A DNA stretch of 64,000 nt from Persicimonas caeni. Its GTDB lineage: Bacteria > Myxococcota_A > Bradymonadia > Bradymonadales > Bradymonadaceae. Both the position numbers and the translations under genes were made by a program. This document shows, piece by piece, positions 1-64,000 of this stretch. The stretch covers positions 5,669,074 through 5,733,073 of the forward strand of contig NZ_CP041186.1 in NCBI RefSeq assembly GCF_006517175.1, read 5' to 3'. How positions within the stretch are numbered: the first letter of the stretch is position 1; the number at the start of each line of letters is the position of its first letter. Below the pieces are notes generated by a model. It had not been told where the DNA came from. It worked only from the letters and a program-made list of their open reading frames with translations, and searched no databases.

Positions 1-379
1 CGGGAAGATGGACGATGGGGACCAGCGAGAGCTGGCGAAGCTTGGGAACGATCTCGACGGCGGCGCGCACGCCGTCTCCGTGAAAACTCATCCCGGTCAT
101 CGAGTTGTGCGAAAACCCTTTGCAGCTCAGCTCCCCGGCCGTCGTCCCGGCCACGCCGCGTGCGCCGGTGGTCGAGTCGAGGGCGCGAGCGATGACCTTG
201 TCGTCATGGTCGCCCCCATAAAATACCATCGTCAACTTGGCGTGCTCGGCGTCGAGTTCGTCGAGAAGTGCGGTGACGGCACGCGCCGTATCCTCGATGG
301 CGTTGGCGGCCACCTTCACGCTGGCCTTTGGTTGTTGATCGCTCACAGTCTGTACGCTTGCATATGATTCGTCGCGCAT
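1..379 (-). CDS. FIST-domain sensor protein, N-terminal part (cut by left edge)
   Basis: The reading frame on the minus strand is open to the left edge, so only the first ~126 residues are seen. The segment TMVFYGGDHDDKVIARAL and the stretch GVAGTTAGELSCKGF are typical of the FIST N domain, a small-molecule-sensing module often tied to signal transduction. No transmembrane segment is visible in this part. The start is uncertain: ATG at 379 or GTG at 346 (VSDQQPKASVKV); neither has a good SD. The next gene upstream (CAP protein, same strand) ends 140 bp away. The family is fairly sure; any output domain lies outside the window. Confidence 0.72.
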   Translation of the reverse strand, partial: MRDESYASVQTVSDQQPKASVKVAANAIEDTARAVTALLDELDAEHAKLTMVFYGGDHDDKVIARALDSTTGARGVAGTTAGELSCKGFSHNSMTGMSFHGDGVRAAVEIVPKLRQLSLVPIVHLP

Positions 380-518
380 CCGCGGGCATGACCGTGCGGC
401 AGTCTGCACGGAGCCGCTCCCAAAGCGCCTCTCCAGTCAGATCAAACAAGATCGTGGTTGAGGTTATTCGCTTATTACGAATGGAAAGCGTGTCGTCAAG
501 CTCGGAAGTGAGGTGTTT

Positions 519-1871
519 TCAGGCTGCAGGCCGCGACGAGCGTCGACGATAGGCGAGCAGGCTGCCGAGGCCGACGAGAAGCGCCCAGCAGACACGGGAG
601 GGGGAGGGGCGCGCGTCTACACTCGTACAACCGCCCGAGGACGAACCCGCGCCGCCGGTGGGACCGGCGTCGACGCCGCCAACATCCGGCGCGCCGCCGC
701 AGCCGTCATCGACTTCGCCGTTGCAGTCATCGTCGAGGCCGTTGTCGCAGACCTCGGCCTCTTCGGGGAGCTCTTCGAGGCGGCACTCGCCGGTCCACTG
801 CGCGCCGATGCAGCGCTCGACGCCCGCTTCGCACACCCCGACGCCTTCGGTGCCCCAGGGGCCGGTGTAGCAGGGCCGGGTGTGGCCGGTCTCGCAGCTC
901 TGCCCGCTCGGCGAGCAGGTGTCGGCGGGGCGGTTTTGCGCGTAAAATGGGCAGTTGTCGGTCGCGCCGACGGCCACCCCGAAGCTGCCCTGGGAGGGGT
1001 AGACGTGCTCGTTGCCGTCGCCGTCGGTGACGTGGAAGTAGTAGCGATGACAGCCGGCCTCGAGCCCCAGGCTGGTCTCGAAGGCGCCGTGCTCGGGCTC
1101 GCCGTAGGCCAGGTCGAGCTCGTGGCACTCGCCGTCGACGATCGCCAAGATCGTCTGCGGCCCGCCGGTGCCCGGCTGGTAGTAGGTGATGCCGAAGGTG
1201 TGGTTGGTCTGGTTCTGGAAGTGAATGCCGTCGGCGGCGACGGGACGGCTTCCGCCGCCTGCGCCGAAGTCCTGCACCCAGCCCGTCTCGTAATTGCCGG
1301 GGCCGAGCAGGGTGTGCCCGCCGTTGTTGATATTGGCCCAGTGCCCCGACGAATGGATCCACCCGTCGACGGCGCCCTGGCCGCTCGGATACCCCTTGGC
1401 GGCGTTCTCGCCGCTGTAAACGCTGCTCCAGTAGCCGACGCGCTCCGACGAGGTGGTCGCCCCGCACGCGCCCGAGGGGCCGGCGCACTGGCCGCCTTCG
1501 TCGCCCGCCGCCTCCATGTCGCAGCACGAGGAGTGGTCCTCGCACCAGCAATTTTGATCGATGATGTGCTGGGCGTGAAACCGCGCCGCCTTCGACAGGT
1601 TCAGGTCGAAGGCGAGCGGCGGCGTCGGGTCGTAGGGCTCGTCGGGGTTGAAGGCGGTCGGCTCGGTGCGAGCGCGATTGGTCAGGTAGAGGACCACCCG
1701 CTCCGAGTAGCTCGGGTAACCGTCGCGCGGCAGGCCGAGCGCGAGCGTGCGCTCCTCGACCTCAGGTTGGGCCTGCAATGCAGGCGCTTCACTGCTTCCA
1801 CAGGCCCACGCGCCGAAGGGGAGGGCGGTCGAGAGGGCGAGGGCGGCAAGAAGGCGACGGTTCATCGACAT
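519..1871 (-). CDS. CAP-domain secreted protein with DNDCDG-type repeat and MYXO-CTERM-like tail
   Basis: 450 aa. The start is ATG 1871 (MSMNRRLL), with GGAG 10 nt upstream. The N-terminus is a signal sequence that may end in a lipobox-like AWAC (Cys24). Residues ~55-205 form a CAP/SCP (PF00188) domain: LTNRAR, the GENAAKG strand and HxxG elements are visible. A Cys-rich middle follows, then CDNGLDDDCNGEVDDGC, a MopE-type putative Ca/metal-binding repeat. The C-terminus is a Gly/Ser linker with GC, a hydrophobic stretch (ALLVGLGSLLAY) and RRRSSR, the tripartite layout of MYXO-CTERM surface-sorting signals. It is likely a surface-anchored protein of unknown role. It lies 4 bp downstream of the glycosylase gene on the same strand. 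Confidence 0.85.
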   Translation of the reverse strand: MSMNRRLLAALALSTALPFGAWACGSSEAPALQAQPEVEERTLALGLPRDGYPSYSERVVLYLTNRARTEPTAFNPDEPYDPTPPLAFDLNLSKAARFHAQHIIDQNCWCEDHSSCCDMEAAGDEGGQCAGPSGACGATTSSERVGYWSSVYSGENAAKGYPSGQGAVDGWIHSSGHWANINNGGHTLLGPGNYETGWVQDFGAGGGSRPVAADGIHFQNQTNHTFGITYYQPGTGGPQTILAIVDGECHELDLAYGEPEHGAFETSLGLEAGCHRYYFHVTDGDGNEHVYPSQGSFGVAVGATDNCPFYAQNRPADTCSPSGQSCETGHTRPCYTGPWGTEGVGVCEAGVERCIGAQWTGECRLEELPEEAEVCDNGLDDDCNGEVDDGCGGAPDVGGVDAGPTGGAGSSSGGCTSVDARPSPSRVCWALLVGLGSLLAYRRRSSRPAA

Positions 1872-1875
1872 GCGT

Positions 1876-2604
1876 TTACAGCTCCACTCCGACTTCACGG
1901 AGTTCATTTTCGGCCTGCTCGGCCCAGCCGCGGTTGGCCTTGGGGCTCGCCGGGCTCGGGTGCAGGATGCGTCCGATTACGGGTTTTTCGCCCTCGTAGC
2001 TCTTCAGGGCTTTTTTGACGCGCTTGGTGGCGAAGGCGCCCACGCCGATGACGTAGTCGGGCTCGAAGTAGTCGACGAGCTGGCGAAGCGCCTCGTCGCA
2101 CGGCTCGAACAACTCGCGGCGCTCGTCGGCCTTGAGCTTGTTGGGCGTGCGGTTCCGGCCGCTCTCTTCCAAGAAGAGAAGGGGGCAGTAGTTGTGCACG
2201 AAGTAGCGCTCGAAGAAGTTACTCGCCTCGCCATAGCGCTCGCGCGCCCAACCCCAGAGTCGCGAGCCGCTGACCTCGTTGCGCGGGCAGTCGAGCCCGT
2301 CGATAGGCCGCTTGGGGTGTTCGTTTTCGGGCTTGCCGACGGGTGCCTCGAGTCCCATCCACTCGCCGACGAAGTCGACGTCGCCAAAGGGCACGCCCGT
2401 CTGCGCCATGCCCCAGGGGCCGGGGTTCATGCCCACGAGCAGAACTTCGCGCGGCGTCTTCGCGCCGTAGGTCTCGAGGTAGGCGTCGTGCAGCGGTTTG
2501 GCGTACTCGAGCGGGTGATAGACGTCGGTGACCGGCTCGGCGAATTCCATCGAGGCGACCGCCTCTTGGAGCGCTTCGGAAATTTCGATGAGACGTGAAC
2601 TCAC
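1876..2604 (-). CDS. SMUG1-type uracil-DNA glycosylase (UDG family 3)
   Basis: 242 aa. The GTG start at 2604 (VSSRLIEI) sits 9 nt after GAGGAG; the frame stays open upstream to 2682, but that extension does not look like the family. Motif 1, GMNPGPWGMAQTGVPFG (residues 58-74), and motif 2, HPSPASP (about 215-221), are the two active-site motifs of SMUG1, which removes uracil and oxidised pyrimidines from DNA in base excision repair. The length matches bacterial SMUG1-like proteins (about 240 aa). The CAP-protein gene follows 4 bp downstream on the same strand, so the two may be co-transcribed although functionally unrelated. The identification is strong; the exact substrate range is inferred. 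Confidence 0.93.
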   Translation of the reverse strand: MSSRLIEISEALQEAVASMEFAEPVTDVYHPLEYAKPLHDAYLETYGAKTPREVLLVGMNPGPWGMAQTGVPFGDVDFVGEWMGLEAPVGKPENEHPKRPIDGLDCPRNEVSGSRLWGWARERYGEASNFFERYFVHNYCPLLFLEESGRNRTPNKLKADERRELFEPCDEALRQLVDYFEPDYVIGVGAFATKRVKKALKSYEGEKPVIGRILHPSPASPKANRGWAEQAENELREVGVEL

Positions 2605-2666
2605 AACCAATGACTCCTCACACAGGTGAACACGATTTTCGGTGCGTTCGATTCGCTCGATCCATA

Positions 2667-2704
2667 GCACGGCTGCCGTCATCTTGCATGGGCGGCAGCC
2701 GTGC
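2667..2704 (-). terminator. Perfect 12-bp hairpin after the Ig-repeat lipoprotein gene
   Basis: GCACGGCTGCCG (2667-2678) pairs perfectly with CGGCAGCCGTGC (2693-2704) across a 14-nt loop. It lies 27 bp past the stop of the minus-strand lipoprotein gene. No U-run follows on the minus strand, so it may be a processing or stability hairpin instead of a classical intrinsic terminator. Confidence 0.5.
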
Positions 2705-2730
2705 GGGTCGAGGAGAGCGCCAGGCGGGGC

Positions 2731-5700
2731 TCACTGTGCGGTGATGACGACGGTGTCCGAGTGGGTCGTGGTGCCGTCGTCGACGGTCAACTGCAGCTCG
2801 TAGGTGCCGGTCTTGTCGGCCACGAAGGTCGGCGACACGGCGTTGGCATCGCTGAGCGTGACGCCGGGGCCGCCGGGTTCGCTGGTGATGGTCCAGGTAT
2901 AGGTCAACGCGTCGCCGTCGACGTCGGCGCTGGCCGAGCCGTCGAGCTGGACGGTGTCGTTTTGGGCGACCGTCTGGTCGGCGCTGGCGTTGGCCACCGG
3001 CGCGTCGTTGACCGCCGTGACGGTGATTTGCACCCAGATCGAGCTCGTCCCGCCGCTGCCGTCGCTCACCGTGTAGGCGAAGGCGTCGGTGCCGTTGAAG
3101 TCGGCGTCGGGCTGATAGTCGATGGTGTCGTCACCCTTGATGGTCGCGGTGCCGTAGGCCGGCTGCAGGTCGATGGAGGCGACCGACAGCGTCAGGCTGT
3201 CGATGTCGGTGTCGTTGGCGAGCACGTCGATATTGACGAGCGTGTCCTCGTCGGTCGTGGCCGTTTCACTGACGGCCTCGGGGGCGTCGTTGACCGCGTT
3301 GATCGTGACGTCGACGCTCGCCGTCGCCGTGCTGGTGCCGTCGCTGACGTCGTAGGTGAACGAGTCGCTACCGTTGAAGTCGGCGTTGGGGGTGTAGGTG
3401 AGCGTGCCGTCGGCGTTGATCGTCACCGCGCCGTTGGTAGGCGTGCTCGTCGCCGTCACCGTCAGCGTGTCGCCGTCGATGTCGGTGTCGTTGGCGACGA
3501 CGTTGAAGGTCGTGCTCTGGTCCTCGTCGGTCGTGACGGCGTCGTTCGTGGCCGTCGGGGCGTCGTTCGCCGTGGTCACGTCGATCGCGACGGTGGCCGT
3601 GTCGCTCAGGGTCGCGTCGGAGACCGTGTAGGTGAAGCTGTCCGCTCCCACATAGTCGGCGTCGGGGGTGTAGGTGATCGTCTCGTCGCCGTTGACCGTG
3701 ACCGAGCCGTGGCTCGGCTGGGTGTCGATGGCGACGCTGAGGGTGTCTCCCTCGACGTCGGAGTCATTGGCGAGCACGTCGACGGTCACCGCGGTGTCCT
3801 CGACGGTGGTGTCAGCGTCGTCGGTCGCCACCGGCGCGTCGTTGACCGCGTTGACGGTCAACGAAACGGTCGCCGAGCCGCTGGCTCCGGCGCCGTCGGT
3901 GACCTTGAAGGTGAAGCTGTCGGACCCGTTGAAGTCAGCGTCGGGCACGTAGGTCACGTCGCCGGTGGCGGTGTCCAGCCCGGTCAACGTGCCATCTTTG
4001 GGCAGGGTGATCAGCGAATAGCTCAGGGTGTCGCCGTCGGGGTCGGTGCCGCTGAGCGTGAGCACCAGCGGGGTATCTTCGTCGGTCGACAGGGAGGCGG
4101 CCGTGGCGCTCGGGGCGTTGTTGGGCGCCGCGCTCGAGGTGACTTGGACGGCAGCGAGGCCTGTCTTGGCGTCGACGGTCGCGCGGATGAGCGTGTAGCC
4201 CGGCGCCTGGCCGGTGACCACGCCCTGGGTGTCGACCGATGCGATCGTGGCGTCGTCGCTCGACCAGGTGACCGTGCGACCCGACAGGGCGCTGCCGTCG
4301 ATGGCCAGCGGCGTAGCGCTCAACGTGGTGGTGTTGCCCTCTTCGACGGTGTCGAGCTGCGGGCTGACTTCGACGGCGGCCACCGCACGTTCGGTGACAG
4401 TGATATCGGCCGTGGCGGTCGCCGTGCCGCTGGTCGCCGAGATCGTGGCCGTTCCTCCGGCGGCCACCGCGGTGACCACGCCGTTGGCGTCGACGGTGGC
4501 AGTGGACTCGTCGGAGCTGGTGTAGGTGATCGTGCGGCCCTCGAGGATCGTGCCGTCGTTGGCGCGCACCGTGGCGTCGAGCGCCAGGGTCTGGGTTGCT
4601 TCGATGGAGGCGCTCTGCGGCTGCAAGTCGATCGTGTTGGCCGAGCGCGGGCTTACGTCGACCGTGGCGGTCGCGGTCGTGCCGTTGGCCGCGGTCGCCG
4701 TGATCGTGACTGTGTCGGGCCCGGTCAGGGTGGTGGTGCTCACGCCGAGCACGAGCCCGGTGCTGTCGACGATGGCGATGCTCGGGTCGGAGCTCGACCA
4801 GGTGACGAGCGCGTCGGTGATCGTGGTGCCGGAGCCGTCCTGGGCGCTGGCGCCGAGGTCGACGGTCTGACCCACTTCGATGCCGGCGGTGGCCGGCGAG
4901 ACGCTCAGCGAGGCGATTTGTCGGGGGGTGACGGTGATCGCGGCGCTCTTTTCGACGCCGTCGGCTTCGGCGGTGATGGCCACCGTACCCGGCGCGACGG
5001 CGGTGACGGTGCCGTTGGCGTCGACCGTGGCGATCGTGTCGTCGGAGCTCGTGTAGCTGATCGTCGGCCAGCTCAATTCACTGCCATCGTCGGCGAGTGC
5101 TCGTGCGCTGAGTGTGAGGGTCGCGTCGACCTCCACGCTCGCCGTCTGGGGGCTGAGCTCGATGGTGGAGACCGACGGGGGGACCACCGTGACGTCGGCG
5201 CTGGCTTGTACGCCATCGATCGAGGCCGTGATGGAGGTCGAGCCGCTCGCCACCGCGGTGACGGTGCCGTTGGCGTCCACTGAAGCGATCGCATCGTCGG
5301 CGCTCGCCCAGTCGAGGGTCGCGCCTTCGACGATCGCGTTATTCGAATCACGCACGGTCGCGGCGAGTGTGAAGGTGTCGCCTTCGGTCAACTCGACGGT
5401 GCTCGGCGTCAACTCGACGCTGGCGATGCCGGCCGGGCTGACGCTGACCGTCGTGGTCGCCTGCGCCGAGCCGCTCGTGGCGGTGATCGTGGCTGTTCCG
5501 GGGCTTATGGCGGTGACTTGGCCACTCGCGTCGACCACGGCAACCGTGGGCGCCTCGCTCGACCACGACACGGCGCGTCCGGTGAGCTCTTCGTCGTTCT
5601 CGTCGAGCACGGTAGCCGTCAGCGTGCCGGTCTCTCCGGGCTCCAGCTCGAGCAGCTGTGGGGCGATGACGACCGAGGCGGCGTCGACCTCCGAGACGGT

Positions 5701-6150
5701 GATCGTAGCCGTGTCGAACGAATTGCCGGCCGCGGCGACGATGATCGTCTTGCCGGGGGCCAGCGCCTCGACCACGCCCTCAGCGGTCACCGTGGCGACG
5801 CTCTCGTCGCTGGAGGTCCACTCGAGCTCGGCGTTGGCGACCACGCCGCCTTCGCCGTCGAGCGGGCTCGCCTGCAGCTGAATCTGCTCGCCGGGGGTGA
5901 GTTCGGCCGACTCGGGGCTCAACTCGACGTCGGCGACGAGCGTGTTGGGCGCGTCGCTAAAGCCGGCGTCGGCGATCGAGACACAATAGCCCTCGAGGCA
6001 CTGGGCGGCGCCTTCGCAGTCAGATTGCTGCGAGCAGCGCTTTCCCTCGAACGATCCTGAGTACTGACACCCGCTCAGAACGAGCGCGGCGGCACACAGC
6101 GATAGGAAAAGCGAATTGGGGCGGATCAATCTACGAATCGACTGCGACAT
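2731..6150 (-). CDS. Large lipoprotein with Ig-like (Big_2) and cadherin-like tandem repeats
   Basis: 1139 aa. ATG 6150 (MSQSIRRL) has GGGAG 5 nt upstream. The signal peptide ends in the lipobox LSGC, followed by a short Cys-rich module (CSQQSDCEGAAQCLEGYC). Next come about seven bacterial Ig-like Big_2 domains of about 85 aa, marked by SSDESVATV-type strands and TVTAVAPGT-type turns. Four cadherin-like/VCBS-type repeats of about 92 aa follow (each opening NDAP..., with VLANDSDVEGD and YTPDADF). The last domain is PKD-like (VQLDGSASADVDGD). It is probably an outer-membrane-anchored, surface-exposed stalk or adhesin; the ligand is unknown. Acidic DxDGD motifs suggest Ca-stabilised repeats. A monocistronic unit is likely, with a hairpin at 2667-2704. 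Confidence 0.88.
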   Translation of the reverse strand: MSQSIRRLIRPNSLFLSLCAAALVLSGCQYSGSFEGKRCSQQSDCEGAAQCLEGYCVSIADAGFSDAPNTLVADVELSPESAELTPGEQIQLQASPLDGEGGVVANAELEWTSSDESVATVTAEGVVEALAPGKTIIVAAAGNSFDTATITVSEVDAASVVIAPQLLELEPGETGTLTATVLDENDEELTGRAVSWSSEAPTVAVVDASGQVTAISPGTATITATSGSAQATTTVSVSPAGIASVELTPSTVELTEGDTFTLAATVRDSNNAIVEGATLDWASADDAIASVDANGTVTAVASGSTSITASIDGVQASADVTVVPPSVSTIELSPQTASVEVDATLTLSARALADDGSELSWPTISYTSSDDTIATVDANGTVTAVAPGTVAITAEADGVEKSAAITVTPRQIASLSVSPATAGIEVGQTVDLGASAQDGSGTTITDALVTWSSSDPSIAIVDSTGLVLGVSTTTLTGPDTVTITATAANGTTATATVDVSPRSANTIDLQPQSASIEATQTLALDATVRANDGTILEGRTITYTSSDESTATVDANGVVTAVAAGGTATISATSGTATATADITVTERAVAAVEVSPQLDTVEEGNTTTLSATPLAIDGSALSGRTVTWSSDDATIASVDTQGVVTGQAPGYTLIRATVDAKTGLAAVQVTSSAAPNNAPSATAASLSTDEDTPLVLTLSGTDPDGDTLSYSLITLPKDGTLTGLDTATGDVTYVPDADFNGSDSFTFKVTDGAGASGSATVSLTVNAVNDAPVATDDADTTVEDTAVTVDVLANDSDVEGDTLSVAIDTQPSHGSVTVNGDETITYTPDADYVGADSFTYTVSDATLSDTATVAIDVTTANDAPTATNDAVTTDEDQSTTFNVVANDTDIDGDTLTVTATSTPTNGAVTINADGTLTYTPNADFNGSDSFTYDVSDGTSTATASVDVTINAVNDAPEAVSETATTDEDTLVNIDVLANDTDIDSLTLSVASIDLQPAYGTATIKGDDTIDYQPDADFNGTDAFAYTVSDGSGGTSSIWVQITVTAVNDAPVANASADQTVAQNDTVQLDGSASADVDGDALTYTWTITSEPGGPGVTLSDANAVSPTFVADKTGTYELQLTVDDGTTTHSDTVVITAQ

Positions 6151-6501
6151 GCAAGCTCCCAAACTCGGTCGTTAGAGCACACCACTGGACGCGAGTATGT
6201 AATGCGAACGGAAAAATACAGTGTTGATGGTATCCCTTCCGTTCTTAGCCTTCAACAACGGAGCGAGCCAAGCGTCGTCGGCAGGGACGCCGCCGCTCTG
6301 GAGCCAAGGCTAGGACGTCTCGGTCAACCAAATTGACACGCCTGCTTTGTGCAGACTAAGCTGACGGCGTCGCCACCGCGAACACAACCGTTTTTTCGGG
6401 CACCCGCGTTCGAAACACAGGCGCAGTATCCTCCGTTGGGAGCGAATGCCTTTGCTGACGCTAGTCTAATATTGCTCCGCGCGCTTTCTCAGGAGGGCGT
6501 T
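6151..6501. promoter_or_regulatory. Divergent intergenic region, 351 bp
   Basis: No gene is seen here. It separates the minus-strand Ig-repeat lipoprotein from the plus-strand regulator and must hold both promoters. A TTGACA at 6333-6338 could be a -35 box for the plus strand, but the -10 at 16-17 bp spacing is poor (ACTAAG / CTAAGC). The frame of the regulator is open back to 6349, but the upstream codons look non-conserved and the AGGAGG at 6491-6496 fixes the start downstream. Confidence 0.4.
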
Positions 6502-7098
6502 TTGAGAACCATCCGCATTCTGATCATCGACGACGACAAAGATATCTGCGAGTACATGCAGTTACTCTTGTCACAGAGTGGCTATGAGGTCACCGCCGAG
6601 ACCGACGCTCGCGCGGCTCTCGAGTTGCTCAAGGAAGAAGAGTTCCACGTCGTCATCCTCGACATCATGATGCCGGAACTCAACGGCATGGAGCTATTGG
6701 AGCGCATCCGCGACTTCGACAGCGACATCGCCATCATCATCTTCACGGGCTACCCGTCGGTCGACACCGCGGTGACCTCGATGAAGTACAACGTCAGCGA
6801 CTACATCAAAAAGCCGTTCGACGTCGACGAGTTCAACCAGACGCTCGAAAAGATCTTGCGCGAAAAGGGGCTGTTGACCGACCCCGAAGAGCAGCTTCTG
6901 GCGACGATTGGCAAAAATATTCGTCGGATGCGCAAAGATCGCAACCTCACCCTCAAGCAGATGTCACGGCGAACGGGGCTGTCGGTCAGCTTGCTGTCCC
7001 AGATCGAGCGCGCCGAGTCGAGCGCGTCGGTCTCGAGCCTCTACAAGCTCGCCCGCGCCCTGGACGTCAAGCTCACCCAACTCTTCGGCGATTACTAA
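6502..7098 (+). CDS. Response regulator: receiver domain fused to XRE-type HTH
   Basis: 198 aa. TTG start at 6502, 5 nt after AGGAGG (6491-6496). Residues 4-120 are a CheY-like receiver: acidic pocket D10-D12, phospho-acceptor D54 in VILDIMMPELNG, T82 in IIFTGYPS and K104 in YIKKPF. Residues ~134-198 are an XRE/Cro helix-turn-helix (IGKNIRRMRKDRNLTLKQM, then SLLSQIERAESSAS). So it should be a phosphorylation-controlled DNA-binding protein. The receiver + XRE pairing is unusual beside OmpR, NarL or NtrC outputs. No histidine kinase gene is adjacent, so it is an orphan regulator. A GNAT gene follows after 5 bp and is likely co-transcribed. Confidence 0.9.
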   Translation: MRTIRILIIDDDKDICEYMQLLLSQSGYEVTAETDARAALELLKEEEFHVVILDIMMPELNGMELLERIRDFDSDIAIIIFTGYPSVDTAVTSMKYNVSDYIKKPFDVDEFNQTLEKILREKGLLTDPEEQLLATIGKNIRRMRKDRNLTLKQMSRRTGLSVSLLSQIERAESSASVSSLYKLARALDVKLTQLFGDY

Positions 7099-7103
7099 AT
7101 CCC

Positions 7104-7583
7104 ATGGTCCGTCCCGACGACTTGCACCTCGAGCGCCTGGCGCCCGAGCAGGTCCAACCGCTTCGCACCAAGATCTTGCGTCCTCACTTCGACGAGGGCG
7201 AATTGTGCGAGTTTGTGCAGGACCATCACCACGACACCGCCCATTACGGGATTGTCGATAGAGACTTCGACGTCCACGCCGTGGTGACCTACATCCACAA
7301 AGAGTGCCCCCACAAACCCGGCGTCGAGGCGCTGCAGCTTCGCGGCATGTGCGTCGACGAGCCGATGCAGCGCCGGGGCCTGGGCGAGCGCCTCCTGGAG
7401 GGCTCGCTCGGCCAGCTCGCCGTGCGGTTCCCGTCGGTCAAGATCGTGTGGTGCAATGCACGCACGAGCGCGGTCGAGTTTTACGAGAAGATGGGCTTCG
7501 AGAAGATCGGAGAGGTGTTCGAGGTCGACCGTATCGGCCCGCACGTCGTCATGTGGAAGACGCTGCCGGTGGCGTTGGCGTAA
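7104..7583 (+). CDS. GNAT-family N-acetyltransferase
   Basis: 159 aa. The ATG lies 5 bp after the stop of the receiver-XRE regulator, so an operon is likely. The acetyl-CoA binding motif A is QLRGMCVDEPMQRRGLGERLLEG (residues ~77-99, with the Q/RxxGxG/A-like QRRGLGERL). The C-terminal strand/helix NARTSAVEFYEKMGFEKIGEVFE is the typical GNAT motif B ending. No signal peptide, so cytoplasmic. The substrate cannot be told. It resembles small ElaA/YjcF-like acetyltransferases in size and layout. Confidence 0.85.
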   Translation: MVRPDDLHLERLAPEQVQPLRTKILRPHFDEGELCEFVQDHHHDTAHYGIVDRDFDVHAVVTYIHKECPHKPGVEALQLRGMCVDEPMQRRGLGERLLEGSLGQLAVRFPSVKIVWCNARTSAVEFYEKMGFEKIGEVFEVDRIGPHVVMWKTLPVALA

Positions 7584-7621
7584 TGGGTTGTGCTGACATT
7601 TTGGGTTTTCGACGGCAAGAT

Positions 7622-7639
7622 CCCAAGGCGAGCCTTGGG
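7622..7639. terminator. Hairpin between convergent genes
   Basis: CCCAAGGC at 7622-7629 pairs with GCCTTGGG at 7632-7639. It lies in the 108-bp gap between the GNAT gene (plus) and apaH (minus) and could serve either. No T-run is attached. Confidence 0.35.
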
Positions 7640-7691
7640 GCTGCACCGGCGCTGGCTCCGCGGGCAGCAAGCAGCCGCTCCGCATAGGCTC

Positions 7692-8507
7692 TCAGACCCG
7701 TTTGGGCATCTCGGAAGTCACCTGGAAGATCGCCTCGTCGTCCAGACGCATGGCGGTGAGCTTTCCTCCCCACACGCACCCACTATCCAAGCAGGCGACG
7801 CGCCCGACTTTGTGGACGCCGAGCGCCGACCAGTGCCCGAAGATGACCGTGTGGTCGCTCCAGGCGGGCTCGTCGGCTTCGAACCAGGGCCTGCGGTCCT
7901 CGGGCAGGTCTTCGATCGGACCGCTGAAGTCGAAGGCCATGCCTCCTTTGGGCTCGACCACCCGCAGGCGCGTCATCGCGTTGATGATCACGCGTAGCCG
8001 CTCGGCGCCGCTCCAGTCGTCGCGCCACTTGGTCGGTTTGTTGCCGTACATGTGCTCGAAAAACTCGCCCGGGCTGTCGCCCTGGAGCATCGCCTCGACC
8101 TCGCCCGACAGCGCCAGAGCCTGTTCGGCGGACCAGTCGGGCAACAGGGCGGCGTGGACCATCAGGTAACCGTCTGCGCGCCGCACCAGCGGCTGTCTGT
8201 GCAGCCAGCCGAGCAGATCGTCGCGGTCTTCGGCCTCAAAAATCGCTTCGAAGTTGTCCTTTTTGCGCATCTCTCGAGTGCCGGCGGCCACCGCGAGCAT
8301 ATGGAGGTCGTGATTGCCCAGAACTGTGGTCACCACGTCGTCGTGGTCGATGACCCAGCGAAGCGTCGCGAGGGGGTCGGGCCCGCCGTTGATCAGATCA
8401 CCTGTCAGCCACAACCGGTCGTGGGCCGGATCGAACTCGATGCGCTCCAACAGGCGTCCAAAGGTTTTGAAACATCCGTGAATGTCGCCGATTGCGTAAG
8501 TCGCCAT
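7692..8507 (-). CDS. apaH: Bis(5'-nucleosyl)-tetraphosphatase, symmetrical (ApaH)
   Basis: 271 aa. ATG 8507 (MATYAIGD) has GAGG a few bases upstream; the open frame reaches 8519, but MATY matches known ApaH N-termini. It carries the calcineurin-like phosphoesterase metal motifs GDIHG (7-11), GDLINGGPDP, GNHDLHML, and FGHWSALG with LDSGCVWGG near the end. ApaH splits Ap4A into two ADP and clears Np4A alarmones and Np4-capped RNA ends. The length is close to E. coli ApaH (280 aa). It is cytoplasmic and monocistronic; divergent from the cystathionine beta-synthase gene. Confidence 0.93.
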   Translation of the reverse strand: MATYAIGDIHGCFKTFGRLLERIEFDPAHDRLWLTGDLINGGPDPLATLRWVIDHDDVVTTVLGNHDLHMLAVAAGTREMRKKDNFEAIFEAEDRDDLLGWLHRQPLVRRADGYLMVHAALLPDWSAEQALALSGEVEAMLQGDSPGEFFEHMYGNKPTKWRDDWSGAERLRVIINAMTRLRVVEPKGGMAFDFSGPIEDLPEDRRPWFEADEPAWSDHTVIFGHWSALGVHKVGRVACLDSGCVWGGKLTAMRLDDEAIFQVTSEMPKRV

Positions 8508-8526
8508 ACTGCCTCGCATCCTGCAT

Positions 8527-8550
8527 CACGCCGCCCGCTCGCGCGGCGTG
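8527..8550. other. Perfect 8-bp hairpin in the apaH/cbs divergent gap
   Basis: CACGCCGC (8527-8534) pairs with GCGGCGTG (8543-8550) across 8 nt. It is in the 186-bp region between two divergent genes. It could be an operator or an mRNA leader hairpin of apaH; no known riboswitch core was recognised around it. Confidence 0.35.
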
Positions 8551-8693
8551 CATCATGAGGAACATTTCCACTGCCCGTAGCGGTTATCATACGGGAACGC
8601 TTGTGACCCTTGTCGATCCACACAAACCGGTGTTACGAATCGGGGCATCAGGGGCATTCCCTATGACATCCTTAACCCCGTGGAGTATCTAGC

Positions 8694-10061
8694 ATGATCG
8701 AAGCAGCAGACAATATTCTCGAGCTCATCGGCAACACCCCGCTGGTCAAGAGCCACAAGCTCGCCGCGAACGTCAAAGCGAATATTTACTACAAGGTCGA
8801 GTACCTCAACCCCGGATCGAGCGTCAAAGATCGCCCGGCGTTGCAGATCGTGCTCGACGCCGAGGAGTCCGGCGAGTTGCAGCCCGGCGGCACGATCATC
8901 GAGGCCACCAGCGGCAACACCGGCATGGGCCTGGCCCTGGCGGCGGCCATCAAGGGCTACAAGTGCATCTTCGTGATGCCCGACAAGATGAGCGCCGAGA
9001 AGATCGAGTCGCTGCGAGCCTTCGGCGCACGCGTGGTCGTCTGCCCGACCGCCGTCGAGCCCGACGACCCCAGAAGCTACTACTCGGTGGCGCGTCGCCT
9101 GGCCGAAGAGACCCCGGGCGGATTCTTGGCCAACCAGTACAACAACCCGTCGAACCCCAAGGGCCACTACCTGAGCACCGGCCCCGAGATCTGGGAGCAG
9201 ACCAACGGCGAAGTCGACGCCGTCGTCATCGGCGCGGGCACCGGCGGCACGGTCAGCGGCATCGGTCGCTACCTCAAAGAGCAAAACCCCGACGTGCAGA
9301 TCGTGGCGGTCGACCCGATCGGCTCGATCTACTACGACTACTTCAAGACCGGAAAGATCACCGAGGCGAGCACCTACCTGGTCGAGGGCTTCGGCGAAGA
9401 TATCATCCCCGGCACCATGGACTTCGACGTGGTCGACGAGGTCGTCCGCGTCGACGACCGTGAATGTTTCCTGACCGCGCGACGTCTTGTTCGTGAAGAG
9501 GGCATCTACACCGGCGGCTCGGCCGGCGGTGCGGTGGCAGGCGCCATCAAGTATGCCGAGCGCATGGACAAGGAGATGAATATCGTCGTCATCATTCCCG
9601 ACTCGGCGTCGCGTTATCTGTCCAAGATTTTCAACGACGATTGGATGCGTGAGAACGGCTTCCTCGAAGAGGACTGGAACGAAGATGTGGTCGCCGACCT
9701 GCTGGCCACGAAGACCCAGAGCAAGGTCTACACCGCCGATCTTGGCGACAGCGTCGCCGAGGTCATCGAGCTGATGAAGTCGCACGGCATCAGCCAGCTT
9801 CCGGTGCTCGACGGCGGCCGCGTGGTCGGCGTCGTCAACGAGACCGACGTGCTCGAGCACCTGCTGGGCGAGGGCGCCGGCGAGGAGACCATCGACGAGC
9901 TGGTCGAGACCCAGTTCGCCATCGTCGAACCGACCAACCGCATCAGCATCATCGGCCAGTTCTTCAAGCAGAACAAAATCGTCATCGTCGTCGACGGCAA
10001 CGATTTGGCCGGCATCATTACGAAGATCGACTTCATTGATTACGTATCGCAAAAAATGTGA
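8694..10061 (+). CDS. cbs: Cystathionine beta-synthase (PLP domain plus two CBS domains)
   Basis: 455 aa; ATG 8694, with GGAG 8 nt upstream. Residues 1-~320 are the fold-type II PLP enzyme: K45 in SSVKDRPA is the PLP lysine, SGNTG (73-77) grips the substrate carboxylate and GAGTGGTVSGIG binds the PLP phosphate. Residues ~335-455 hold a pair of CBS motifs (SHGISQLPVLDGG..., NKIVIVVDGNDLAGIITK). This layout is that of CBS, joining serine and homocysteine in transsulfuration, instead of plain cysteine synthase. The CBS pair suggests regulation by AdoMet or an adenylate. The next gene starts 5 bp after the stop. Confidence 0.9.
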   Translation: MIEAADNILELIGNTPLVKSHKLAANVKANIYYKVEYLNPGSSVKDRPALQIVLDAEESGELQPGGTIIEATSGNTGMGLALAAAIKGYKCIFVMPDKMSAEKIESLRAFGARVVVCPTAVEPDDPRSYYSVARRLAEETPGGFLANQYNNPSNPKGHYLSTGPEIWEQTNGEVDAVVIGAGTGGTVSGIGRYLKEQNPDVQIVAVDPIGSIYYDYFKTGKITEASTYLVEGFGEDIIPGTMDFDVVDEVVRVDDRECFLTARRLVREEGIYTGGSAGGAVAGAIKYAERMDKEMNIVVIIPDSASRYLSKIFNDDWMRENGFLEEDWNEDVVADLLATKTQSKVYTADLGDSVAEVIELMKSHGISQLPVLDGGRVVGVVNETDVLEHLLGEGAGEETIDELVETQFAIVEPTNRISIIGQFFKQNKIVIVVDGNDLAGIITKIDFIDYVSQKM

Positions 10062-10066
10062 GCTTG

Positions 10067-10987
10067 ATGAGTCTTGATACTTGGGATTTGGGTCGTGGGT
10101 CGCGGATCTTTCGCCGGAGCGCTAGCTTTGCGCTGGTGCTGCTGGCGTACATCTTCACCGTGGGGCTCGCATACGCCGGCGAAGGCGGGCGTGCGAAGGT
10201 CAAGTTGATCGTCGCCGACTCGGTCGATTCGAAGTCGGCCGACGAGGCTTACGAGCGAGCTCGACTCCAAGAGATCACCAAGGAGGCGGCCCGCAGGGTG
10301 CGAAAGCGCCTGAAGACCGCCCGTATCAAGAACTTCGATGTCGAGACCGAAGCACCCCGCACCGTGCGCGTGAGCGCCGGCGGCGGGGTGTCACATTCAC
10401 TCTTGGCCGGCATCGTCGCCCCCCAGGGGCGCTTTGCGCTGCGGCCGGTCGAGCCGGTTGGTGAGCGTTGGACGAAGATCTCGACCAAGCTTCCCGCCGG
10501 GGTCGAGGTTCGCCAGAAGAAGGGCAGCCTCGAGGCCGAAGACGCTTATCTTTGGAGCCGCAGCCGAGCCAAGCTCGCCAAGGCGATCGCTCAGGTCGAC
10601 GCCGGCGCCTACGAGATCGAAACGTATCCGGCCGGCGGCGGCTGGCGCACCCTCGCGCTGGCCGCACCGGTAGCCACGCACAAAGACGTGGCCGGCGCCA
10701 GCATTCGCATGGGCAAGACCGGCGATGTTTACGTGCGGCTGACCTTTCGCCACAAAGTCTCGGCAGCGCACCTCGCCGCGCGCACTCACCGCACCTTTGC
10801 GGTGGTGCTCGACGAGGAGGTCGTGGCGACCTTCCAGCGCATCGACACCAGTTTTGGCAGTAGCCTGACGGTGACGGCTCCCGAGCACCTGCAGTCCGAC
10901 CGCGCCCGCAAGCTGTGGGCCCAGCAGGTCGCCGGCCGCTTGGCCGCTTACATGACCGTACCGCTCATCGAAGTCAACGACGACTGA
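10067..10987 (+). CDS. Exported protein resembling the SecD periplasmic P1 domain, without the SecD membrane core
   Basis: 306 aa from ATG 10067 (GTG 10058 overlapping the cbs stop is an alternative; neither has a clear SD). An N-terminal signal or anchor spans ~residues 20-40 (FALVLLAYIFTVGLAYA). The mature part resembles SecD P1: a head-like region (ARRVRKRLKTARIKNFDVE...) and, near the end, a strand pair FAVVLDEEVVATFQRIDTSF that parallels the SecD AIVLDGKVISAP element. None of the six SecD transmembrane helices is present. It may have a chaperone-like role at the membrane, but that is inference. It directly follows cbs and may be co-transcribed. Confidence 0.6.
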   Translation: MSLDTWDLGRGSRIFRRSASFALVLLAYIFTVGLAYAGEGGRAKVKLIVADSVDSKSADEAYERARLQEITKEAARRVRKRLKTARIKNFDVETEAPRTVRVSAGGGVSHSLLAGIVAPQGRFALRPVEPVGERWTKISTKLPAGVEVRQKKGSLEAEDAYLWSRSRAKLAKAIAQVDAGAYEIETYPAGGGWRTLALAAPVATHKDVAGASIRMGKTGDVYVRLTFRHKVSAAHLAARTHRTFAVVLDEEVVATFQRIDTSFGSSLTVTAPEHLQSDRARKLWAQQVAGRLAAYMTVPLIEVNDD

Positions 10988-11040
10988 GTGACGTCCTTCA
11001 CTCGACCCTACGAAAAACAAACGCGCCTGACGGAGACCTC

Positions 11041-11712
11041 ATGTCCGAACGTCTGTTGCCCGAAGCCATCCGCGGATCGTGGTACCTTCTGCCCGAGGAG
11101 GGCTCACCGGCCGAAGCGCTCGACGACAAGGGCCAGCTGCTCGCGCTGCGCCTCGACGGCACCTTTACGCGCTACACGGCCGATGCCACCTCCAAAGAGG
11201 TCAAAGAAGAAGGAGATTATACCTTCGACGGCGACTTCTTGATCTTGCGCGCCCGCAACACCGACACGTTTCGCGTGCACATCAAAGAGGACTGGTACTG
11301 GTTCTTGGAGGCCAAAAAGAAGAGCCGCCGCCTCTACCGTGGTCTGATCGACGAGGGCGATTTCGTCGAGTTGGACGCGGAATCTCGCCGCGAGATCGAC
11401 ATGTTGCCGATGCGTGTGAGCGTGCAGTGTCCGTATGACGATGAGGAGGGGGCGATCTTCGATCTCGTCTACCAACCCAAGGAGGGCGACAAGCAGCGCA
11501 TTGGCTGCTTTAGCGTCGATCCGGACCCCGAGACCGGGGCGCTTTGGGTGGGGCTGACCGCGCTGGCGACGAATCTGGAGGTCGAGACCTGGGAGAAGGT
11601 CTTGCGCAAGTCGTATTTGGGCGTGCACCGCGGTGACGAGGAGTTCGGGTGGGTCGCCCTCGAGATCTTCGGCCCCGAGGGCGCCACCCACGAATTCAAC
11701 GTCGCAGAGTAA
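11041..11712 (+). CDS. Conserved-looking cytoplasmic protein of unknown function
   Basis: 223 aa; ATG 11041, with GGAG 5 nt upstream. No signal peptide or membrane segment. The N-terminal half (GSWYLL..., LDGTFTRYTAD, GDYTFDGDFLILRA) is a run of short beta strands like lipocalin- or DUF-type barrels, but no family is recognised. The C-terminal half has alternating strands ending EEFGWVALEIFGPEG. It lies 53 bp after the SecD-P1-like gene on the same strand and may share its transcript. Confidence 0.6.
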   Translation: MSERLLPEAIRGSWYLLPEEGSPAEALDDKGQLLALRLDGTFTRYTADATSKEVKEEGDYTFDGDFLILRARNTDTFRVHIKEDWYWFLEAKKKSRRLYRGLIDEGDFVELDAESRREIDMLPMRVSVQCPYDDEEGAIFDLVYQPKEGDKQRIGCFSVDPDPETGALWVGLTALATNLEVETWEKVLRKSYLGVHRGDEEFGWVALEIFGPEGATHEFNVAE

Positions 11713-11718
11713 CGTGCA

Positions 11719-13623
11719 TCAAAGGCAGTTGCCGCCCGGGTTGGCGCAGCAGGTCACGGTGCTGTCGGTCGGGTCGACGATGCAGTTGTCGTGGCCGTAG
11801 CCGCCGCCGTTGGGATCGATGCACCAGGCATCGGCGTCAGCGTCAGCCTCGGCGGTCTGACCGTCGCAGTCGTAATCGAGCAGGTCGTTGTTGCAGATCT
11901 CGGTTGCGCCCGGATAGATGTTGCTGTCGGTGTCTTCACAATCCCCATCCTGGGTGGCCGTGTATTTGCCGTCGGGCGAACACGCCTCTTGGCTGTTGCC
12001 GGTTACGCCATATCCGTCGCCATCATCGTCGTAGTAGTAGGTCGTCGGCGAGGCGTTGCAGTCGCTGTCGAAGCAGTCGATGTCGCCGTCGCCGTCGTTG
12101 TCGTTGCCGTCGCTGCAATTGTCCTCGATGCAGGTGTTACTGGCGCAACTGGTACCGCCTCCGCATCCGCCACAATCGATGGTGCGCGTCTGGCCACACG
12201 AGTCGGTCACCGAAATCGTGCCGCACTGGGCGCCTTGATTCGAGCAGAGCGTGGCGTCATCTTCGGGCGTGCAGCACGACTGCTGGAAGCAAATCGCACC
12301 GCTGCCGCCGCAACTCTCGGCGGCGCAGTCGTCGTCTTCGCAGTCGGTCAACCCGTCGCCGTCGTTGTCGTTGCCGTCGCCGCACTTGTTCGGGTCTTCC
12401 TGGCAGGTGTTATTCGCGCAACTCGAGCCTCCCGGGCAGCCGCCACAGTCGATGTCGGTGCGCTGCACGCCGCAGTTGTCGGTGCCTGAAGAGAGTCCAC
12501 ATTGGGCGCTCTGATTCGAGCAGAAGTCTTGATCGCTTTGCGGGGTGCAACACACGTCGTTGTGGCAGACCTGGCCGCCCGAGCCGCAGGTTTGGGCGGC
12601 GCAATCATCGTCCTCACAGTCGGTCAGCCCATCGCAGTCGTTGTCGCTGCCGTCGTCGCAGACCTCCGTGACCGGGGTGACTTCGTTTTGGCACTCGCCC
12701 CAGGCTCCGGCGCCATCGCACGTCTTGGTGCCTTGCTGGCACAGGCCGACGCCGGCGGTGCCCTGTGCGCCCGTATAACACGGAGCGGTTTCGGTGCCGG
12801 TGCATGGGCAGCCCTCGTCGGTGTTGCCGTCGCAGTTGTCGTCGAAGCCGTTGCAGCTTTCGGTCGAGCCGGGGTTGACCGACGCGGCGTTGTCGTCGCA
12901 GTCACCGGCGTCGGTGGCGCGGTAGTTGCCGTCGGGCGAGCAGGCTTGCTGCTCCTCCCCCGTGACGCCGTAGCCGTCGTCGTCGGCGTCGAGGTAATAC
13001 GTGGTGGTGACGTCCTCATCGACCTGGCCGTCGCAATCGTTGTCGACGCCGTCGCAGATCTCGGTGCCGCCGTTGGTCTCGGTGCACTCGACCTCACAGC
13101 CGTTGCTCGACGCCGGGTCGTCGGTGCCGACCCAGTCGCCGTCCAAATCGACGAATCCTTGGGCGCAGGTGCGCTCGCAACTTCCACTCTGGCACAACGC
13201 CACGGAGTTTTGGCCGTAGGTGTTGCACGCCTGGCCGCAAGCGCCGCAGTGGTCTTCGCTGGTCTGAGTGTCGACGCACACGCCGTCACACAACTCCTGG
13301 TCGGGCGCGCAAGTCTCGGCGTCGGTGTCCGGAGGCGTATCAGTGGCGTCGTCGGGCAGGGGAGTGTCGGTGGCGTCGTCGGGCACGGGGGTGTCGGTGG
13401 CGTCATCAGGCTGGCTACCGTCGAGTTCGACGTCGGCCTCCGTGATCCAGTGACCGTCCTTGCACAGCCTTCCGTCGGTGCGTGCGCCTTCTTCCTCGCA
13501 GCGTACCCCCTGGAGACTCGAGTCGAAGGTGCAGCCTGAAGCGAGCATCAACACCGTCAGTGCGGCGATGCCTAATAGCTGGACTGCTCGATGTGTTGCG
13601 ACTTCTGTACGCCTAACCACCAC
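11719..13623 (-). CDS. MopE-like Cys/Asp-rich lipoprotein
   Basis: 634 aa. The GTG start at 13623 lies 6 nt after a perfect AGGAGG (13630-13635); the open frame to 13719 is not used. Signal peptide with lipobox LASGC. The mature start has the module RCEEEGARTDGRLCKDGHW shared with the neighbouring lipoprotein. Beyond a Pro/Asp/Thr linker (PDDATDTP repeated) come many MopE-type units: CDGVDNDCDGQVDEDV, YYLDADDDGYG, CDDNAASVNPGSTESCNG, DGNDNDGDG. These DxDxDG loops probably bind calcium. Two ~100-aa blocks with CTPxxDxxxCSNQxAQCG repeats are also seen. Outer-membrane surface location is likely; function unknown. Confidence 0.85.
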   Translation of the reverse strand: MVVRRTEVATHRAVQLLGIAALTVLMLASGCTFDSSLQGVRCEEEGARTDGRLCKDGHWITEADVELDGSQPDDATDTPVPDDATDTPLPDDATDTPPDTDAETCAPDQELCDGVCVDTQTSEDHCGACGQACNTYGQNSVALCQSGSCERTCAQGFVDLDGDWVGTDDPASSNGCEVECTETNGGTEICDGVDNDCDGQVDEDVTTTYYLDADDDGYGVTGEEQQACSPDGNYRATDAGDCDDNAASVNPGSTESCNGFDDNCDGNTDEGCPCTGTETAPCYTGAQGTAGVGLCQQGTKTCDGAGAWGECQNEVTPVTEVCDDGSDNDCDGLTDCEDDDCAAQTCGSGGQVCHNDVCCTPQSDQDFCSNQSAQCGLSSGTDNCGVQRTDIDCGGCPGGSSCANNTCQEDPNKCGDGNDNDGDGLTDCEDDDCAAESCGGSGAICFQQSCCTPEDDATLCSNQGAQCGTISVTDSCGQTRTIDCGGCGGGTSCASNTCIEDNCSDGNDNDGDGDIDCFDSDCNASPTTYYYDDDGDGYGVTGNSQEACSPDGKYTATQDGDCEDTDSNIYPGATEICNNDLLDYDCDGQTAEADADADAWCIDPNGGGYGHDNCIVDPTDSTVTCCANPGGNCL

Positions 13624-13703
13624 GTCACTCCTCCTAGCAATAAAACTCATGGGAGCAACTGTACTCGATTTTTGCCGTGGCTCCAAATGAACGTGCTCTC
13701 GGC

Positions 13704-15641
<1,938 letters not shown>

Positions 15642-15835
15642 AAGCTACCTTCTCGAATCCATGATGCATTCAAATGCGACTTGCCGCAGTGTAACGGTTT
15701 CGCGCGCGAACGCCAAATACACAGCGTCAGTGGCGGCCGCACAAGCATCAAAGGTCAACTATCTTGTGACCAAAATCTTGCGGTGATAACGTCGAATGCA
15801 ATTCGAATGACTCGAGATTTTCGTCGGAGTTGTCT

Positions 15836-16669
15836 GTGAGATTTGTTACGAAACGTCGTACGCGCATGCTCGCCGGTGTCCTCACTGCGTGCAGCATGCT
15901 CTGCGCACTGGCCTCGCCTGCGATGGCTCAACAGGAGCCACCGGCTGAAGCGCAACCCGAGCAAGAAATCGTCGAGCCCACCGAAGCGCAATTGTCGCTC
16001 AACGATGACGGCGTGCGCGCGATGATCGAGGGCGACTACGCCGGCGCCATCGCCCAGCTCGAGCGCTCGATTCGCCTCGGCGAAATCAACGTCACCTACC
16101 TCAACCTCGGGCGGGCCTACCAGAAGCTGGGGCGCTGCGCCAAAGCGCGCGAGGCGCTCGAGAAGGTCAAGACCGCCCCCGCGGTCCAGGACCCTCCGCC
16201 GTCGGAGGTGCGCGCGGTCGCCGACCAGTACTTGGCCGAGTTGGATGAGACGTGCACGGGGGACGACGCGCCCGCCGGCGGCGACACGTCCAAAGACCCG
16301 TCGTCGACCATCGAGCCGACGCGTATCGACTCGTCCCCCAATATGCTGGGCTGGGGCACGGCGTTGTCTGGCGTCGCGCTTATCGGCGGCGGCGTGGCGA
16401 TGCACTTTGTCGCCGAGTCGGAGCGCGCCCCGGTCGTCGATAGCAACGGCGTGGTCACCGACGTCACCCAGCGCGAGGCGGCCGATATCGAAGAGACCGC
16501 CGACACCTACGACACCATCGGCCTCGCCATGGGGATCGGTGGCGCCGCGCTGGCCGGTGTCGGGACCTACCTTTTGTTGACCGATGATGCCGAGGGCGGC
16601 AGCGGTGACGGCACGACCGTCTGGATCGGCTCGGACAATATCGGAATTAGCTGGACTCATTCTTTCTAG
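15836..16669 (+). CDS. Exported TPR-type protein with C-terminal membrane hairpin
   Basis: 277 aa. GTG at 15836 with GGAG 6 nt upstream; an in-frame TTG at 15830 is less well placed. Signal peptide ending LASPAMA. Residues ~45-130 resemble tetratricopeptide repeats (GVRAMIEGDYAGAIAQLERSIRLG; TYLNLGRAYQKLGRCAKA). Two Gly/Ala-rich hydrophobic segments near the C-terminus (GTALSGVALIGGGVAMHF; GLAMGIGGAALAGVGTYLLL) could form a membrane hairpin. The PEGA protein at 52-53 kb has a similar exported-domain-plus-hairpin layout. It is divergent from the MopE-like gene and 9 bp before the next lipoprotein gene, so probably in one operon with it. Confidence 0.75.
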   Translation: MRFVTKRRTRMLAGVLTACSMLCALASPAMAQQEPPAEAQPEQEIVEPTEAQLSLNDDGVRAMIEGDYAGAIAQLERSIRLGEINVTYLNLGRAYQKLGRCAKAREALEKVKTAPAVQDPPPSEVRAVADQYLAELDETCTGDDAPAGGDTSKDPSSTIEPTRIDSSPNMLGWGTALSGVALIGGGVAMHFVAESERAPVVDSNGVVTDVTQREAADIEETADTYDTIGLAMGIGGAALAGVGTYLLLTDDAEGGSGDGTTVWIGSDNIGISWTHSF

Positions 16670-16678
16670 AGACGATCG

Positions 16679-18100
16679 ATGGCCGCAAAAACTGGTGAAA
16701 GGCAGTCCTCGCGTTGGTGGGGCCTCCTTGGATGGGCTTGTCTGGTGGCGCTGTGTTGGGGGACGGGTTGCCACACCGACATCGGACTCGAGTCACGACG
16801 CTTCGAGTGCGTCTCCGATAACGACTGCCTCGACGGATGGCACTGCAGCCCGGACGAGATGGTCTGTGTCGAGGGCGCGTTGGTGCCGTCCGATGCCGGC
16901 GACGTCTCCGACACCGCCGATGTGCAGCCGCCGCAGGACGCTTCCGATGTCCCCGACACGACGGACGTCTCCGACGACGTGCGCGTCGACGCCGAAGACG
17001 ATGCCGGCTCGACTTGCACGGACTGTGTCTCGGGCTCCTACTGCGAGCCTTCCAGCGGTCAATGTGTCGATTGCCTGGAGAACGCCCACTGCGCACCCGA
17101 AGAAGTCTGCGACGGCAACGCGTGTAAGAGGCAAGAGTGCGACTCGTCCGAGGACTGCGGCCGTGGCCAAGACTGTGATCCAAACGTCGACGGCAAGCCG
17201 TACTGTCGCTATCAATCTTGCGCCGCCGAAGGTGATCCGTGTCAGCGAGCCAGGCTGTCCGACGAGTTGATACAGGGCGACTTTCTGTGCATGCCCGATT
17301 CGAGCAGTGGCCACCCCGACGTGGGCCGATGTGTGCCGAACGTGTGTTACGCGGCGCGCACGCAGTCGGTATGCCCCGAGAGCACGTACTGCGTGCGAGG
17401 CTCCCGCGATTTGAGCGTGCTCAAGTGTGAGCGCAGTGAATGTGCCACCCAGGGCGATTGCGACCGGTCCCCTGAGCCGACCTCGCAGTGCTTGCTGTTG
17501 ACGCCGGATTTCGGCACCTGCGTGCCGGCGGGTACGCTTGCAAAGGGCGACCGCTGCGGCCTGTCGACTCAGAGTGATTACTGCGAGGCGGGCACCCTTT
17601 GCACCACCGCCGCCGGGTCGCGTGCTTGCGCCTCCATGTGCGACTTGAGCGACCGCCTCGGGTGCAACGGCGACGTCTGCACGCCGCGCACCGCCGCGGT
17701 CGGAGTCTGCTTGCAGCCGATCGGCGGGCGCGTCTACCAGAGTTGTAGCTCGCTAGGCTCGCCGTGCGAGGAAATGTCGGTGTGCGCCCAGGACCCTCGC
17801 CTGGGTGGCAAAGGCGGGAATGTCTGCGTGCCATACTGCCGCATGGCGCAAGGTGACAAGGATTGCCAGGACGTCCTGGTCGACGGCAGCGCGACCACCT
17901 GTAACCCCTACCTGGCGCCGGGCAAACCCGACCTTGGAGTGTGCACGCCGCCATGTAGCCGCGACGGCGACTGCACGGTGCCCGGCAGCGCGTGTGACCG
18001 GGCTGCCGGCGTGTGTCGGATGGCGTGCACGACCGACCGGCAATGCGCCGAGAGTCTGTCGAGTACCGGCTGGATTTGCCGTGACGGATTCTGTGAGTGA
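16679..18100 (+). CDS. Cysteine-rich lipoprotein
   Basis: 473 aa. ATG 16679, 9 bp after the TPR gene; SD weak. The signal peptide (WWGLLGWACLVALCWGTGC) ends in a Cys with Gly at -1, a probable lipobox. HTDIGLESRRFEC begins the mature part, almost the same as in the gene at 20126. An acidic Asp/Val/Thr linker follows, then roughly forty cysteines in EGF-like or Cys-knot spacings (CVDCLENAHCAPEEVC, CVPYCRMAQGDKDC). No enzyme motif is seen. Likely an outer-membrane lipoprotein with a disulfide-rich exposed region; function unknown. Confidence 0.8.
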   Translation: MAAKTGERQSSRWWGLLGWACLVALCWGTGCHTDIGLESRRFECVSDNDCLDGWHCSPDEMVCVEGALVPSDAGDVSDTADVQPPQDASDVPDTTDVSDDVRVDAEDDAGSTCTDCVSGSYCEPSSGQCVDCLENAHCAPEEVCDGNACKRQECDSSEDCGRGQDCDPNVDGKPYCRYQSCAAEGDPCQRARLSDELIQGDFLCMPDSSSGHPDVGRCVPNVCYAARTQSVCPESTYCVRGSRDLSVLKCERSECATQGDCDRSPEPTSQCLLLTPDFGTCVPAGTLAKGDRCGLSTQSDYCEAGTLCTTAAGSRACASMCDLSDRLGCNGDVCTPRTAAVGVCLQPIGGRVYQSCSSLGSPCEEMSVCAQDPRLGGKGGNVCVPYCRMAQGDKDCQDVLVDGSATTCNPYLAPGKPDLGVCTPPCSRDGDCTVPGSACDRAAGVCRMACTTDRQCAESLSSTGWICRDGFCE

Positions 18101-18140
18101 CGGCCCGCGGGGTGATAAGATTGGTTCGGCGGCGAGGCGC

Positions 18141-19943
18141 TCAGATATCGATGTCGAGCGCTTCGACCTTTTCTTGGCGCTCTCGGTAGCGCGCCACTGC
18201 CAGACCTGCCTCGACGACCAGCCACAGCGCGAGCACCAGCAAGAAGGTGCCCACCCCGAAGAGCAGCCAGTTTTCGCCCTCCAAGAATGTCTTCGCGTTC
18301 GAGAACATCGCCGTGATGGTAGTCACGAGCATGCCCACCATCGGGATTCCGGCGACCCACCAGGGCTTTTGGCGCACCAGCAGGTACAGCGTGACGACCA
18401 GCAACGCCAGGGCGGCCATGATCTGGTTGGTGGTCCCGAAGAGCTGCCACAACACCAGGCCCGCCGGCTTACCGTCGACCTCGTAGAAGGCGAAGAACCC
18501 GATCGCGCCCACGGCGACCATGCTCGACAAGTACCGGTTGTCGAAGAACTTCAGCCCCAGCGTCTCGCCGATCTCCTCGACGTTGTAGCGCAGCAGGCGC
18601 GTGGCGCTGTCGAGCGAAGTGAGCGCGTAGCTGACCACAAAGACGCTGATAAACGACGCGCCGATTTCTTTGGGGATCCCCAGGGAGCCCAAAAAGGTGG
18701 CGCAGCCGTTGATGAAGTTGCCGATCTTGGCGCCCAGCGACCCCGCCTGACCCCAGTTGGCGTACGCCTCGTTCCACTCGGCCACGCTGGTGATGCCGGC
18801 GGTGGTCGCCAGCACGGCCACCAGCCCCAGCAGCGACTCGCCGATCATGCCGCCGTAGCCGATGAGCCGGGCGTCGGTCTCGCGGTCGAGCTGCTTGGCC
18901 GAGGTGCCGCTCGACACCAAACTGTGAAAGCCCGAGGCCGCCCCGCAGGCGATGACGATGAAGACGAACGGGAACAGGCTCGGCGCCCCTTCCGGGTTGG
19001 GGCGCACCGCCGGGGCGGAGAACTCCGGGGCCATGACGAAGAGGCCCAGGTAGACGCTGCCCAGGCCCAGATAGAGCAGAAGGCAGTTCAAGAAGTCACG
19101 CGGCTGCAAGAGACTCCACACGGGCAACACCGACGCCAAGAAGGCGTAGAAAAGGAGCACGTGGCTCCATCCGGCGGTGCCCGGCGCGATGTCAGGATCC
19201 GCGAGCATCGTCGCCGCCATCACCGAGTCGAGCTGGGCGACCCAGATGAGCACGAGCAGTAGCACGAAGCCGATGGGCGTCATCACCTTCCAGGAGACGC
19301 CCTTCTTGAAGCCGAGCCAGCCGATGGTCGCCGCGATGAGCATCAACCCGAACGACGGGATGATCGCCTGCGGGAAGGAGGCTGCCCCCGGCGGCTCGCT
19401 GGCCACGGGGCCCGCGGAGCCGGCGAACAGGGTGCCCAGGTAGCCGAAGATCGTCGTGTCGCTGCCGGGGTTGGGGCTGAAGAGCAGGGCGATGACGTAG
19501 ACGAAGACGCCCATGGCCAGCGCCACCAAAAAGAAGATGATGATGTGAAGCAGGGTCTTCGCCCGCGGACCGATCAATCCCTCGGCGACCTTGCCGATGC
19601 TCTTTCCCTTGGCGCGCACGCTGACGACCAGCGCGCCGAAGTCGTGCACGCAGCCAACGAACAGGGCTCCGACGACCACCCAGCACATCGCCGGCAGCCA
19701 CCCCCAGATCACCGCCACGGCGGGGCCGAGCATCGGCGCCAGCCCGGCGATGGACGCGTAGTGGTGGCCGAAGAGCACGCCTGGGCGGGTCGGCACGTAG
19801 TCGACCCCGTCGCGAAGCGCGTGCGCCGGGGTTTTGACGTCGTCGCGCAACTCGAAGACCCGCTCGGACAGGTAGCGGCTGTAGATAAGGTAGCCGGCGA
19901 CATAGCCGGCAAAGGCGATGGCGGTGGCGACGGCGGCGTTCAC
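18141..19943 (-). CDS. cstA: CstA-family carbon starvation / pyruvate-peptide transporter
   Basis: 600 aa; GTG 19943, with AGGAG 5 nt upstream. A polytopic membrane protein with the family's early signature VPTRPGVLFGHHYASIAGLAP and GALFVGCVHDFGALVVSVRAKG, followed by about 14 or more hydrophobic segments. CstA/BtsT proteins carry pyruvate or peptides across the inner membrane. This one is shorter than E. coli CstA (701 aa) and fits the shorter subfamily found in several phyla. No BtsR- or CRP-like control is visible nearby. It is flanked by two paralogous Cys-rich lipoproteins on the opposite strand. The substrate is inferred from the family. Confidence 0.9.
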   Translation of the reverse strand: MNAAVATAIAFAGYVAGYLIYSRYLSERVFELRDDVKTPAHALRDGVDYVPTRPGVLFGHHYASIAGLAPMLGPAVAVIWGWLPAMCWVVVGALFVGCVHDFGALVVSVRAKGKSIGKVAEGLIGPRAKTLLHIIIFFLVALAMGVFVYVIALLFSPNPGSDTTIFGYLGTLFAGSAGPVASEPPGAASFPQAIIPSFGLMLIAATIGWLGFKKGVSWKVMTPIGFVLLLVLIWVAQLDSVMAATMLADPDIAPGTAGWSHVLLFYAFLASVLPVWSLLQPRDFLNCLLLYLGLGSVYLGLFVMAPEFSAPAVRPNPEGAPSLFPFVFIVIACGAASGFHSLVSSGTSAKQLDRETDARLIGYGGMIGESLLGLVAVLATTAGITSVAEWNEAYANWGQAGSLGAKIGNFINGCATFLGSLGIPKEIGASFISVFVVSYALTSLDSATRLLRYNVEEIGETLGLKFFDNRYLSSMVAVGAIGFFAFYEVDGKPAGLVLWQLFGTTNQIMAALALLVVTLYLLVRQKPWWVAGIPMVGMLVTTITAMFSNAKTFLEGENWLLFGVGTFLLVLALWLVVEAGLAVARYRERQEKVEALDIDI

Positions 19944-20125
19944 ACAAACTCCTGAAGTCTCGATGCAATCCGATACCCCACACTACACGCTCCTGCGGTG
20001 CGCCGGTCAAGCCTTGGTCGTTCTTGAGCGAGCCACGCGCCGATGTTAGCGTTTTCATCGCCGGACAACGTCGATTCCATCCAGACCCACGAAGACGCCC
20101 CACGGCGCCTCGAACCGCGGTAACC

Positions 20126-20932
20126 ATGATGCGTACGCAACGAATGACCAAGATAATCGGGATGTTGGTGGTCGCCGCCGTGACGCTAGGCGTTGCTTGC
20201 CACACCGATCTGGGCGTCGAGTCGCGCCAGTTCGAATGTCAGGGGGACAACGACTGCCTGTCGGGGTGGACGTGCTCTTCCGAAAACCTCTGTGTTCGCC
20301 AGGGCAGCGTCGAGGTGGACGCCGGCGATACGCGCGACGCTGAGGACGTGGCGACCGATACGGCGCCGCTGCTGGACGCCGAGCCCTCGGACACAGCGCA
20401 AGACGCGGCCGACGCGACTGTCGACGCGGCCGAGGATGCCGCCGATACGTCGAACCCCTGTGAAGGCGTCCACTGCGATGGCACTCAGGTATGCGATCCG
20501 GAGACGGGTGCATGTGTCGACCCGCCCGAGTGCGTCGTCAACAGCGACTGCAGCGGCTCGGGAGAGCAGTGCGTCACCGACGCCGAGGGCGTCGCCTTTT
20601 GCTGCGCGGCGATCGGTGTGCCCGAAAACCAGTGCGACCCCATCTGTCAGACGGGCTGCGATGTCGGCGAAGCCTGCCGGGCGAGCTACGACGAGAGCAC
20701 TTACGAATTTGAAGGGTGGGTCTGCAAGCCGGCTGGTGATGGGCTGCAAGGAGAGCCTTGCGGTGGCGTGCAGGACTGTGCCGCCGGCTTTACCTGCGGG
20801 TCGGGGGCGACGCCTCAGGGAGAGTGTCAGGAGATATGCCGAATGGACATCGACAACTGGTGCAGCACAGGAACGTGCAACGACACGTTCCTGCACGACA
20901 CCGTCGGCTCGTGCGGTGAGCAGGTCAACTAA
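20126..20932 (+). CDS. Cysteine-rich lipoprotein, paralogue of the 16679-18100 product
   Basis: 268 aa from ATG 20126 (MMRTQRMTK); another ATG lies 6 codons later and SD signals are weak. The signal peptide ends VTLGVAC. The mature start HTDLGVESRQFECQGDNDC aligns closely with HTDIGLESRRFECVSDNDC of the other lipoprotein. An acidic Ala/Asp/Thr linker is followed by Cys-rich EGF-like stretches (CEGVHCDGTQVCDPETGAC; CCAAIGVPENQC). The stop overlaps the end of the convergent spt gene by 4 bp. Function unknown; the pair looks like an old duplication now separated by cstA. Confidence 0.8.
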   Translation: MMRTQRMTKIIGMLVVAAVTLGVACHTDLGVESRQFECQGDNDCLSGWTCSSENLCVRQGSVEVDAGDTRDAEDVATDTAPLLDAEPSDTAQDAADATVDAAEDAADTSNPCEGVHCDGTQVCDPETGACVDPPECVVNSDCSGSGEQCVTDAEGVAFCCAAIGVPENQCDPICQTGCDVGEACRASYDESTYEFEGWVCKPAGDGLQGEPCGGVQDCAAGFTCGSGATPQGECQEICRMDIDNWCSTGTCNDTFLHDTVGSCGEQVN

Positions 20933-22200
20933 CCGCCGACCGTACCCAACGGCTTGGCGATGACGTCTTCGATGATGTTGCACGCCTCGTCGATATCCTC
21001 TTTGGTCAGCTGCGAGGAGACCGAGATGCGGAAGCGGCGCGCGTGCGCCTCGACCGCCGGGAAGTCGACGGGCTGCAAGAAGAGGCCGCGCTGCTGGCAC
21101 TGGATGGCCATCGAGTAGAGTTGGCGGCCGTCCGAGCCGATGATGATCGGGATGATCTGCGACTCGGTCTCGCCCAGATCGAGGTTGAGCGCCTCCAGGT
21201 TCTCTTTGAAGTACGCCACGTTGTCCCACATCTTGTCGCGCAACGTCGAGTCGCGGGTGGCGACCTCGAGCGATTTCATCATCCCCGCCACGATGGGGGG
21301 CGGAAGGGCGCACGAGAACTGGAACGGTGAGGCGTAGTACTTCATGTAGCGAATGATCGCTTCGTTGGCGCACACGAAGCCGCCGACGCCGCCAAACGAC
21401 TTGCTCAGCGTGCCGAAGCTGATGCCCACCTGGTCTTCCAGACCGAAATGCTCGGCCACGCCGCGCCCGTTCTCACCGAACATCAGCGTCGAGTGAGCCT
21501 CGTCGATGTAGATGGGGGTCTGGTGCGCCTTACATACCTCGTTGATGGCAGGCAGGTCGCACAGGTCGCCGTCCATCGAATAGACGCCCTCGACGACCAC
21601 CAACTTGCGCTTGTCGCTATACTTGTCGAGCACCGCGTCGAGGTGCTCGGCGTCGTTGTGATCGAAGGTGGCCAGCTTGGCGCCCGACAGCGTGCCGCCG
21701 TCGACCACGCTGCGGTGGCACTTCGAGTCGATCACCAGCACGTCGCCCTTGCGCAAAAGCCCCTGCATCGCCCCCATATTGCCGCCCAGCCCGCTCGAAA
21801 AGAGCATGCAGGCGTCCTTCTGCTTGAAGTCGGCCAACTGTTGGGCGAACTCCTCGTGCAGATCGAAGGTCCCCGACAGCATCGCCGCGCCCGACGCGCT
21901 CAACCCGTACTCGTCCGCCGCCTGCTTGGCTGCCTCGACGACCTCGGGGTGGGTCGACAGGCCCAGGTAGTTGTACGAGGTCAGGTTGATCGTGTCGCGC
22001 TCTTCGCCGTCGAAGCCGTTGCGGATGCGCGTGCGCGGTTTGGGCGAGCTTTGCAGCGGTTGCTCGTACAGGCTCATGCCCATCGCCACGGCCGGGTCGT
22101 GGGACCACTCTTGGAAGTCCTCCGGCGGGGCGAGCACGTCCGGGTTATCGTTCCAACCAAAGTCGGCCAGGCTGAATTTTAAGGGGTCGATATTCTTCAT
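20929..22200 (-). CDS. spt: Serine palmitoyltransferase-like alpha-oxoamine synthase
   Basis: 423 aa; ATG 22200, SD weak. A PLP-dependent alpha-oxoamine synthase: LTSYNYLGL (73-81), H162 that would stack on PLP, DEAHS (233-237) and PLP lysine K267 in SFGTLSKSFGG. The stretch FGENGRGVAEHFGLE resembles bacterial serine palmitoyltransferase more than BioF or Kbl. Spt condenses serine with an acyl thioester to 3-ketosphinganine, the first step to sphingolipids; cytoplasmic in bacteria. The acyl carrier protein gene lies 76 bp upstream in the same direction, and ceramide synthase and reductase genes run divergently. AONS or KBL activity cannot be excluded by sequence alone, but the context favours Spt. 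Confidence 0.85.
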   Translation of the reverse strand: MKNIDPLKFSLADFGWNDNPDVLAPPEDFQEWSHDPAVAMGMSLYEQPLQSSPKPRTRIRNGFDGEERDTINLTSYNYLGLSTHPEVVEAAKQAADEYGLSASGAAMLSGTFDLHEEFAQQLADFKQKDACMLFSSGLGGNMGAMQGLLRKGDVLVIDSKCHRSVVDGGTLSGAKLATFDHNDAEHLDAVLDKYSDKRKLVVVEGVYSMDGDLCDLPAINEVCKAHQTPIYIDEAHSTLMFGENGRGVAEHFGLEDQVGISFGTLSKSFGGVGGFVCANEAIIRYMKYYASPFQFSCALPPPIVAGMMKSLEVATRDSTLRDKMWDNVAYFKENLEALNLDLGETESQIIPIIIGSDGRQLYSMAIQCQQRGLFLQPVDFPAVEAHARRFRISVSSQLTKEDIDEACNIIEDVIAKPLGTVGG

Positions 22201-22276
22201 AGGCTCGGGAGTGATCGAGGGAGCGGGTCATCGAGGGATCGAGGAGACGACAAGGGCCTACGACCCCTCGACCCGG

Positions 22277-22516
22277 TCAGACATACTGCATGAATTTGTC
22301 GGCGAGCCCGTCGATCGTCTCGATCTCGGCGAGTTCGGCGCGCGGCACCTTGATGTTCATCTCGCGCATCGAGGCGGTGACCACCTCGAGCATGTCCAGG
22401 CTGTTGGCGCCGAAGTCGCGGAACGAGTCGGCGAACTCCAGGTCTTCTTCTTCGACGTCGTCGAGGTGCTCGACCACGTTCTTGCGAATCACGGCTACCA
22501 CTTCGTCTTTGGTCAT
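22277..22516 (-). CDS. Acyl carrier protein of the sphingolipid cluster
   Basis: 79 aa; ATG 22516, with AAGGA 6 nt upstream. One ACP domain; S39 in DFGANSLDMLEVV is the phosphopantetheine site (normally DSL; here NSL, with Asp replaced by Asn). It is acidic, as ACPs are. It lies just upstream of spt on the same strand; in Caulobacter a dedicated ACP sits beside Spt and is thought to hand it the acyl chain. The same role is inferred here. Confidence 0.87.
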   Translation of the reverse strand: MTKDEVVAVIRKNVVEHLDDVEEEDLEFADSFRDFGANSLDMLEVVTASMREMNIKVPRAELAEIETIDGLADKFMQYV

Positions 22517-22767
22517 CTCGTATCCTTTCATTGTTGAGCATCAATCCGGCAGTGCCGCCACTGACAGCGCAATGTCGACGCGGCTGACCGGTAAGTCAAA
22601 CGCTCATCATGTAGCGAGAGAGGCGCGTGAATTCAAGGGGAGAAACCGGACAAACGGTCGGAATGGTTTCAGATTTCGCGTCTAGATTAGGCAGGGGTGC
22701 TGGAAGTCTCCGCCCGAATGCGGTATCGACTGGAATCCGGCACCCAACTCTAACCTGTGAGGCCTCC
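22517..22767. promoter_or_regulatory. Shared divergent promoter region of the ceramide cluster
   Basis: 251 bp between the ACP start (minus) and the ceramide synthase start (plus). On the minus strand TTGACT (22594-22599) lies 17 bp before GACATT (22571-22576), a possible sigma-70 promoter for acp-spt with a poor -10. No convincing plus-strand promoter was found. Confidence 0.35.
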
Positions 22768-23931
22768 GTGTTTCGACTCGATTCGACAAAGAAGGACGCT
22801 CAATCTGCGGTGGCAGTACGCCCGGTGATTTCGCTTCGCGACCGCCACCGGTTCATCCGCTTTCCCCACCGGCTCTACGCCGACGACCCCAACTACTGCG
22901 CTCCGCTCGACGCCATGGTCTGGGAGCAGACCTCGCGCCGGCTCAACCCCTGGTTCGAGCACGGCGAGGCCCAGTTCTACCTGGCCTTTCGCGGTGACCG
23001 CGTCGTCGGGCGCATCAGCGCGCAGGTCGACCAGATGCACCTCAAGCAGCACGACGACGGCGCTGGCTTCTTCGGCTTCTTCGAGGTCGAAGAGGATCCC
23101 GAGGCGGCGCGCGCGTTGTTGACCACGGCCGAGGACTGGTGTCGCTCGCGAGGAATGGAGCGCATTCGCGGCCCGTTTTCCCTGTCGATCAACGAGGAGT
23201 CGGGCCTGCTCGTCGACGGGTTCGACACGCCCAACTACATCATGATGCCCCACGGGCGCCCCTACTACGACGAGTTCGTCACGGGGGCGGGCTTCGAGAA
23301 GGCCATGGACCTGTACGCCTGGCAATACAGCCGCGAGCGCATCCCGGAGTACGCCTTCGAGATGGCCGACGCCGCCAAAGATCACCCGGGCGTGACCATT
23401 CGCGACCTCGATATGGACAATATCGAGCGCGACGTGCGCATCATCATGGACATCTTCAACGAGGCCTGGTCGAAGAACTGGGGGTTTGTGCCCCTGACCG
23501 AGGCCGAGCTCGACAAGATGGCCCAGGAGTTCAAGCTCATCGTCGATCCCGAGTTGTGCATGATCGCCGAGGTAGACGGCGACCCGGCTGCGATGACCGT
23601 GGCGCTTCCCAACATCAACGAGGCGTTCCGCGACCTCGACGGCAAGCTGTTGCCGGGCGGCTGGGCCAAGGTGCTGTATCGACTCAAGGTCAAGAGCCCC
23701 AAGACCTTCCGCTGCGTGCTGCTCGGCATCCGCAAAAAGTACCGCAAGGTCGCCATGGGCGGGCTGAGCGTGCTCCTCTACACCACGATCTACAAGCGCG
23801 CCTTCGACAAGGGCTACGAGTTGGCCGAAGCCGGGTGGACCTTGGAGACCAACAAGGGCATCAACCAGGGCATGGAGCTGATGGGCGCCGAGCGTTACAA
23901 GACGTACCGGGTCTACGAAAAGGAGCTCTAG
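22768..23931 (+). CDS. bcerS: Bacterial ceramide synthase-like N-acyltransferase (GNAT superfamily)
   Basis: 387 aa. GTG 22768, 5 nt after GAGG; the frame is open back to 22627 but without family character. It is a long GNAT-fold protein: FYLAFRGDRVVGRISAQVD resembles GNAT beta strands 2-4, and GFFEVEEDPEAARALLTTAEDW a cofactor-side helix. It resembles bacterial proteins once annotated as hypothetical acyltransferases and shown in Caulobacter (CCNA_01212) to N-acylate the sphingoid base. It should therefore form oxidised ceramide from 3-ketosphinganine and acyl-CoA. The reductase gene follows after 3 bp. Evidence is family resemblance plus context; no single diagnostic motif was checked. Confidence 0.75.
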   Translation: MFRLDSTKKDAQSAVAVRPVISLRDRHRFIRFPHRLYADDPNYCAPLDAMVWEQTSRRLNPWFEHGEAQFYLAFRGDRVVGRISAQVDQMHLKQHDDGAGFFGFFEVEEDPEAARALLTTAEDWCRSRGMERIRGPFSLSINEESGLLVDGFDTPNYIMMPHGRPYYDEFVTGAGFEKAMDLYAWQYSRERIPEYAFEMADAAKDHPGVTIRDLDMDNIERDVRIIMDIFNEAWSKNWGFVPLTEAELDKMAQEFKLIVDPELCMIAEVDGDPAAMTVALPNINEAFRDLDGKLLPGGWAKVLYRLKVKSPKTFRCVLLGIRKKYRKVAMGGLSVLLYTTIYKRAFDKGYELAEAGWTLETNKGINQGMELMGAERYKTYRVYEKEL

Positions 23932-23934
23932 AAG

Positions 23935-24915
23935 ATGCGCGTCTTCGTCACAGGCGGAACAGGTTTTGTCGGCTCTCATGTGGTCGAGCGACTCGTCGAC
24001 CGGGGCCACGATCCGCTGTGCCTGATTCGCAAAACGTCGAATACCGCCCACCTCGACGAGCTCGGCGTCGACACTCACGTCGGCTCGCTGGCCGACGTGC
24101 AGACGATGCGCGCGGCCGTCGAAGACGCCGACGCGGTGGTCCACATCGCCGGCGTCATCAAGGTGCGCGAGTTCGACGACTTCTACACCATCAACGGCGA
24201 GGCCACCGGCGAGCTCGGCCGGCTGGCCGCCGAGGTCAACCCCGACCTCGAGCGCTTCGTCTACGTATCGAGCGTCAGCGCCCAGGGCCCGTCCGACGGG
24301 CCCGAGCCGCGCCCCCACGACCGCACGCCGCAACCCGTGAGTCATTACGGGCGCAGCAAGCTGCTGGGCGAGGAGCGCCTCGAGCCGCTGGTCGACGCGC
24401 TTCCCCTCACCATCTTTCGTCCCCCGCCTGTCTACGGCCCGCGCGACTACGAGATGCTCGCCGCCTTCCAGATGGCCAAATACGGCATCGCCCCGGTCTA
24501 CGGCGACGGGGAGGGCTATTTGAGCCTGATTCACGTCCACGACCTCGCCCGCGCCATCGTCAAGGCGCTGGAGGCCGACCACCCGAGCGGCTCGGTCTTC
24601 GCGATCGACGACGGCGAGGTGCATACCTGGAAGACGCTCACCCGCGACTTCGGCCGGGCGATGGGCAAAGAGCCGCGCCACGTGTGTGTGCCGCGCGTGC
24701 TCTTTCACGCCGCCGGCCACGTCAGCGAAGCTTTTGGGCGGCTGACCAACCGTGCTACGATTTTCAACACGGACAAGGTCGCCGAGATGGCGCAGGGCAG
24801 TTGGGTTTGCGGCAGTGTCCAGCTGCGTGAGCTTCTCGATTGGCAGCCCCGATGGCCGATCGAGAAGGGCGCGCGTCAGACGGCCGAATGGTATCTCGAG
24901 GAGGGCTGGATTTGA
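23935..24915 (+). CDS. cerR: Ceramide reductase-like NAD(P)-dependent SDR
   Basis: 326 aa. ATG 23935, with AGGAG inside the end of the preceding gene 9 nt upstream, so translation is coupled. Extended short-chain dehydrogenase: Rossmann motif TGGTGFVG (6-13), S112/S113 and the Y138xxxK142 pair in HYGRSK. FRPPPVYGPRD is the usual epimerase/dehydratase loop. In Caulobacter a like protein, CerR, reduces the 3-keto group after N-acylation, and the place right after the ceramide synthase gene supports that here. Alternative: another sugar or steroid epimerase. The next sensor gene starts inside its stop codon. Confidence 0.8.
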   Translation: MRVFVTGGTGFVGSHVVERLVDRGHDPLCLIRKTSNTAHLDELGVDTHVGSLADVQTMRAAVEDADAVVHIAGVIKVREFDDFYTINGEATGELGRLAAEVNPDLERFVYVSSVSAQGPSDGPEPRPHDRTPQPVSHYGRSKLLGEERLEPLVDALPLTIFRPPPVYGPRDYEMLAAFQMAKYGIAPVYGDGEGYLSLIHVHDLARAIVKALEADHPSGSVFAIDDGEVHTWKTLTRDFGRAMGKEPRHVCVPRVLFHAAGHVSEAFGRLTNRATIFNTDKVAEMAQGSWVCGSVQLRELLDWQPRWPIEKGARQTAEWYLEEGWI

Positions 24916-25568
24916 TTCACGGGCATCGAGACATGGCGGAACTCGTCGAGGCGGCATACCGCATCGAAGTCGACCGCCAGGCCTGGCTCGACGGGTTGGC
25001 CGAGGTGCTCGGTCAGATCCACGGCAAGGGCCCCGGCCTGATGGTCTACCTGTTCGATGCCAGCCAGCGAGAAGAGGGCGTCCACCTTCCCGCCTACGCG
25101 CTCTATGGACTCGACGAGACGTTCGCCGAAGCCACGATCAAGCACAACGCCGCCTCCCCGCCCGACGACACACGACTGGTGTACGGGCCGGGCGTCCGCT
25201 GCTCGACGGTGAGCGAATTGCTCGCCGATCAGGGCATCGTCCCTGCCGAGCACCCCAGTTTCGGCCCCAACACCCGCCTGATCGGCATCGAGGATGCCTG
25301 GGGTCTGACGGCTTCAGACGCCCATTCGCGTGGGGTCGCCGTGGCCGCCCCCCTGAACGACGTGTCCCAGATGTCCGGGGAGATGCGAGAGCTCTGGCAA
25401 CTGATCGGCACCCACTTGCTCACGGCCTACCGGCTGCGCCGGCGTCACGTCGGCGGCCAGGACATCGACGAGGCCGCCCGCGATCTGATCGGCGCCTCGG
25501 TCGACACCGCCAAAGAGCTCGTCAAGCAAGAGGTGCTCATCCGCCTGCGTGCACATTTTTCGCGTTAG
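24912..25568 (+). CDS. Sensor-type protein, paralogue of the following LuxR-HTH protein but without HTH
   Basis: 218 aa. TTG 24912 overlaps the cerR stop (TTGA) and lies 7 nt after AGGAGG; an alignment with the next gene (VEAAYRIE / VEAAYRLE at equal distances) confirms this start. It forms a single PAS/GAF-sized globular domain: LMVYLFDAS, CSTVSELL, then VAVAAPLNDVSQMSGEMRELW. It ends after a short helix (KELVKQEVLIRLRAHF) where the paralogue has a HTH. It likely senses a ligand or pairs with the paralogue. Its position suggests a link to the ceramide operon, but this is inference. Confidence 0.7.
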   Translation: MIHGHRDMAELVEAAYRIEVDRQAWLDGLAEVLGQIHGKGPGLMVYLFDASQREEGVHLPAYALYGLDETFAEATIKHNAASPPDDTRLVYGPGVRCSTVSELLADQGIVPAEHPSFGPNTRLIGIEDAWGLTASDAHSRGVAVAAPLNDVSQMSGEMRELWQLIGTHLLTAYRLRRRHVGGQDIDEAARDLIGASVDTAKELVKQEVLIRLRAHFSR

Positions 25569-25636
25569 GTGCATCTAAGCCACAAGCCGTAAAAAAACAT
25601 GTAGTGCTTCGCCCCAACAGACGGTTCGAGGATTCA

Positions 25637-26650
25637 ATGATTGGCATCCAACGAGAGCTGGTGGGAGTGGTCGAGGCGGCCTATCGGCTGGAACTCGAAC
25701 GGCACTCTTGGCTGCAGGGCTTGGCCGATGTCCTCGCGACGATGGCGCGACAACTGCCCGGCTTGATGGTCTACGTGTACGACGCGAGCACTCCCGAGGC
25801 GGGAGCAATCGTCGAGGACTACGCGTTGCACGGGCTGCCGGAGTCCTTCGGTGAGGCCACCGTCGAGCTCAACATCAACACCGCTCCTCATATGGTGCGC
25901 GAGGTTTACCACCGCGGCATCATCTGCTCGACGGTCAGCGAGATTCTGGCTCCCCACGGCATGTCGCCGGAAGAACACCCCCTGACGGGTCGGCTCAATC
26001 GTCGCATCCATATCGCAGACTGCTGGGGCGTGAGCGGCTCGAACCCCGATGGACGAGGCGTGGGCATCGCCGCGCCGCTCCTCGAGGTGTCGGCGCTCCC
26101 CGAAGAGGTGCGCGAGTTGTGGGGGCTTGTCGGGGTGCACCTGGCCACTGCCTACAGGCTTCGCCGCGGCGTCGAGGCGAATCGCGCGGAACCGGAAGCC
26201 GCCATCCTCGACCCGGGCGGCAAGCTCGTCCACGCCGAGGGCGACGCCGCCGACGGCGAAGCGCGCGAAGCGCTCGAGAGAGCCACCCGCCGCATCGACC
26301 GGGCCCGCTCGGGCCCCTTGCGCCACGAGCCCGCCGAAGCGCTCCCTATGTGGCGAGGTCTGGTCGAAGGCCGCTGGTCACTTGTCGACCGCTGGGACTC
26401 CGACGGCCGCCGCTACGTGGTCGCCCACCCGAACGATCCACACTTCGACGAACCCCAAAAGCTCACCGACCGCGAGCGTCAGGTCGTCGCCTACGCCTCG
26501 CAGGGCGACACGAACGCGCGTATCAGCTACTCGCTCGGCCTCGACGAGCCCACCGTCGAGGCGCTCCTGCACAGCGCGCTCGCCAAGCTCGGCTTCGACT
26601 CGCGCGAGCGGTTGGGGGAGCTGCGCCGGTTTTTCGAAGATCCGTCCTGA
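25637..26650 (+). CDS. LuxR-type HTH transcription regulator with paralogous sensor domain
   Basis: 337 aa; ATG 25637, with GAGG 5 nt upstream. Residues 1-~185 match the preceding gene's product: LMVYVYDAS, ICSTVSEIL, GIAAPLLEVSALPEEVRELW. Residues ~275-335 are a LuxR/NarL-like HTH (LTDRERQVVAYASQGDTN, then LGLDEPTVEALLHSALAKLG) without a phospho-receiver. It is a likely one-component regulator. The recognition helix region departs from the classic LuxR consensus (ISYSLGLDEPTVEALL). A palindromic repeat begins 23 bp after the stop. Confidence 0.78.
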   Translation: MIGIQRELVGVVEAAYRLELERHSWLQGLADVLATMARQLPGLMVYVYDASTPEAGAIVEDYALHGLPESFGEATVELNINTAPHMVREVYHRGIICSTVSEILAPHGMSPEEHPLTGRLNRRIHIADCWGVSGSNPDGRGVGIAAPLLEVSALPEEVRELWGLVGVHLATAYRLRRGVEANRAEPEAAILDPGGKLVHAEGDAADGEAREALERATRRIDRARSGPLRHEPAEALPMWRGLVEGRWSLVDRWDSDGRRYVVAHPNDPHFDEPQKLTDRERQVVAYASQGDTNARISYSLGLDEPTVEALLHSALAKLGFDSRERLGELRRFFEDPS

Positions 26651-26672
26651 GGCGGGGGGCGAGGAAGCGAAG

Positions 26673-26849
26673 AGGAGGCCTTGCAGGAGCGTGGCGCCAG
26701 CTATTAGGGGCTAAGGCCATTATTGGGTCGCATGATCGTGGCGTTTCGGGTTCTCGAAACCTCAAAAAGCAAGGCCTGGCCGATCCGCGACTCCCTAATG
26801 GTCCAAGCCCCTAATAGCTGGCGCTGCGCTCCTGCAAGGCGCCGCAAAT
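26673..26849 (+). repeat. Palindromic repeat element, copy A (left of argS)
   Basis: About 177 bp, non-coding. Termini GCCTTGCAGGAGCG... (26678) and its near-perfect inverse (...CGCTCCTGCAAGGC, to 26840) form ~36-nt inverted repeats that include AGCTATTAGGGGCT. The interior includes GGGTTCTCGAAACC, itself a palindrome. The whole element, flanks included, is the reverse complement of copy B at 28871-29076. No transposase is encoded; a MITE/REP-like element is likely. Confidence 0.88.
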
Positions 26850-26924
26850 TGCCAGGCGCCAACCCCGCCTTGCCAAAGCCCCCACTCGAAAATATGTTGC
26901 CCCCGGCTTACTGAATCGCCCCAA

Positions 26925-28862
26925 ATGAACCAGGCACTACCCATGCGCATCCAAGACATCGAAACCCGCGTCGCCGAGCTCAAAGACCAGGCCCTCGAGG
27001 CGCTGGAGGTCCCGGAAGAAGCCATCGCCGACATCAACGTCGAAACCCCGCCCAACCCCGAGATGGGCGACCGCGGGTTTCCGTGCTTCGTGCTCGCGCG
27101 CCATCTTAGAAAGGCGCCGCCGATGATCGCCAAGGAAGTCGCCGCCAAGCTCGAGGAGTTCGTCACCGACGAGGACGTCATCGCCGAGGTGCGCGCGGTC
27201 GGCCCGTACGTCAACGTGCTGTTCAGCAAGGCCAAGCTCGCCCGCGTGGTCGTGGGCGAGGCGCTCGACGACGAGCATTTCGGCGGCGAGACCGCCGACG
27301 AGCCGAAGCATTGGATGTTCGAGTACTCCGCGCCCAACACCAATAAGCCCCAGCATCTGGGCCACGTGCGCAACGACCTGCTCGGCCAGTCGGTCGCCAC
27401 CATCGCCGACTGGGCCGGCCATGAGGTCACCCGCGTCAACCTGATCAACGACCGCGGCATCCACATCTGCAAGTCGATGCTCGCCTACCAGAAATGGGGC
27501 GAGGGGGAGACGCCGGAGAGCGCCGGGATCAAAGGCGACCACCTGGTGGGCAAATACTACGTGCTCTTCAACAACAAGTTCATCGAGGAGTACGAGGCCT
27601 GGCAGCAAACCGATGAGGCCGAGGCGCGCTTCGGGGAGTGGATGGCCGAGCGCGACACCGACGAAGATGAGGATCTCGACCCGCAAGAGCTCCGCCAGAA
27701 GTTCTTCAAGGCGTACAAAGACGACTACTTCAACCGCGAGAGCAAGCTCGGCCAGCAAGCCAAGCAGATGCTGCTCGACTGGGAGGCCGGCGACGAAGAG
27801 GTCGTCGAGCTGTGGAAGACGATGAACCAGTGGGTCTTCGACGGCTTCGACCAGACCTACGAGCGCCTGGGCGTCGAGTTCGATCACGTCTACTACGAGT
27901 CGAATACCTACAAGCTCGGCAAAGACATCGTGCTCGAGGGGCTCGAAGAGGGCAAATTCGAGAAGATCGAGGGCGGCGCCATCGCCTGCGACCTCGAGAA
28001 GGTCGGCCTGCAGGGCCAGAAGGTTTTGCTCCGAAGCGACGGTACCTCGGTCTACATGACCCAAGATATCGGCACCGCGCTCGAGCGCTTCCGCGAGTAT
28101 GACCTCGACCAGATGGTCTACGTGGTGGGCAACGAGCAGGACTACCACTTCAACGTGCTCTTCAAGATCCTGGGGCTCTTGAAGCCCGAGCTCGAAGGCC
28201 GGCTCTTTCACCTGTCCTACGGCATGGTGCTCCTGCCCGAGGGCAAGATGAAGAGCCGCGAGGGCAAGGTCGTCGACGCCGACGACCTGATGGACCAGAT
28301 GGAGAAGTTGGCGCGTGAGGCGGTCGTCGAGCGTTGGCCCGACATCGACGAAGACGAGGTCGACACCCGCGCCAAGGCCATCGGCATGGCCGCGCTCAAG
28401 TACTACATCCTCGACTTCAACCCGCGTACCACGGTCAACTTCGACCCCAAGAAGTCGATCGACTTCCAGGGCCGCACCGGCCCCTACTGCCTGTATAGCT
28501 ACGCGCGCATCCAGTCCATCGGCCGGCGCATCGGCGGCTGGCCCGAGCTCGACGACAAGAGCCGCGCCGCCTGCCTGGAGGCGCTGGGCACCGACCTCGA
28601 GATGGCGCTCGTGCGCGAATTGCAGACGTGGCCCAAAGTCGCCGCCACCGCCGCGCGCGACCTCGACCCGAGCAAGGTCACCGAGCACATGTTCAACATG
28701 TGCAAGTCCTTCAGCACGCTCTACAACGACGACGACCACAAGATCGTCGACATCGACGACGAACAACGCCGCGACGGCCTGCTGTATTTGGCCCAGGCGG
28801 TCGCCGCGACGTTGCAGAAGGGCCTGGCGTTGTTGGGGATCGAGACGCTCGAGGAGATGTGA
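26925..28862 (+). CDS. argS: Arginyl-tRNA synthetase
   Basis: 645 aa from ATG 26925; ATG 26943 (MRIQDIET) is an alternative and neither has a strong SD. A class Ia synthetase: an N-terminal Add-1-like domain (PPNPEMGDRGFPCFVLA), the HIGH signature as HLGH in NTNKPQHLGHVRND (~140-150), and KMKSREGK (about 441) in the KMSKS place, as in many ArgRS. The C-terminal anticodon-binding DALR-type domain carries the conserved YARIQSI. It loads arginine on tRNA-Arg in the cytoplasm. It contains an acidic insertion (DTDEDEDLD, about 245). It sits alone between two inverted copies of a repeat element; expression is constitutive by expectation. Confidence 0.95.
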   Translation: MNQALPMRIQDIETRVAELKDQALEALEVPEEAIADINVETPPNPEMGDRGFPCFVLARHLRKAPPMIAKEVAAKLEEFVTDEDVIAEVRAVGPYVNVLFSKAKLARVVVGEALDDEHFGGETADEPKHWMFEYSAPNTNKPQHLGHVRNDLLGQSVATIADWAGHEVTRVNLINDRGIHICKSMLAYQKWGEGETPESAGIKGDHLVGKYYVLFNNKFIEEYEAWQQTDEAEARFGEWMAERDTDEDEDLDPQELRQKFFKAYKDDYFNRESKLGQQAKQMLLDWEAGDEEVVELWKTMNQWVFDGFDQTYERLGVEFDHVYYESNTYKLGKDIVLEGLEEGKFEKIEGGAIACDLEKVGLQGQKVLLRSDGTSVYMTQDIGTALERFREYDLDQMVYVVGNEQDYHFNVLFKILGLLKPELEGRLFHLSYGMVLLPEGKMKSREGKVVDADDLMDQMEKLAREAVVERWPDIDEDEVDTRAKAIGMAALKYYILDFNPRTTVNFDPKKSIDFQGRTGPYCLYSYARIQSIGRRIGGWPELDDKSRAACLEALGTDLEMALVRELQTWPKVAATAARDLDPSKVTEHMFNMCKSFSTLYNDDDHKIVDIDDEQRRDGLLYLAQAVAATLQKGLALLGIETLEEM

Positions 28863-28870
28863 GCTCTTCG

Positions 28871-29076
28871 ATTTGCGGCGCCTTGCAGGGGCGCGGCGCC
28901 AGCTATTAGGGGCTTGGACCATTAGGGAGTCGCGGATCGGCTAGGCCTTGCTTTTTGGGGTTTCGAGAACCCGCAACGCTTTTTGAGGTTTCGAGAACCC
29001 GAAACGCCACGCTCCCACGACCCAAAAATGGCCCTAGCCCCTAATAGCAGGCGCCACTCACCTGCAAGGCCTCCTC
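28871..29076 (-). repeat. Palindromic repeat element, copy B (right of argS, inverted)
   Basis: About 206 bp. Terminal inverted repeats start at 28880 (GCCTTGCAGGGGCG) and end at 29070 (...CACCTGCAAGGC). It is the reverse complement of copy A, including ~6-10 bp outside the TIRs. It carries an extra 28-bp tandem unit, GCTTTTTGRGGTTTCGAGAA..., at 28950-28977 and 28978-29005, where copy A has one. It follows the argS stop by 8 bp and so probably lies in the argS mRNA 3' end. Confidence 0.88.
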
Positions 29077-29190
29077 AACGCAACATGATCCAAGGTCGCG
29101 CCGCCACGCACGACCACTGAAAGATTGGCCGATCTGTCTGCGTTTGCTAAAGTCGTGTCAGGAATCCCTCGCGTACCTCAGACAGGCTCT

Positions 29191-30831
29191 ATGGCTCAGC
29201 GTAGTTTTTCCGTGGTGGTGTTGCCCGACGACTGGGACGGCTCTCTCGAGGAGTTGGCTCAGAAGATGATGCCGGTGACTCGCCGCGGGCCCAACCAGGT
29301 GCTGCCCCTTCTGGCGCGCGGCGCGATGACCCTCGAGGCGGATTTGAGTGTCGAGGAAGCGGGACTGCTGCAGGCGCGGCTCAACAAGTTGGGCGTGCCC
29401 GCGCGGGTGATCAACGAGGCGGGCGACGTCGTCTCCGACTCGGCGCACGGCGGGGCGGAGGCGTCCGAGCCGAAGCCCGAATCCAAGCCCAAACCTGCGC
29501 CCAAATCGAAACCGAAGCTGAAGCTTCCCAAGCCGAAGAGCGCGTCGAAGCCCGAACCGGAACCGAAACCTGAGCCAACACCGGAGCCGGAAGCCTCGAC
29601 GGGCGGCGAATGGGCGAATGTCTTTCCCGACCTCGACGAGCCTCCGAAGTCGCTCGACGAACTCGCCGGCGATTCGGATGCTTTTGGCGCCGAGCCGGCG
29701 CCCAAGCGAGAGCAAGATGCACTCGCACCGAAAGACGCGGCGCCCGAGCGAGAGCAAGATGCACTCGCACCGAAAGACGCGGCGCCCGAGCGAGAGCAAG
29801 ATGCACTCGCACCGAAAGACGCGGCGCCCGAGCCCGAAGACAAGCCGCAGGCCACGCCGCCCCCACAGCCGCCGTCGCGCGGCCTGCCGGGCGCCCAGCC
29901 GACTTCGAAGCCGAAGCCGCGTCCCAAGAATTTCGATGCGGGCAAGATGTCGAGCGCGCTGCGCTCGGCGTCGGGCGACAAGCCGCCGTATGCGCCCGAG
30001 GGCTTCGACGACTCGATGTCGCATATCCCGCTCATCGCTGCGCTGCTCAGCCTCATCGCGCCCGGCGCCGGGCAGGTCTACAACGGCCGGGTCGAGGAGG
30101 CGCGCGAGTACGGGGTGCGCTTTGCGCTGATCCTCCCCTGGTATCACAGCGTGCGCGAGGCGTACGACTACGCCGAGAAGATTCGCACCTACTGGGCGCC
30201 GCGGCCCGAGCCGGGGGCGTTCGTGGGGGCGCTGAAGCATCTGGCGATCTGGTGGCTCGTGGCGGGCACCGCCTTTGCGGCGTTGGGGTGGGTCGGCCTC
30301 GAACTCTATGATGTGGCCAAAACGCCCGAAGCGCCCAAGATTACCGAAGCCGACGTCGACAGCGCTTTCGGCGAGGCGCGCACGAAGGTTCAAATGGCGC
30401 GCATCGCCGCGCTCGACGGCGTCACGGCCTATCTCGACGAGCGCGACCGCAACCACAAACGCTTCACGATGTCGCAGAACGAGCGCGCGGAGCGGTTGTT
30501 TCGCCGCGGGATCGTCTTCTGCAAAAATGGAAACTACGCGACCTGCGCCAGCGCCATGAAGCGGGTGAGCAGCCTGAGCCCCAGGCTGCGCCGCGACGCA
30601 TACCGGCTGCAGGCGTGGGCGAGCGTCCAGCAGTCCTCGCAGCGCACGAACGAGCCGATGCCCGAGGTCAGCGTCGGGTCACTTTCGGACTTCGAGCAGC
30701 AGGGATTCGAGCAGCAAGACAGCGAGCGGAGCGACGTCGGAAAGAACGAAGCCGACGCCGCCGCCGAGGCGTCCAATAACGACAACAGCGCGTCCAAAGA
30801 GCAGAACCAGGCACCCCAACCCCCACCATGA
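29191..30831 (+). CDS. Membrane protein with Pro/Lys-rich linker and N-terminal globular domain
   Basis: 546 aa from ATG 29191 (MAQRSFSVVV); AGG is near, the open frame begins at 29125. Residues 1-~90 form a small alpha/beta domain. Residues ~95-260 are a low-complexity Pro/Lys/Glu linker containing three PEREQDALAPKDAA-type units. Then two transmembrane segments (HIPLIAALLSLIAPGAGQVY; LKHLAIWWLVAGTAFAALGWVGL), and a C-terminal Cys-containing helical part (KNGNYATCASAMKRVSSLSP) that looks TPR-like. The FHA-AAA+ gene follows after 9 bp, so they form an operon. Function unknown; signalling or envelope assembly can be guessed only. Confidence 0.7.
   Translation: MAQRSFSVVVLPDDWDGSLEELAQKMMPVTRRGPNQVLPLLARGAMTLEADLSVEEAGLLQARLNKLGVPARVINEAGDVVSDSAHGGAEASEPKPESKPKPAPKSKPKLKLPKPKSASKPEPEPKPEPTPEPEASTGGEWANVFPDLDEPPKSLDELAGDSDAFGAEPAPKREQDALAPKDAAPEREQDALAPKDAAPEREQDALAPKDAAPEPEDKPQATPPPQPPSRGLPGAQPTSKPKPRPKNFDAGKMSSALRSASGDKPPYAPEGFDDSMSHIPLIAALLSLIAPGAGQVYNGRVEEAREYGVRFALILPWYHSVREAYDYAEKIRTYWAPRPEPGAFVGALKHLAIWWLVAGTAFAALGWVGLELYDVAKTPEAPKITEADVDSAFGEARTKVQMARIAALDGVTAYLDERDRNHKRFTMSQNERAERLFRRGIVFCKNGNYATCASAMKRVSSLSPRLRRDAYRLQAWASVQQSSQRTNEPMPEVSVGSLSDFEQQGFEQQDSERSDVGKNEADAAAEASNNDNSASKEQNQAPQPPP
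29707..29832 (+). repeat. Three 42-bp direct repeats in the linker of the membrane protein
   Basis: Identical or nearly identical units start at 29707, 29749 and 29791 (cgagagcaagatgcactcgc...), each coding REQDALAPKDAAPE. An in-frame tandem, so copy number changes would only alter linker length. Confidence 0.9.
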
Positions 30832-30840
30832 GGCCCCGTC

Positions 30841-32559
30841 ATGACCGTCCGACTGCGTGTCACCTTCGAGGATAAGGTTCGCGAGTATGCCTTCGACCGC
30901 GCGACGGTTTCTGTTGGGCGAGGTCCGTTCAACGACATCGTCGTCGCCGAGGCGAGCCTGGGCCGGGTGCACGGCGAGCTGGAGGTGCGCGACGACGGGC
31001 TGGTCTTTCGCACCCGCGCCAGCTCGACGCCCACGAGCATCTTTCGTGACGGCGAGTGCACGCAGTCGACCGACGGGGAGACCGAGGACACCCTGCATTT
31101 CCACGCCGGCGACGTGGTGCGCATGGGCGAGCAGCCGTCGGTGGCGCTCGAAGTCGTCGAGGTGGTGCGCCGGCCGGAGCGTAACTGGGCTACCCACGCC
31201 ATGCCCACCGGCGCGGACGCCTCGCCGTCGGACACCACGGGAAAGCTGTTATTTCGGCTGACCCGCGGCATCGCCTACGAACCCAACATCGAGACTTTTT
31301 TGCGCACCTGCGCGCTCTTCGTGGGCTACGTGTGCGATCGCATGCCCGACTGCATCGAGCTGTCCATTCCCATCGAGGCGAGCCCGTGGCGCTCCGACGA
31401 TCACCTGCTGCAAGCGGTCTCGATGGACCTCGACCGACCTGCCGAGGAGCTGTCGCCCGTCGATGTCGACGGCGGCTACCTGCAGACCCGCGACCCGCTG
31501 CCCCCCTTCGGGCCGGACGCGGCCGCCATCCTCGACGAGCTACGCGGCCTCGACTGCTGCGTGGTGGTCGACGACCGGGGCGCGGAGGCCAGTGTGCTCG
31601 TGCCATTCGACTACGACGGCGAGCTCGCCGCGGTGCTCGATCTGAGCTTTCCGCAAGGCAAGGTCGACGAGTTGATGGAGGCGGTGGCGCTGGCCGGCGC
31701 GCTGCTCAAGCCGATCGCGGCCATCGTGCTGGGGCGCGACCGCCAGTGGCGCGTCTACGAGGGCGTCGTCGAGGAGAACCACTACTGGCGCGAGCGCCAG
31801 CGACGCCGCTACCACTTCAAGGACCTCATCGCCGAGAGCGACTCGATGCGCGAGGTCTACGAGAAGCTCAACGACTTCGTCGGCCTCGACTCGCCGGTGC
31901 TGCTGCACGGCGAGGCGGGCACGGGCAAGGCGCTGGTGGCGCGCGCGCTGCATCATATGGGGCCGCGCAAAGACGCCATGCTTACCAGCATCAACTGCCG
32001 CGAGCTCGCCAGCGACACGCTCGACTTCGAGCTGTTCGGCAGCGTGGCCAACGAGTTGTCGGGTGATGTCGAGCCCCGAAAGGGCATCTTCGAGCTGGCC
32101 GAAGGGGGCACGGTCTTTTTGGAGGAGGTCGACCAGATGTCGCTCTTGCTGCAGGGCAAGGTGCTGCGCATGCTGCGCGAAGGCGAGCTGCGACGCATCG
32201 GCGACGCGGTCGCGCGACGCGTCGACGTGCGCGTGGTCGCCAGCACCCACCGCGACCTGTCCGCGCTCGTCAGCCAAGGCCGCTTCCGCCGCGACCTGTA
32301 CCTGGTGCTGAGCGAGCACGTCCTCGAGCTACCGGCGCTCAGCGAGCGACAGGAGGACATCCTGCCGCTCGCCCGCACCTTCCTGCGCAAATTCGCCGCC
32401 CGCTACGACCGCCCCTGCAGGCGCATCTGCGAGCCAGTCCAGCAGAAGCTTCGTGATCACCGCTGGCAGGGCAACGTGCGCGAGCTGCAGGCGGTCATCG
32501 AGGCGGCGGTGCTCAAGTGCGATGGGGAAGAGGTTGGTGTGGATGATGTGGCGTTATGA
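30841..32559 (+). CDS. FHA-domain protein with degenerate sigma-54-activator AAA+ module
   Basis: 572 aa; ATG 30841, with GAGG 7 nt upstream. Residues 1-~100 are an FHA domain (SVGRGPFNDIVVAE, LGRVHGELEV), which reads phosphothreonine. Residues ~130-300 look GAF-like. Residues ~325-570 are a NtrC-type AAA+ ATPase: Walker A GEAGTGK (357-363), Walker B GGTVFLEEVDQM, sensor RVVASTHRDL and WQGNVRELQAVIE. The GAFTGA loop that contacts sigma-54 is missing: the expected place reads ELFGSVANELSGDVEPRKG. The protein also ends with no Fis-type HTH. It probably cannot activate sigma-54 in the usual way. It is co-transcribed with the membrane protein before it and overlaps the convergent crotonase gene by 6 bp. 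Confidence 0.82.
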   Translation: MTVRLRVTFEDKVREYAFDRATVSVGRGPFNDIVVAEASLGRVHGELEVRDDGLVFRTRASSTPTSIFRDGECTQSTDGETEDTLHFHAGDVVRMGEQPSVALEVVEVVRRPERNWATHAMPTGADASPSDTTGKLLFRLTRGIAYEPNIETFLRTCALFVGYVCDRMPDCIELSIPIEASPWRSDDHLLQAVSMDLDRPAEELSPVDVDGGYLQTRDPLPPFGPDAAAILDELRGLDCCVVVDDRGAEASVLVPFDYDGELAAVLDLSFPQGKVDELMEAVALAGALLKPIAAIVLGRDRQWRVYEGVVEENHYWRERQRRRYHFKDLIAESDSMREVYEKLNDFVGLDSPVLLHGEAGTGKALVARALHHMGPRKDAMLTSINCRELASDTLDFELFGSVANELSGDVEPRKGIFELAEGGTVFLEEVDQMSLLLQGKVLRMLREGELRRIGDAVARRVDVRVVASTHRDLSALVSQGRFRRDLYLVLSEHVLELPALSERQEDILPLARTFLRKFAARYDRPCRRICEPVQQKLRDHRWQGNVRELQAVIEAAVLKCDGEEVGVDDVAL

Positions 32560-33336
32560 TTTACTGATCTTCTCCAACATCGCTTCGACTGCCTCTTGGT
32601 GCTCGTCGGTGCGCTGCACGCAGGCCTGCAGCGCGGCCGTGATCTGCAGCGCCGTCTCGATATCTCGATCCACACAGCGATACAGCGCCGCCTTGGCCGT
32701 CTTGACGGCTTTGGGGGGCAGCGAGGCGATCTGTTCGGCGGTGGCGCGGGCGCGGTCCATGACGTCGTCGCGGGGGACGACCTCGGAGACGAGGCCGAGC
32801 TCGAGGGCTTCGTCGGCGCCGATGACCTTGGCGGTCAGGATGAGCTCGACGGCCTTGGAGAAGCCGACGATGCGGGTGAGCAGGTAGGCGCCGCCGTCGC
32901 CGGGGATGAGGCCGACGCGGGCGAAGGTCGAGCCGAATTTGGCCGCGTCGCTGGCGATGCGGATATCGCACATGAGCGACAGGTCGAGGCCGGCGCCGAT
33001 GGCGTGGCCGTTGATGGCGGCAACGACCGGTTTTTCGAAGCGCTCGAAGCGTCGCGGGATCGTCTGCATGCCACGCAGGTAGTTGTCGCGCAGCTCGACC
33101 GGGTCGCCGGCGAACATGCCGCTCTCCTCGCGCATCGCCTTGAGGTCGCCGCCGGCGCAGAAGGCCGGGCCGGCGCCGGTGACGATCACCGCGCGCACCT
33201 CGTCGTCGAGCTCGGCGCGATCGAGGGCCTCGACGAGCTCTTTGGCCATCTCGGTGGAGTAGGCGTTGCGGGCGTCGGGGCGGTTGAGGGTGATGGTGGC
33301 GACGGCGTTTTCGACTTCGTACAGAACGTCAGACAT
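32554..33336 (-). CDS. Enoyl-CoA hydratase/isomerase family protein
   Basis: 260 aa; ATG 33336 (MSDVLYEVENAVATITLNRP). Crotonase fold: the oxyanion-hole segments GAGPAFCAGGDLKAM and AINGHAIGAGLDLSLMCDIRIAS are clear, as is FARVGLIPGDGGAYLL where the second acid normally sits (here Asp-Gly-Gly). Typical length. It should hydrate or isomerise an acyl-CoA in fatty-acid or aromatic breakdown; exact substrate unknown. Monocistronic by appearance. Its upstream leader holds a CTTGGGGCCTGCGGCCCGGT-like repeat cluster that may affect its expression. Confidence 0.88.
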   Translation of the reverse strand: MSDVLYEVENAVATITLNRPDARNAYSTEMAKELVEALDRAELDDEVRAVIVTGAGPAFCAGGDLKAMREESGMFAGDPVELRDNYLRGMQTIPRRFERFEKPVVAAINGHAIGAGLDLSLMCDIRIASDAAKFGSTFARVGLIPGDGGAYLLTRIVGFSKAVELILTAKVIGADEALELGLVSEVVPRDDVMDRARATAEQIASLPPKAVKTAKAALYRCVDRDIETALQITAALQACVQRTDEHQEAVEAMLEKISKS

Positions 33337-33340
33337 GGTT

Positions 33341-33437
33341 GGGGGTCCTTGGGCCTGCGGCGCGGTCTTGGGGCCTGCGGCCCGGTCTTGGGGTCTTGGT
33401 TTCTTGGGGCCTGCGGCCCGGTCTTGGGGTCTTGGGT
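33341..33437. repeat. GC-rich short tandem repeats upstream of the crotonase gene
   Basis: CTTGGGGCCTGCGGCCCGGT occurs at 33367-33386 and 33403-33422, with a one-base-shorter, slightly changed copy at 33348-33366; TCTTGGGGTCTTGG units lie between and after. Contains the palindrome GGGCCTGCGGCCC. Directly 5' of the crotonase start on the minus strand. Confidence 0.85.
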
Positions 33438-33565
33438 CGTGCTGTGAGTGGCGGGAAAGCTAGAGCCCATCGGGTTGGAGTTCAAGCGTGCGGGGGCAGT
33501 TGTATTGCGTGGGGGGCTGCTTAAATTGCAGGGGGCGCGAGCGAAACTAAACGGCGAGTAGTACC

Positions 33566-34525
33566 ATGAATACGAGGCTGATCCTCAATCCGGAGGCGGG
33601 GTCGACGGCCAAAAACGACGAGCTGGTCGCCGAAATCCGGCGTCTCGACGGCGTCCAGGTCTTCCAGACCGAAGGGCCGGGAGACGCCGAGAGGCTGGCG
33701 TTGCAGGCGGCGCGCGACGGCATCGAGCGCGTGATCGCGGCCGGCGGCGACGGCACGGTCAACGAGGTGCTCAATGGGTTGGCGTCGCACCTCGACAAGG
33801 TGACGCTGGGCGTGTTGCCGCTGGGTACGGGCAACGACCTGGCGCGCTCGCTGGGGCTTCCCGACGACCCGGGCCTCGCGCTCAAGTATCTGTTGCGGAC
33901 CGACGATACGCGCTACATCGACGTGATGCGGGTGACGCATCCCGAAGGCTCTCGGCTCGGGCTCAATCATATCAACGCCGGCTACAGCCACCTGATCACC
34001 GACTCGATCACCCCCCAGATGAAGCGGCGTTGGGGGCCACTCGCCTACCTAAAGTCGGCGGCCTCGCAGCTTCGCGAGCGCGAGGAGTACCACACTCGGA
34101 TTCGCTGGGACGACGGCGCCGTCGAGGTCGTCGACGCGGTCAACGTGTTGGTTGCCAACGGGCGCACGGTCGCCGGCGGGCTGCGTGTGGCCCCGGAGGC
34201 GAGCATGGAGGACGGGGCGATTCAGGTCGTCGTCTTGCGGGCGGGCTCGCTGGTGGAGCTTGCGGGGATGGCCGCCAAGATGCTCGTGGGCAATATCCTC
34301 GAGAGCGACCAGGTCATCTCGCGGCCGGCGCGCTCGGTGCACATCGAGTCGACGCCGCCGATGGTCTTCAGCGTCGACGGCGAAGAGGTCTGCGAGCATG
34401 TCGTCGACGTGCGGGTGGTCCCGGGCGCGCTGCGCGCCGTCGTCGGGCCCAATTACGTCGTCGAGCCCGCGCTCACCGAGTTGGACGTCGACGAAGGGTT
34501 CGATGAGCATCCGCCGCCGGCTTAA
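33566..34525 (+). CDS. Diacylglycerol kinase-family lipid kinase (YegS/DgkB type)
   Basis: 319 aa; ATG 33566. N-terminal NAD-kinase-like catalytic domain: LILNPEAGS opening strand, AAGGDGTVNEV (~58-68) as the ATP-binding GGDGT motif and LPLGTGNDLARSLGLP (~86-100). The rest is the beta-rich domain (PPMVFSVDGEEV). The family phosphorylates diacylglycerol, sphingosine or other lipids at the membrane. With a ceramide locus ~10 kb away, a sphingoid substrate is possible but unproven. It lies between a convergent-oriented glycosyltransferase and the crotonase; no operon partner. Confidence 0.9.
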   Translation: MNTRLILNPEAGSTAKNDELVAEIRRLDGVQVFQTEGPGDAERLALQAARDGIERVIAAGGDGTVNEVLNGLASHLDKVTLGVLPLGTGNDLARSLGLPDDPGLALKYLLRTDDTRYIDVMRVTHPEGSRLGLNHINAGYSHLITDSITPQMKRRWGPLAYLKSAASQLREREEYHTRIRWDDGAVEVVDAVNVLVANGRTVAGGLRVAPEASMEDGAIQVVVLRAGSLVELAGMAAKMLVGNILESDQVISRPARSVHIESTPPMVFSVDGEEVCEHVVDVRVVPGALRAVVGPNYVVEPALTELDVDEGFDEHPPPA

Positions 34526-34574
34526 ATAGGGACGGTAGGCATTGCAGGACAGCGACGCATCAGCAAGGCGATCT

Positions 34575-35666
34575 CTACGCCTCCAGCAACTCCTGATACG
34601 CATCTGACAGCGCATCCCACGAATATCTCGACACGTCGATCGCGTCGCTGTCGCGCACCCGTTGCGGGTCCTCCGCAAACTCGGCGAGGCGTCCTGCCAA
34701 CACCGCCACCTCCCGGTCGGCGTCGTCGACAAACGACTCATAGCGCCACGCCTCGGGCACGTACTCGCGGTAGGCGAGCCGGTCGGGGGCGAGCGGACGG
34801 CATCCCGCGGCGATGGCCTCGAGCATCGCCAGCCCCTGGAACTCGTGCAGCGAGGTCGACACGACGAGGTCGGCGCGTCGCAAAATGGCGCGGTAGTCGT
34901 CGGCCGATTCGACGTATCCCCAGGTCGCAATATGGTCGGCGAGTGCTTCGTGGGCTCGGTCGAAGACCTTCGGGTAGCTGCGGAATCGCTCGCCGAGGAC
35001 GTGCAACTCGAAGTCGAGGCCGCGCTGGTGGAGCCGGTCGAGGGCGTCGAAGAAGCGCGACGGCGCCTTGTCGTACTCCCATCGGTGGTTCCATACGATC
35101 GACAGCGGGCGCGACGGCGAGGGCGCGTCGTGCTCGGCGAAACAGGCGGGGGCCAGGGGGACGGGGAGGACGCGTGAGCGGCCCTCGACGGCGTCGGCGA
35201 GGCCCTCCGGCACGTAATCGGGCATGCGGCTGGCGAAGTCGCGCGTGCCCGCGAGGAACGACTCGAGGTTGTAGCGCGAGTTGAACGCGACGCGGTCGGC
35301 GCAAAGGGCGCTGTAGAGGTTGACCACCGCCGGGGTGATATCCTCGTGCTGGCCGCTGCTGGTCGGGTAGGCGAATTGGTTTTCGTGGAAGTAGACGACG
35401 TTGAGGGCGTCGGCCAGGCTGGGGACGAAGCCGCGCAGGGCCGACAGGTCGACCATCGAGGTGGCCAGGACGACATCCCAGGACTGCTCGAGGAGCTCGC
35501 GCCACTCGTGGGCCCAGTAGAGGCTATTGCCGCGGATACGCCAGCGAAAGTAGCGGGGCGGCAGGGAGAGCGTGGTGAAGGTATCGGCGCCGAGGCGCGC
35601 CGCCAGCCCTTCGTGCCAGCGGCGGTGGCTGCCTGCGTCGTACGCGGAGAGGCACAGAACACGCAT
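34575..35666 (-). CDS. GTDC1/QTMAN-like glycosyltransferase (DUF3524 + GT4)
   Basis: 363 aa; ATG 35666. The N-terminal DUF3524 region opens with LCLSAYDAGSHRRWHEGL, then VVYFHENQFAYPT and FNSRYNLESFL, the hallmark of the GTDC1 family. The C-terminal GT-B half has VWNHRWEYDKAP and HEFQGLAMLEAIAAGCRPLAP (the EX7E-like donor site). The animal member is QTMAN, which mannosylates queuosine in tRNA-Asp; bacterial members are thought to do a like queuosine glycosylation. That function is inferred here. Cytoplasmic; the ExbD-like lipoprotein gene lies 5 bp downstream-side (same strand), but there is no clear link. Confidence 0.82.
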   Translation of the reverse strand: MRVLCLSAYDAGSHRRWHEGLAARLGADTFTTLSLPPRYFRWRIRGNSLYWAHEWRELLEQSWDVVLATSMVDLSALRGFVPSLADALNVVYFHENQFAYPTSSGQHEDITPAVVNLYSALCADRVAFNSRYNLESFLAGTRDFASRMPDYVPEGLADAVEGRSRVLPVPLAPACFAEHDAPSPSRPLSIVWNHRWEYDKAPSRFFDALDRLHQRGLDFELHVLGERFRSYPKVFDRAHEALADHIATWGYVESADDYRAILRRADLVVSTSLHEFQGLAMLEAIAAGCRPLAPDRLAYREYVPEAWRYESFVDDADREVAVLAGRLAEFAEDPQRVRDSDAIDVSRYSWDALSDAYQELLEA

Positions 35667-35671
35667 GAGGC

Positions 35672-36223
35672 TTATTGGTCGGTCGGTGTTTCGTCGGCCG
35701 GAGATTCGGTGCCTTGGGGGGCGTCGCCCTCGACGCGAATCTCCATATTCGTGAACCCTGCGCGCCTGGCGGCCGTGATGAGATCGACGATGGCCTTCTG
35801 GGGCGCGTCGGCGGCCGCGCGGATGGCGATGGTGCCGGTCGGCTCCTCGGCGCGAAGCTTCTCGAGCGCCTCGAGCAACTTGGGGACCTCGGTAAAGGTC
35901 TGGTCGCCCAGGGTGTAGGTCGAGTCGGCGCTCACGCCAATCTCGACCTGCTCGGGTACTTCGGGCGGCTCGTCCGGCTGGGCTTTCTCGTCGGCGTCGT
36001 CACTATCTTCGTCGGCGCCGGGCTCCAGATCGGCCTCTTCCATGCTGCTCGAGTAGAGCACGAGGTCGCTGCCTTCGGCCTCGTCGGCCGCGTCGCCGGC
36101 CTCTTGGGCGACCTGCGGAGCCTTGGGGCGCTTCTCGGCGCCTTTGACGGGCTTGGACGTCGTGCAGCCGGCTGCCAAGAGCAGGGCGGCGGCGACCGTA
36201 GTGATCAGGCGTAGTGTGGGCAT
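35672..36223 (-). CDS. Lipoprotein with C-terminal ExbD/TolR-like domain
   Basis: 183 aa; ATG 36223 with a perfect GGAGG 6 nt upstream (frame open to 36370). Signal peptide with lipobox LLLAAGC. An acidic linker (EEADLEPGADEDSDDADE) spans residues ~35-95. The C-terminal ~75 residues (TYTLGDQTFTEVPKLLEAL, TIAIRAAADAPQKAIVDLI, GFTNMEIRVEG) match the periplasmic domain of ExbD/TolR, without the usual N-terminal transmembrane helix. So it is an ExbD-like domain on a lipid anchor instead of an inner-membrane helix. The rpsD gene is 82 bp upstream in the same direction. Role unknown. Confidence 0.7.
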   Translation of the reverse strand: MPTLRLITTVAAALLLAAGCTTSKPVKGAEKRPKAPQVAQEAGDAADEAEGSDLVLYSSSMEEADLEPGADEDSDDADEKAQPDEPPEVPEQVEIGVSADSTYTLGDQTFTEVPKLLEALEKLRAEEPTGTIAIRAAADAPQKAIVDLITAARRAGFTNMEIRVEGDAPQGTESPADETPTDQ

Positions 36224-36305
36224 GGCAATCCTCCGCGCAAAAAGAAACGCGATGAAGCTACTAACTTCACCGCGTTCCAGATTCTCAGTACCCGAGTGGG
36301 TAGGC

Positions 36306-36917
36306 TTAGAGACGGGGCGAGTAGTACTCGACCACGAGCGTCTCGTCGACCTGCACGGGCACGTCTTCACGACCCGGGAGCTGATCCATCGTCGCCGTCT
36401 TGGCGTTCTCGTCGACGGTCAGGTAGGTCGGGTAGCGCAGCGCCGGGTTGGCGATCGACTCTTCGACGATCGTCAGGTTGCGGCTCTTCTCGCGCAGCGA
36501 GATCTGCGAGCCGGGCTTCACGCGGTAGCTGGGACGGTCGACCTTGTTGCCGTCGACCTGGATGTGGCCGTGGACCACGAGCTGGCGAGCAGCCGGGATG
36601 GTCGGGGCCAGTCCGGAGCGGAAGACCACGTTGTCGAGGCGCTGCTCGAGCAGACGAAGCAGCATCAGACCAGCGGGCTCACGCGAGCGCTGAGCTTCGA
36701 CGAACAGGTTACGAAGCTGCTGCTCGTTGACGCCGTAGTTGTAGCGCAGCTTCTGCTTGGCGTAGAGCTGCTTTTTGAATTCGCTGAAGCGCTGGCGACC
36801 CTGCCCGTGCTCTCCGGGGGGATAGGGGCGGCGGTCGGCGATTTTTCTGGTCAGGCCGGGAAGGTCAGTTCCCAGGCGACGAACGATTCGGAGTCGGGGA
36901 CCCGTGTAACGTGCCAT
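36306..36917 (-). CDS. rpsD: 30S ribosomal protein S4
   Basis: 203 aa; ATG 36917 (MARYTGPRLRIVRRLG). Family hallmark segments PPGEHGQGRQRFSEFKKQL and the S4 RNA-binding domain (RLDNVVFRSGLAPTIPAARQLVVHGHIQVDG) are both complete. Primary 16S rRNA-binding assembly protein. Here it stands alone, outside the usual alpha operon (rpsM-rpsK-rpsD-rpoA-rplQ). Confidence 0.97.
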   Translation of the reverse strand: MARYTGPRLRIVRRLGTDLPGLTRKIADRRPYPPGEHGQGRQRFSEFKKQLYAKQKLRYNYGVNEQQLRNLFVEAQRSREPAGLMLLRLLEQRLDNVVFRSGLAPTIPAARQLVVHGHIQVDGNKVDRPSYRVKPGSQISLREKSRNLTIVEESIANPALRYPTYLTVDENAKTATMDQLPGREDVPVQVDETLVVEYYSPRL

Positions 36918-37140
36918 GTGTCTACTCGATGTTGTCGATGTAGTGAGCTTTGCTGGCGCGCCTGAGTGCCGGTCAAATTGGCCTACACAGGCTTGGCATG
37001 CGCCAGACTATAACGTGTAAAAGCGTAGTCTGTTCCGGCGGAGAGGCGGGCCGAGCCCGCAATCGTGTCGTGGCGCGACCGAAGGCCTCTCACCGGAGGG
37101 GGAGTATCTTCCACACTTGGCTCGAAATTGCAAGAGGAGG

Positions 37141-37809
37141 TCACTGAATGAACATCGCGTCGCCCAGATAAGCGATGTCATCGACCTCCAACACGCCGGT
37201 GGTCTCGGGTTGTAGCGCTGCGCGCAGCGCCGCCATGGCGACCTTCTCGCGGCGGAGGCCGGTGGTCTCTTCGGCCCACACGCGCACCGGCGGCAGCTCA
37301 CCGGCCGCAGTCCCCAACATCCCTGCGGCGCGACCGTCTTCATCGTGCACCAGCACCGGCCGAAGGATCGCCACGGCCATGTCGAGGCCCTGGAGCGACG
37401 CCTCCCCGTCGAGCTTCGACTGCAAAAAGCCGTGGGGCATCGCCGGCGGGACCTTGCCGGCGGACAACATGACGAATTTGGGCACGCCCGCCTGCTCGGC
37501 GGCCCGGGCGGCCTGCTGCACCGAATGGCGGTGCAGGCGCCTGTAGGTTTGCTCGTTGGCGGGATCTTCGGCGGCGATGCCCACGCTGTGAACCAAAGCC
37601 TCGCACCCGGCGAGATGCGCCGACCACGATTCGACGTCGCCTACGTCGGCGCTCACCCAGTCGACCCCCTCGACCCATGGTTCGTCGATGGGCGGGCGGC
37701 CTCCGCGCGACACACTGACCACGCGGTGACCCATAGCGACCGCGAGGCGACAAATCTCGGCGCCGATAAAACCACTGCCGCCGAGGACACACACCTTGAA
37801 CCGATCCAT
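37141..37809 (-). CDS. NAD(P)-binding SDR-like protein
   Basis: 222 aa; ATG 37809 with AAGGAG 5 nt upstream; the open frame to 37890 is not used. Rossmann fold opening VCVLGGSGFIGAEICRLAVA (GGSGFIG). The product resembles atypical SDRs such as NDUFA9-like or YwnB-like proteins: no Tyr-x-x-x-Lys pair is clear, with SAGKVPPAMPHGFLQSKLDGE in its place. A short hairpin (GCGGGC/GCCCGC, 37046-37060) lies 80 bp past the stop. The substrate is unknown. Confidence 0.75.
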   Translation of the reverse strand: MDRFKVCVLGGSGFIGAEICRLAVAMGHRVVSVSRGGRPPIDEPWVEGVDWVSADVGDVESWSAHLAGCEALVHSVGIAAEDPANEQTYRRLHRHSVQQAARAAEQAGVPKFVMLSAGKVPPAMPHGFLQSKLDGEASLQGLDMAVAILRPVLVHDEDGRAAGMLGTAAGELPPVRVWAEETTGLRREKVAMAALRAALQPETTGVLEVDDIAYLGDAMFIQ

Positions 37810-38034
37810 TGAAACTCCTTGTGGTGACGAACAATCAAGCGCGCCAACTCCGAATTCTTCATTGACGCGGCGCGGCGTCATTGGCCACACTTGGCCGTGG
37901 CGATGACCCGCAACTCATCTGCCTCAGCGCGACCGACACCCCCCTGCGGTTCGGTAGTACGACTGGGACGGAAGCATATGAATCACCCCGCCGAGTCGAC
38001 ACTGGCAGGTGGCACGGAAACCTAAGGCACATCC

Positions 38035-39432
38035 ATGGCCAAATATATCCCCATTGGAGATCCGATAAACGAATCGGAGCGAGACGGTATTCGGCAACTA
38101 CGCGATCAACTGCCCGATCACTATATTGTGATCGGCAATTTCGAGCTGCAGTTGCCCCGGCGCAAGAACACCCTCGAGTACGACGCGGTCGTGGTCGGGG
38201 AGTGGGGGCTTTATGCCGTCGAGATCCGCGGCTGGGACGGGACCATCCGTGGAGACATCCGCCGATGGGAGCTCGAATGGGGCCGCGTCGAAAACCCGTT
38301 TATTCGCATCGAGCGCAAAGCCAAGGCCTTGCGAGATCTGCTCGTGCGATCCGTGTCCGATTTTCCTGACGAGCTCTTTTGTGAGGCGGTCGTTTTTCTG
38401 ACCGGCGACGACGTCGACGTGCAGGTCAAAGACGAGCGCAACCGACGGCTGCTGTTGCCCGGTCAGCTCTACGACTTCTTCGTCGACCGCAAGCGCATGA
38501 TCCAGCGCGGCCCCGGCCCGCTGCTCGACGCGACCATGCGCAAGCGCATCGTCGACGCGATCAGCCCGCTGGCCAGCCCGCGATCGCCGCTTCCGGTGAT
38601 CCAGAACTTCGAGGTCGAGACCGAACTGGCCGCCGACACCGCGCCGTACCGCGAGTTTATCGGCCGCCACAAGCTGCTCCAGGCGCGCGGTAAAGTGCGC
38701 ATCAAGGCCTACTCCATCGATCCGCTGCTCCCCCGAGCCGAGCGCGAGGCCGAGTACAACCGGGCGGCGCGTGATATGGAGGCGCTGACGCAGCTCGAGG
38801 ACAACGCCTATGTGGCGCGTCCCTACGAGATGCTGCAGGACAAAGAGGACGAGCTGACCTTCTATCTGGTCAGCGAGTGGGTCGGGCCGACCACGCTGCG
38901 AAGCTATATCGAGCAGACCGACTACGACGCCCTCGACGCCTCGAAGCGCGAGGAGTTCGGTCGCTTTGCCAAGCACCTGCTCAAGGCGATCTCGTTCATG
39001 CACAGCCGCGACATCATCCACCGCAACTTGCATCCGGGGGTGATCTACCTGACCAACAGCGAAGAAGGCGTACCTCTGAAGATCGCCGACTTCGATTACG
39101 CGCGGGTAGCCAACCTGAAGTCGATCGCCGGCCAGATCAGCGATCTGGGCACCGAGGGATACGCGGCCCCCGAGCTTTGGATGGAGGATGGCTACGACTT
39201 TCGCGTCGACATCTTCTCGGCCGGGGTGATCCTGTACGAACTGTTCACCGGTCGGTACTTCTACGCCGATCTGCCCGAGATGCTGCGCCACGACGAGGTG
39301 TGGCAGGAAAAGCGCGAGCTTCTCGACGATCCCATCCTGCGATCGCTGCTCGACAAGATGGTCTCCTCCGATCCCGACGCGCGCAGTGTGGGGCTCCAAG
39401 AGGCCCTGGAGCACTTCGACGCGCAGGGTTGA
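38035..39432 (+). CDS. NERD-domain protein with pseudokinase-like kinase domain
   Basis: 465 aa; ATG 38035, with AAGG 7 nt upstream. Residues ~10-120 form a NERD (nuclease-related) domain: NTLEYDAVVVGEWGLYAVEIRGW keeps the D...E-x-R core. Residues ~215-460 are a Ser/Thr kinase fold: K224 in GKVRIKAY, the DIIHRNLHPGVIYL loop and IADFDYA (D352-F-D354). The catalytic HRD Asp is Asn331, DFG is DFD, and no glycine-rich loop is seen, so catalysis is doubtful. NERD-kinase proteins occur in defence and stress loci (PglW of BREX), but none of the other genes of those systems are here. Function inferred only. Confidence 0.8.
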   Translation: MAKYIPIGDPINESERDGIRQLRDQLPDHYIVIGNFELQLPRRKNTLEYDAVVVGEWGLYAVEIRGWDGTIRGDIRRWELEWGRVENPFIRIERKAKALRDLLVRSVSDFPDELFCEAVVFLTGDDVDVQVKDERNRRLLLPGQLYDFFVDRKRMIQRGPGPLLDATMRKRIVDAISPLASPRSPLPVIQNFEVETELAADTAPYREFIGRHKLLQARGKVRIKAYSIDPLLPRAEREAEYNRAARDMEALTQLEDNAYVARPYEMLQDKEDELTFYLVSEWVGPTTLRSYIEQTDYDALDASKREEFGRFAKHLLKAISFMHSRDIIHRNLHPGVIYLTNSEEGVPLKIADFDYARVANLKSIAGQISDLGTEGYAAPELWMEDGYDFRVDIFSAGVILYELFTGRYFYADLPEMLRHDEVWQEKRELLDDPILRSLLDKMVSSDPDARSVGLQEALEHFDAQG

Positions 39433-40068
39433 GCCGCGCGCGGACAAAATTTTGATTCCTTGGAATAGGGCGGGCGAAAAACCGTTTGACACAAAGGTGT
39501 AGTACTCTTACAGTTACTCGCCTTGATTCGGACGCGATCCAGGCACCATTGTATGTTGATGGCGTTCGAAAACTGAAGTGAGAAGAGCTCTTCACGAGTT
39601 GTTTGACAGAGCACCTGGCTGCCTCAACCGCGCCAGCCGGGTGTCACAAGGGGGCTACCCGCGGGTTCCGGCATCGCGACTTGTCAACTCGTCCACGATA
39701 TGTTCAAAGGTGGGCGCGTTTGCGATGGGCAGGAGCCTGCTTCCGTTGCAACCCGTGAGTTGCACGGCAACCGTAGGTAGCCTGCCGCGCGGGGATCCCA
39801 ATTACGATATGTTCGATCTCGAGTCGATGCAAATCGAAAATCTTCACAGTGCGCGCTCAATCCCCACTCAAGAAGCGGTCCCGGTCGCTCATCCAGCGTT
39901 CGTCTGGCGCCGGCCGCCTGTTGTGCCGTTAGGCCAGCCTGACAGGCCCCTCTGACGCGCGACCCAGCAACACAAGATCGATCACGCGGCTGACGCCACG
40001 GCCCCCGGCCTGGCGCTTGCCGCGCTACTGCAAGAGACATAGCTCAGCAGAACCCTTAAGGAGAGATG
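39433..40068 (+). promoter_or_regulatory. Non-coding rpoB upstream region with a sigma-70-like promoter
   Basis: About 636 bp without a convincing gene. TTGACA (39486-39491), 17 bp, TACAGT (39509-39514) form a good sigma-70-like promoter, so the rpoB leader would be roughly 550 nt. The 126-codon plus-strand frame at 39578-39955 lacks SD, composition or family evidence. The usual rplJ-rplL genes are not upstream. AAGGAG at 40058-40063 serves rpoB. No L10-leader or riboswitch core was recognised. Confidence 0.6.
39486..39514 (+). promoter_or_regulatory. Sigma-70-like promoter upstream of rpoBC
   Basis: TTGACA at 39486-39491 (perfect -35), a 17-bp spacer and TACAGT at 39509-39514 (four of six -10 matches). 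It lies 554 bp before the rpoB start, so transcription would begin near 39521. It is the best sigma-70 match noticed in the window. Confidence 0.6.
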
Positions 40069-44289
<4,221 letters not shown>

Positions 44290-44306
44290 CGAACGCCACA
44301 CGCACT

Positions 44307-44357
44307 CAACGCGCAGGGCCTGACCTCCACAGTTAGAGGCACGGGCCCTGCGAGTTG
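44307..44357 (+). promoter_or_regulatory. Stem-loop in the rpoB-rpoC gap
   Basis: CAACGCGCAGGGCC (44307-44320) pairs with GGCCCTGCGAGTTG (44344-44357), a 14-bp stem with one mismatch and a 23-nt loop. No U-run. It could be an RNase processing or partial attenuation site between the two large subunit genes. Confidence 0.6.
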
Positions 44358-44399
44358 CGGCTACTCAAGAGATTTACTCAGCCGTCAAGGGAGGCTGCT

Positions 44400-48557
<4,158 letters not shown>

Positions 48558-48584
48558 GTTGAAGTGCCCGCGCTGAGCGAATAG

Positions 48585-48621
48585 AAAAGGCCGCGTCCGT
48601 TGGTTCGGACGCGGCTTTTTT
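48585..48621 (+). terminator. Intrinsic terminator after rpoC
   Basis: AAAA, GCCGCGTCCG (48590-48599), loop TTGGTT, CGGACGCGGC (48606-48615) and six Ts. A perfect 10-bp GC-rich stem with a T-run, ending the rpoBC operon. Confidence 0.95.
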
Positions 48622-48737
48622 ATGGCGCACTCCCCGATGGGGTTGAATATTTGAGCTGACGGTGATGTTTGAGTTACGAGTCCAACCCGGTATCGTAGTC
48701 AGCCGATCTGTGTAGCAGGAGCCTGTGGGGCAACTCG

Positions 48738-49622
48738 ATGAGTGAGAATGAAGAAGAATTGAACGACGACGAGCTTAATTCGCTGCTCGCCGATCTCGAG
48801 AGTCGCGCGGATAGCGGCGGAGGCGGGGGTGCGTCGTCGGCGGATGACGACGAAGATCTCGAGGCCTTCTTGGCGCGCCTCGAGTCGGAAGAGTCGTCGT
48901 CGGGTGGAGCCCAAACGGGCGGGGCCAAGAAGGTCGCGACCAAAGAGAAGGACGACGACCTCGACGCCCGATTCGCTGAGCTCGACAACCTGCAGCCGGA
49001 CGACTTGCCGGCGAAGACGCCGGACAAGAAGAGCAAAAAGGCGAAGAAAAGGAGTAAGAAGAGCAAAAAGGGCGAGGAGAGCACCGAGCTCGCCAAGAGC
49101 GACGCTGAAGCCGGCGAGGAGGGCGAAAAGGCCCCTTCGAAGGGCGCGGTGGTCGCCAAGGTGGCTGCCAAGTGGCTGTTGATGGCGCTGCCGGTGATCG
49201 TGCTGACGTGGGTGGTCGGTGCGTTCTTGGCCAACTGGGTGTCGGCCGGCTGGCTCATCGCCGCCGTCGCGCTCGTCTTCGCGCTGGGCGTGCCCGCCCT
49301 GGCGAGTCATTTCGTCAAGAAGGGAAAATTTGCGTGGTGGGCGGCCGGCGCCGGCGTCTTGCTCACCGTCGCGTTGACCGCGCCGATGCCTCAGACCGCC
49401 GGAGAGACGCTTGTGCGCTACGGCCACTGGCCCGCCTCGGCGGTCTCAGAGCTGGCCGGCTGGGAGACGGACAACACCCTTGTGGGCATCAACTCGACGG
49501 TGGCCAGCTGGCTCGGCGGGCTGCTCTACTCCGGCGAGGTTGCGCCGGCTGAACTCGGCACTGATCATCCGCTCGATCCTGACGCCGCGCCCGAGTCTGC
49601 GGAGACTCCGACTGAGCCGTAG
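48738..49622 (+). CDS. Membrane protein with acidic/lysine-rich cytoplasmic N-terminus
   Basis: 294 aa; ATG 48738, SD weak and distant. Residues 1-~130 are low complexity: acidic (NEEELNDDELNSLLADLESRA) then Lys-rich (KKSKKAKKRSKKSKK). From ~135 come four hydrophobic segments (KWLLMALPVIVLTWVVGAFL; GWLIAAVALVFALGVPALA; FAWWAAGAGVLLTVALTA; VGINSTVASWLGGLLYSG). No family recognised. The end is acidic. It lies between rpoC's terminator and a palindromic repeat, so it is probably its own transcript. Confidence 0.65.
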   Translation: MSENEEELNDDELNSLLADLESRADSGGGGGASSADDDEDLEAFLARLESEESSSGGAQTGGAKKVATKEKDDDLDARFAELDNLQPDDLPAKTPDKKSKKAKKRSKKSKKGEESTELAKSDAEAGEEGEKAPSKGAVVAKVAAKWLLMALPVIVLTWVVGAFLANWVSAGWLIAAVALVFALGVPALASHFVKKGKFAWWAAGAGVLLTVALTAPMPQTAGETLVRYGHWPASAVSELAGWETDNTLVGINSTVASWLGGLLYSGEVAPAELGTDHPLDPDAAPESAETPTEP

Positions 49623-49650
49623 GGTGCGCCTTGTTATTGAGTAGAGTCTA

Positions 49651-49781
49651 CCTTGCAGGTGAGCGACGCCATCTACTTAAGCATCTAAAGATTTCGGAGC
49701 TGCGAATCGTCACGACGCGACAACTCGCAACCCCGAAATCCTTAACTGCCCAAATAGCGGGCCCTGCTACTCTGCAGGGCC
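49651..49781. repeat. Diverged third member of the palindromic repeat family
   Basis: CCTTGCAGGTGAGCGACGCC (49651) resembles the inverse right end of copy B (CCTTGCAGGTGAGTGGCGCC), and the right end ...AAATAGCGGGCCCTGC to 49781 resembles its other TIR. The interior differs but is again a near-perfect inverted repeat (AAGATTTCGGAGCTGCGA / TCGCAACCCCGAAATCCTT). A GGCCCTGC/GCAGGGCC hairpin (49760-49781) may act as a terminator between convergent genes. Confidence 0.6.
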
Positions 49782-49790
49782 TTCGCTTTG

Positions 49791-50537
49791 TTAGACAAGC
49801 GCTTCGAAACTCTCGATGACCGGAAACGGATTCTCCGACAACTCGGCGTTGCCCGGACGCTTCGACACCGCCACCTTCATCCCCGCCTCGTTGGCCGCCT
49901 CGGCCTCTTGGAGGTTGTCGGTGACGAAGAGCACGTCGCCGGGCTGCTCGCCGATTTCCTGGCTGATCGTGCGGTAGCTGTCAGCCTCTTTTTTGTTGCC
50001 GGTGTGGGTGTCGAAATAGCCCGACAGCTGGTCGCGCAGGTCGCCTTCCTCGGTATATTCGAACAACAGCTTTTGAGCTTCGACGCTGCCCGACGAGTAG
50101 ATGTAGACGGGCGCGCCGCGCTCGTTCCAGGTGCGCAACGCCGCGGGCACATCGTCGAATAGCGGCGCCTTCAGCTCGCCATTCTGATAGCCGGAGCGCC
50201 AGATGCGGCCCTGGAGCGACTTGAGTCCGGAGTGTTTTTTGTCGTTGTCGATCGCCCAGTTGATGCGCTCGATGACCTCCGATTTGAAGGCCTCGACGTT
50301 GCTCTGATCTTCGCCTTCGCCGGTGGGGCGGCCCTTGTCGTCGCGCGGCTCTTGGGCAAAGTGCTCGATGAGCGTCTGGAGATCCTCTTGGACGTTCGGG
50401 TCGCTCCAGTGCTGCTCCAGGTAATTCTGCAACTCGCGTTGGGCGTAGGGAAAGAGCACCTCGTAGACGAAGTGGACCGGAGTGGTCGTACCTTCGATGT
50501 CGAGGAGGACGGCCTTGTAATCGGTCAGCTCAGACAT
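49791..50537 (-). CDS. mtnC: Enolase-phosphatase E1 (methionine salvage)
   Basis: 248 aa; ATG 50537 (MSELTDYK) with GGGAG 6 nt upstream; the open frame to 50594 is not used. HAD hydrolase: motif I as DIEGTTTP (D13, E15; MtnC has DIEGT), motif II YSSGSVEAQKLL and motif III/IV around VTDNLQEAEAANEAGM. It turns 2,3-diketo-5-methylthiopentyl-1-phosphate into acireductone in the methionine salvage pathway. The other mtn genes are not in the window. Size fits MtnC. Confidence 0.92.
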   Translation of the reverse strand: MSELTDYKAVLLDIEGTTTPVHFVYEVLFPYAQRELQNYLEQHWSDPNVQEDLQTLIEHFAQEPRDDKGRPTGEGEDQSNVEAFKSEVIERINWAIDNDKKHSGLKSLQGRIWRSGYQNGELKAPLFDDVPAALRTWNERGAPVYIYSSGSVEAQKLLFEYTEEGDLRDQLSGYFDTHTGNKKEADSYRTISQEIGEQPGDVLFVTDNLQEAEAANEAGMKVAVSKRPGNAELSENPFPVIESFEALV

Positions 50538-50692
50538 GCGGTTCTCCCAAGATAAAGAGTGAGCAAGCCACCAGTGAATGTAAGGATCGAACAACCAGTG
50601 GAAAAATCAAATGTTTGGAACGGCTCCAAACTCCGAGTACAATGAAGGATGACTTGGGTGCCCCATCCAAGGCTCGGGGCTTTTCGGAATCA

Positions 50693-50725
50693 GCCTCGTA
50701 CAAAGATTTGTTAGATGTACGAGGC
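50693..50725 (-). terminator. Perfect 9-bp hairpin after the small lipoprotein gene
   Basis: GCCTCGTAC (50693-50701) pairs with GTACGAGGC (50717-50725) across 15 nt, 8 bp past the stop of the minus-strand lipoprotein. No T-run follows, so it may only stabilise the mRNA end. Confidence 0.45.
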
Positions 50726-50733
50726 ACATTGAC

Positions 50734-51027
50734 TCAATCGTGAGTCTCGGCAGTCTGGAGGGTGCGCGCGCAGCTTGCCATCGGATTAGGCTCGCTGTCC
50801 AGCAGCTGACGTGCCCGCTTCCCTTCGGCGGTGTCTGAATGCTGCTCGGCAAGACGGCTCAGCAGCATCTGCCATGCATCCGCATCGTGTCGGCGACAGG
50901 CGTCGTGGGCGAGCTCGAGGAGCTCTGGTGGCGCGGCATCGACGGGCTTCCCCTGGTGCGGATAGCATCCTGTAGGGCCCGTCAGGGTCAGCAGGGCGAG
51001 GAGCAACAACGGTGAACAAAGGCGCAT
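50734..51027 (-). CDS. Small lipoprotein of unknown function
   Basis: 97 aa. ATG 51027; no clear SD. Signal peptide MRLCSPLLLLALLTLTGPTGC with a GPTGC lipobox-like end. The ~77-residue mature part is Ala-rich and mostly helical (LELAHDACRRHDADAWQMLLSRLAEQ), with three cysteines. It may be TPR-like and short. A 9-bp hairpin follows at 50693. Divergent from the amidotransferase gene at 51164. Function unknown; possibly a real gene of lineage-specific type. Confidence 0.6.
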   Translation of the reverse strand: MRLCSPLLLLALLTLTGPTGCYPHQGKPVDAAPPELLELAHDACRRHDADAWQMLLSRLAEQHSDTAEGKRARQLLDSEPNPMASCARTLQTAETHD

Positions 51028-51163
51028 GATCGTTGTCGAAAGGATTCAACTTAGGACACCCCTCGTGGCAGGGGCCATATCAATGTCCTAACAGCAGTAT
51101 CGCGAAGTTCACAAGCGCCAATCGTGTTGATGCTTGGAGCGAGCGCAAACAAGGAGTAGCAAT

Positions 51164-52009
51164 ATGTCCCGGTTGCTCGGCTATATGTGCAGTGACGATA
51201 GTTTGACCCCCTACGCCATGGAAGAGGTGCGCCAGCAGGCTTGGCTCGATGAAGCCAACCAGCCGGCGAGCCTGGGCTTTGGGTGGGTTCAAGAGAGTCG
51301 TACCCTGCTTCGCAAGCACCCCAGTCAATCGAGCGAGCCGGTCGACGTGCTCGGCTTGCTCGCTGATATCCCCGCGCGGGCCATCGTCGGTCACATGCGC
51401 GAAAACCTCGACGGCGCGGTCGACTCACTCGATCTGCAGCCGTTTCGATTCCGTAAGTGGGTCTACTCGCAGAGCGGCCAGGTGCCGCGCATGGAGGAGT
51501 TCCGCGACGAATTGGTGGCCCGAACGCCCGACCACATCCGGCGCAATATTGCCGGTAAGACCGGTGCCGAGGTCGTCTTCCACCGCTTCTACCACTGGCT
51601 GAAGAAGACCGGCGCACTCACCCCGAGCCGCGCCCAGGGCCGGCGGGCCGCGCAGGCACTGGCGGCGACGGTCGACGAGCTCGAAGAGCAGGCGCATTCG
51701 GCCGGCTTCGAGGGTCCGCTATCGCTCGACATCGTGGCCGCCACCGAACGTCTGGTGGTCGCCGCACGTTTGGGCGATCCGATTCATTACCGGGTCTTCG
51801 ACGGCATGGAGCAACCCGGCGAGGAGCCGCTGTTTGCGGGCCATCGGCCCAAGCAGATCAAGCACCCGCACTTCAAGGGCGTCTTTTTGGGGAGTAAGCT
51901 TCGTCCGGAAGCGGACGGTTGGCGGGAACTCTCCGAGCGCAGCGTGATGTGGGTCGACGGCTCCTGGGAGGCGAAGACCGCCACGCTCGAAGAGTTGTTG
52001 GAGCGTTAG
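51164..52009 (+). CDS. Class II glutamine amidotransferase-like protein with Ser2 instead of Cys2
   Basis: 281 aa; ATG 51164, with AAGGAG 7 nt upstream; the open frame begins at 51134. The N-terminus MSRLLGYMC parallels the MCRHLGYLG of EgtC/GATase_6 proteins, and AIVGHMREN with LDLQPFRF matches the glutamine-binding H-R/HPF block. But the nucleophile Cys2 is Ser2, so amide hydrolysis by the usual chemistry is not expected. The C-terminal 80 residues include a PEGA-free, lysine-rich region (HRPKQIKHPHFKGVFLGSKLRP). Its end overlaps the convergent PEGA gene by 4 bp. A dead or repurposed amidohydrolase; function unknown. Confidence 0.7.
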   Translation: MSRLLGYMCSDDSLTPYAMEEVRQQAWLDEANQPASLGFGWVQESRTLLRKHPSQSSEPVDVLGLLADIPARAIVGHMRENLDGAVDSLDLQPFRFRKWVYSQSGQVPRMEEFRDELVARTPDHIRRNIAGKTGAEVVFHRFYHWLKKTGALTPSRAQGRRAAQALAATVDELEEQAHSAGFEGPLSLDIVAATERLVVAARLGDPIHYRVFDGMEQPGEEPLFAGHRPKQIKHPHFKGVFLGSKLRPEADGWRELSERSVMWVDGSWEAKTATLEELLER

Positions 52010-53193
52010 AAGGTTCCTCGCAACAGAAGACCTGCCCCGTCGGCTCCGACCGACGGGCTCAAGGACATCGTGCGCGCCGGCTCTTCGTCGCCGGCGGGTA
52101 CGGTCTCCTCATCCTGCGGCTCCTCGCTGCCTCCGGCGAGCGTCTCCCAGGCCAGCAAAGTTGCGCCGCCCGTCAAAAGTGCGGTGCCCAACACTCCCAT
52201 AGTCATCCCTGCGCCGCCGGTGGCGTAGACTTCCGGGCATTCTGCGTCCGGTACACCATCGTCACAGGCGGTATCGCCGTCGATGGCTACCAGGTAGATG
52301 CCGGTGCCCAGAAGGGCCGCGCCGGTGCCCGCAGCCAGTAGTCCATAGGTGGTGCGCTGTGTGCCGAGGCGGTCAATCGCGCCGACGCCCGTGGGGACTT
52401 CGACGGCTTCCGGATCTGTACGGCTCAGGTGCACGCGAACGATGACCGGGCCTTCCGTTTGTTCGTTGACTACGATCGTCTCGATCAGCCCACCGTAACC
52501 TTCGCGTTGGAAGCGAACTTTGTGCGTACCGGGGCCAACCGCGCGGGTTACCTGCCCTTCGCCTGCCATTTGATCGTTGACGTAGATCTTGGTGTCGGCG
52601 GGCACCGCGCTGATTTGAAGCGGCACGTCGCCGGGGCTGGGCAACGCACGATCAGCTTCGGGCTCGGTCGGTTGCGGCGGCTCGGTCTCGGCCTCGGCTC
52701 GCGCGCCTTCGGGCAGGCCAGTGCCGATAAGCGCCGCCTTCATGCTCGCCAAGAAGTTGCGCTTGACCTCCGTGTGGCCACACAACTCACAAGCCCCTTT
52801 CTCGGTCTTTAGCTTGGCGCCGTTGCGAAGGTCCCAGGTCTCGATGGTCCAGTCGTAGATTTCGGCCTCGCCGGAGATTTCGACGCTCACGCCGGCCGGT
52901 GCGCCGGTGGCGTTGCCCGCCTTGGTCAAACAATCCTTGGTGAAGCAGTCTCGCGTGATCGGCGCCATCTTTCCGCGCGCGGCGTCGAACCCGATAAAGC
53001 TCCACCGGTCGACCTCGCCGAAGGCTTTGGTGACCTGCGTGCGAAGACCCTTGGCGAGATCATCTTCGATCTGGCCGGTCTCGAATTTCAGCCCGGCCAT
53101 CTGTTCGGCGTGCGCCTCGGAGGAGACAGCCAGAGATGCCAGGGAGACTGCAAAAACGACCGAAAGGTGAGCGACATTAAAGCGTCGAAGCAT
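52006..53193 (-). CDS. Exported PEGA-domain protein with C-terminal membrane hairpin
   Basis: 395 aa; ATG 53193 with GAGG 7 nt upstream. Signal peptide ending SSEAHA. Residues ~30-165 form an exported domain with Cys pairs (DCFTKDCL; CELCGH), as in Gly/Cys-rich outer-membrane proteins. Residues ~190-255 are a PEGA domain (ISAVPADTKIYVNDQMAGEGQVTRAVGPGTHKVRFQREGYG). Two hydrophobic Gly/Ala-rich segments follow (GLLAAGTGAALLGTGIYLV; GGAGMTMGVLGTALLTGGATLLAW). The TPR protein at 15836 has a like tail. Likely a surface/periplasmic protein anchored in a membrane; role unknown. Confidence 0.8.
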   Translation of the reverse strand: MLRRFNVAHLSVVFAVSLASLAVSSEAHAEQMAGLKFETGQIEDDLAKGLRTQVTKAFGEVDRWSFIGFDAARGKMAPITRDCFTKDCLTKAGNATGAPAGVSVEISGEAEIYDWTIETWDLRNGAKLKTEKGACELCGHTEVKRNFLASMKAALIGTGLPEGARAEAETEPPQPTEPEADRALPSPGDVPLQISAVPADTKIYVNDQMAGEGQVTRAVGPGTHKVRFQREGYGGLIETIVVNEQTEGPVIVRVHLSRTDPEAVEVPTGVGAIDRLGTQRTTYGLLAAGTGAALLGTGIYLVAIDGDTACDDGVPDAECPEVYATGGAGMTMGVLGTALLTGGATLLAWETLAGGSEEPQDEETVPAGDEEPARTMSLSPSVGADGAGLLLRGTF

Positions 53194-53327
53194 CAGTAAA
53201 CCTCGAACAAAAAAAATAACAAACCAGTAACCTTGGCGAGTTTAACCCCAAAGTGGCCACGCGCCAAATTCCTCTCAGTTCGACGGATTGGAGCACTGGA
53301 AATTCGAACGGAATTCCAAAGCGGCAC

Positions 53328-54167
53328 TCAGTCGCCGACCGGAATATTGACGTGCTCGAACTCGGAGATGTGGCTTCCAAAGAAGCGCTCGGCCGTCGGT
53401 TTGAACCCGTCGGGCACATCCGTCAGCAGGAAACGTAGCTCGCGGCCGGAGCGCTCCGGACGCAGCAAATCGTGCTGGCTCAAGCCCTCGCGCAGGTCGC
53501 GGGCGGTCGACGTAGCCGAATCGTACAGCGTCACAGGCTGCGAGATGACTTCTTGGAGGACCTCGGCGATGGTCTGACGCAAAATCGGGTAATGGGTACA
53601 TCCCAAGATCAAGGTGTCGACGTCGGTGTCGGCCAGTGAGCGTAGGTACTCGCGGGCGACCTGCCGGGGCACGTCGCCGGTCAGCCAGCCCTCTTCGGCC
53701 AGCGGCACGAATAGCGGGCAGGCGGTCTGGTGGACGGTGACGCCGGGTCGAAGCGCCTCGAGCGCCTTGGGGTAGCAGCCGCTTCGCACGGTGCCGCGCG
53801 TGCCGATAACGCCAATGGCGCCCGCCTCGCTAGCGGCGGCGGCCGTGCGTGCCACCGGCTCGATCACCCCGAGCACAGGCACGTCGAGCCGCGCGCGGAC
53901 GGCCTTCAGCGCAAAGGCACTGGCAGTGTTGCAGGCGATGACAATTGCTTTGACGCCGCGATCGACGAGCAATTTGGTCGCGTTGAGCGCGTAGCGGCGC
54001 ACCGTTTCGGGCCCGCGGTTGCCATAAGGAACCCGGGCGGTGTCGCCCAGATAGATGATATCCTCGTAGGGCAGCAGCTCGGTGACTGCCCTCATCACCG
54101 TCAGGCCACCCACCCCGCTGTCGAAGACGCCGATGGGTAGGTCGATATTGCTCGCATTGTCGGCCAA
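53328..54167 (-). CDS. murI: Glutamate racemase
   Basis: 279 aa from TTG 54167, 6 nt after GGAG; GTG 54170 is only 3 nt from it. VFDSGVGGLTVMRAV (D16-S17), IACNTASA (catalytic C79) and LILGCTHYPIL (catalytic C190) make the racemase clear. It makes D-glutamate for peptidoglycan. The gene may be part of a transcript that includes the PEGA gene 134 bp downstream, though the gap is long. Cytoplasmic; size is typical. Confidence 0.95.
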   Translation of the reverse strand: MADNASNIDLPIGVFDSGVGGLTVMRAVTELLPYEDIIYLGDTARVPYGNRGPETVRRYALNATKLLVDRGVKAIVIACNTASAFALKAVRARLDVPVLGVIEPVARTAAAASEAGAIGVIGTRGTVRSGCYPKALEALRPGVTVHQTACPLFVPLAEEGWLTGDVPRQVAREYLRSLADTDVDTLILGCTHYPILRQTIAEVLQEVISQPVTLYDSATSTARDLREGLSQHDLLRPERSGRELRFLLTDVPDGFKPTAERFFGSHISEFEHVNIPVGD

Positions 54168-54517
54168 CACACACTCCGTACTGCTCGAATTCCAGCAATC
54201 GCGCCTAATACTACAACGTCACTTCCCTCGCGGCACCTCGCCGGTCCATGAAACCGATGTCAGCGTGGCCGTCGCTCGACGATGCTCAGCCGCATCGCCT
54301 GCGCGCCGGCGCCTTGGCCTCGCCGAGGGCGCTCACCTCGGAAGTGACGTTGCAGTACTGAGGGTAGTTCCATCCCGCCATTTACTACAAGCCCGCGCGC
54401 GCCACCGGTTGTTCCCCCCGATCCTCTGTGCTAGTCTTTTCTACCGGAATCTGGTGAATTTACGGGCGCGCGTGCCGTATGTGGAGCCCGAACCAAAGTG
54501 TGTAGGTTGGAGCGTTC
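54168..54517. other. Intergenic region with inverted-repeat element
   Basis: 350 bp between murI (minus) and the next plus-strand gene. It holds no supported gene. ACTACAACGTCACTTCC (54210-54226) and GGAAGTGACGTTGCAGT (54340-54356) form a 17-bp inverted repeat with one mismatch, 113 bp apart. Both promoters must lie here; none is obvious. Confidence 0.5.
54210..54356. repeat. 147-bp inverted-repeat element, 17-bp arms
   Basis: Arms 54210-54226 and 54340-54356 pair with one mismatch. The interior is GC-rich with further short inverted pieces (GCGCGCCGGCGC). No target-site duplication was identified. It differs in sequence from the argS-flanking family. Confidence 0.65.
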
Positions 54518-55339
54518 ATGCTGATCGGTTTTAACAACGACGTCGAGTACCGTGGAAAGACTTTCCACATTCAAACCGAGGATCACGGTGAGGGAGACCC
54601 CCGCATCGAGACGCAGCTATTTTTCTCCGGTGCGATCCTCGACACGGTCATCACCTCCTACGAGGAAACCCTCGATGAGTACGATGGCAAGGAAGCCGAA
54701 GAGCGTATTCGCGCCCAGATGAAGGCGAGCCACCGAAGCCTCTACAAGAAGCTCTTTGCCGGCAAATACGATGAACTGGCCGGCCTCGAGCCGCTCGAAG
54801 AGGTCGACGAGGAGATCGATGCCGAGGCTGAGGACTTCACTCCCAGCCAGGACCGCGTGCCGGCTGCTGCCGCCAAGGTCGAGCAGGAGGGCGAGGACGC
54901 CATCCTCGAGTTCCAGAAGAAGAAGGCCAAGAACCACGTCAGCCTCGACAAGCTCAAGGATCAGCTCGCCAACATGAAGGAGCAGAGCGCGCCTTCTGAG
55001 GATTCCGAGGCCGATGACGTCGCGCCGACCCAGGTCATCGACCCGTCGGCCGGCGGTTTGGACTTCAGCTCGGTCTCCGAAGACGGCGGAGAGGCACCCG
55101 TCGAGTCGGCTCCGAAAAAGCCGGCCTCGAAAGTGCCAGCCCCGAAAAAAGCGGCCACGCCTGCCGCGGCAGCGTCTGCTCAGCCTGCTCAGCCCGTCCA
55201 GTCGACGCCACCCGCTCAGTCCACTCGGCCTGCGCTCATCGAGTACGCCGCCACCGGGCGAGACGCGTGGGACGGATGCAAGCCGGCCTCGGACGATCTG
55301 TCACTTACCGGTCTGGTCGAGAACTTCCTCGGCCTTTGA
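54518..55339 (+). CDS. Conserved deltaproteobacterial protein, FNNDVEYRGKTFHIQTED type
   Basis: 273 aa; ATG 54518, with GGAG 5 nt upstream. The first ~85 residues (MLIGFNNDVEYRGKTFHIQTEDHG, TQLFFSGAILDTVITSYEE, IRAQMKASHRSLYKKLFAGKYD) are a small domain I recall as widely conserved in Deltaproteobacteria and Myxococcota but not characterised. The middle is Asp/Glu-rich, then comes a Pro/Ala-rich linker. No signal peptide or membrane segment. It lies 71 bp before the ftsE-like gene, so it may belong to the same operon and to a related envelope or division role; that is inference. Confidence 0.72.
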   Translation: MLIGFNNDVEYRGKTFHIQTEDHGEGDPRIETQLFFSGAILDTVITSYEETLDEYDGKEAEERIRAQMKASHRSLYKKLFAGKYDELAGLEPLEEVDEEIDAEAEDFTPSQDRVPAAAAKVEQEGEDAILEFQKKKAKNHVSLDKLKDQLANMKEQSAPSEDSEADDVAPTQVIDPSAGGLDFSSVSEDGGEAPVESAPKKPASKVPAPKKAATPAAAASAQPAQPVQSTPPAQSTRPALIEYAATGRDAWDGCKPASDDLSLTGLVENFLGL

Positions 55340-55410
55340 TTTCCTCGCTGCCGGCACCTCCGGCAGCGACCTGCCACAGGCCGCTCCCTACAGGCTCCAA
55401 GTCTCACTCG

Positions 55411-56106
55411 ATGATTTCGTGTTTTCATCTGACAGTCGCGCACCCGCATCACAAGCGCCCCCTCCTGGACGACATCTCACTCGAGGTCGAGAAGGGGGAT
55501 TTCGCCGAGATCGTAGGGCCTGCAGGTGCCGGTAAAAGCCTGTTGTTCTCAATTTTGAGCCTCCGCAGCAAAGTGGCGCACGGCAAGTGCATCATCGCCG
55601 GGCGTAATCTCGACCGGCTCGACCCCAACGCCATCGCCGAGCTTCGCCAGACCCTGGGGTCGTGTGCGCAGCAGCCGACCTTTTTGGACGAGCGCACCGC
55701 GCTGGAGAATTTGATCTTGCCGCTCGTCGCTCGTGGGCGAGCCGAGGGGGCGCTCGAGACGGTCGAAGCCCAAATCGAAGGCACGCGCCTCGAGCAACTC
55801 GAGCGCGTGCCGGCAGGTGGGCTTTCCGACGCCGAGCGACGGCTGCTCGGGATTTACCGCGCGCTCGTCGGGCGTCCCAGGTTGGTGCTCGTCGACGGAG
55901 GACTCGAGGGGCTCGGGGAGTTGGAGGCCGACGCCATTGCCGGTTTGAGAGCGGCCTCCGAGCGGGGCGCGACGATCGTGCTCACCGGACGTCAACTCTC
56001 CGCGCTCGACGGGCTTCGCACGCGGACGCTTCGCCTGAACGATGGGCGACTCGAGGCCGACGGTGCACCCTCCGAGAATCCCGCTGCGATTCATGGGGCC
56101 GCCTGA
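55411..56106 (+). CDS. ftsE: FtsE-like ABC ATPase with degraded catalytic motifs
   Basis: 231 aa from ATG 55411; SD poor, frame open to 55267. ABC ATPase fold with Walker A GPAGAGKS (36-43, K42). The signature reads LSDAER (138-143) instead of LSGGEQ, Walker B is VLVDGG with G163 where the catalytic Glu of DE sits, and the H-loop His is missing (LTGRQL). ATP binding is plausible, hydrolysis doubtful. The gene's last base is the first of the FtsX ATG, so they are translated together. It would partner FtsX to gate septal cell-wall splitting by an EnvC-type activator. Confidence 0.75.
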   Translation: MISCFHLTVAHPHHKRPLLDDISLEVEKGDFAEIVGPAGAGKSLLFSILSLRSKVAHGKCIIAGRNLDRLDPNAIAELRQTLGSCAQQPTFLDERTALENLILPLVARGRAEGALETVEAQIEGTRLEQLERVPAGGLSDAERRLLGIYRALVGRPRLVLVDGGLEGLGELEADAIAGLRAASERGATIVLTGRQLSALDGLRTRTLRLNDGRLEADGAPSENPAAIHGAA

Positions 56107-57017
56107 TGCTACGCCCGGCCAATGATGCGCTCAAAGAGAGGAAGGTGGAGACCGCCACCACGGTCGCCGTGCTCGCTTTCGCGCTGGTAATCCCGTGTTT
56201 GGCCGTGCTCGCTGCGGCTTTTGTGGGCGACGTCGCCAAGACCTATCTCGAGGCATACGAGCCGATCGTCTACCTGACCGCCGACGCCCAAGAGGCCGAC
56301 GCCAAGACACTCGCCGAGGAATTGGGAGCCTGGCCGGCGGTCGGTGAGGCGAAGTTGCGCACCCCCGACGAGGCGTTCTCGCAGTTGCAGGAGCGTCTGG
56401 GCAATGGGGAGGTCGCCAAGCTGGGCGTCAGCGCCAAGATGCTCCCCTACAGCGTCGTGCTCCAGCCGTCGACGCCGGTCGCAGGTCACCTCGATCTCAT
56501 CGCCGAGATATCGGGGCTGGAGGCGCGCATGGAGGTCGAGTCGGTCGACGTTCCATCGGCACAAGCCGCCAAGGCGCTGTCGTTCGTGCGCTGGCTGTTG
56601 TGGCTGGGAGCTGGGCTATTGGTCGTGCTCGTCGTCACCGGCGTCAGTCAAGTGCGTGGATATCTGGTTCGTCTGGCCGACGAATCGACCCGCGAGACCG
56701 AGCTGTTGGCCTTGTTCGGCGCCCCGCCGTCGAAGCTGCGGCGCACTTCGCTTGTACGCGGGGTCACCATCGGTGTGTGGGCGGGCGTCGTCGCATTCGC
56801 AGGGTTGTTCGCCTTGCTGCTCATGTGGCAAGACGCGCGTCCGGTTCTCGTCGGGGTCGCCCACGGCGCCTCGGCGTGGTCGTGGGCGGTCATTGCCGCG
56901 CCGGTCATCTTCGGTCCTCTTTTTGGGGCCACCGCCGGATGGTTCGCCAATCGCAGTCGTCGACACAAGAGTCATGCTCATGACCTGGAACTCGAAAATC
57001 TTGTTTCGCTGCGCTAG
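56106..57017 (+). CDS. ftsX: FtsX-like permease-fold protein
   Basis: 303 aa; ATG 56106 overlaps the ftsE stop (ATGA). FtsX topology: an N-terminal helix (VAVLAFALVIPCLAVLAAAFV), an extracytoplasmic ~110-residue domain (SAKMLPYSVVLQPSTPVAGH, typical small PCD), then three helices (SFVRWLLWLGAGLLVVLVV; VTIGVWAGVVAFAGLFALLL; WAVIAAPVIFGPLFG). The linker RETELLALFGAPPSKLRRTSLVRG is the classic FtsX cytoplasmic loop. It lies in the inner membrane at the divisome. Its end overlaps the EnvC-like gene by 44 bp. Confidence 0.87.
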   Translation: MLRPANDALKERKVETATTVAVLAFALVIPCLAVLAAAFVGDVAKTYLEAYEPIVYLTADAQEADAKTLAEELGAWPAVGEAKLRTPDEAFSQLQERLGNGEVAKLGVSAKMLPYSVVLQPSTPVAGHLDLIAEISGLEARMEVESVDVPSAQAAKALSFVRWLLWLGAGLLVVLVVTGVSQVRGYLVRLADESTRETELLALFGAPPSKLRRTSLVRGVTIGVWAGVVAFAGLFALLLMWQDARPVLVGVAHGASAWSWAVIAAPVIFGPLFGATAGWFANRSRRHKSHAHDLELENLVSLR

Positions 57018-58053
57018 TGCAGCCGGAGCGATGCTGCTCGTGCTCTTGGCGACGCAGGCCATCAGCGCGCAGAGCCGCGATGGTGCGGCCGGATTCGTCG
57101 AGCGTCTCGACAAGCTCGAGAAGTCTGTCGGCGAGCGACAGCGCCACACCGCCGAGCTCCGCGAGGAACTCGAGGCGATGACCCGCGCCCTTCGGCGTGA
57201 GGCGACCTCGCTCGAGACGGCCAACCGCGCCCGGTTGCGCGTCAAACGCAAGGTCGCCGAGCAGCTCGTGGCCTGGGAGCGTGCCGACCGCGAACTCCGT
57301 CGAGCCGCGCGTTATCTGCCACCTGGAGACGCCGCCGACACGCAGGTGCTGTTGGCGCGCGCCGAGCCCGAGGCGCTGCGTGGGCGCATGGACGACATCG
57401 GCGTGTTACAGACCATCGAGACCGATGTGCGTCGCACCCGTGATCGGGTCGCCGACCGCGCCGGCCTTGTGGTCCAGATCGCCCAGAGCGCAGGCGACAC
57501 CGAGGCCGCCGAAGCCACCCGTGAGAAGGTCGTCGAGGAGGCTCGCCGGCCCCAGAATCAGAAACAGGTCGACGAAGAGCTCGAGCGCGCCGACGAGGCG
57601 TTGGAGAATTCGCTCGGGATGCTCCTCAAAAACGAGACCCAACGCGACTTCCACCGTCTCAAAGGCACACTGCTGCCGCCGGTCGCCAACGGCCCGACCT
57701 TCGGGTATGGTCCGCGCAAGCAGAAGGGCTCGATGAGCTACGTGCGCCACACCGGGTTGACCTGGAAAATCCGCTCCAATACGCCCGTCAAGACCGTGGC
57801 CAGCGGCGTGGTCGTCTTTGCTGGACGCTTCGAAGGCTTCGGCAAGATGATCATCGTCGACCACGGCCAAGACTATCACAGCCTGTATGCTCATCTGGGC
57901 TCGCTCGACGTCGAAGTCGGCAAGTCCATTGGGCGCGGCACGGTGCTCGGCAAGTCCGGTGAGTCCGGCAGCTTCGAGGGCCCCAAGTTGTATTTCGAAC
58001 TCCGAAAAGACGGAAAACCCTTCGATCCTTCACCATGGTTCATTCAGCGCTGA
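56974..58053 (+). CDS. envC: EnvC-like amidase activator with coiled coil and degenerate LytM domain
   Basis: 359 aa; ATG 56974 (ATG 56980 is an alternative), starting inside ftsX. Signal peptide to ~residue 33 (AMLLVLLATQAISA). Residues ~38-210 are a long coiled coil (GFVERLDKLEKSVGERQRHT). The C-terminal ~130 residues are a LytM/M23 fold (TGLTWKIRSNTPVKTVASGVVVF, HGQDYHSLYAHLGSL). The zinc ligands are incomplete: no HxxxD Asp, and GPKLYFELR replaces the HxH His, as in E. coli EnvC. So it probably activates amidases instead of cutting peptidoglycan, and is driven by FtsEX. The GT2 gene overlaps its end. Confidence 0.85.
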   Translation: MLMTWNSKILFRCASAAGAMLLVLLATQAISAQSRDGAAGFVERLDKLEKSVGERQRHTAELREELEAMTRALRREATSLETANRARLRVKRKVAEQLVAWERADRELRRAARYLPPGDAADTQVLLARAEPEALRGRMDDIGVLQTIETDVRRTRDRVADRAGLVVQIAQSAGDTEAAEATREKVVEEARRPQNQKQVDEELERADEALENSLGMLLKNETQRDFHRLKGTLLPPVANGPTFGYGPRKQKGSMSYVRHTGLTWKIRSNTPVKTVASGVVVFAGRFEGFGKMIIVDHGQDYHSLYAHLGSLDVEVGKSIGRGTVLGKSGESGSFEGPKLYFELRKDGKPFDPSPWFIQR

Positions 58054-58793
58054 ACGAGCGAAAGACGCTCGCTGTTGTCGTTCCGGCGTACTGCGAAACG
58101 AAGCTTCTGCCCGAAACGATCGCTTCCATCCCCGATTTCGTCGACCACATCGTCGTGGTCGATGACGGCTCTCCCGATCGCACCTTCGAAGTGGCTCGAC
58201 GCCTCGAAGACCCGCGCGTCGAGGTGATCCGCCTGGGGTTTAACTATGGGGTCGGCCGCGCGATCTCGCGGGGCTACGAGCACGCGCTCCAACTGGGCGC
58301 CGATGTCATCGCGGTGATGGCCGCCGACAACCAGATGGATCCCGACGACCTGCTCAAGGTGGTCGAGCCGGTGGTCGACGAGCAGGCCGACTACGCCAAA
58401 GGCAATCGCCTGGCCCACCCCGAAAGCGAGCAGATGCCTGCGCTTCGACGCTTCGGCACGCGCCTTCTGGGCCGCATGACCGGCATGGTCTGCGGGCTCC
58501 CCGAGCTCGACGACTCGCAGTGTGGCTACACCGCCATCAGCGCCGAGGCGCTTCGCTACGTGCCGCTGCACAAGCTCTATCCGAGCTACGGGTATCCCAA
58601 CGACCTGATCTTGCGGCTGCGCGAACTCGGCGCGACCATCGAGCAGCCGGTGGTCCGTCCGGTCTATGCGACCGAGCAGTCCGGGCTTCGCATCCCCGCG
58701 GTCATCGTGCCGATCAGCGGCATCTTGCTTCGCGGGGCCCTTCGCCGGCTGCGAAATCGGCTCGCCGGGCGCCACAAGCTCCTCGCGGCATGA
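58035..58793 (+). CDS. GT2-family glycosyltransferase (DPM1-like)
   Basis: 252 aa; ATG 58035, overlapping the EnvC-like gene by 19 bp, so coupled. Family 2 GT-A fold: AVVVPAYCETKLLPETI, then VVVDDGSPDRTFEVARR, the DxD-like AADNQMDPDD and LDDSQCGYTAISAEAL, close to dolichyl-phosphate-mannose or polyprenyl-phosphate glycosyltransferases. C-terminal hydrophobic stretch (IPAVIVPISGILL) probably membrane-associated. The acceptor is likely a polyprenyl phosphate. Linked by overlap to the ftsEX-envC module, hinting at a surface-glycan task tied to division or growth. Confidence 0.87.
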   Translation: MVHSALNERKTLAVVVPAYCETKLLPETIASIPDFVDHIVVVDDGSPDRTFEVARRLEDPRVEVIRLGFNYGVGRAISRGYEHALQLGADVIAVMAADNQMDPDDLLKVVEPVVDEQADYAKGNRLAHPESEQMPALRRFGTRLLGRMTGMVCGLPELDDSQCGYTAISAEALRYVPLHKLYPSYGYPNDLILRLRELGATIEQPVVRPVYATEQSGLRIPAVIVPISGILLRGALRRLRNRLAGRHKLLAA

Positions 58794-58803
58794 GATTTCG
58801 AAC

Positions 58804-59985
58804 ATGAAACTGCTCGTCGTCACCAGCAGCTACCCGCGCTTCGAAGGGGATATTGCCGGGCGCTTCGTGCTCGAGTGGGTCGAGCATTTGGTGGGCATCG
58901 GCCACGAGGTCAAGGTGCTCACCTGGTTCGATTCGGCGGCGCGTGGAGCACCGCTGGAGGTCGAGCACGACGTGGTGCGCATTCCCTACGCGCCGCCTGG
59001 CGCCGACACGCTCTTCTATGGCGCCGGTACCCCCGAAAATATTCGTCAGAAGCCCCTCCGAGCCCTGCTCACTGCGCCCGCTGCGCTAGTGATGGCGGGT
59101 CGTATCGCCCACGAGATCCAGCACTTCGAGCCCGACGTGCTCGTCGGCCATTGGCTCGTTCCGTCGGGCTTATTGGTTCGTGCGGCCGGTCAACTGACGG
59201 GTGTGCCGACTGTGGTGGTCGGTCACTCGGGAGGCGTGCACCTGCTCGACAAGCTACCTCGTCCCGTCGCACGAGCAGTGGCCGCGTTTGTGGCTGCTGG
59301 GCCGACCACGGTACCGTCGTTGCCCTTGGCTGAAAAACTCGGGCGCCTCGGCGGGTACGGAGCACACGTCTTGCCGATGGGCTTCGAGCCTGTTCGGGGG
59401 GCGGATCTCCGGCCCTCGTCCGGGGAGCGTACCGATTGGCTCTGTATGGGCCGTCTGGTCGACATCAAAGGGATCGATTTAGCCATCGAGGCGTTTGCCC
59501 GCGCTGACTTGCCCTCGACGACCACCTTGCATATCGCCGGCGACGGCCCCAAGCGTGTCGAGTTGGAGAACTTGGCAGATGCGCTCGGCGCCAACGTCTC
59601 CTTCCACGGCTTCGTCACCGGCGAAGACCGCGAGCGTCTTTGGGCCCGCTGTGGCTACGCGTTGTTTGCGTCGCGAGAGGTCGACGGACGCCACGAAGGC
59701 CTGCCGGTGAGTCTCCTGGAGGCGTGCTCGCGCGATATCATGCCCCTTTGCGGCGGGATTCCCGGAGTGGGCGCATATCTGGCCGACCGGGACTTGCAGG
59801 AGATGACCACGCAAAGTGTCGAGGAGTGGGCGCGCCGCATCAAAACTCTGGCCGGGCTGCCGACGTCGGAGCGTGAGGAATTGGCCGAGCGCCAGCGCGC
59901 CAAGATCGCCGAGCTCGAGTGGCCGCGGCTCATCGAGCGGTGGGACTCGCTGCTCGACAGCGCTCGAAGCCCTGGGTTTCGGTAG
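58804..59985 (+). CDS. GT4-family glycosyltransferase
   Basis: 393 aa; ATG 58804, 10 bp after the GT2 gene. GT-B fold: N-terminal LVVTSSYPRFEGDIAGRFVLEW, C-terminal CMGRLVDIKGIDLAIEAFARA, the DGPKRVELENLA donor domain and REVDGRHEGLPVSLLEACSRD with the EX7E-type pair. It resembles GT4 enzymes that build cell-surface polysaccharides or lipid-linked sugars. Cytoplasmic, membrane-near. It ends 8 bp before the convergent DUF1552 gene end. Sugar donor unknown. Confidence 0.87.
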   Translation: MKLLVVTSSYPRFEGDIAGRFVLEWVEHLVGIGHEVKVLTWFDSAARGAPLEVEHDVVRIPYAPPGADTLFYGAGTPENIRQKPLRALLTAPAALVMAGRIAHEIQHFEPDVLVGHWLVPSGLLVRAAGQLTGVPTVVVGHSGGVHLLDKLPRPVARAVAAFVAAGPTTVPSLPLAEKLGRLGGYGAHVLPMGFEPVRGADLRPSSGERTDWLCMGRLVDIKGIDLAIEAFARADLPSTTTLHIAGDGPKRVELENLADALGANVSFHGFVTGEDRERLWARCGYALFASREVDGRHEGLPVSLLEACSRDIMPLCGGIPGVGAYLADRDLQEMTTQSVEEWARRIKTLAGLPTSEREELAERQRAKIAELEWPRLIERWDSLLDSARSPGFR

Positions 59986-59993
59986 CGCCGGCC

Positions 59994-61319
59994 TCAGGCC
60001 AGGCCGGGCAAGGCGCCGGTGCAGTATTGTGGGTTGCCGAACGTGTCGGCCTGCACCCCCATGGCTCGGCACAAGGACACCAAGAAGTTGTTGTGGGGAT
60101 CGTCATCGAACGTCAGGTAACGGCCGGTCTGCCATTGGCCGCCGCCGCTTCCGGCGATGACGTACGGTACGTTGTTTCGGGTGTGGCTGTTTCCCTTGCC
60201 CAACTCGTTGGCCCAGACGACCAGCGTGTTGTCGAGGAGTGTGCCGTCGCCCTCGGGGATCTGCTTCATCTTGTCGATGAGGTAGGCGAACTGCTCGGCA
60301 TACCACCGGTTGATCTTGACCAGACTCTCGACCGCGTCGGTGTTGCTGTCGCCCTCATGGGACAGATCGTGGTGGCGTCCGCTCACGCCTGCCCATGCGT
60401 GGGCTATCTGGCTGACCGAGCGGCTCCACTGCAGGCTCGCCACACGCGTCAGCCCACAGGCGAGTGAGGCGACGAGCATGTCCATCATCAACTTGCCCAC
60501 TTGTGGGAAATTCGCCTCCTTCGATGGGTCGATGACGCTGCCTTGATCGGGCGCTTCACAGGCAAAGCCGCGATCGTCACCCGTGTTGAGCTGGCCTTCG
60601 AGTTCCCGGATCGCCGTCAGGTGCTGTTCGAGGCGTTGGCGGTCGACGCTGCTCGCCTTCTGTTTGACCTGGCGGAGGTCCTCGCGCACGAAGTCGAGTA
60701 CGCTGCCTCGCCGAGCGCGATGGCGTGCACGCTCGGCCTCGCTCTGGTCGATGGCGCCGAAGACGCGTTCGTAGATGGTGTATGGGTTCTGCACCGGCTC
60801 GACCGGCTGGTTATTGCCCTTGCTGCACATGCGCGACCAGGTCGTCGGTCCGCCACACTGGACGCCCAATTCGAGGGAGTCGAACATCTCGCCGTTGTGA
60901 ATCTCGCCGGCGATATACTGGTCGACCGAGATTCCACCGGCGTAGCCGGCCAGCTCGCCGTTGCCGCCGGTGAAGTCGCCCGTGCCCAACTCGGTGCCCG
61001 TGAGCATATGACCCATGCCGCGCTGATGGCCGTCGCCGGGGCCGTAGCGCGCCGAGATCATGTCGATGCCGTCTAGGATGAGCAGGTCGTCCTCGTATCC
61101 GCGCAGCGGCGCCAAAATGCCGTCGTCGGGGATCGACCAGTCCGTTTCTCCACCGCTGGGTTTCCAGCGCCACGGGATCGTGCCGTTGGCGCTAAAGAAG
61201 ATGACCATGCGCGTTGGGAACTGTTCGCCGGCCGACATGCTCAACGAAGGCATCAACGGCAAGGTGGCCGCGCCGGCCACACCCAATCCCAGAGTTTTGA
61301 GGAAGCTTCGACGGTCCAT
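59994..61319 (-). CDS. DUF1552 protein with Tat signal
   Basis: 441 aa; ATG 61319 (MDRRSFLKTLGLGVAG), AAGGA 8 nt upstream; frame open to 61352. The N-terminus is a Tat signal (RRSFLK plus hydrophobic AGAATLPL). DUF1552 hallmarks: RMVIFFSANGTIPWRWKP, GDGHQRGMGHMLTG, ISVDQYIAGEI and HDLSHEGDSNTDAVESL. These proteins always sit beside DUF1592-type cytochrome proteins in Planctomycetes and Myxococcota and are thought to act together in the periplasm on an unknown polymer; a sulfatase-like fold is suspected. It follows the DUF1592 gene by 29 bp. Confidence 0.9.
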   Translation of the reverse strand: MDRRSFLKTLGLGVAGAATLPLMPSLSMSAGEQFPTRMVIFFSANGTIPWRWKPSGGETDWSIPDDGILAPLRGYEDDLLILDGIDMISARYGPGDGHQRGMGHMLTGTELGTGDFTGGNGELAGYAGGISVDQYIAGEIHNGEMFDSLELGVQCGGPTTWSRMCSKGNNQPVEPVQNPYTIYERVFGAIDQSEAERARHRARRGSVLDFVREDLRQVKQKASSVDRQRLEQHLTAIRELEGQLNTGDDRGFACEAPDQGSVIDPSKEANFPQVGKLMMDMLVASLACGLTRVASLQWSRSVSQIAHAWAGVSGRHHDLSHEGDSNTDAVESLVKINRWYAEQFAYLIDKMKQIPEGDGTLLDNTLVVWANELGKGNSHTRNNVPYVIAGSGGGQWQTGRYLTFDDDPHNNFLVSLCRAMGVQADTFGNPQYCTGALPGLA

Positions 61320-61348
61320 GGGTTTCTTCCTTTGCTCTCGAGTCGAGC

Positions 61349-63400
61349 TCACTGTGCGTCGTAAGCCAGGCGGTAGCGGAACGCGTCCGAGGTCGCGATC
61401 GTGACGATGAGCTCACGGATATCGTCGTCGGACGATTGCAGCGCTTCTTCGAGTTGCTGCAAGCTGCAGGCATCCTCGCGTGTCATCGTGCGCGCAAAAG
61501 CCAGCCGGAACCACTGGCGCACCACGCACTGGCGCACCTCGCCGGACTCGGCCAGCGCGCGGGCGAGTTCGACCGGTCCCCGAACCTCCTGGTCGGTCGA
61601 CGAGGTTCCGTAGATGGCGCCGGAGTCGTGAACCGGATTTCCGTGTTCGTCGGTCTCGGTCCAACGCCCCATGCCGTCAAACTCGTCGAACGCGAGGCCC
61701 AGCGGGTCGATCTGTTTGTGGCAGGCGCCGCACTGCTGGTGGTTCATGCGATCTTCGGCGCGCTCGCGTGCAGGCTGTCCCTCGTACGTCTCCGGCGGAT
61801 CCTCGAACTCGTTGGGCGGAGGCGGGGGGCGCGAGCAGAAGAACGCGTCGCGAATAAATAGCCCGCGGTGCACGGTCGTGTCTCCGTAGGCGTAGCGGGC
61901 GAGCACGGCGGGCTGGGTCAGAAGTCCCAGCCGCTTCTCGCCGTCGAGATCGACGCGCACGATGCTATCGTCGTCTGGCGGCTCGACGCCGTAGAGCGGG
62001 GCGGTCTCTCTGTCGACATAGGCAAACGGCGCGGTCAAAAGGGTCGACAATCGGCCGTCACCCTCCCAGATAATCTGGTCGATGAACGCCAAGGTCGCCG
62101 CTTCCATCGAGGTGCGCATCTCGGGGGTGAAGTCCGGGTCTTCCTTTTCGACCGAGCTGAGGTCGTCGAGCCCCATCCACGTCATGAACGCCCGGTTGAG
62201 CGAGCGGCGGGCGTCGGCTGTCTCGAGCAGCCGGCGTGTCTGGGCCTCGACGCCTTCCTTCGTGGATAACTCGCCGGCTTCGGCGGCTGACAAGAGCTGT
62301 TCGTCGGGCATCGAGTCGAGCAAAAAATACGACAGGCGCGAGGCGACCTCGAAGTCGGTGAGTTCGACCACGCCGTCGTCTGCGAGCTCTCCAACTTCGA
62401 AGCGGTACAGAAATTTCGGTGACTGCAACGCCGCCTCAACCACGGCGCGTATCCCGGTGCCAAGGCCATATTCGGCGCGCATGCCCTCGAAGAGCTGCCA
62501 CAGGCGGTCGGATTCGTCTTGGCTGAGCGGGCGCCGAAAGGCGCGGCGCCCGAAGCTGTCGATGAAGCCGCGCACGCAGCTATCGTCGGCGGTCACGCGG
62601 TTGGTGTGGGTCACCGAGATCGAGTCGACGAGCAGGTTGCGATCGTTGCCGCTCGCCTCGTCATAAAAATCGTTGGTGAACGCGACCGAGATGGTGTGAC
62701 TGCCGGAGGGGAGCGTCGTCTCGGTGTGGTAGGTCTTCGGTGTGCCGCCCTGGGCGTCGACGTCGACGTCGAGCACGCGGTCGCCATTGATCGTCACCGT
62801 CATGTGGGGCAGATCCGCACCGGCGCGGGTGCCCGAGGCGCTGACGGCGATCTCGTAGTCGCCGGCTTCGTCGGTGGTGAAGTTGGTCGCCAGCGTGCCG
62901 TTCGTCCACAGGTTCCAGTAGATATTCTGAGACTGTCCGACGCTGCCGCCGATTTCCTCGGCCTCACCGTGATAGACCTGCTCGGGGCTTGTCTGGGCAC
63001 AGGGGAGCACCGCGCCGATATTGGCGGCCACATTTCGACTCACGGCCTCGGCGTTGAGCTGGTACTGGCCGGCGATGGTGTCGCCGACCGAGGCCATCAC
63101 GTTGGCATCAAACGGCCCGATCTTCTCGTCGCCCGGTACGTCGAGATGGGCAACGTCGAGGCTCGGAAAGAGGTCGTCGAGCGTATTGTTGTACTCGGCT
63201 TCGGTCAGGCGGGGCAGGGGAGACTCGCCCGGGGTGATCCGGGAGCAAACCCTGTCGGAGGTCGGCGTCGGGTTGCCATCGGAGCCGTTGTCCGTCGCCA
63301 GCGGGCCACGACCCGCCTGCATATAACCGTCACAGGCAAGCGTCAGTGCCGCGAGCGACAGGGCCGACAGCATGTAGACGTGCGAGCGGTGGAAGGGCAT
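61349..63400 (-). CDS. DUF1592/DUF1588-type lipoprotein with heme motif and carbohydrate-binding-like domain
   Basis: 683 aa; ATG 63400 with AGAGG 7 nt upstream. Signal peptide with LTLAC lipobox. An N-terminal DUF1587/DUF1592-type start (RLTEAEYNNTLDDLFPSL), then a ~100-aa insert (NIYWNLWTNGTLATNF, DYEIAVSASGTRA, HTISVAFTNDFYDE) like a carbohydrate-binding module. Then DUF1595/1592 (FGRRAFRRPLSQDE, EVASRLSYFLLDSMPDE) and DUF1588/1585. A single heme c motif CGACH (around residue 554) is present. Outer-membrane-anchored c-type cytochrome, paired with the Tat-exported DUF1552 protein downstream; the target polymer is unknown. Confidence 0.9.
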   Translation of the reverse strand: MPFHRSHVYMLSALSLAALTLACDGYMQAGRGPLATDNGSDGNPTPTSDRVCSRITPGESPLPRLTEAEYNNTLDDLFPSLDVAHLDVPGDEKIGPFDANVMASVGDTIAGQYQLNAEAVSRNVAANIGAVLPCAQTSPEQVYHGEAEEIGGSVGQSQNIYWNLWTNGTLATNFTTDEAGDYEIAVSASGTRAGADLPHMTVTINGDRVLDVDVDAQGGTPKTYHTETTLPSGSHTISVAFTNDFYDEASGNDRNLLVDSISVTHTNRVTADDSCVRGFIDSFGRRAFRRPLSQDESDRLWQLFEGMRAEYGLGTGIRAVVEAALQSPKFLYRFEVGELADDGVVELTDFEVASRLSYFLLDSMPDEQLLSAAEAGELSTKEGVEAQTRRLLETADARRSLNRAFMTWMGLDDLSSVEKEDPDFTPEMRTSMEAATLAFIDQIIWEGDGRLSTLLTAPFAYVDRETAPLYGVEPPDDDSIVRVDLDGEKRLGLLTQPAVLARYAYGDTTVHRGLFIRDAFFCSRPPPPPNEFEDPPETYEGQPARERAEDRMNHQQCGACHKQIDPLGLAFDEFDGMGRWTETDEHGNPVHDSGAIYGTSSTDQEVRGPVELARALAESGEVRQCVVRQWFRLAFARTMTREDACSLQQLEEALQSSDDDIRELIVTIATSDAFRYRLAYDAQ

Positions 63401-63651
63401 CAATGAACCTCTCGGGTTGATCCATTTGCCCGAGCGAAGCCCTGTTGGCTACGCCGGTACTACGCTGGTCATCTGATGATGGACGAATAGTAGCACTCGA
63501 GGCGCAAAGCTTCCAGCGTATCGATGGAACGGTTGGTGAGGGGCCAGGTTCGCTCAACGATTGAGCTGCGGTTCTTTTTCGCAGTTCGGCGAGGCAGCCG
63601 CCCCAGTGGGTGATTCATGATGCCACCGTGTTTGAAGGTGTTATTAGATGA

Positions 63652-64000
63652 TTAGCGACTCGTTCCTTGCTCTCTGAGGGCTTCAAGACGCTGGAGTTCA
63701 GCTTGATCGGCGGTGATGACCCATATCTTGCGCTTCTGAGCGGCTCGCTTTTCGGCATTGACCTTCTGGCTTCGGATCCAGTTGTAGAGTGACGCTCGCG
63801 GCATCTGGAGTCTTTCGGCCAGTTGGTCGGTCGTCCACTCATCCTCGGCTAAATTGAGGAGGTCGGTCGGCTTGCTCGACTGTGCGCGCTTCAGCCCGAG
63901 GTTGTAGCGCAATGATGTGAGCGCTGCCCGCGTAAATGGGCGGGCTTCGGCGGTTCGATACCCCTGCTCGTTTAGCCGCTCACTTATCTGGGCATCGCTT
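63652..64000 (-). CDS. HTH protein / recombinase-like C-terminal part (cut by right edge)
   Basis: The minus-strand frame is open from the right edge to the stop at 63652, giving the last ~115 residues. It begins with SDAQISERLNEQGYRTAEAR and PFTRAALTSLRYNLGLKR, like the HTH found near the C-terminal end of large serine recombinases and some transposase-like proteins, then a second HTH (WTTDQLAERLQMPRASLYNWI) and a basic tail ITADQAELQRLEAL. It may be the end of a site-specific recombinase or a phage-type regulator; the rest lies outside the window. The 250 bp after its stop contain no supported gene. Confidence 0.55.
   Translation of the reverse strand, partial: SDAQISERLNEQGYRTAEARPFTRAALTSLRYNLGLKRAQSSKPTDLLNLAEDEWTTDQLAERLQMPRASLYNWIRSQKVNAEKRAAQKRKIWVITADQAELQRLEALREQGTSR

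What the first reader, a model, noticed from the sequence alone, without database searches (positions are those of the whole stretch)
38035..39432. NERD domain fused to a kinase fold that lacks the catalytic aspartate
The HRD motif reads HRN (N331), the DFG motif is DFD, and there is no glycine-rich loop, while K224 persists. Together with a NERD nuclease-like domain this suggests a pseudokinase that regulates or targets the NERD half. NERD-kinases occur in phage-defence systems (PglW), but here it stands alone beside rpoBC. Function inference only.
Basis: partly seen in the sequence, partly recalled or inferred. Interest (0 to 1): 0.6.

Follow-up and report, generated by a model that had tools for sequence, protein, structure and literature searches.

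The report
Stand-alone NERD–pseudokinase, conserved lineage core gene
A gene next to the RNA polymerase genes of a predatory bacterium (probably Persicimonas caeni) makes a nuclease-like domain joined to a dead protein kinase; it is the front part of known phage-defence proteins, without their active kinase, kept for a long time as an ordinary inherited gene of this bacterial family.

Summary
The 465-aa protein has a NERD domain (13-121) and a kinase fold (to 460) with HRN for HRD, DFD for DFG, no glycine loop, and K224 kept. It is not decay: 20 of 21 genomes of the family carry one copy, HRN is in 18 of 19 sequences (one HRK), K224 and D352 are invariant, dN/dS is about 0.05-0.23, and the gene tree follows rpoB. 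Its closest known relative is the N-terminal part of MAD6 (MADS defence) and, further off, PglW (BREX type 2). Those proteins carry NERD, the same kind of dead first kinase (HRN in MAD6), and then an active second kinase (HxDIKP). The window gene is only the first two parts. That NERD-pseudokinase-kinase layout is published, so the dead kinase is an inherited feature of the module. What seems new is the stand-alone form: a separate clade, vertically inherited, fixed beside rpoBC, opposite an SDR-like gene, with no defence genes around. The pseudokinase reading is supported. That it regulates the NERD half is plausible but untested, and defence is doubtful. In this species and Bradymonas the NERD lysine is arginine, so cleavage may be lost. 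New variant of a known kind.

The parts
38035..39432 (+). NERD-pseudokinase gene, 465 aa, ATG start
   Evidence: one-copy homologue in 20 of 21 family genomes
38071..38397 (+). NERD domain (aa 13-121)
   Evidence: Pfam PF08378, E 1.9e-14; model order helix-strand-strand-strand...helix-strand
38077..38079 (+). NERD E15
   Evidence: 19 of 19 family sequences; invariant in alignment with MAD6 and PglW
38182..38184 (+). NERD D50
   Evidence: 19 of 19; invariant
38221..38229 (+). NERD E63-x-R65 (E-x-K motif with Lys to Arg)
   Evidence: K in 17 of 19, R only in window and L003; K in all MAD6/PglW rows aligned
38704..38706 (+). beta-3 lysine K224, kept
   Evidence: 20 of 20; MAD6 first kinase has R here
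38740..39414 (+). kinase-like fold matched by Pfam Pkinase (aa 236-460)
39019..39027 (+). HRN (residues 329-331) in place of HRD
   Evidence: N in 18 of 19, K in one; HRN also in first kinase of MAD6
39088..39096 (+). DFD (residues 352-354) in place of DFG
   Evidence: D352 20 of 20; position 354 D or E in all
37141..37890 (-). divergent neighbour, SDR-like NAD(P)-binding protein, conserved partner
   Evidence: Pfam NAD_binding_10 4.1e-14; homologue beside the gene in all 17 fetched relatives where that side is on the contig
39486..39514 (+). probable separate promoter of rpoB, TTGACA-17-TACAGT
   Evidence: best-scoring site with TTGACA in 13 of 15 family gaps, 12 of them 7-64 bp after the NERD-pseudokinase stop
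40066..44289 (+). rpoB, next gene downstream
   Evidence: adjacency kept in window and 15 relatives

Best explanation
A stand-alone, vertically inherited NERD-pseudokinase. Shown by sequence: it matches the first two domains (NERD plus catalytically dead kinase) of MAD6/PglW-type defence proteins, without their active kinase and C-terminal parts; it is a separate clade, under purifying selection, and nearly universal in its family. Inferred: the dead kinase does not transfer phosphate but acts as a binding or switch domain, possibly still holding a nucleotide through K224 and D352, and it controls the PD-(D/E)XK-like NERD domain, which acts on nucleic acid. In most relatives NERD could still cut; in P. 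caeni and Bradymonas the Lys to Arg change suggests binding, or weak or no cutting. Its role is probably a resident chromosomal function, with the SDR-like neighbour as the likeliest partner, rather than a mobile defence module. rpoBC is probably a neighbour only, with its own promoter.
For: Domain and motif counts. Two-kinase layout of MAD6/PglW relatives, first dead, second HxDIKP. Best curated family match MAD6, aligned to positions 1-458 of a 612-position model, for all 18 members tested. Separate clade, 100/100 support. Gene tree matches rpoB tree in its supported groups. 20 of 21 genomes; the one absence is nested, so a loss. dN/dS 0.05-0.15 within a genus, 0.23 between G000 and G008. 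Synteny. Promoter after the gene.
Against: No direct evidence for any biochemical function. The structure model is weak (mean pLDDT 57), so the nucleotide pocket cannot be judged. The SDR link rests on adjacency, plus one genome where the gene is lost and the SDR is reduced; in G043 the SDR is short although the gene is present.
Confidence: 0.5

Rival explanations
1. A resident single-gene anti-phage or anti-plasmid effector: the pseudokinase senses an invader signal or is phosphorylated by another kinase, and releases the NERD nuclease.
For: All close relatives outside the family are defence proteins; NERD acidic residues are invariant.
Against: Fixed locus between rpsD and rpoB, vertical descent, no defence genes beside it; NERD lysine lost in this species. 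Defence genes are more often patchy and mobile.
Confidence: 0.25
2. An enzyme after all: the kinase fold uses K224, D352 and the extra acid at 354 for another transfer reaction (for example nucleotidyl transfer), as some HRD-less kinase folds do.
For: K224 and D352 invariant in 20 of 20 and residue 354 always acidic, whereas the first kinase of most MAD6/PglW rows has lost the DFG Asp. The precedent of HRD-less active folds is from general knowledge.
Against: Glycine loop, HRD Asp and catalytic-loop Asn are all missing.
Confidence: 0.1
3. A regulator of transcription tied to rpoBC, for example binding RNA polymerase or its transcript.
For: Adjacency to rpoBC kept in 16 of 18 assessable genomes.
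Against: A likely separate rpoB promoter follows the gene; in G117 and G048 rpoB is not adjacent but the SDR partner stays.
Confidence: 0.1
4. A recently decayed kinase or a truncated MAD6/PglW.
For: Length equals the MAD6 N-terminal part.
Against: Same length and motifs across the family, purifying selection, separate clade.
Confidence: 0.03

Closest known systems
MAD6 kinase of MADS (NCBIfam NF047741, PADLOC mad6)
   Same: NERD then a kinase fold with HRN; whole window protein aligns to model positions 1-458.
   Different: MAD6 proteins here are about 1,400 aa with a second kinase carrying HxDIKP and DFN, and sit in MADS-like gene clusters (L060). The first kinase has R at the K224 position, and GFD in five of six sequences.
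PglW of BREX type 2 (NF033442)
   Same: NERD, then inactive kinase fold (HRL/HRM/HRR).
   Different: About 1,400 aa with active second kinase whose K677 is needed for defence in Streptomyces (PMC4365076) and a DNA-binding C-terminal half (PMC12839542); only 23-25% identity.
NERD-kinase subset of DndF
   Same: NERD and tandem inactive and active kinase domains reported (PMC10853773).
   Different: Joined to the DndF core; not compared by sequence here.
NERD plus pseudokinase proteins mentioned by Kwon et al. 2019
   Same: This combination is cited second-hand in PMC9040797.
   Different: The original paper was not held, so I could not check whether this family is among them.

Membership tests
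MAD6 (MADS) | score above curated cut-off 460 bits | tested here: not met
   279.6 bits
MAD6 (MADS) | NERD plus HRN first kinase | tested here: met
MAD6 (MADS) | second, HxD-bearing kinase and C-terminal part | tested here: not met
   protein ends after the first kinase fold
MAD6 (MADS) | other MADS genes adjacent | tested here: not met
   neighbours are SDR-like, rpsD, queuosine mannosyltransferase, rpoB, rpoC
PglW (BREX type 2) | score above curated cut-off 990 bits and about 1,400 aa | tested here: not met
   111.7 bits, 465 aa
PglW (BREX type 2) | a PglW-like protein elsewhere in this genome | tested here: inconclusive
   none at E 1e-40, but that search rang in no control genome; only one NERD domain in the genome
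Pseudokinase | loss of a canonical catalytic residue, conserved in relatives | tested here: met
   HRD Asp and catalytic-loop Asn lost across the family
Pseudokinase | no phosphotransfer activity | not testable with these tools
   needs an assay
NERD, PD-(D/E)XK nuclease superfamily | NERD profile match | tested here: met
   1.9e-14, above cut-off
NERD, PD-(D/E)XK nuclease superfamily | acidic motif residues plus motif lysine | tested here: not met
   E15, D50, E63 kept; Lys is R65 in this species, K in 17 of 19 relatives
NERD, PD-(D/E)XK nuclease superfamily | nuclease activity | not testable with these tools
   needs an assay

The most novel reading that the evidence does not exclude
A defence-type NERD-pseudokinase module lives as a core chromosomal regulator of a whole bacterial family: a nucleotide-responsive dead kinase controlling a nucleic-acid-acting NERD domain, working with a divergent SDR-like protein and not with an active kinase of its own.
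Probability: 0.35. Interest if true: 0.6.

Novelty: new variant of a known kind. Interest (0 to 1): 0.45.

Why it matters
In PglW and MAD6 the role of the dead first kinase is unclear because it is buried in a 1,400-aa protein, and NERD nuclease activity had not been studied experimentally as of PMC9040797. Here nature offers NERD plus dead kinase alone, small, conserved and in culturable bacteria (P. caeni, B. sediminis), with natural K and R versions of the NERD motif in the family. That makes the question of what the pseudokinase does to NERD directly testable.

Tried and rejected
Recent decay: rejected by conservation, dN/dS and tree. Truncated MAD6 or PglW: rejected by separate clade and constant length. 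Phage origin: two viral-contig scans with the family found no relative; the MAD6 alignment found one MAD6, the PglW one none. Structure: single-sequence model poor (pLDDT 35); with three sequences better for NERD, poor for the kinase core (57). I gave the predictor only the window protein and relatives from the search for related loci, as its rule states. Foldseek hits are ordinary kinases with low TM-scores, taken only as weak support. No solved NERD relative by sequence. Other phyla could not be searched with the genome search. The genome-contig scan with the single protein found one relative.

Full report
Observation. ORF 38035-39432 (+) gives 465 aa. Pfam finds NERD at 13-121 (1.9e-14) and Pkinase at 236-460 (1.2e-27). 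The catalytic-loop Asn is also gone (V336).

Where it is. The window is positions 5669074-5733073 of an 8,047,206-base genome. Persicimonas caeni YN101 is reported as 8,047,306 bp and Bradymonas sediminis FA350 as 5,045,683 bp (PMC7188933); genome G008 has exactly the latter length. I therefore infer that the window is P. caeni or very near it (family f1, predatory Bradymonadales).

Conservation. A search of 379 phylum genomes found about 465-aa homologues only in family f1; other hits were in open frames of 961 aa or more, apart from L028 (460 aa), whose frame I take to be cut by the contig end. With the family profile 20 of 21 family genomes have one copy. In 19-20 aligned sequences K224, D352 and the acidic residue 354 are invariant and N331 is N in 18 of 19. 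dN/dS is 0.05-0.15 within one genus and 0.23 between the window genome and G008; rpoB is 0.02-0.04. The gene tree repeats the supported groups of the rpoB tree. The one genome without the gene, G087, is nested beside G043 in the rpoB tree, so this is a loss.

Relationship. The best curated family is MAD6, 279.6 bits over model positions 1-458 of 612, below the cut-off of 460; all 18 members tested match MAD6 and PglW. In the long relatives the same N-terminal stretch is followed by a second kinase fold with HRD/HCD-IKP, while the first has HRN (MAD6) or HRL/HRR/HRM/HRH (PglW-like). The literature already describes NERD, inactive kinase and active kinase in PglW and in some DndF (PMC12839542; PMC10853773), and K677 of the second kinase is needed in PglW (PMC4365076). 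A tree puts the family proteins, MAD6 and PglW in three fully supported groups. Direction of change, loss of the second kinase or an older short form, is open because the tree has no outside root.

Differences from MAD6. The family keeps K224 and the DFG Asp, where MAD6 first kinases have R, and mostly GFD. This leaves room for nucleotide binding, untested.

NERD. E15, D50 and E63 are invariant; the motif lysine is K in 17 of 19 but R in the window and G008. Cleavage by the P. caeni protein is therefore doubtful.

Neighbourhood. rpsD, SDR-like gene (opposite strand), this gene, rpoB, rpoC: rpoB adjacent in the window and 15 of 17 assessable relatives; the SDR-like gene is next to it in all 17 relatives where that side is on the contig, including G117 and G048 where rpoB is not adjacent. 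In G087 only a 179-aa, inverted SDR remnant is left. In a sister-family genome (G252) other genes precede rpoB. A TTGACA promoter lies after the gene in most relatives, so rpoBC is probably transcribed apart. No defence gene is adjacent.

Reading. Shown: conserved stand-alone NERD-pseudokinase, vertical, selected. Inferred: regulatory dead kinase acting on NERD, in a resident chromosomal role. Not shown: any activity. Verdict: real, conserved, a new variant of a known module; interest moderate.

Noticed in passing
window 39433-40065; loci L038-L042, L044-L046: rpoBC has a 250-550 nt leader behind a conserved TTGACA promoter. In eight relatives it holds a long hairpin (GGTTCCGCAT...CCAGC...GCTGG...GCGGAGCC) followed by five to seven T, with apparent compensating changes: it looks like a transcription attenuator. 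No Rfam match in the window; fold z-scores are modest (-0.5 to -4.0). The T run is not seen in the window.
   Followed up: partly
window 37141-37890 and homologues: The divergent SDR-like gene evolves fast (dN/dS about 0.2-0.35). Several relatives have lost the glycine-rich NAD motif or part of the protein: a possible pseudo-enzyme next to a pseudokinase.
   Followed up: partly
G000:C1:4810572-4810772: The strong ribosomal L7/L12 match lies about 0.9 Mb from rpoBC, so the usual rplJL-rpoBC link appears broken in this lineage.
   Followed up: no
G000 whole genome: 138 Pkinase matches in one 8-Mb genome, so many active kinases could act on the pseudokinase.
   Followed up: no
L094 (IMG/VR contig): A 1,383-aa MAD6 lies in a contig of the viral collection, with long open frames on both sides.
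   Followed up: no
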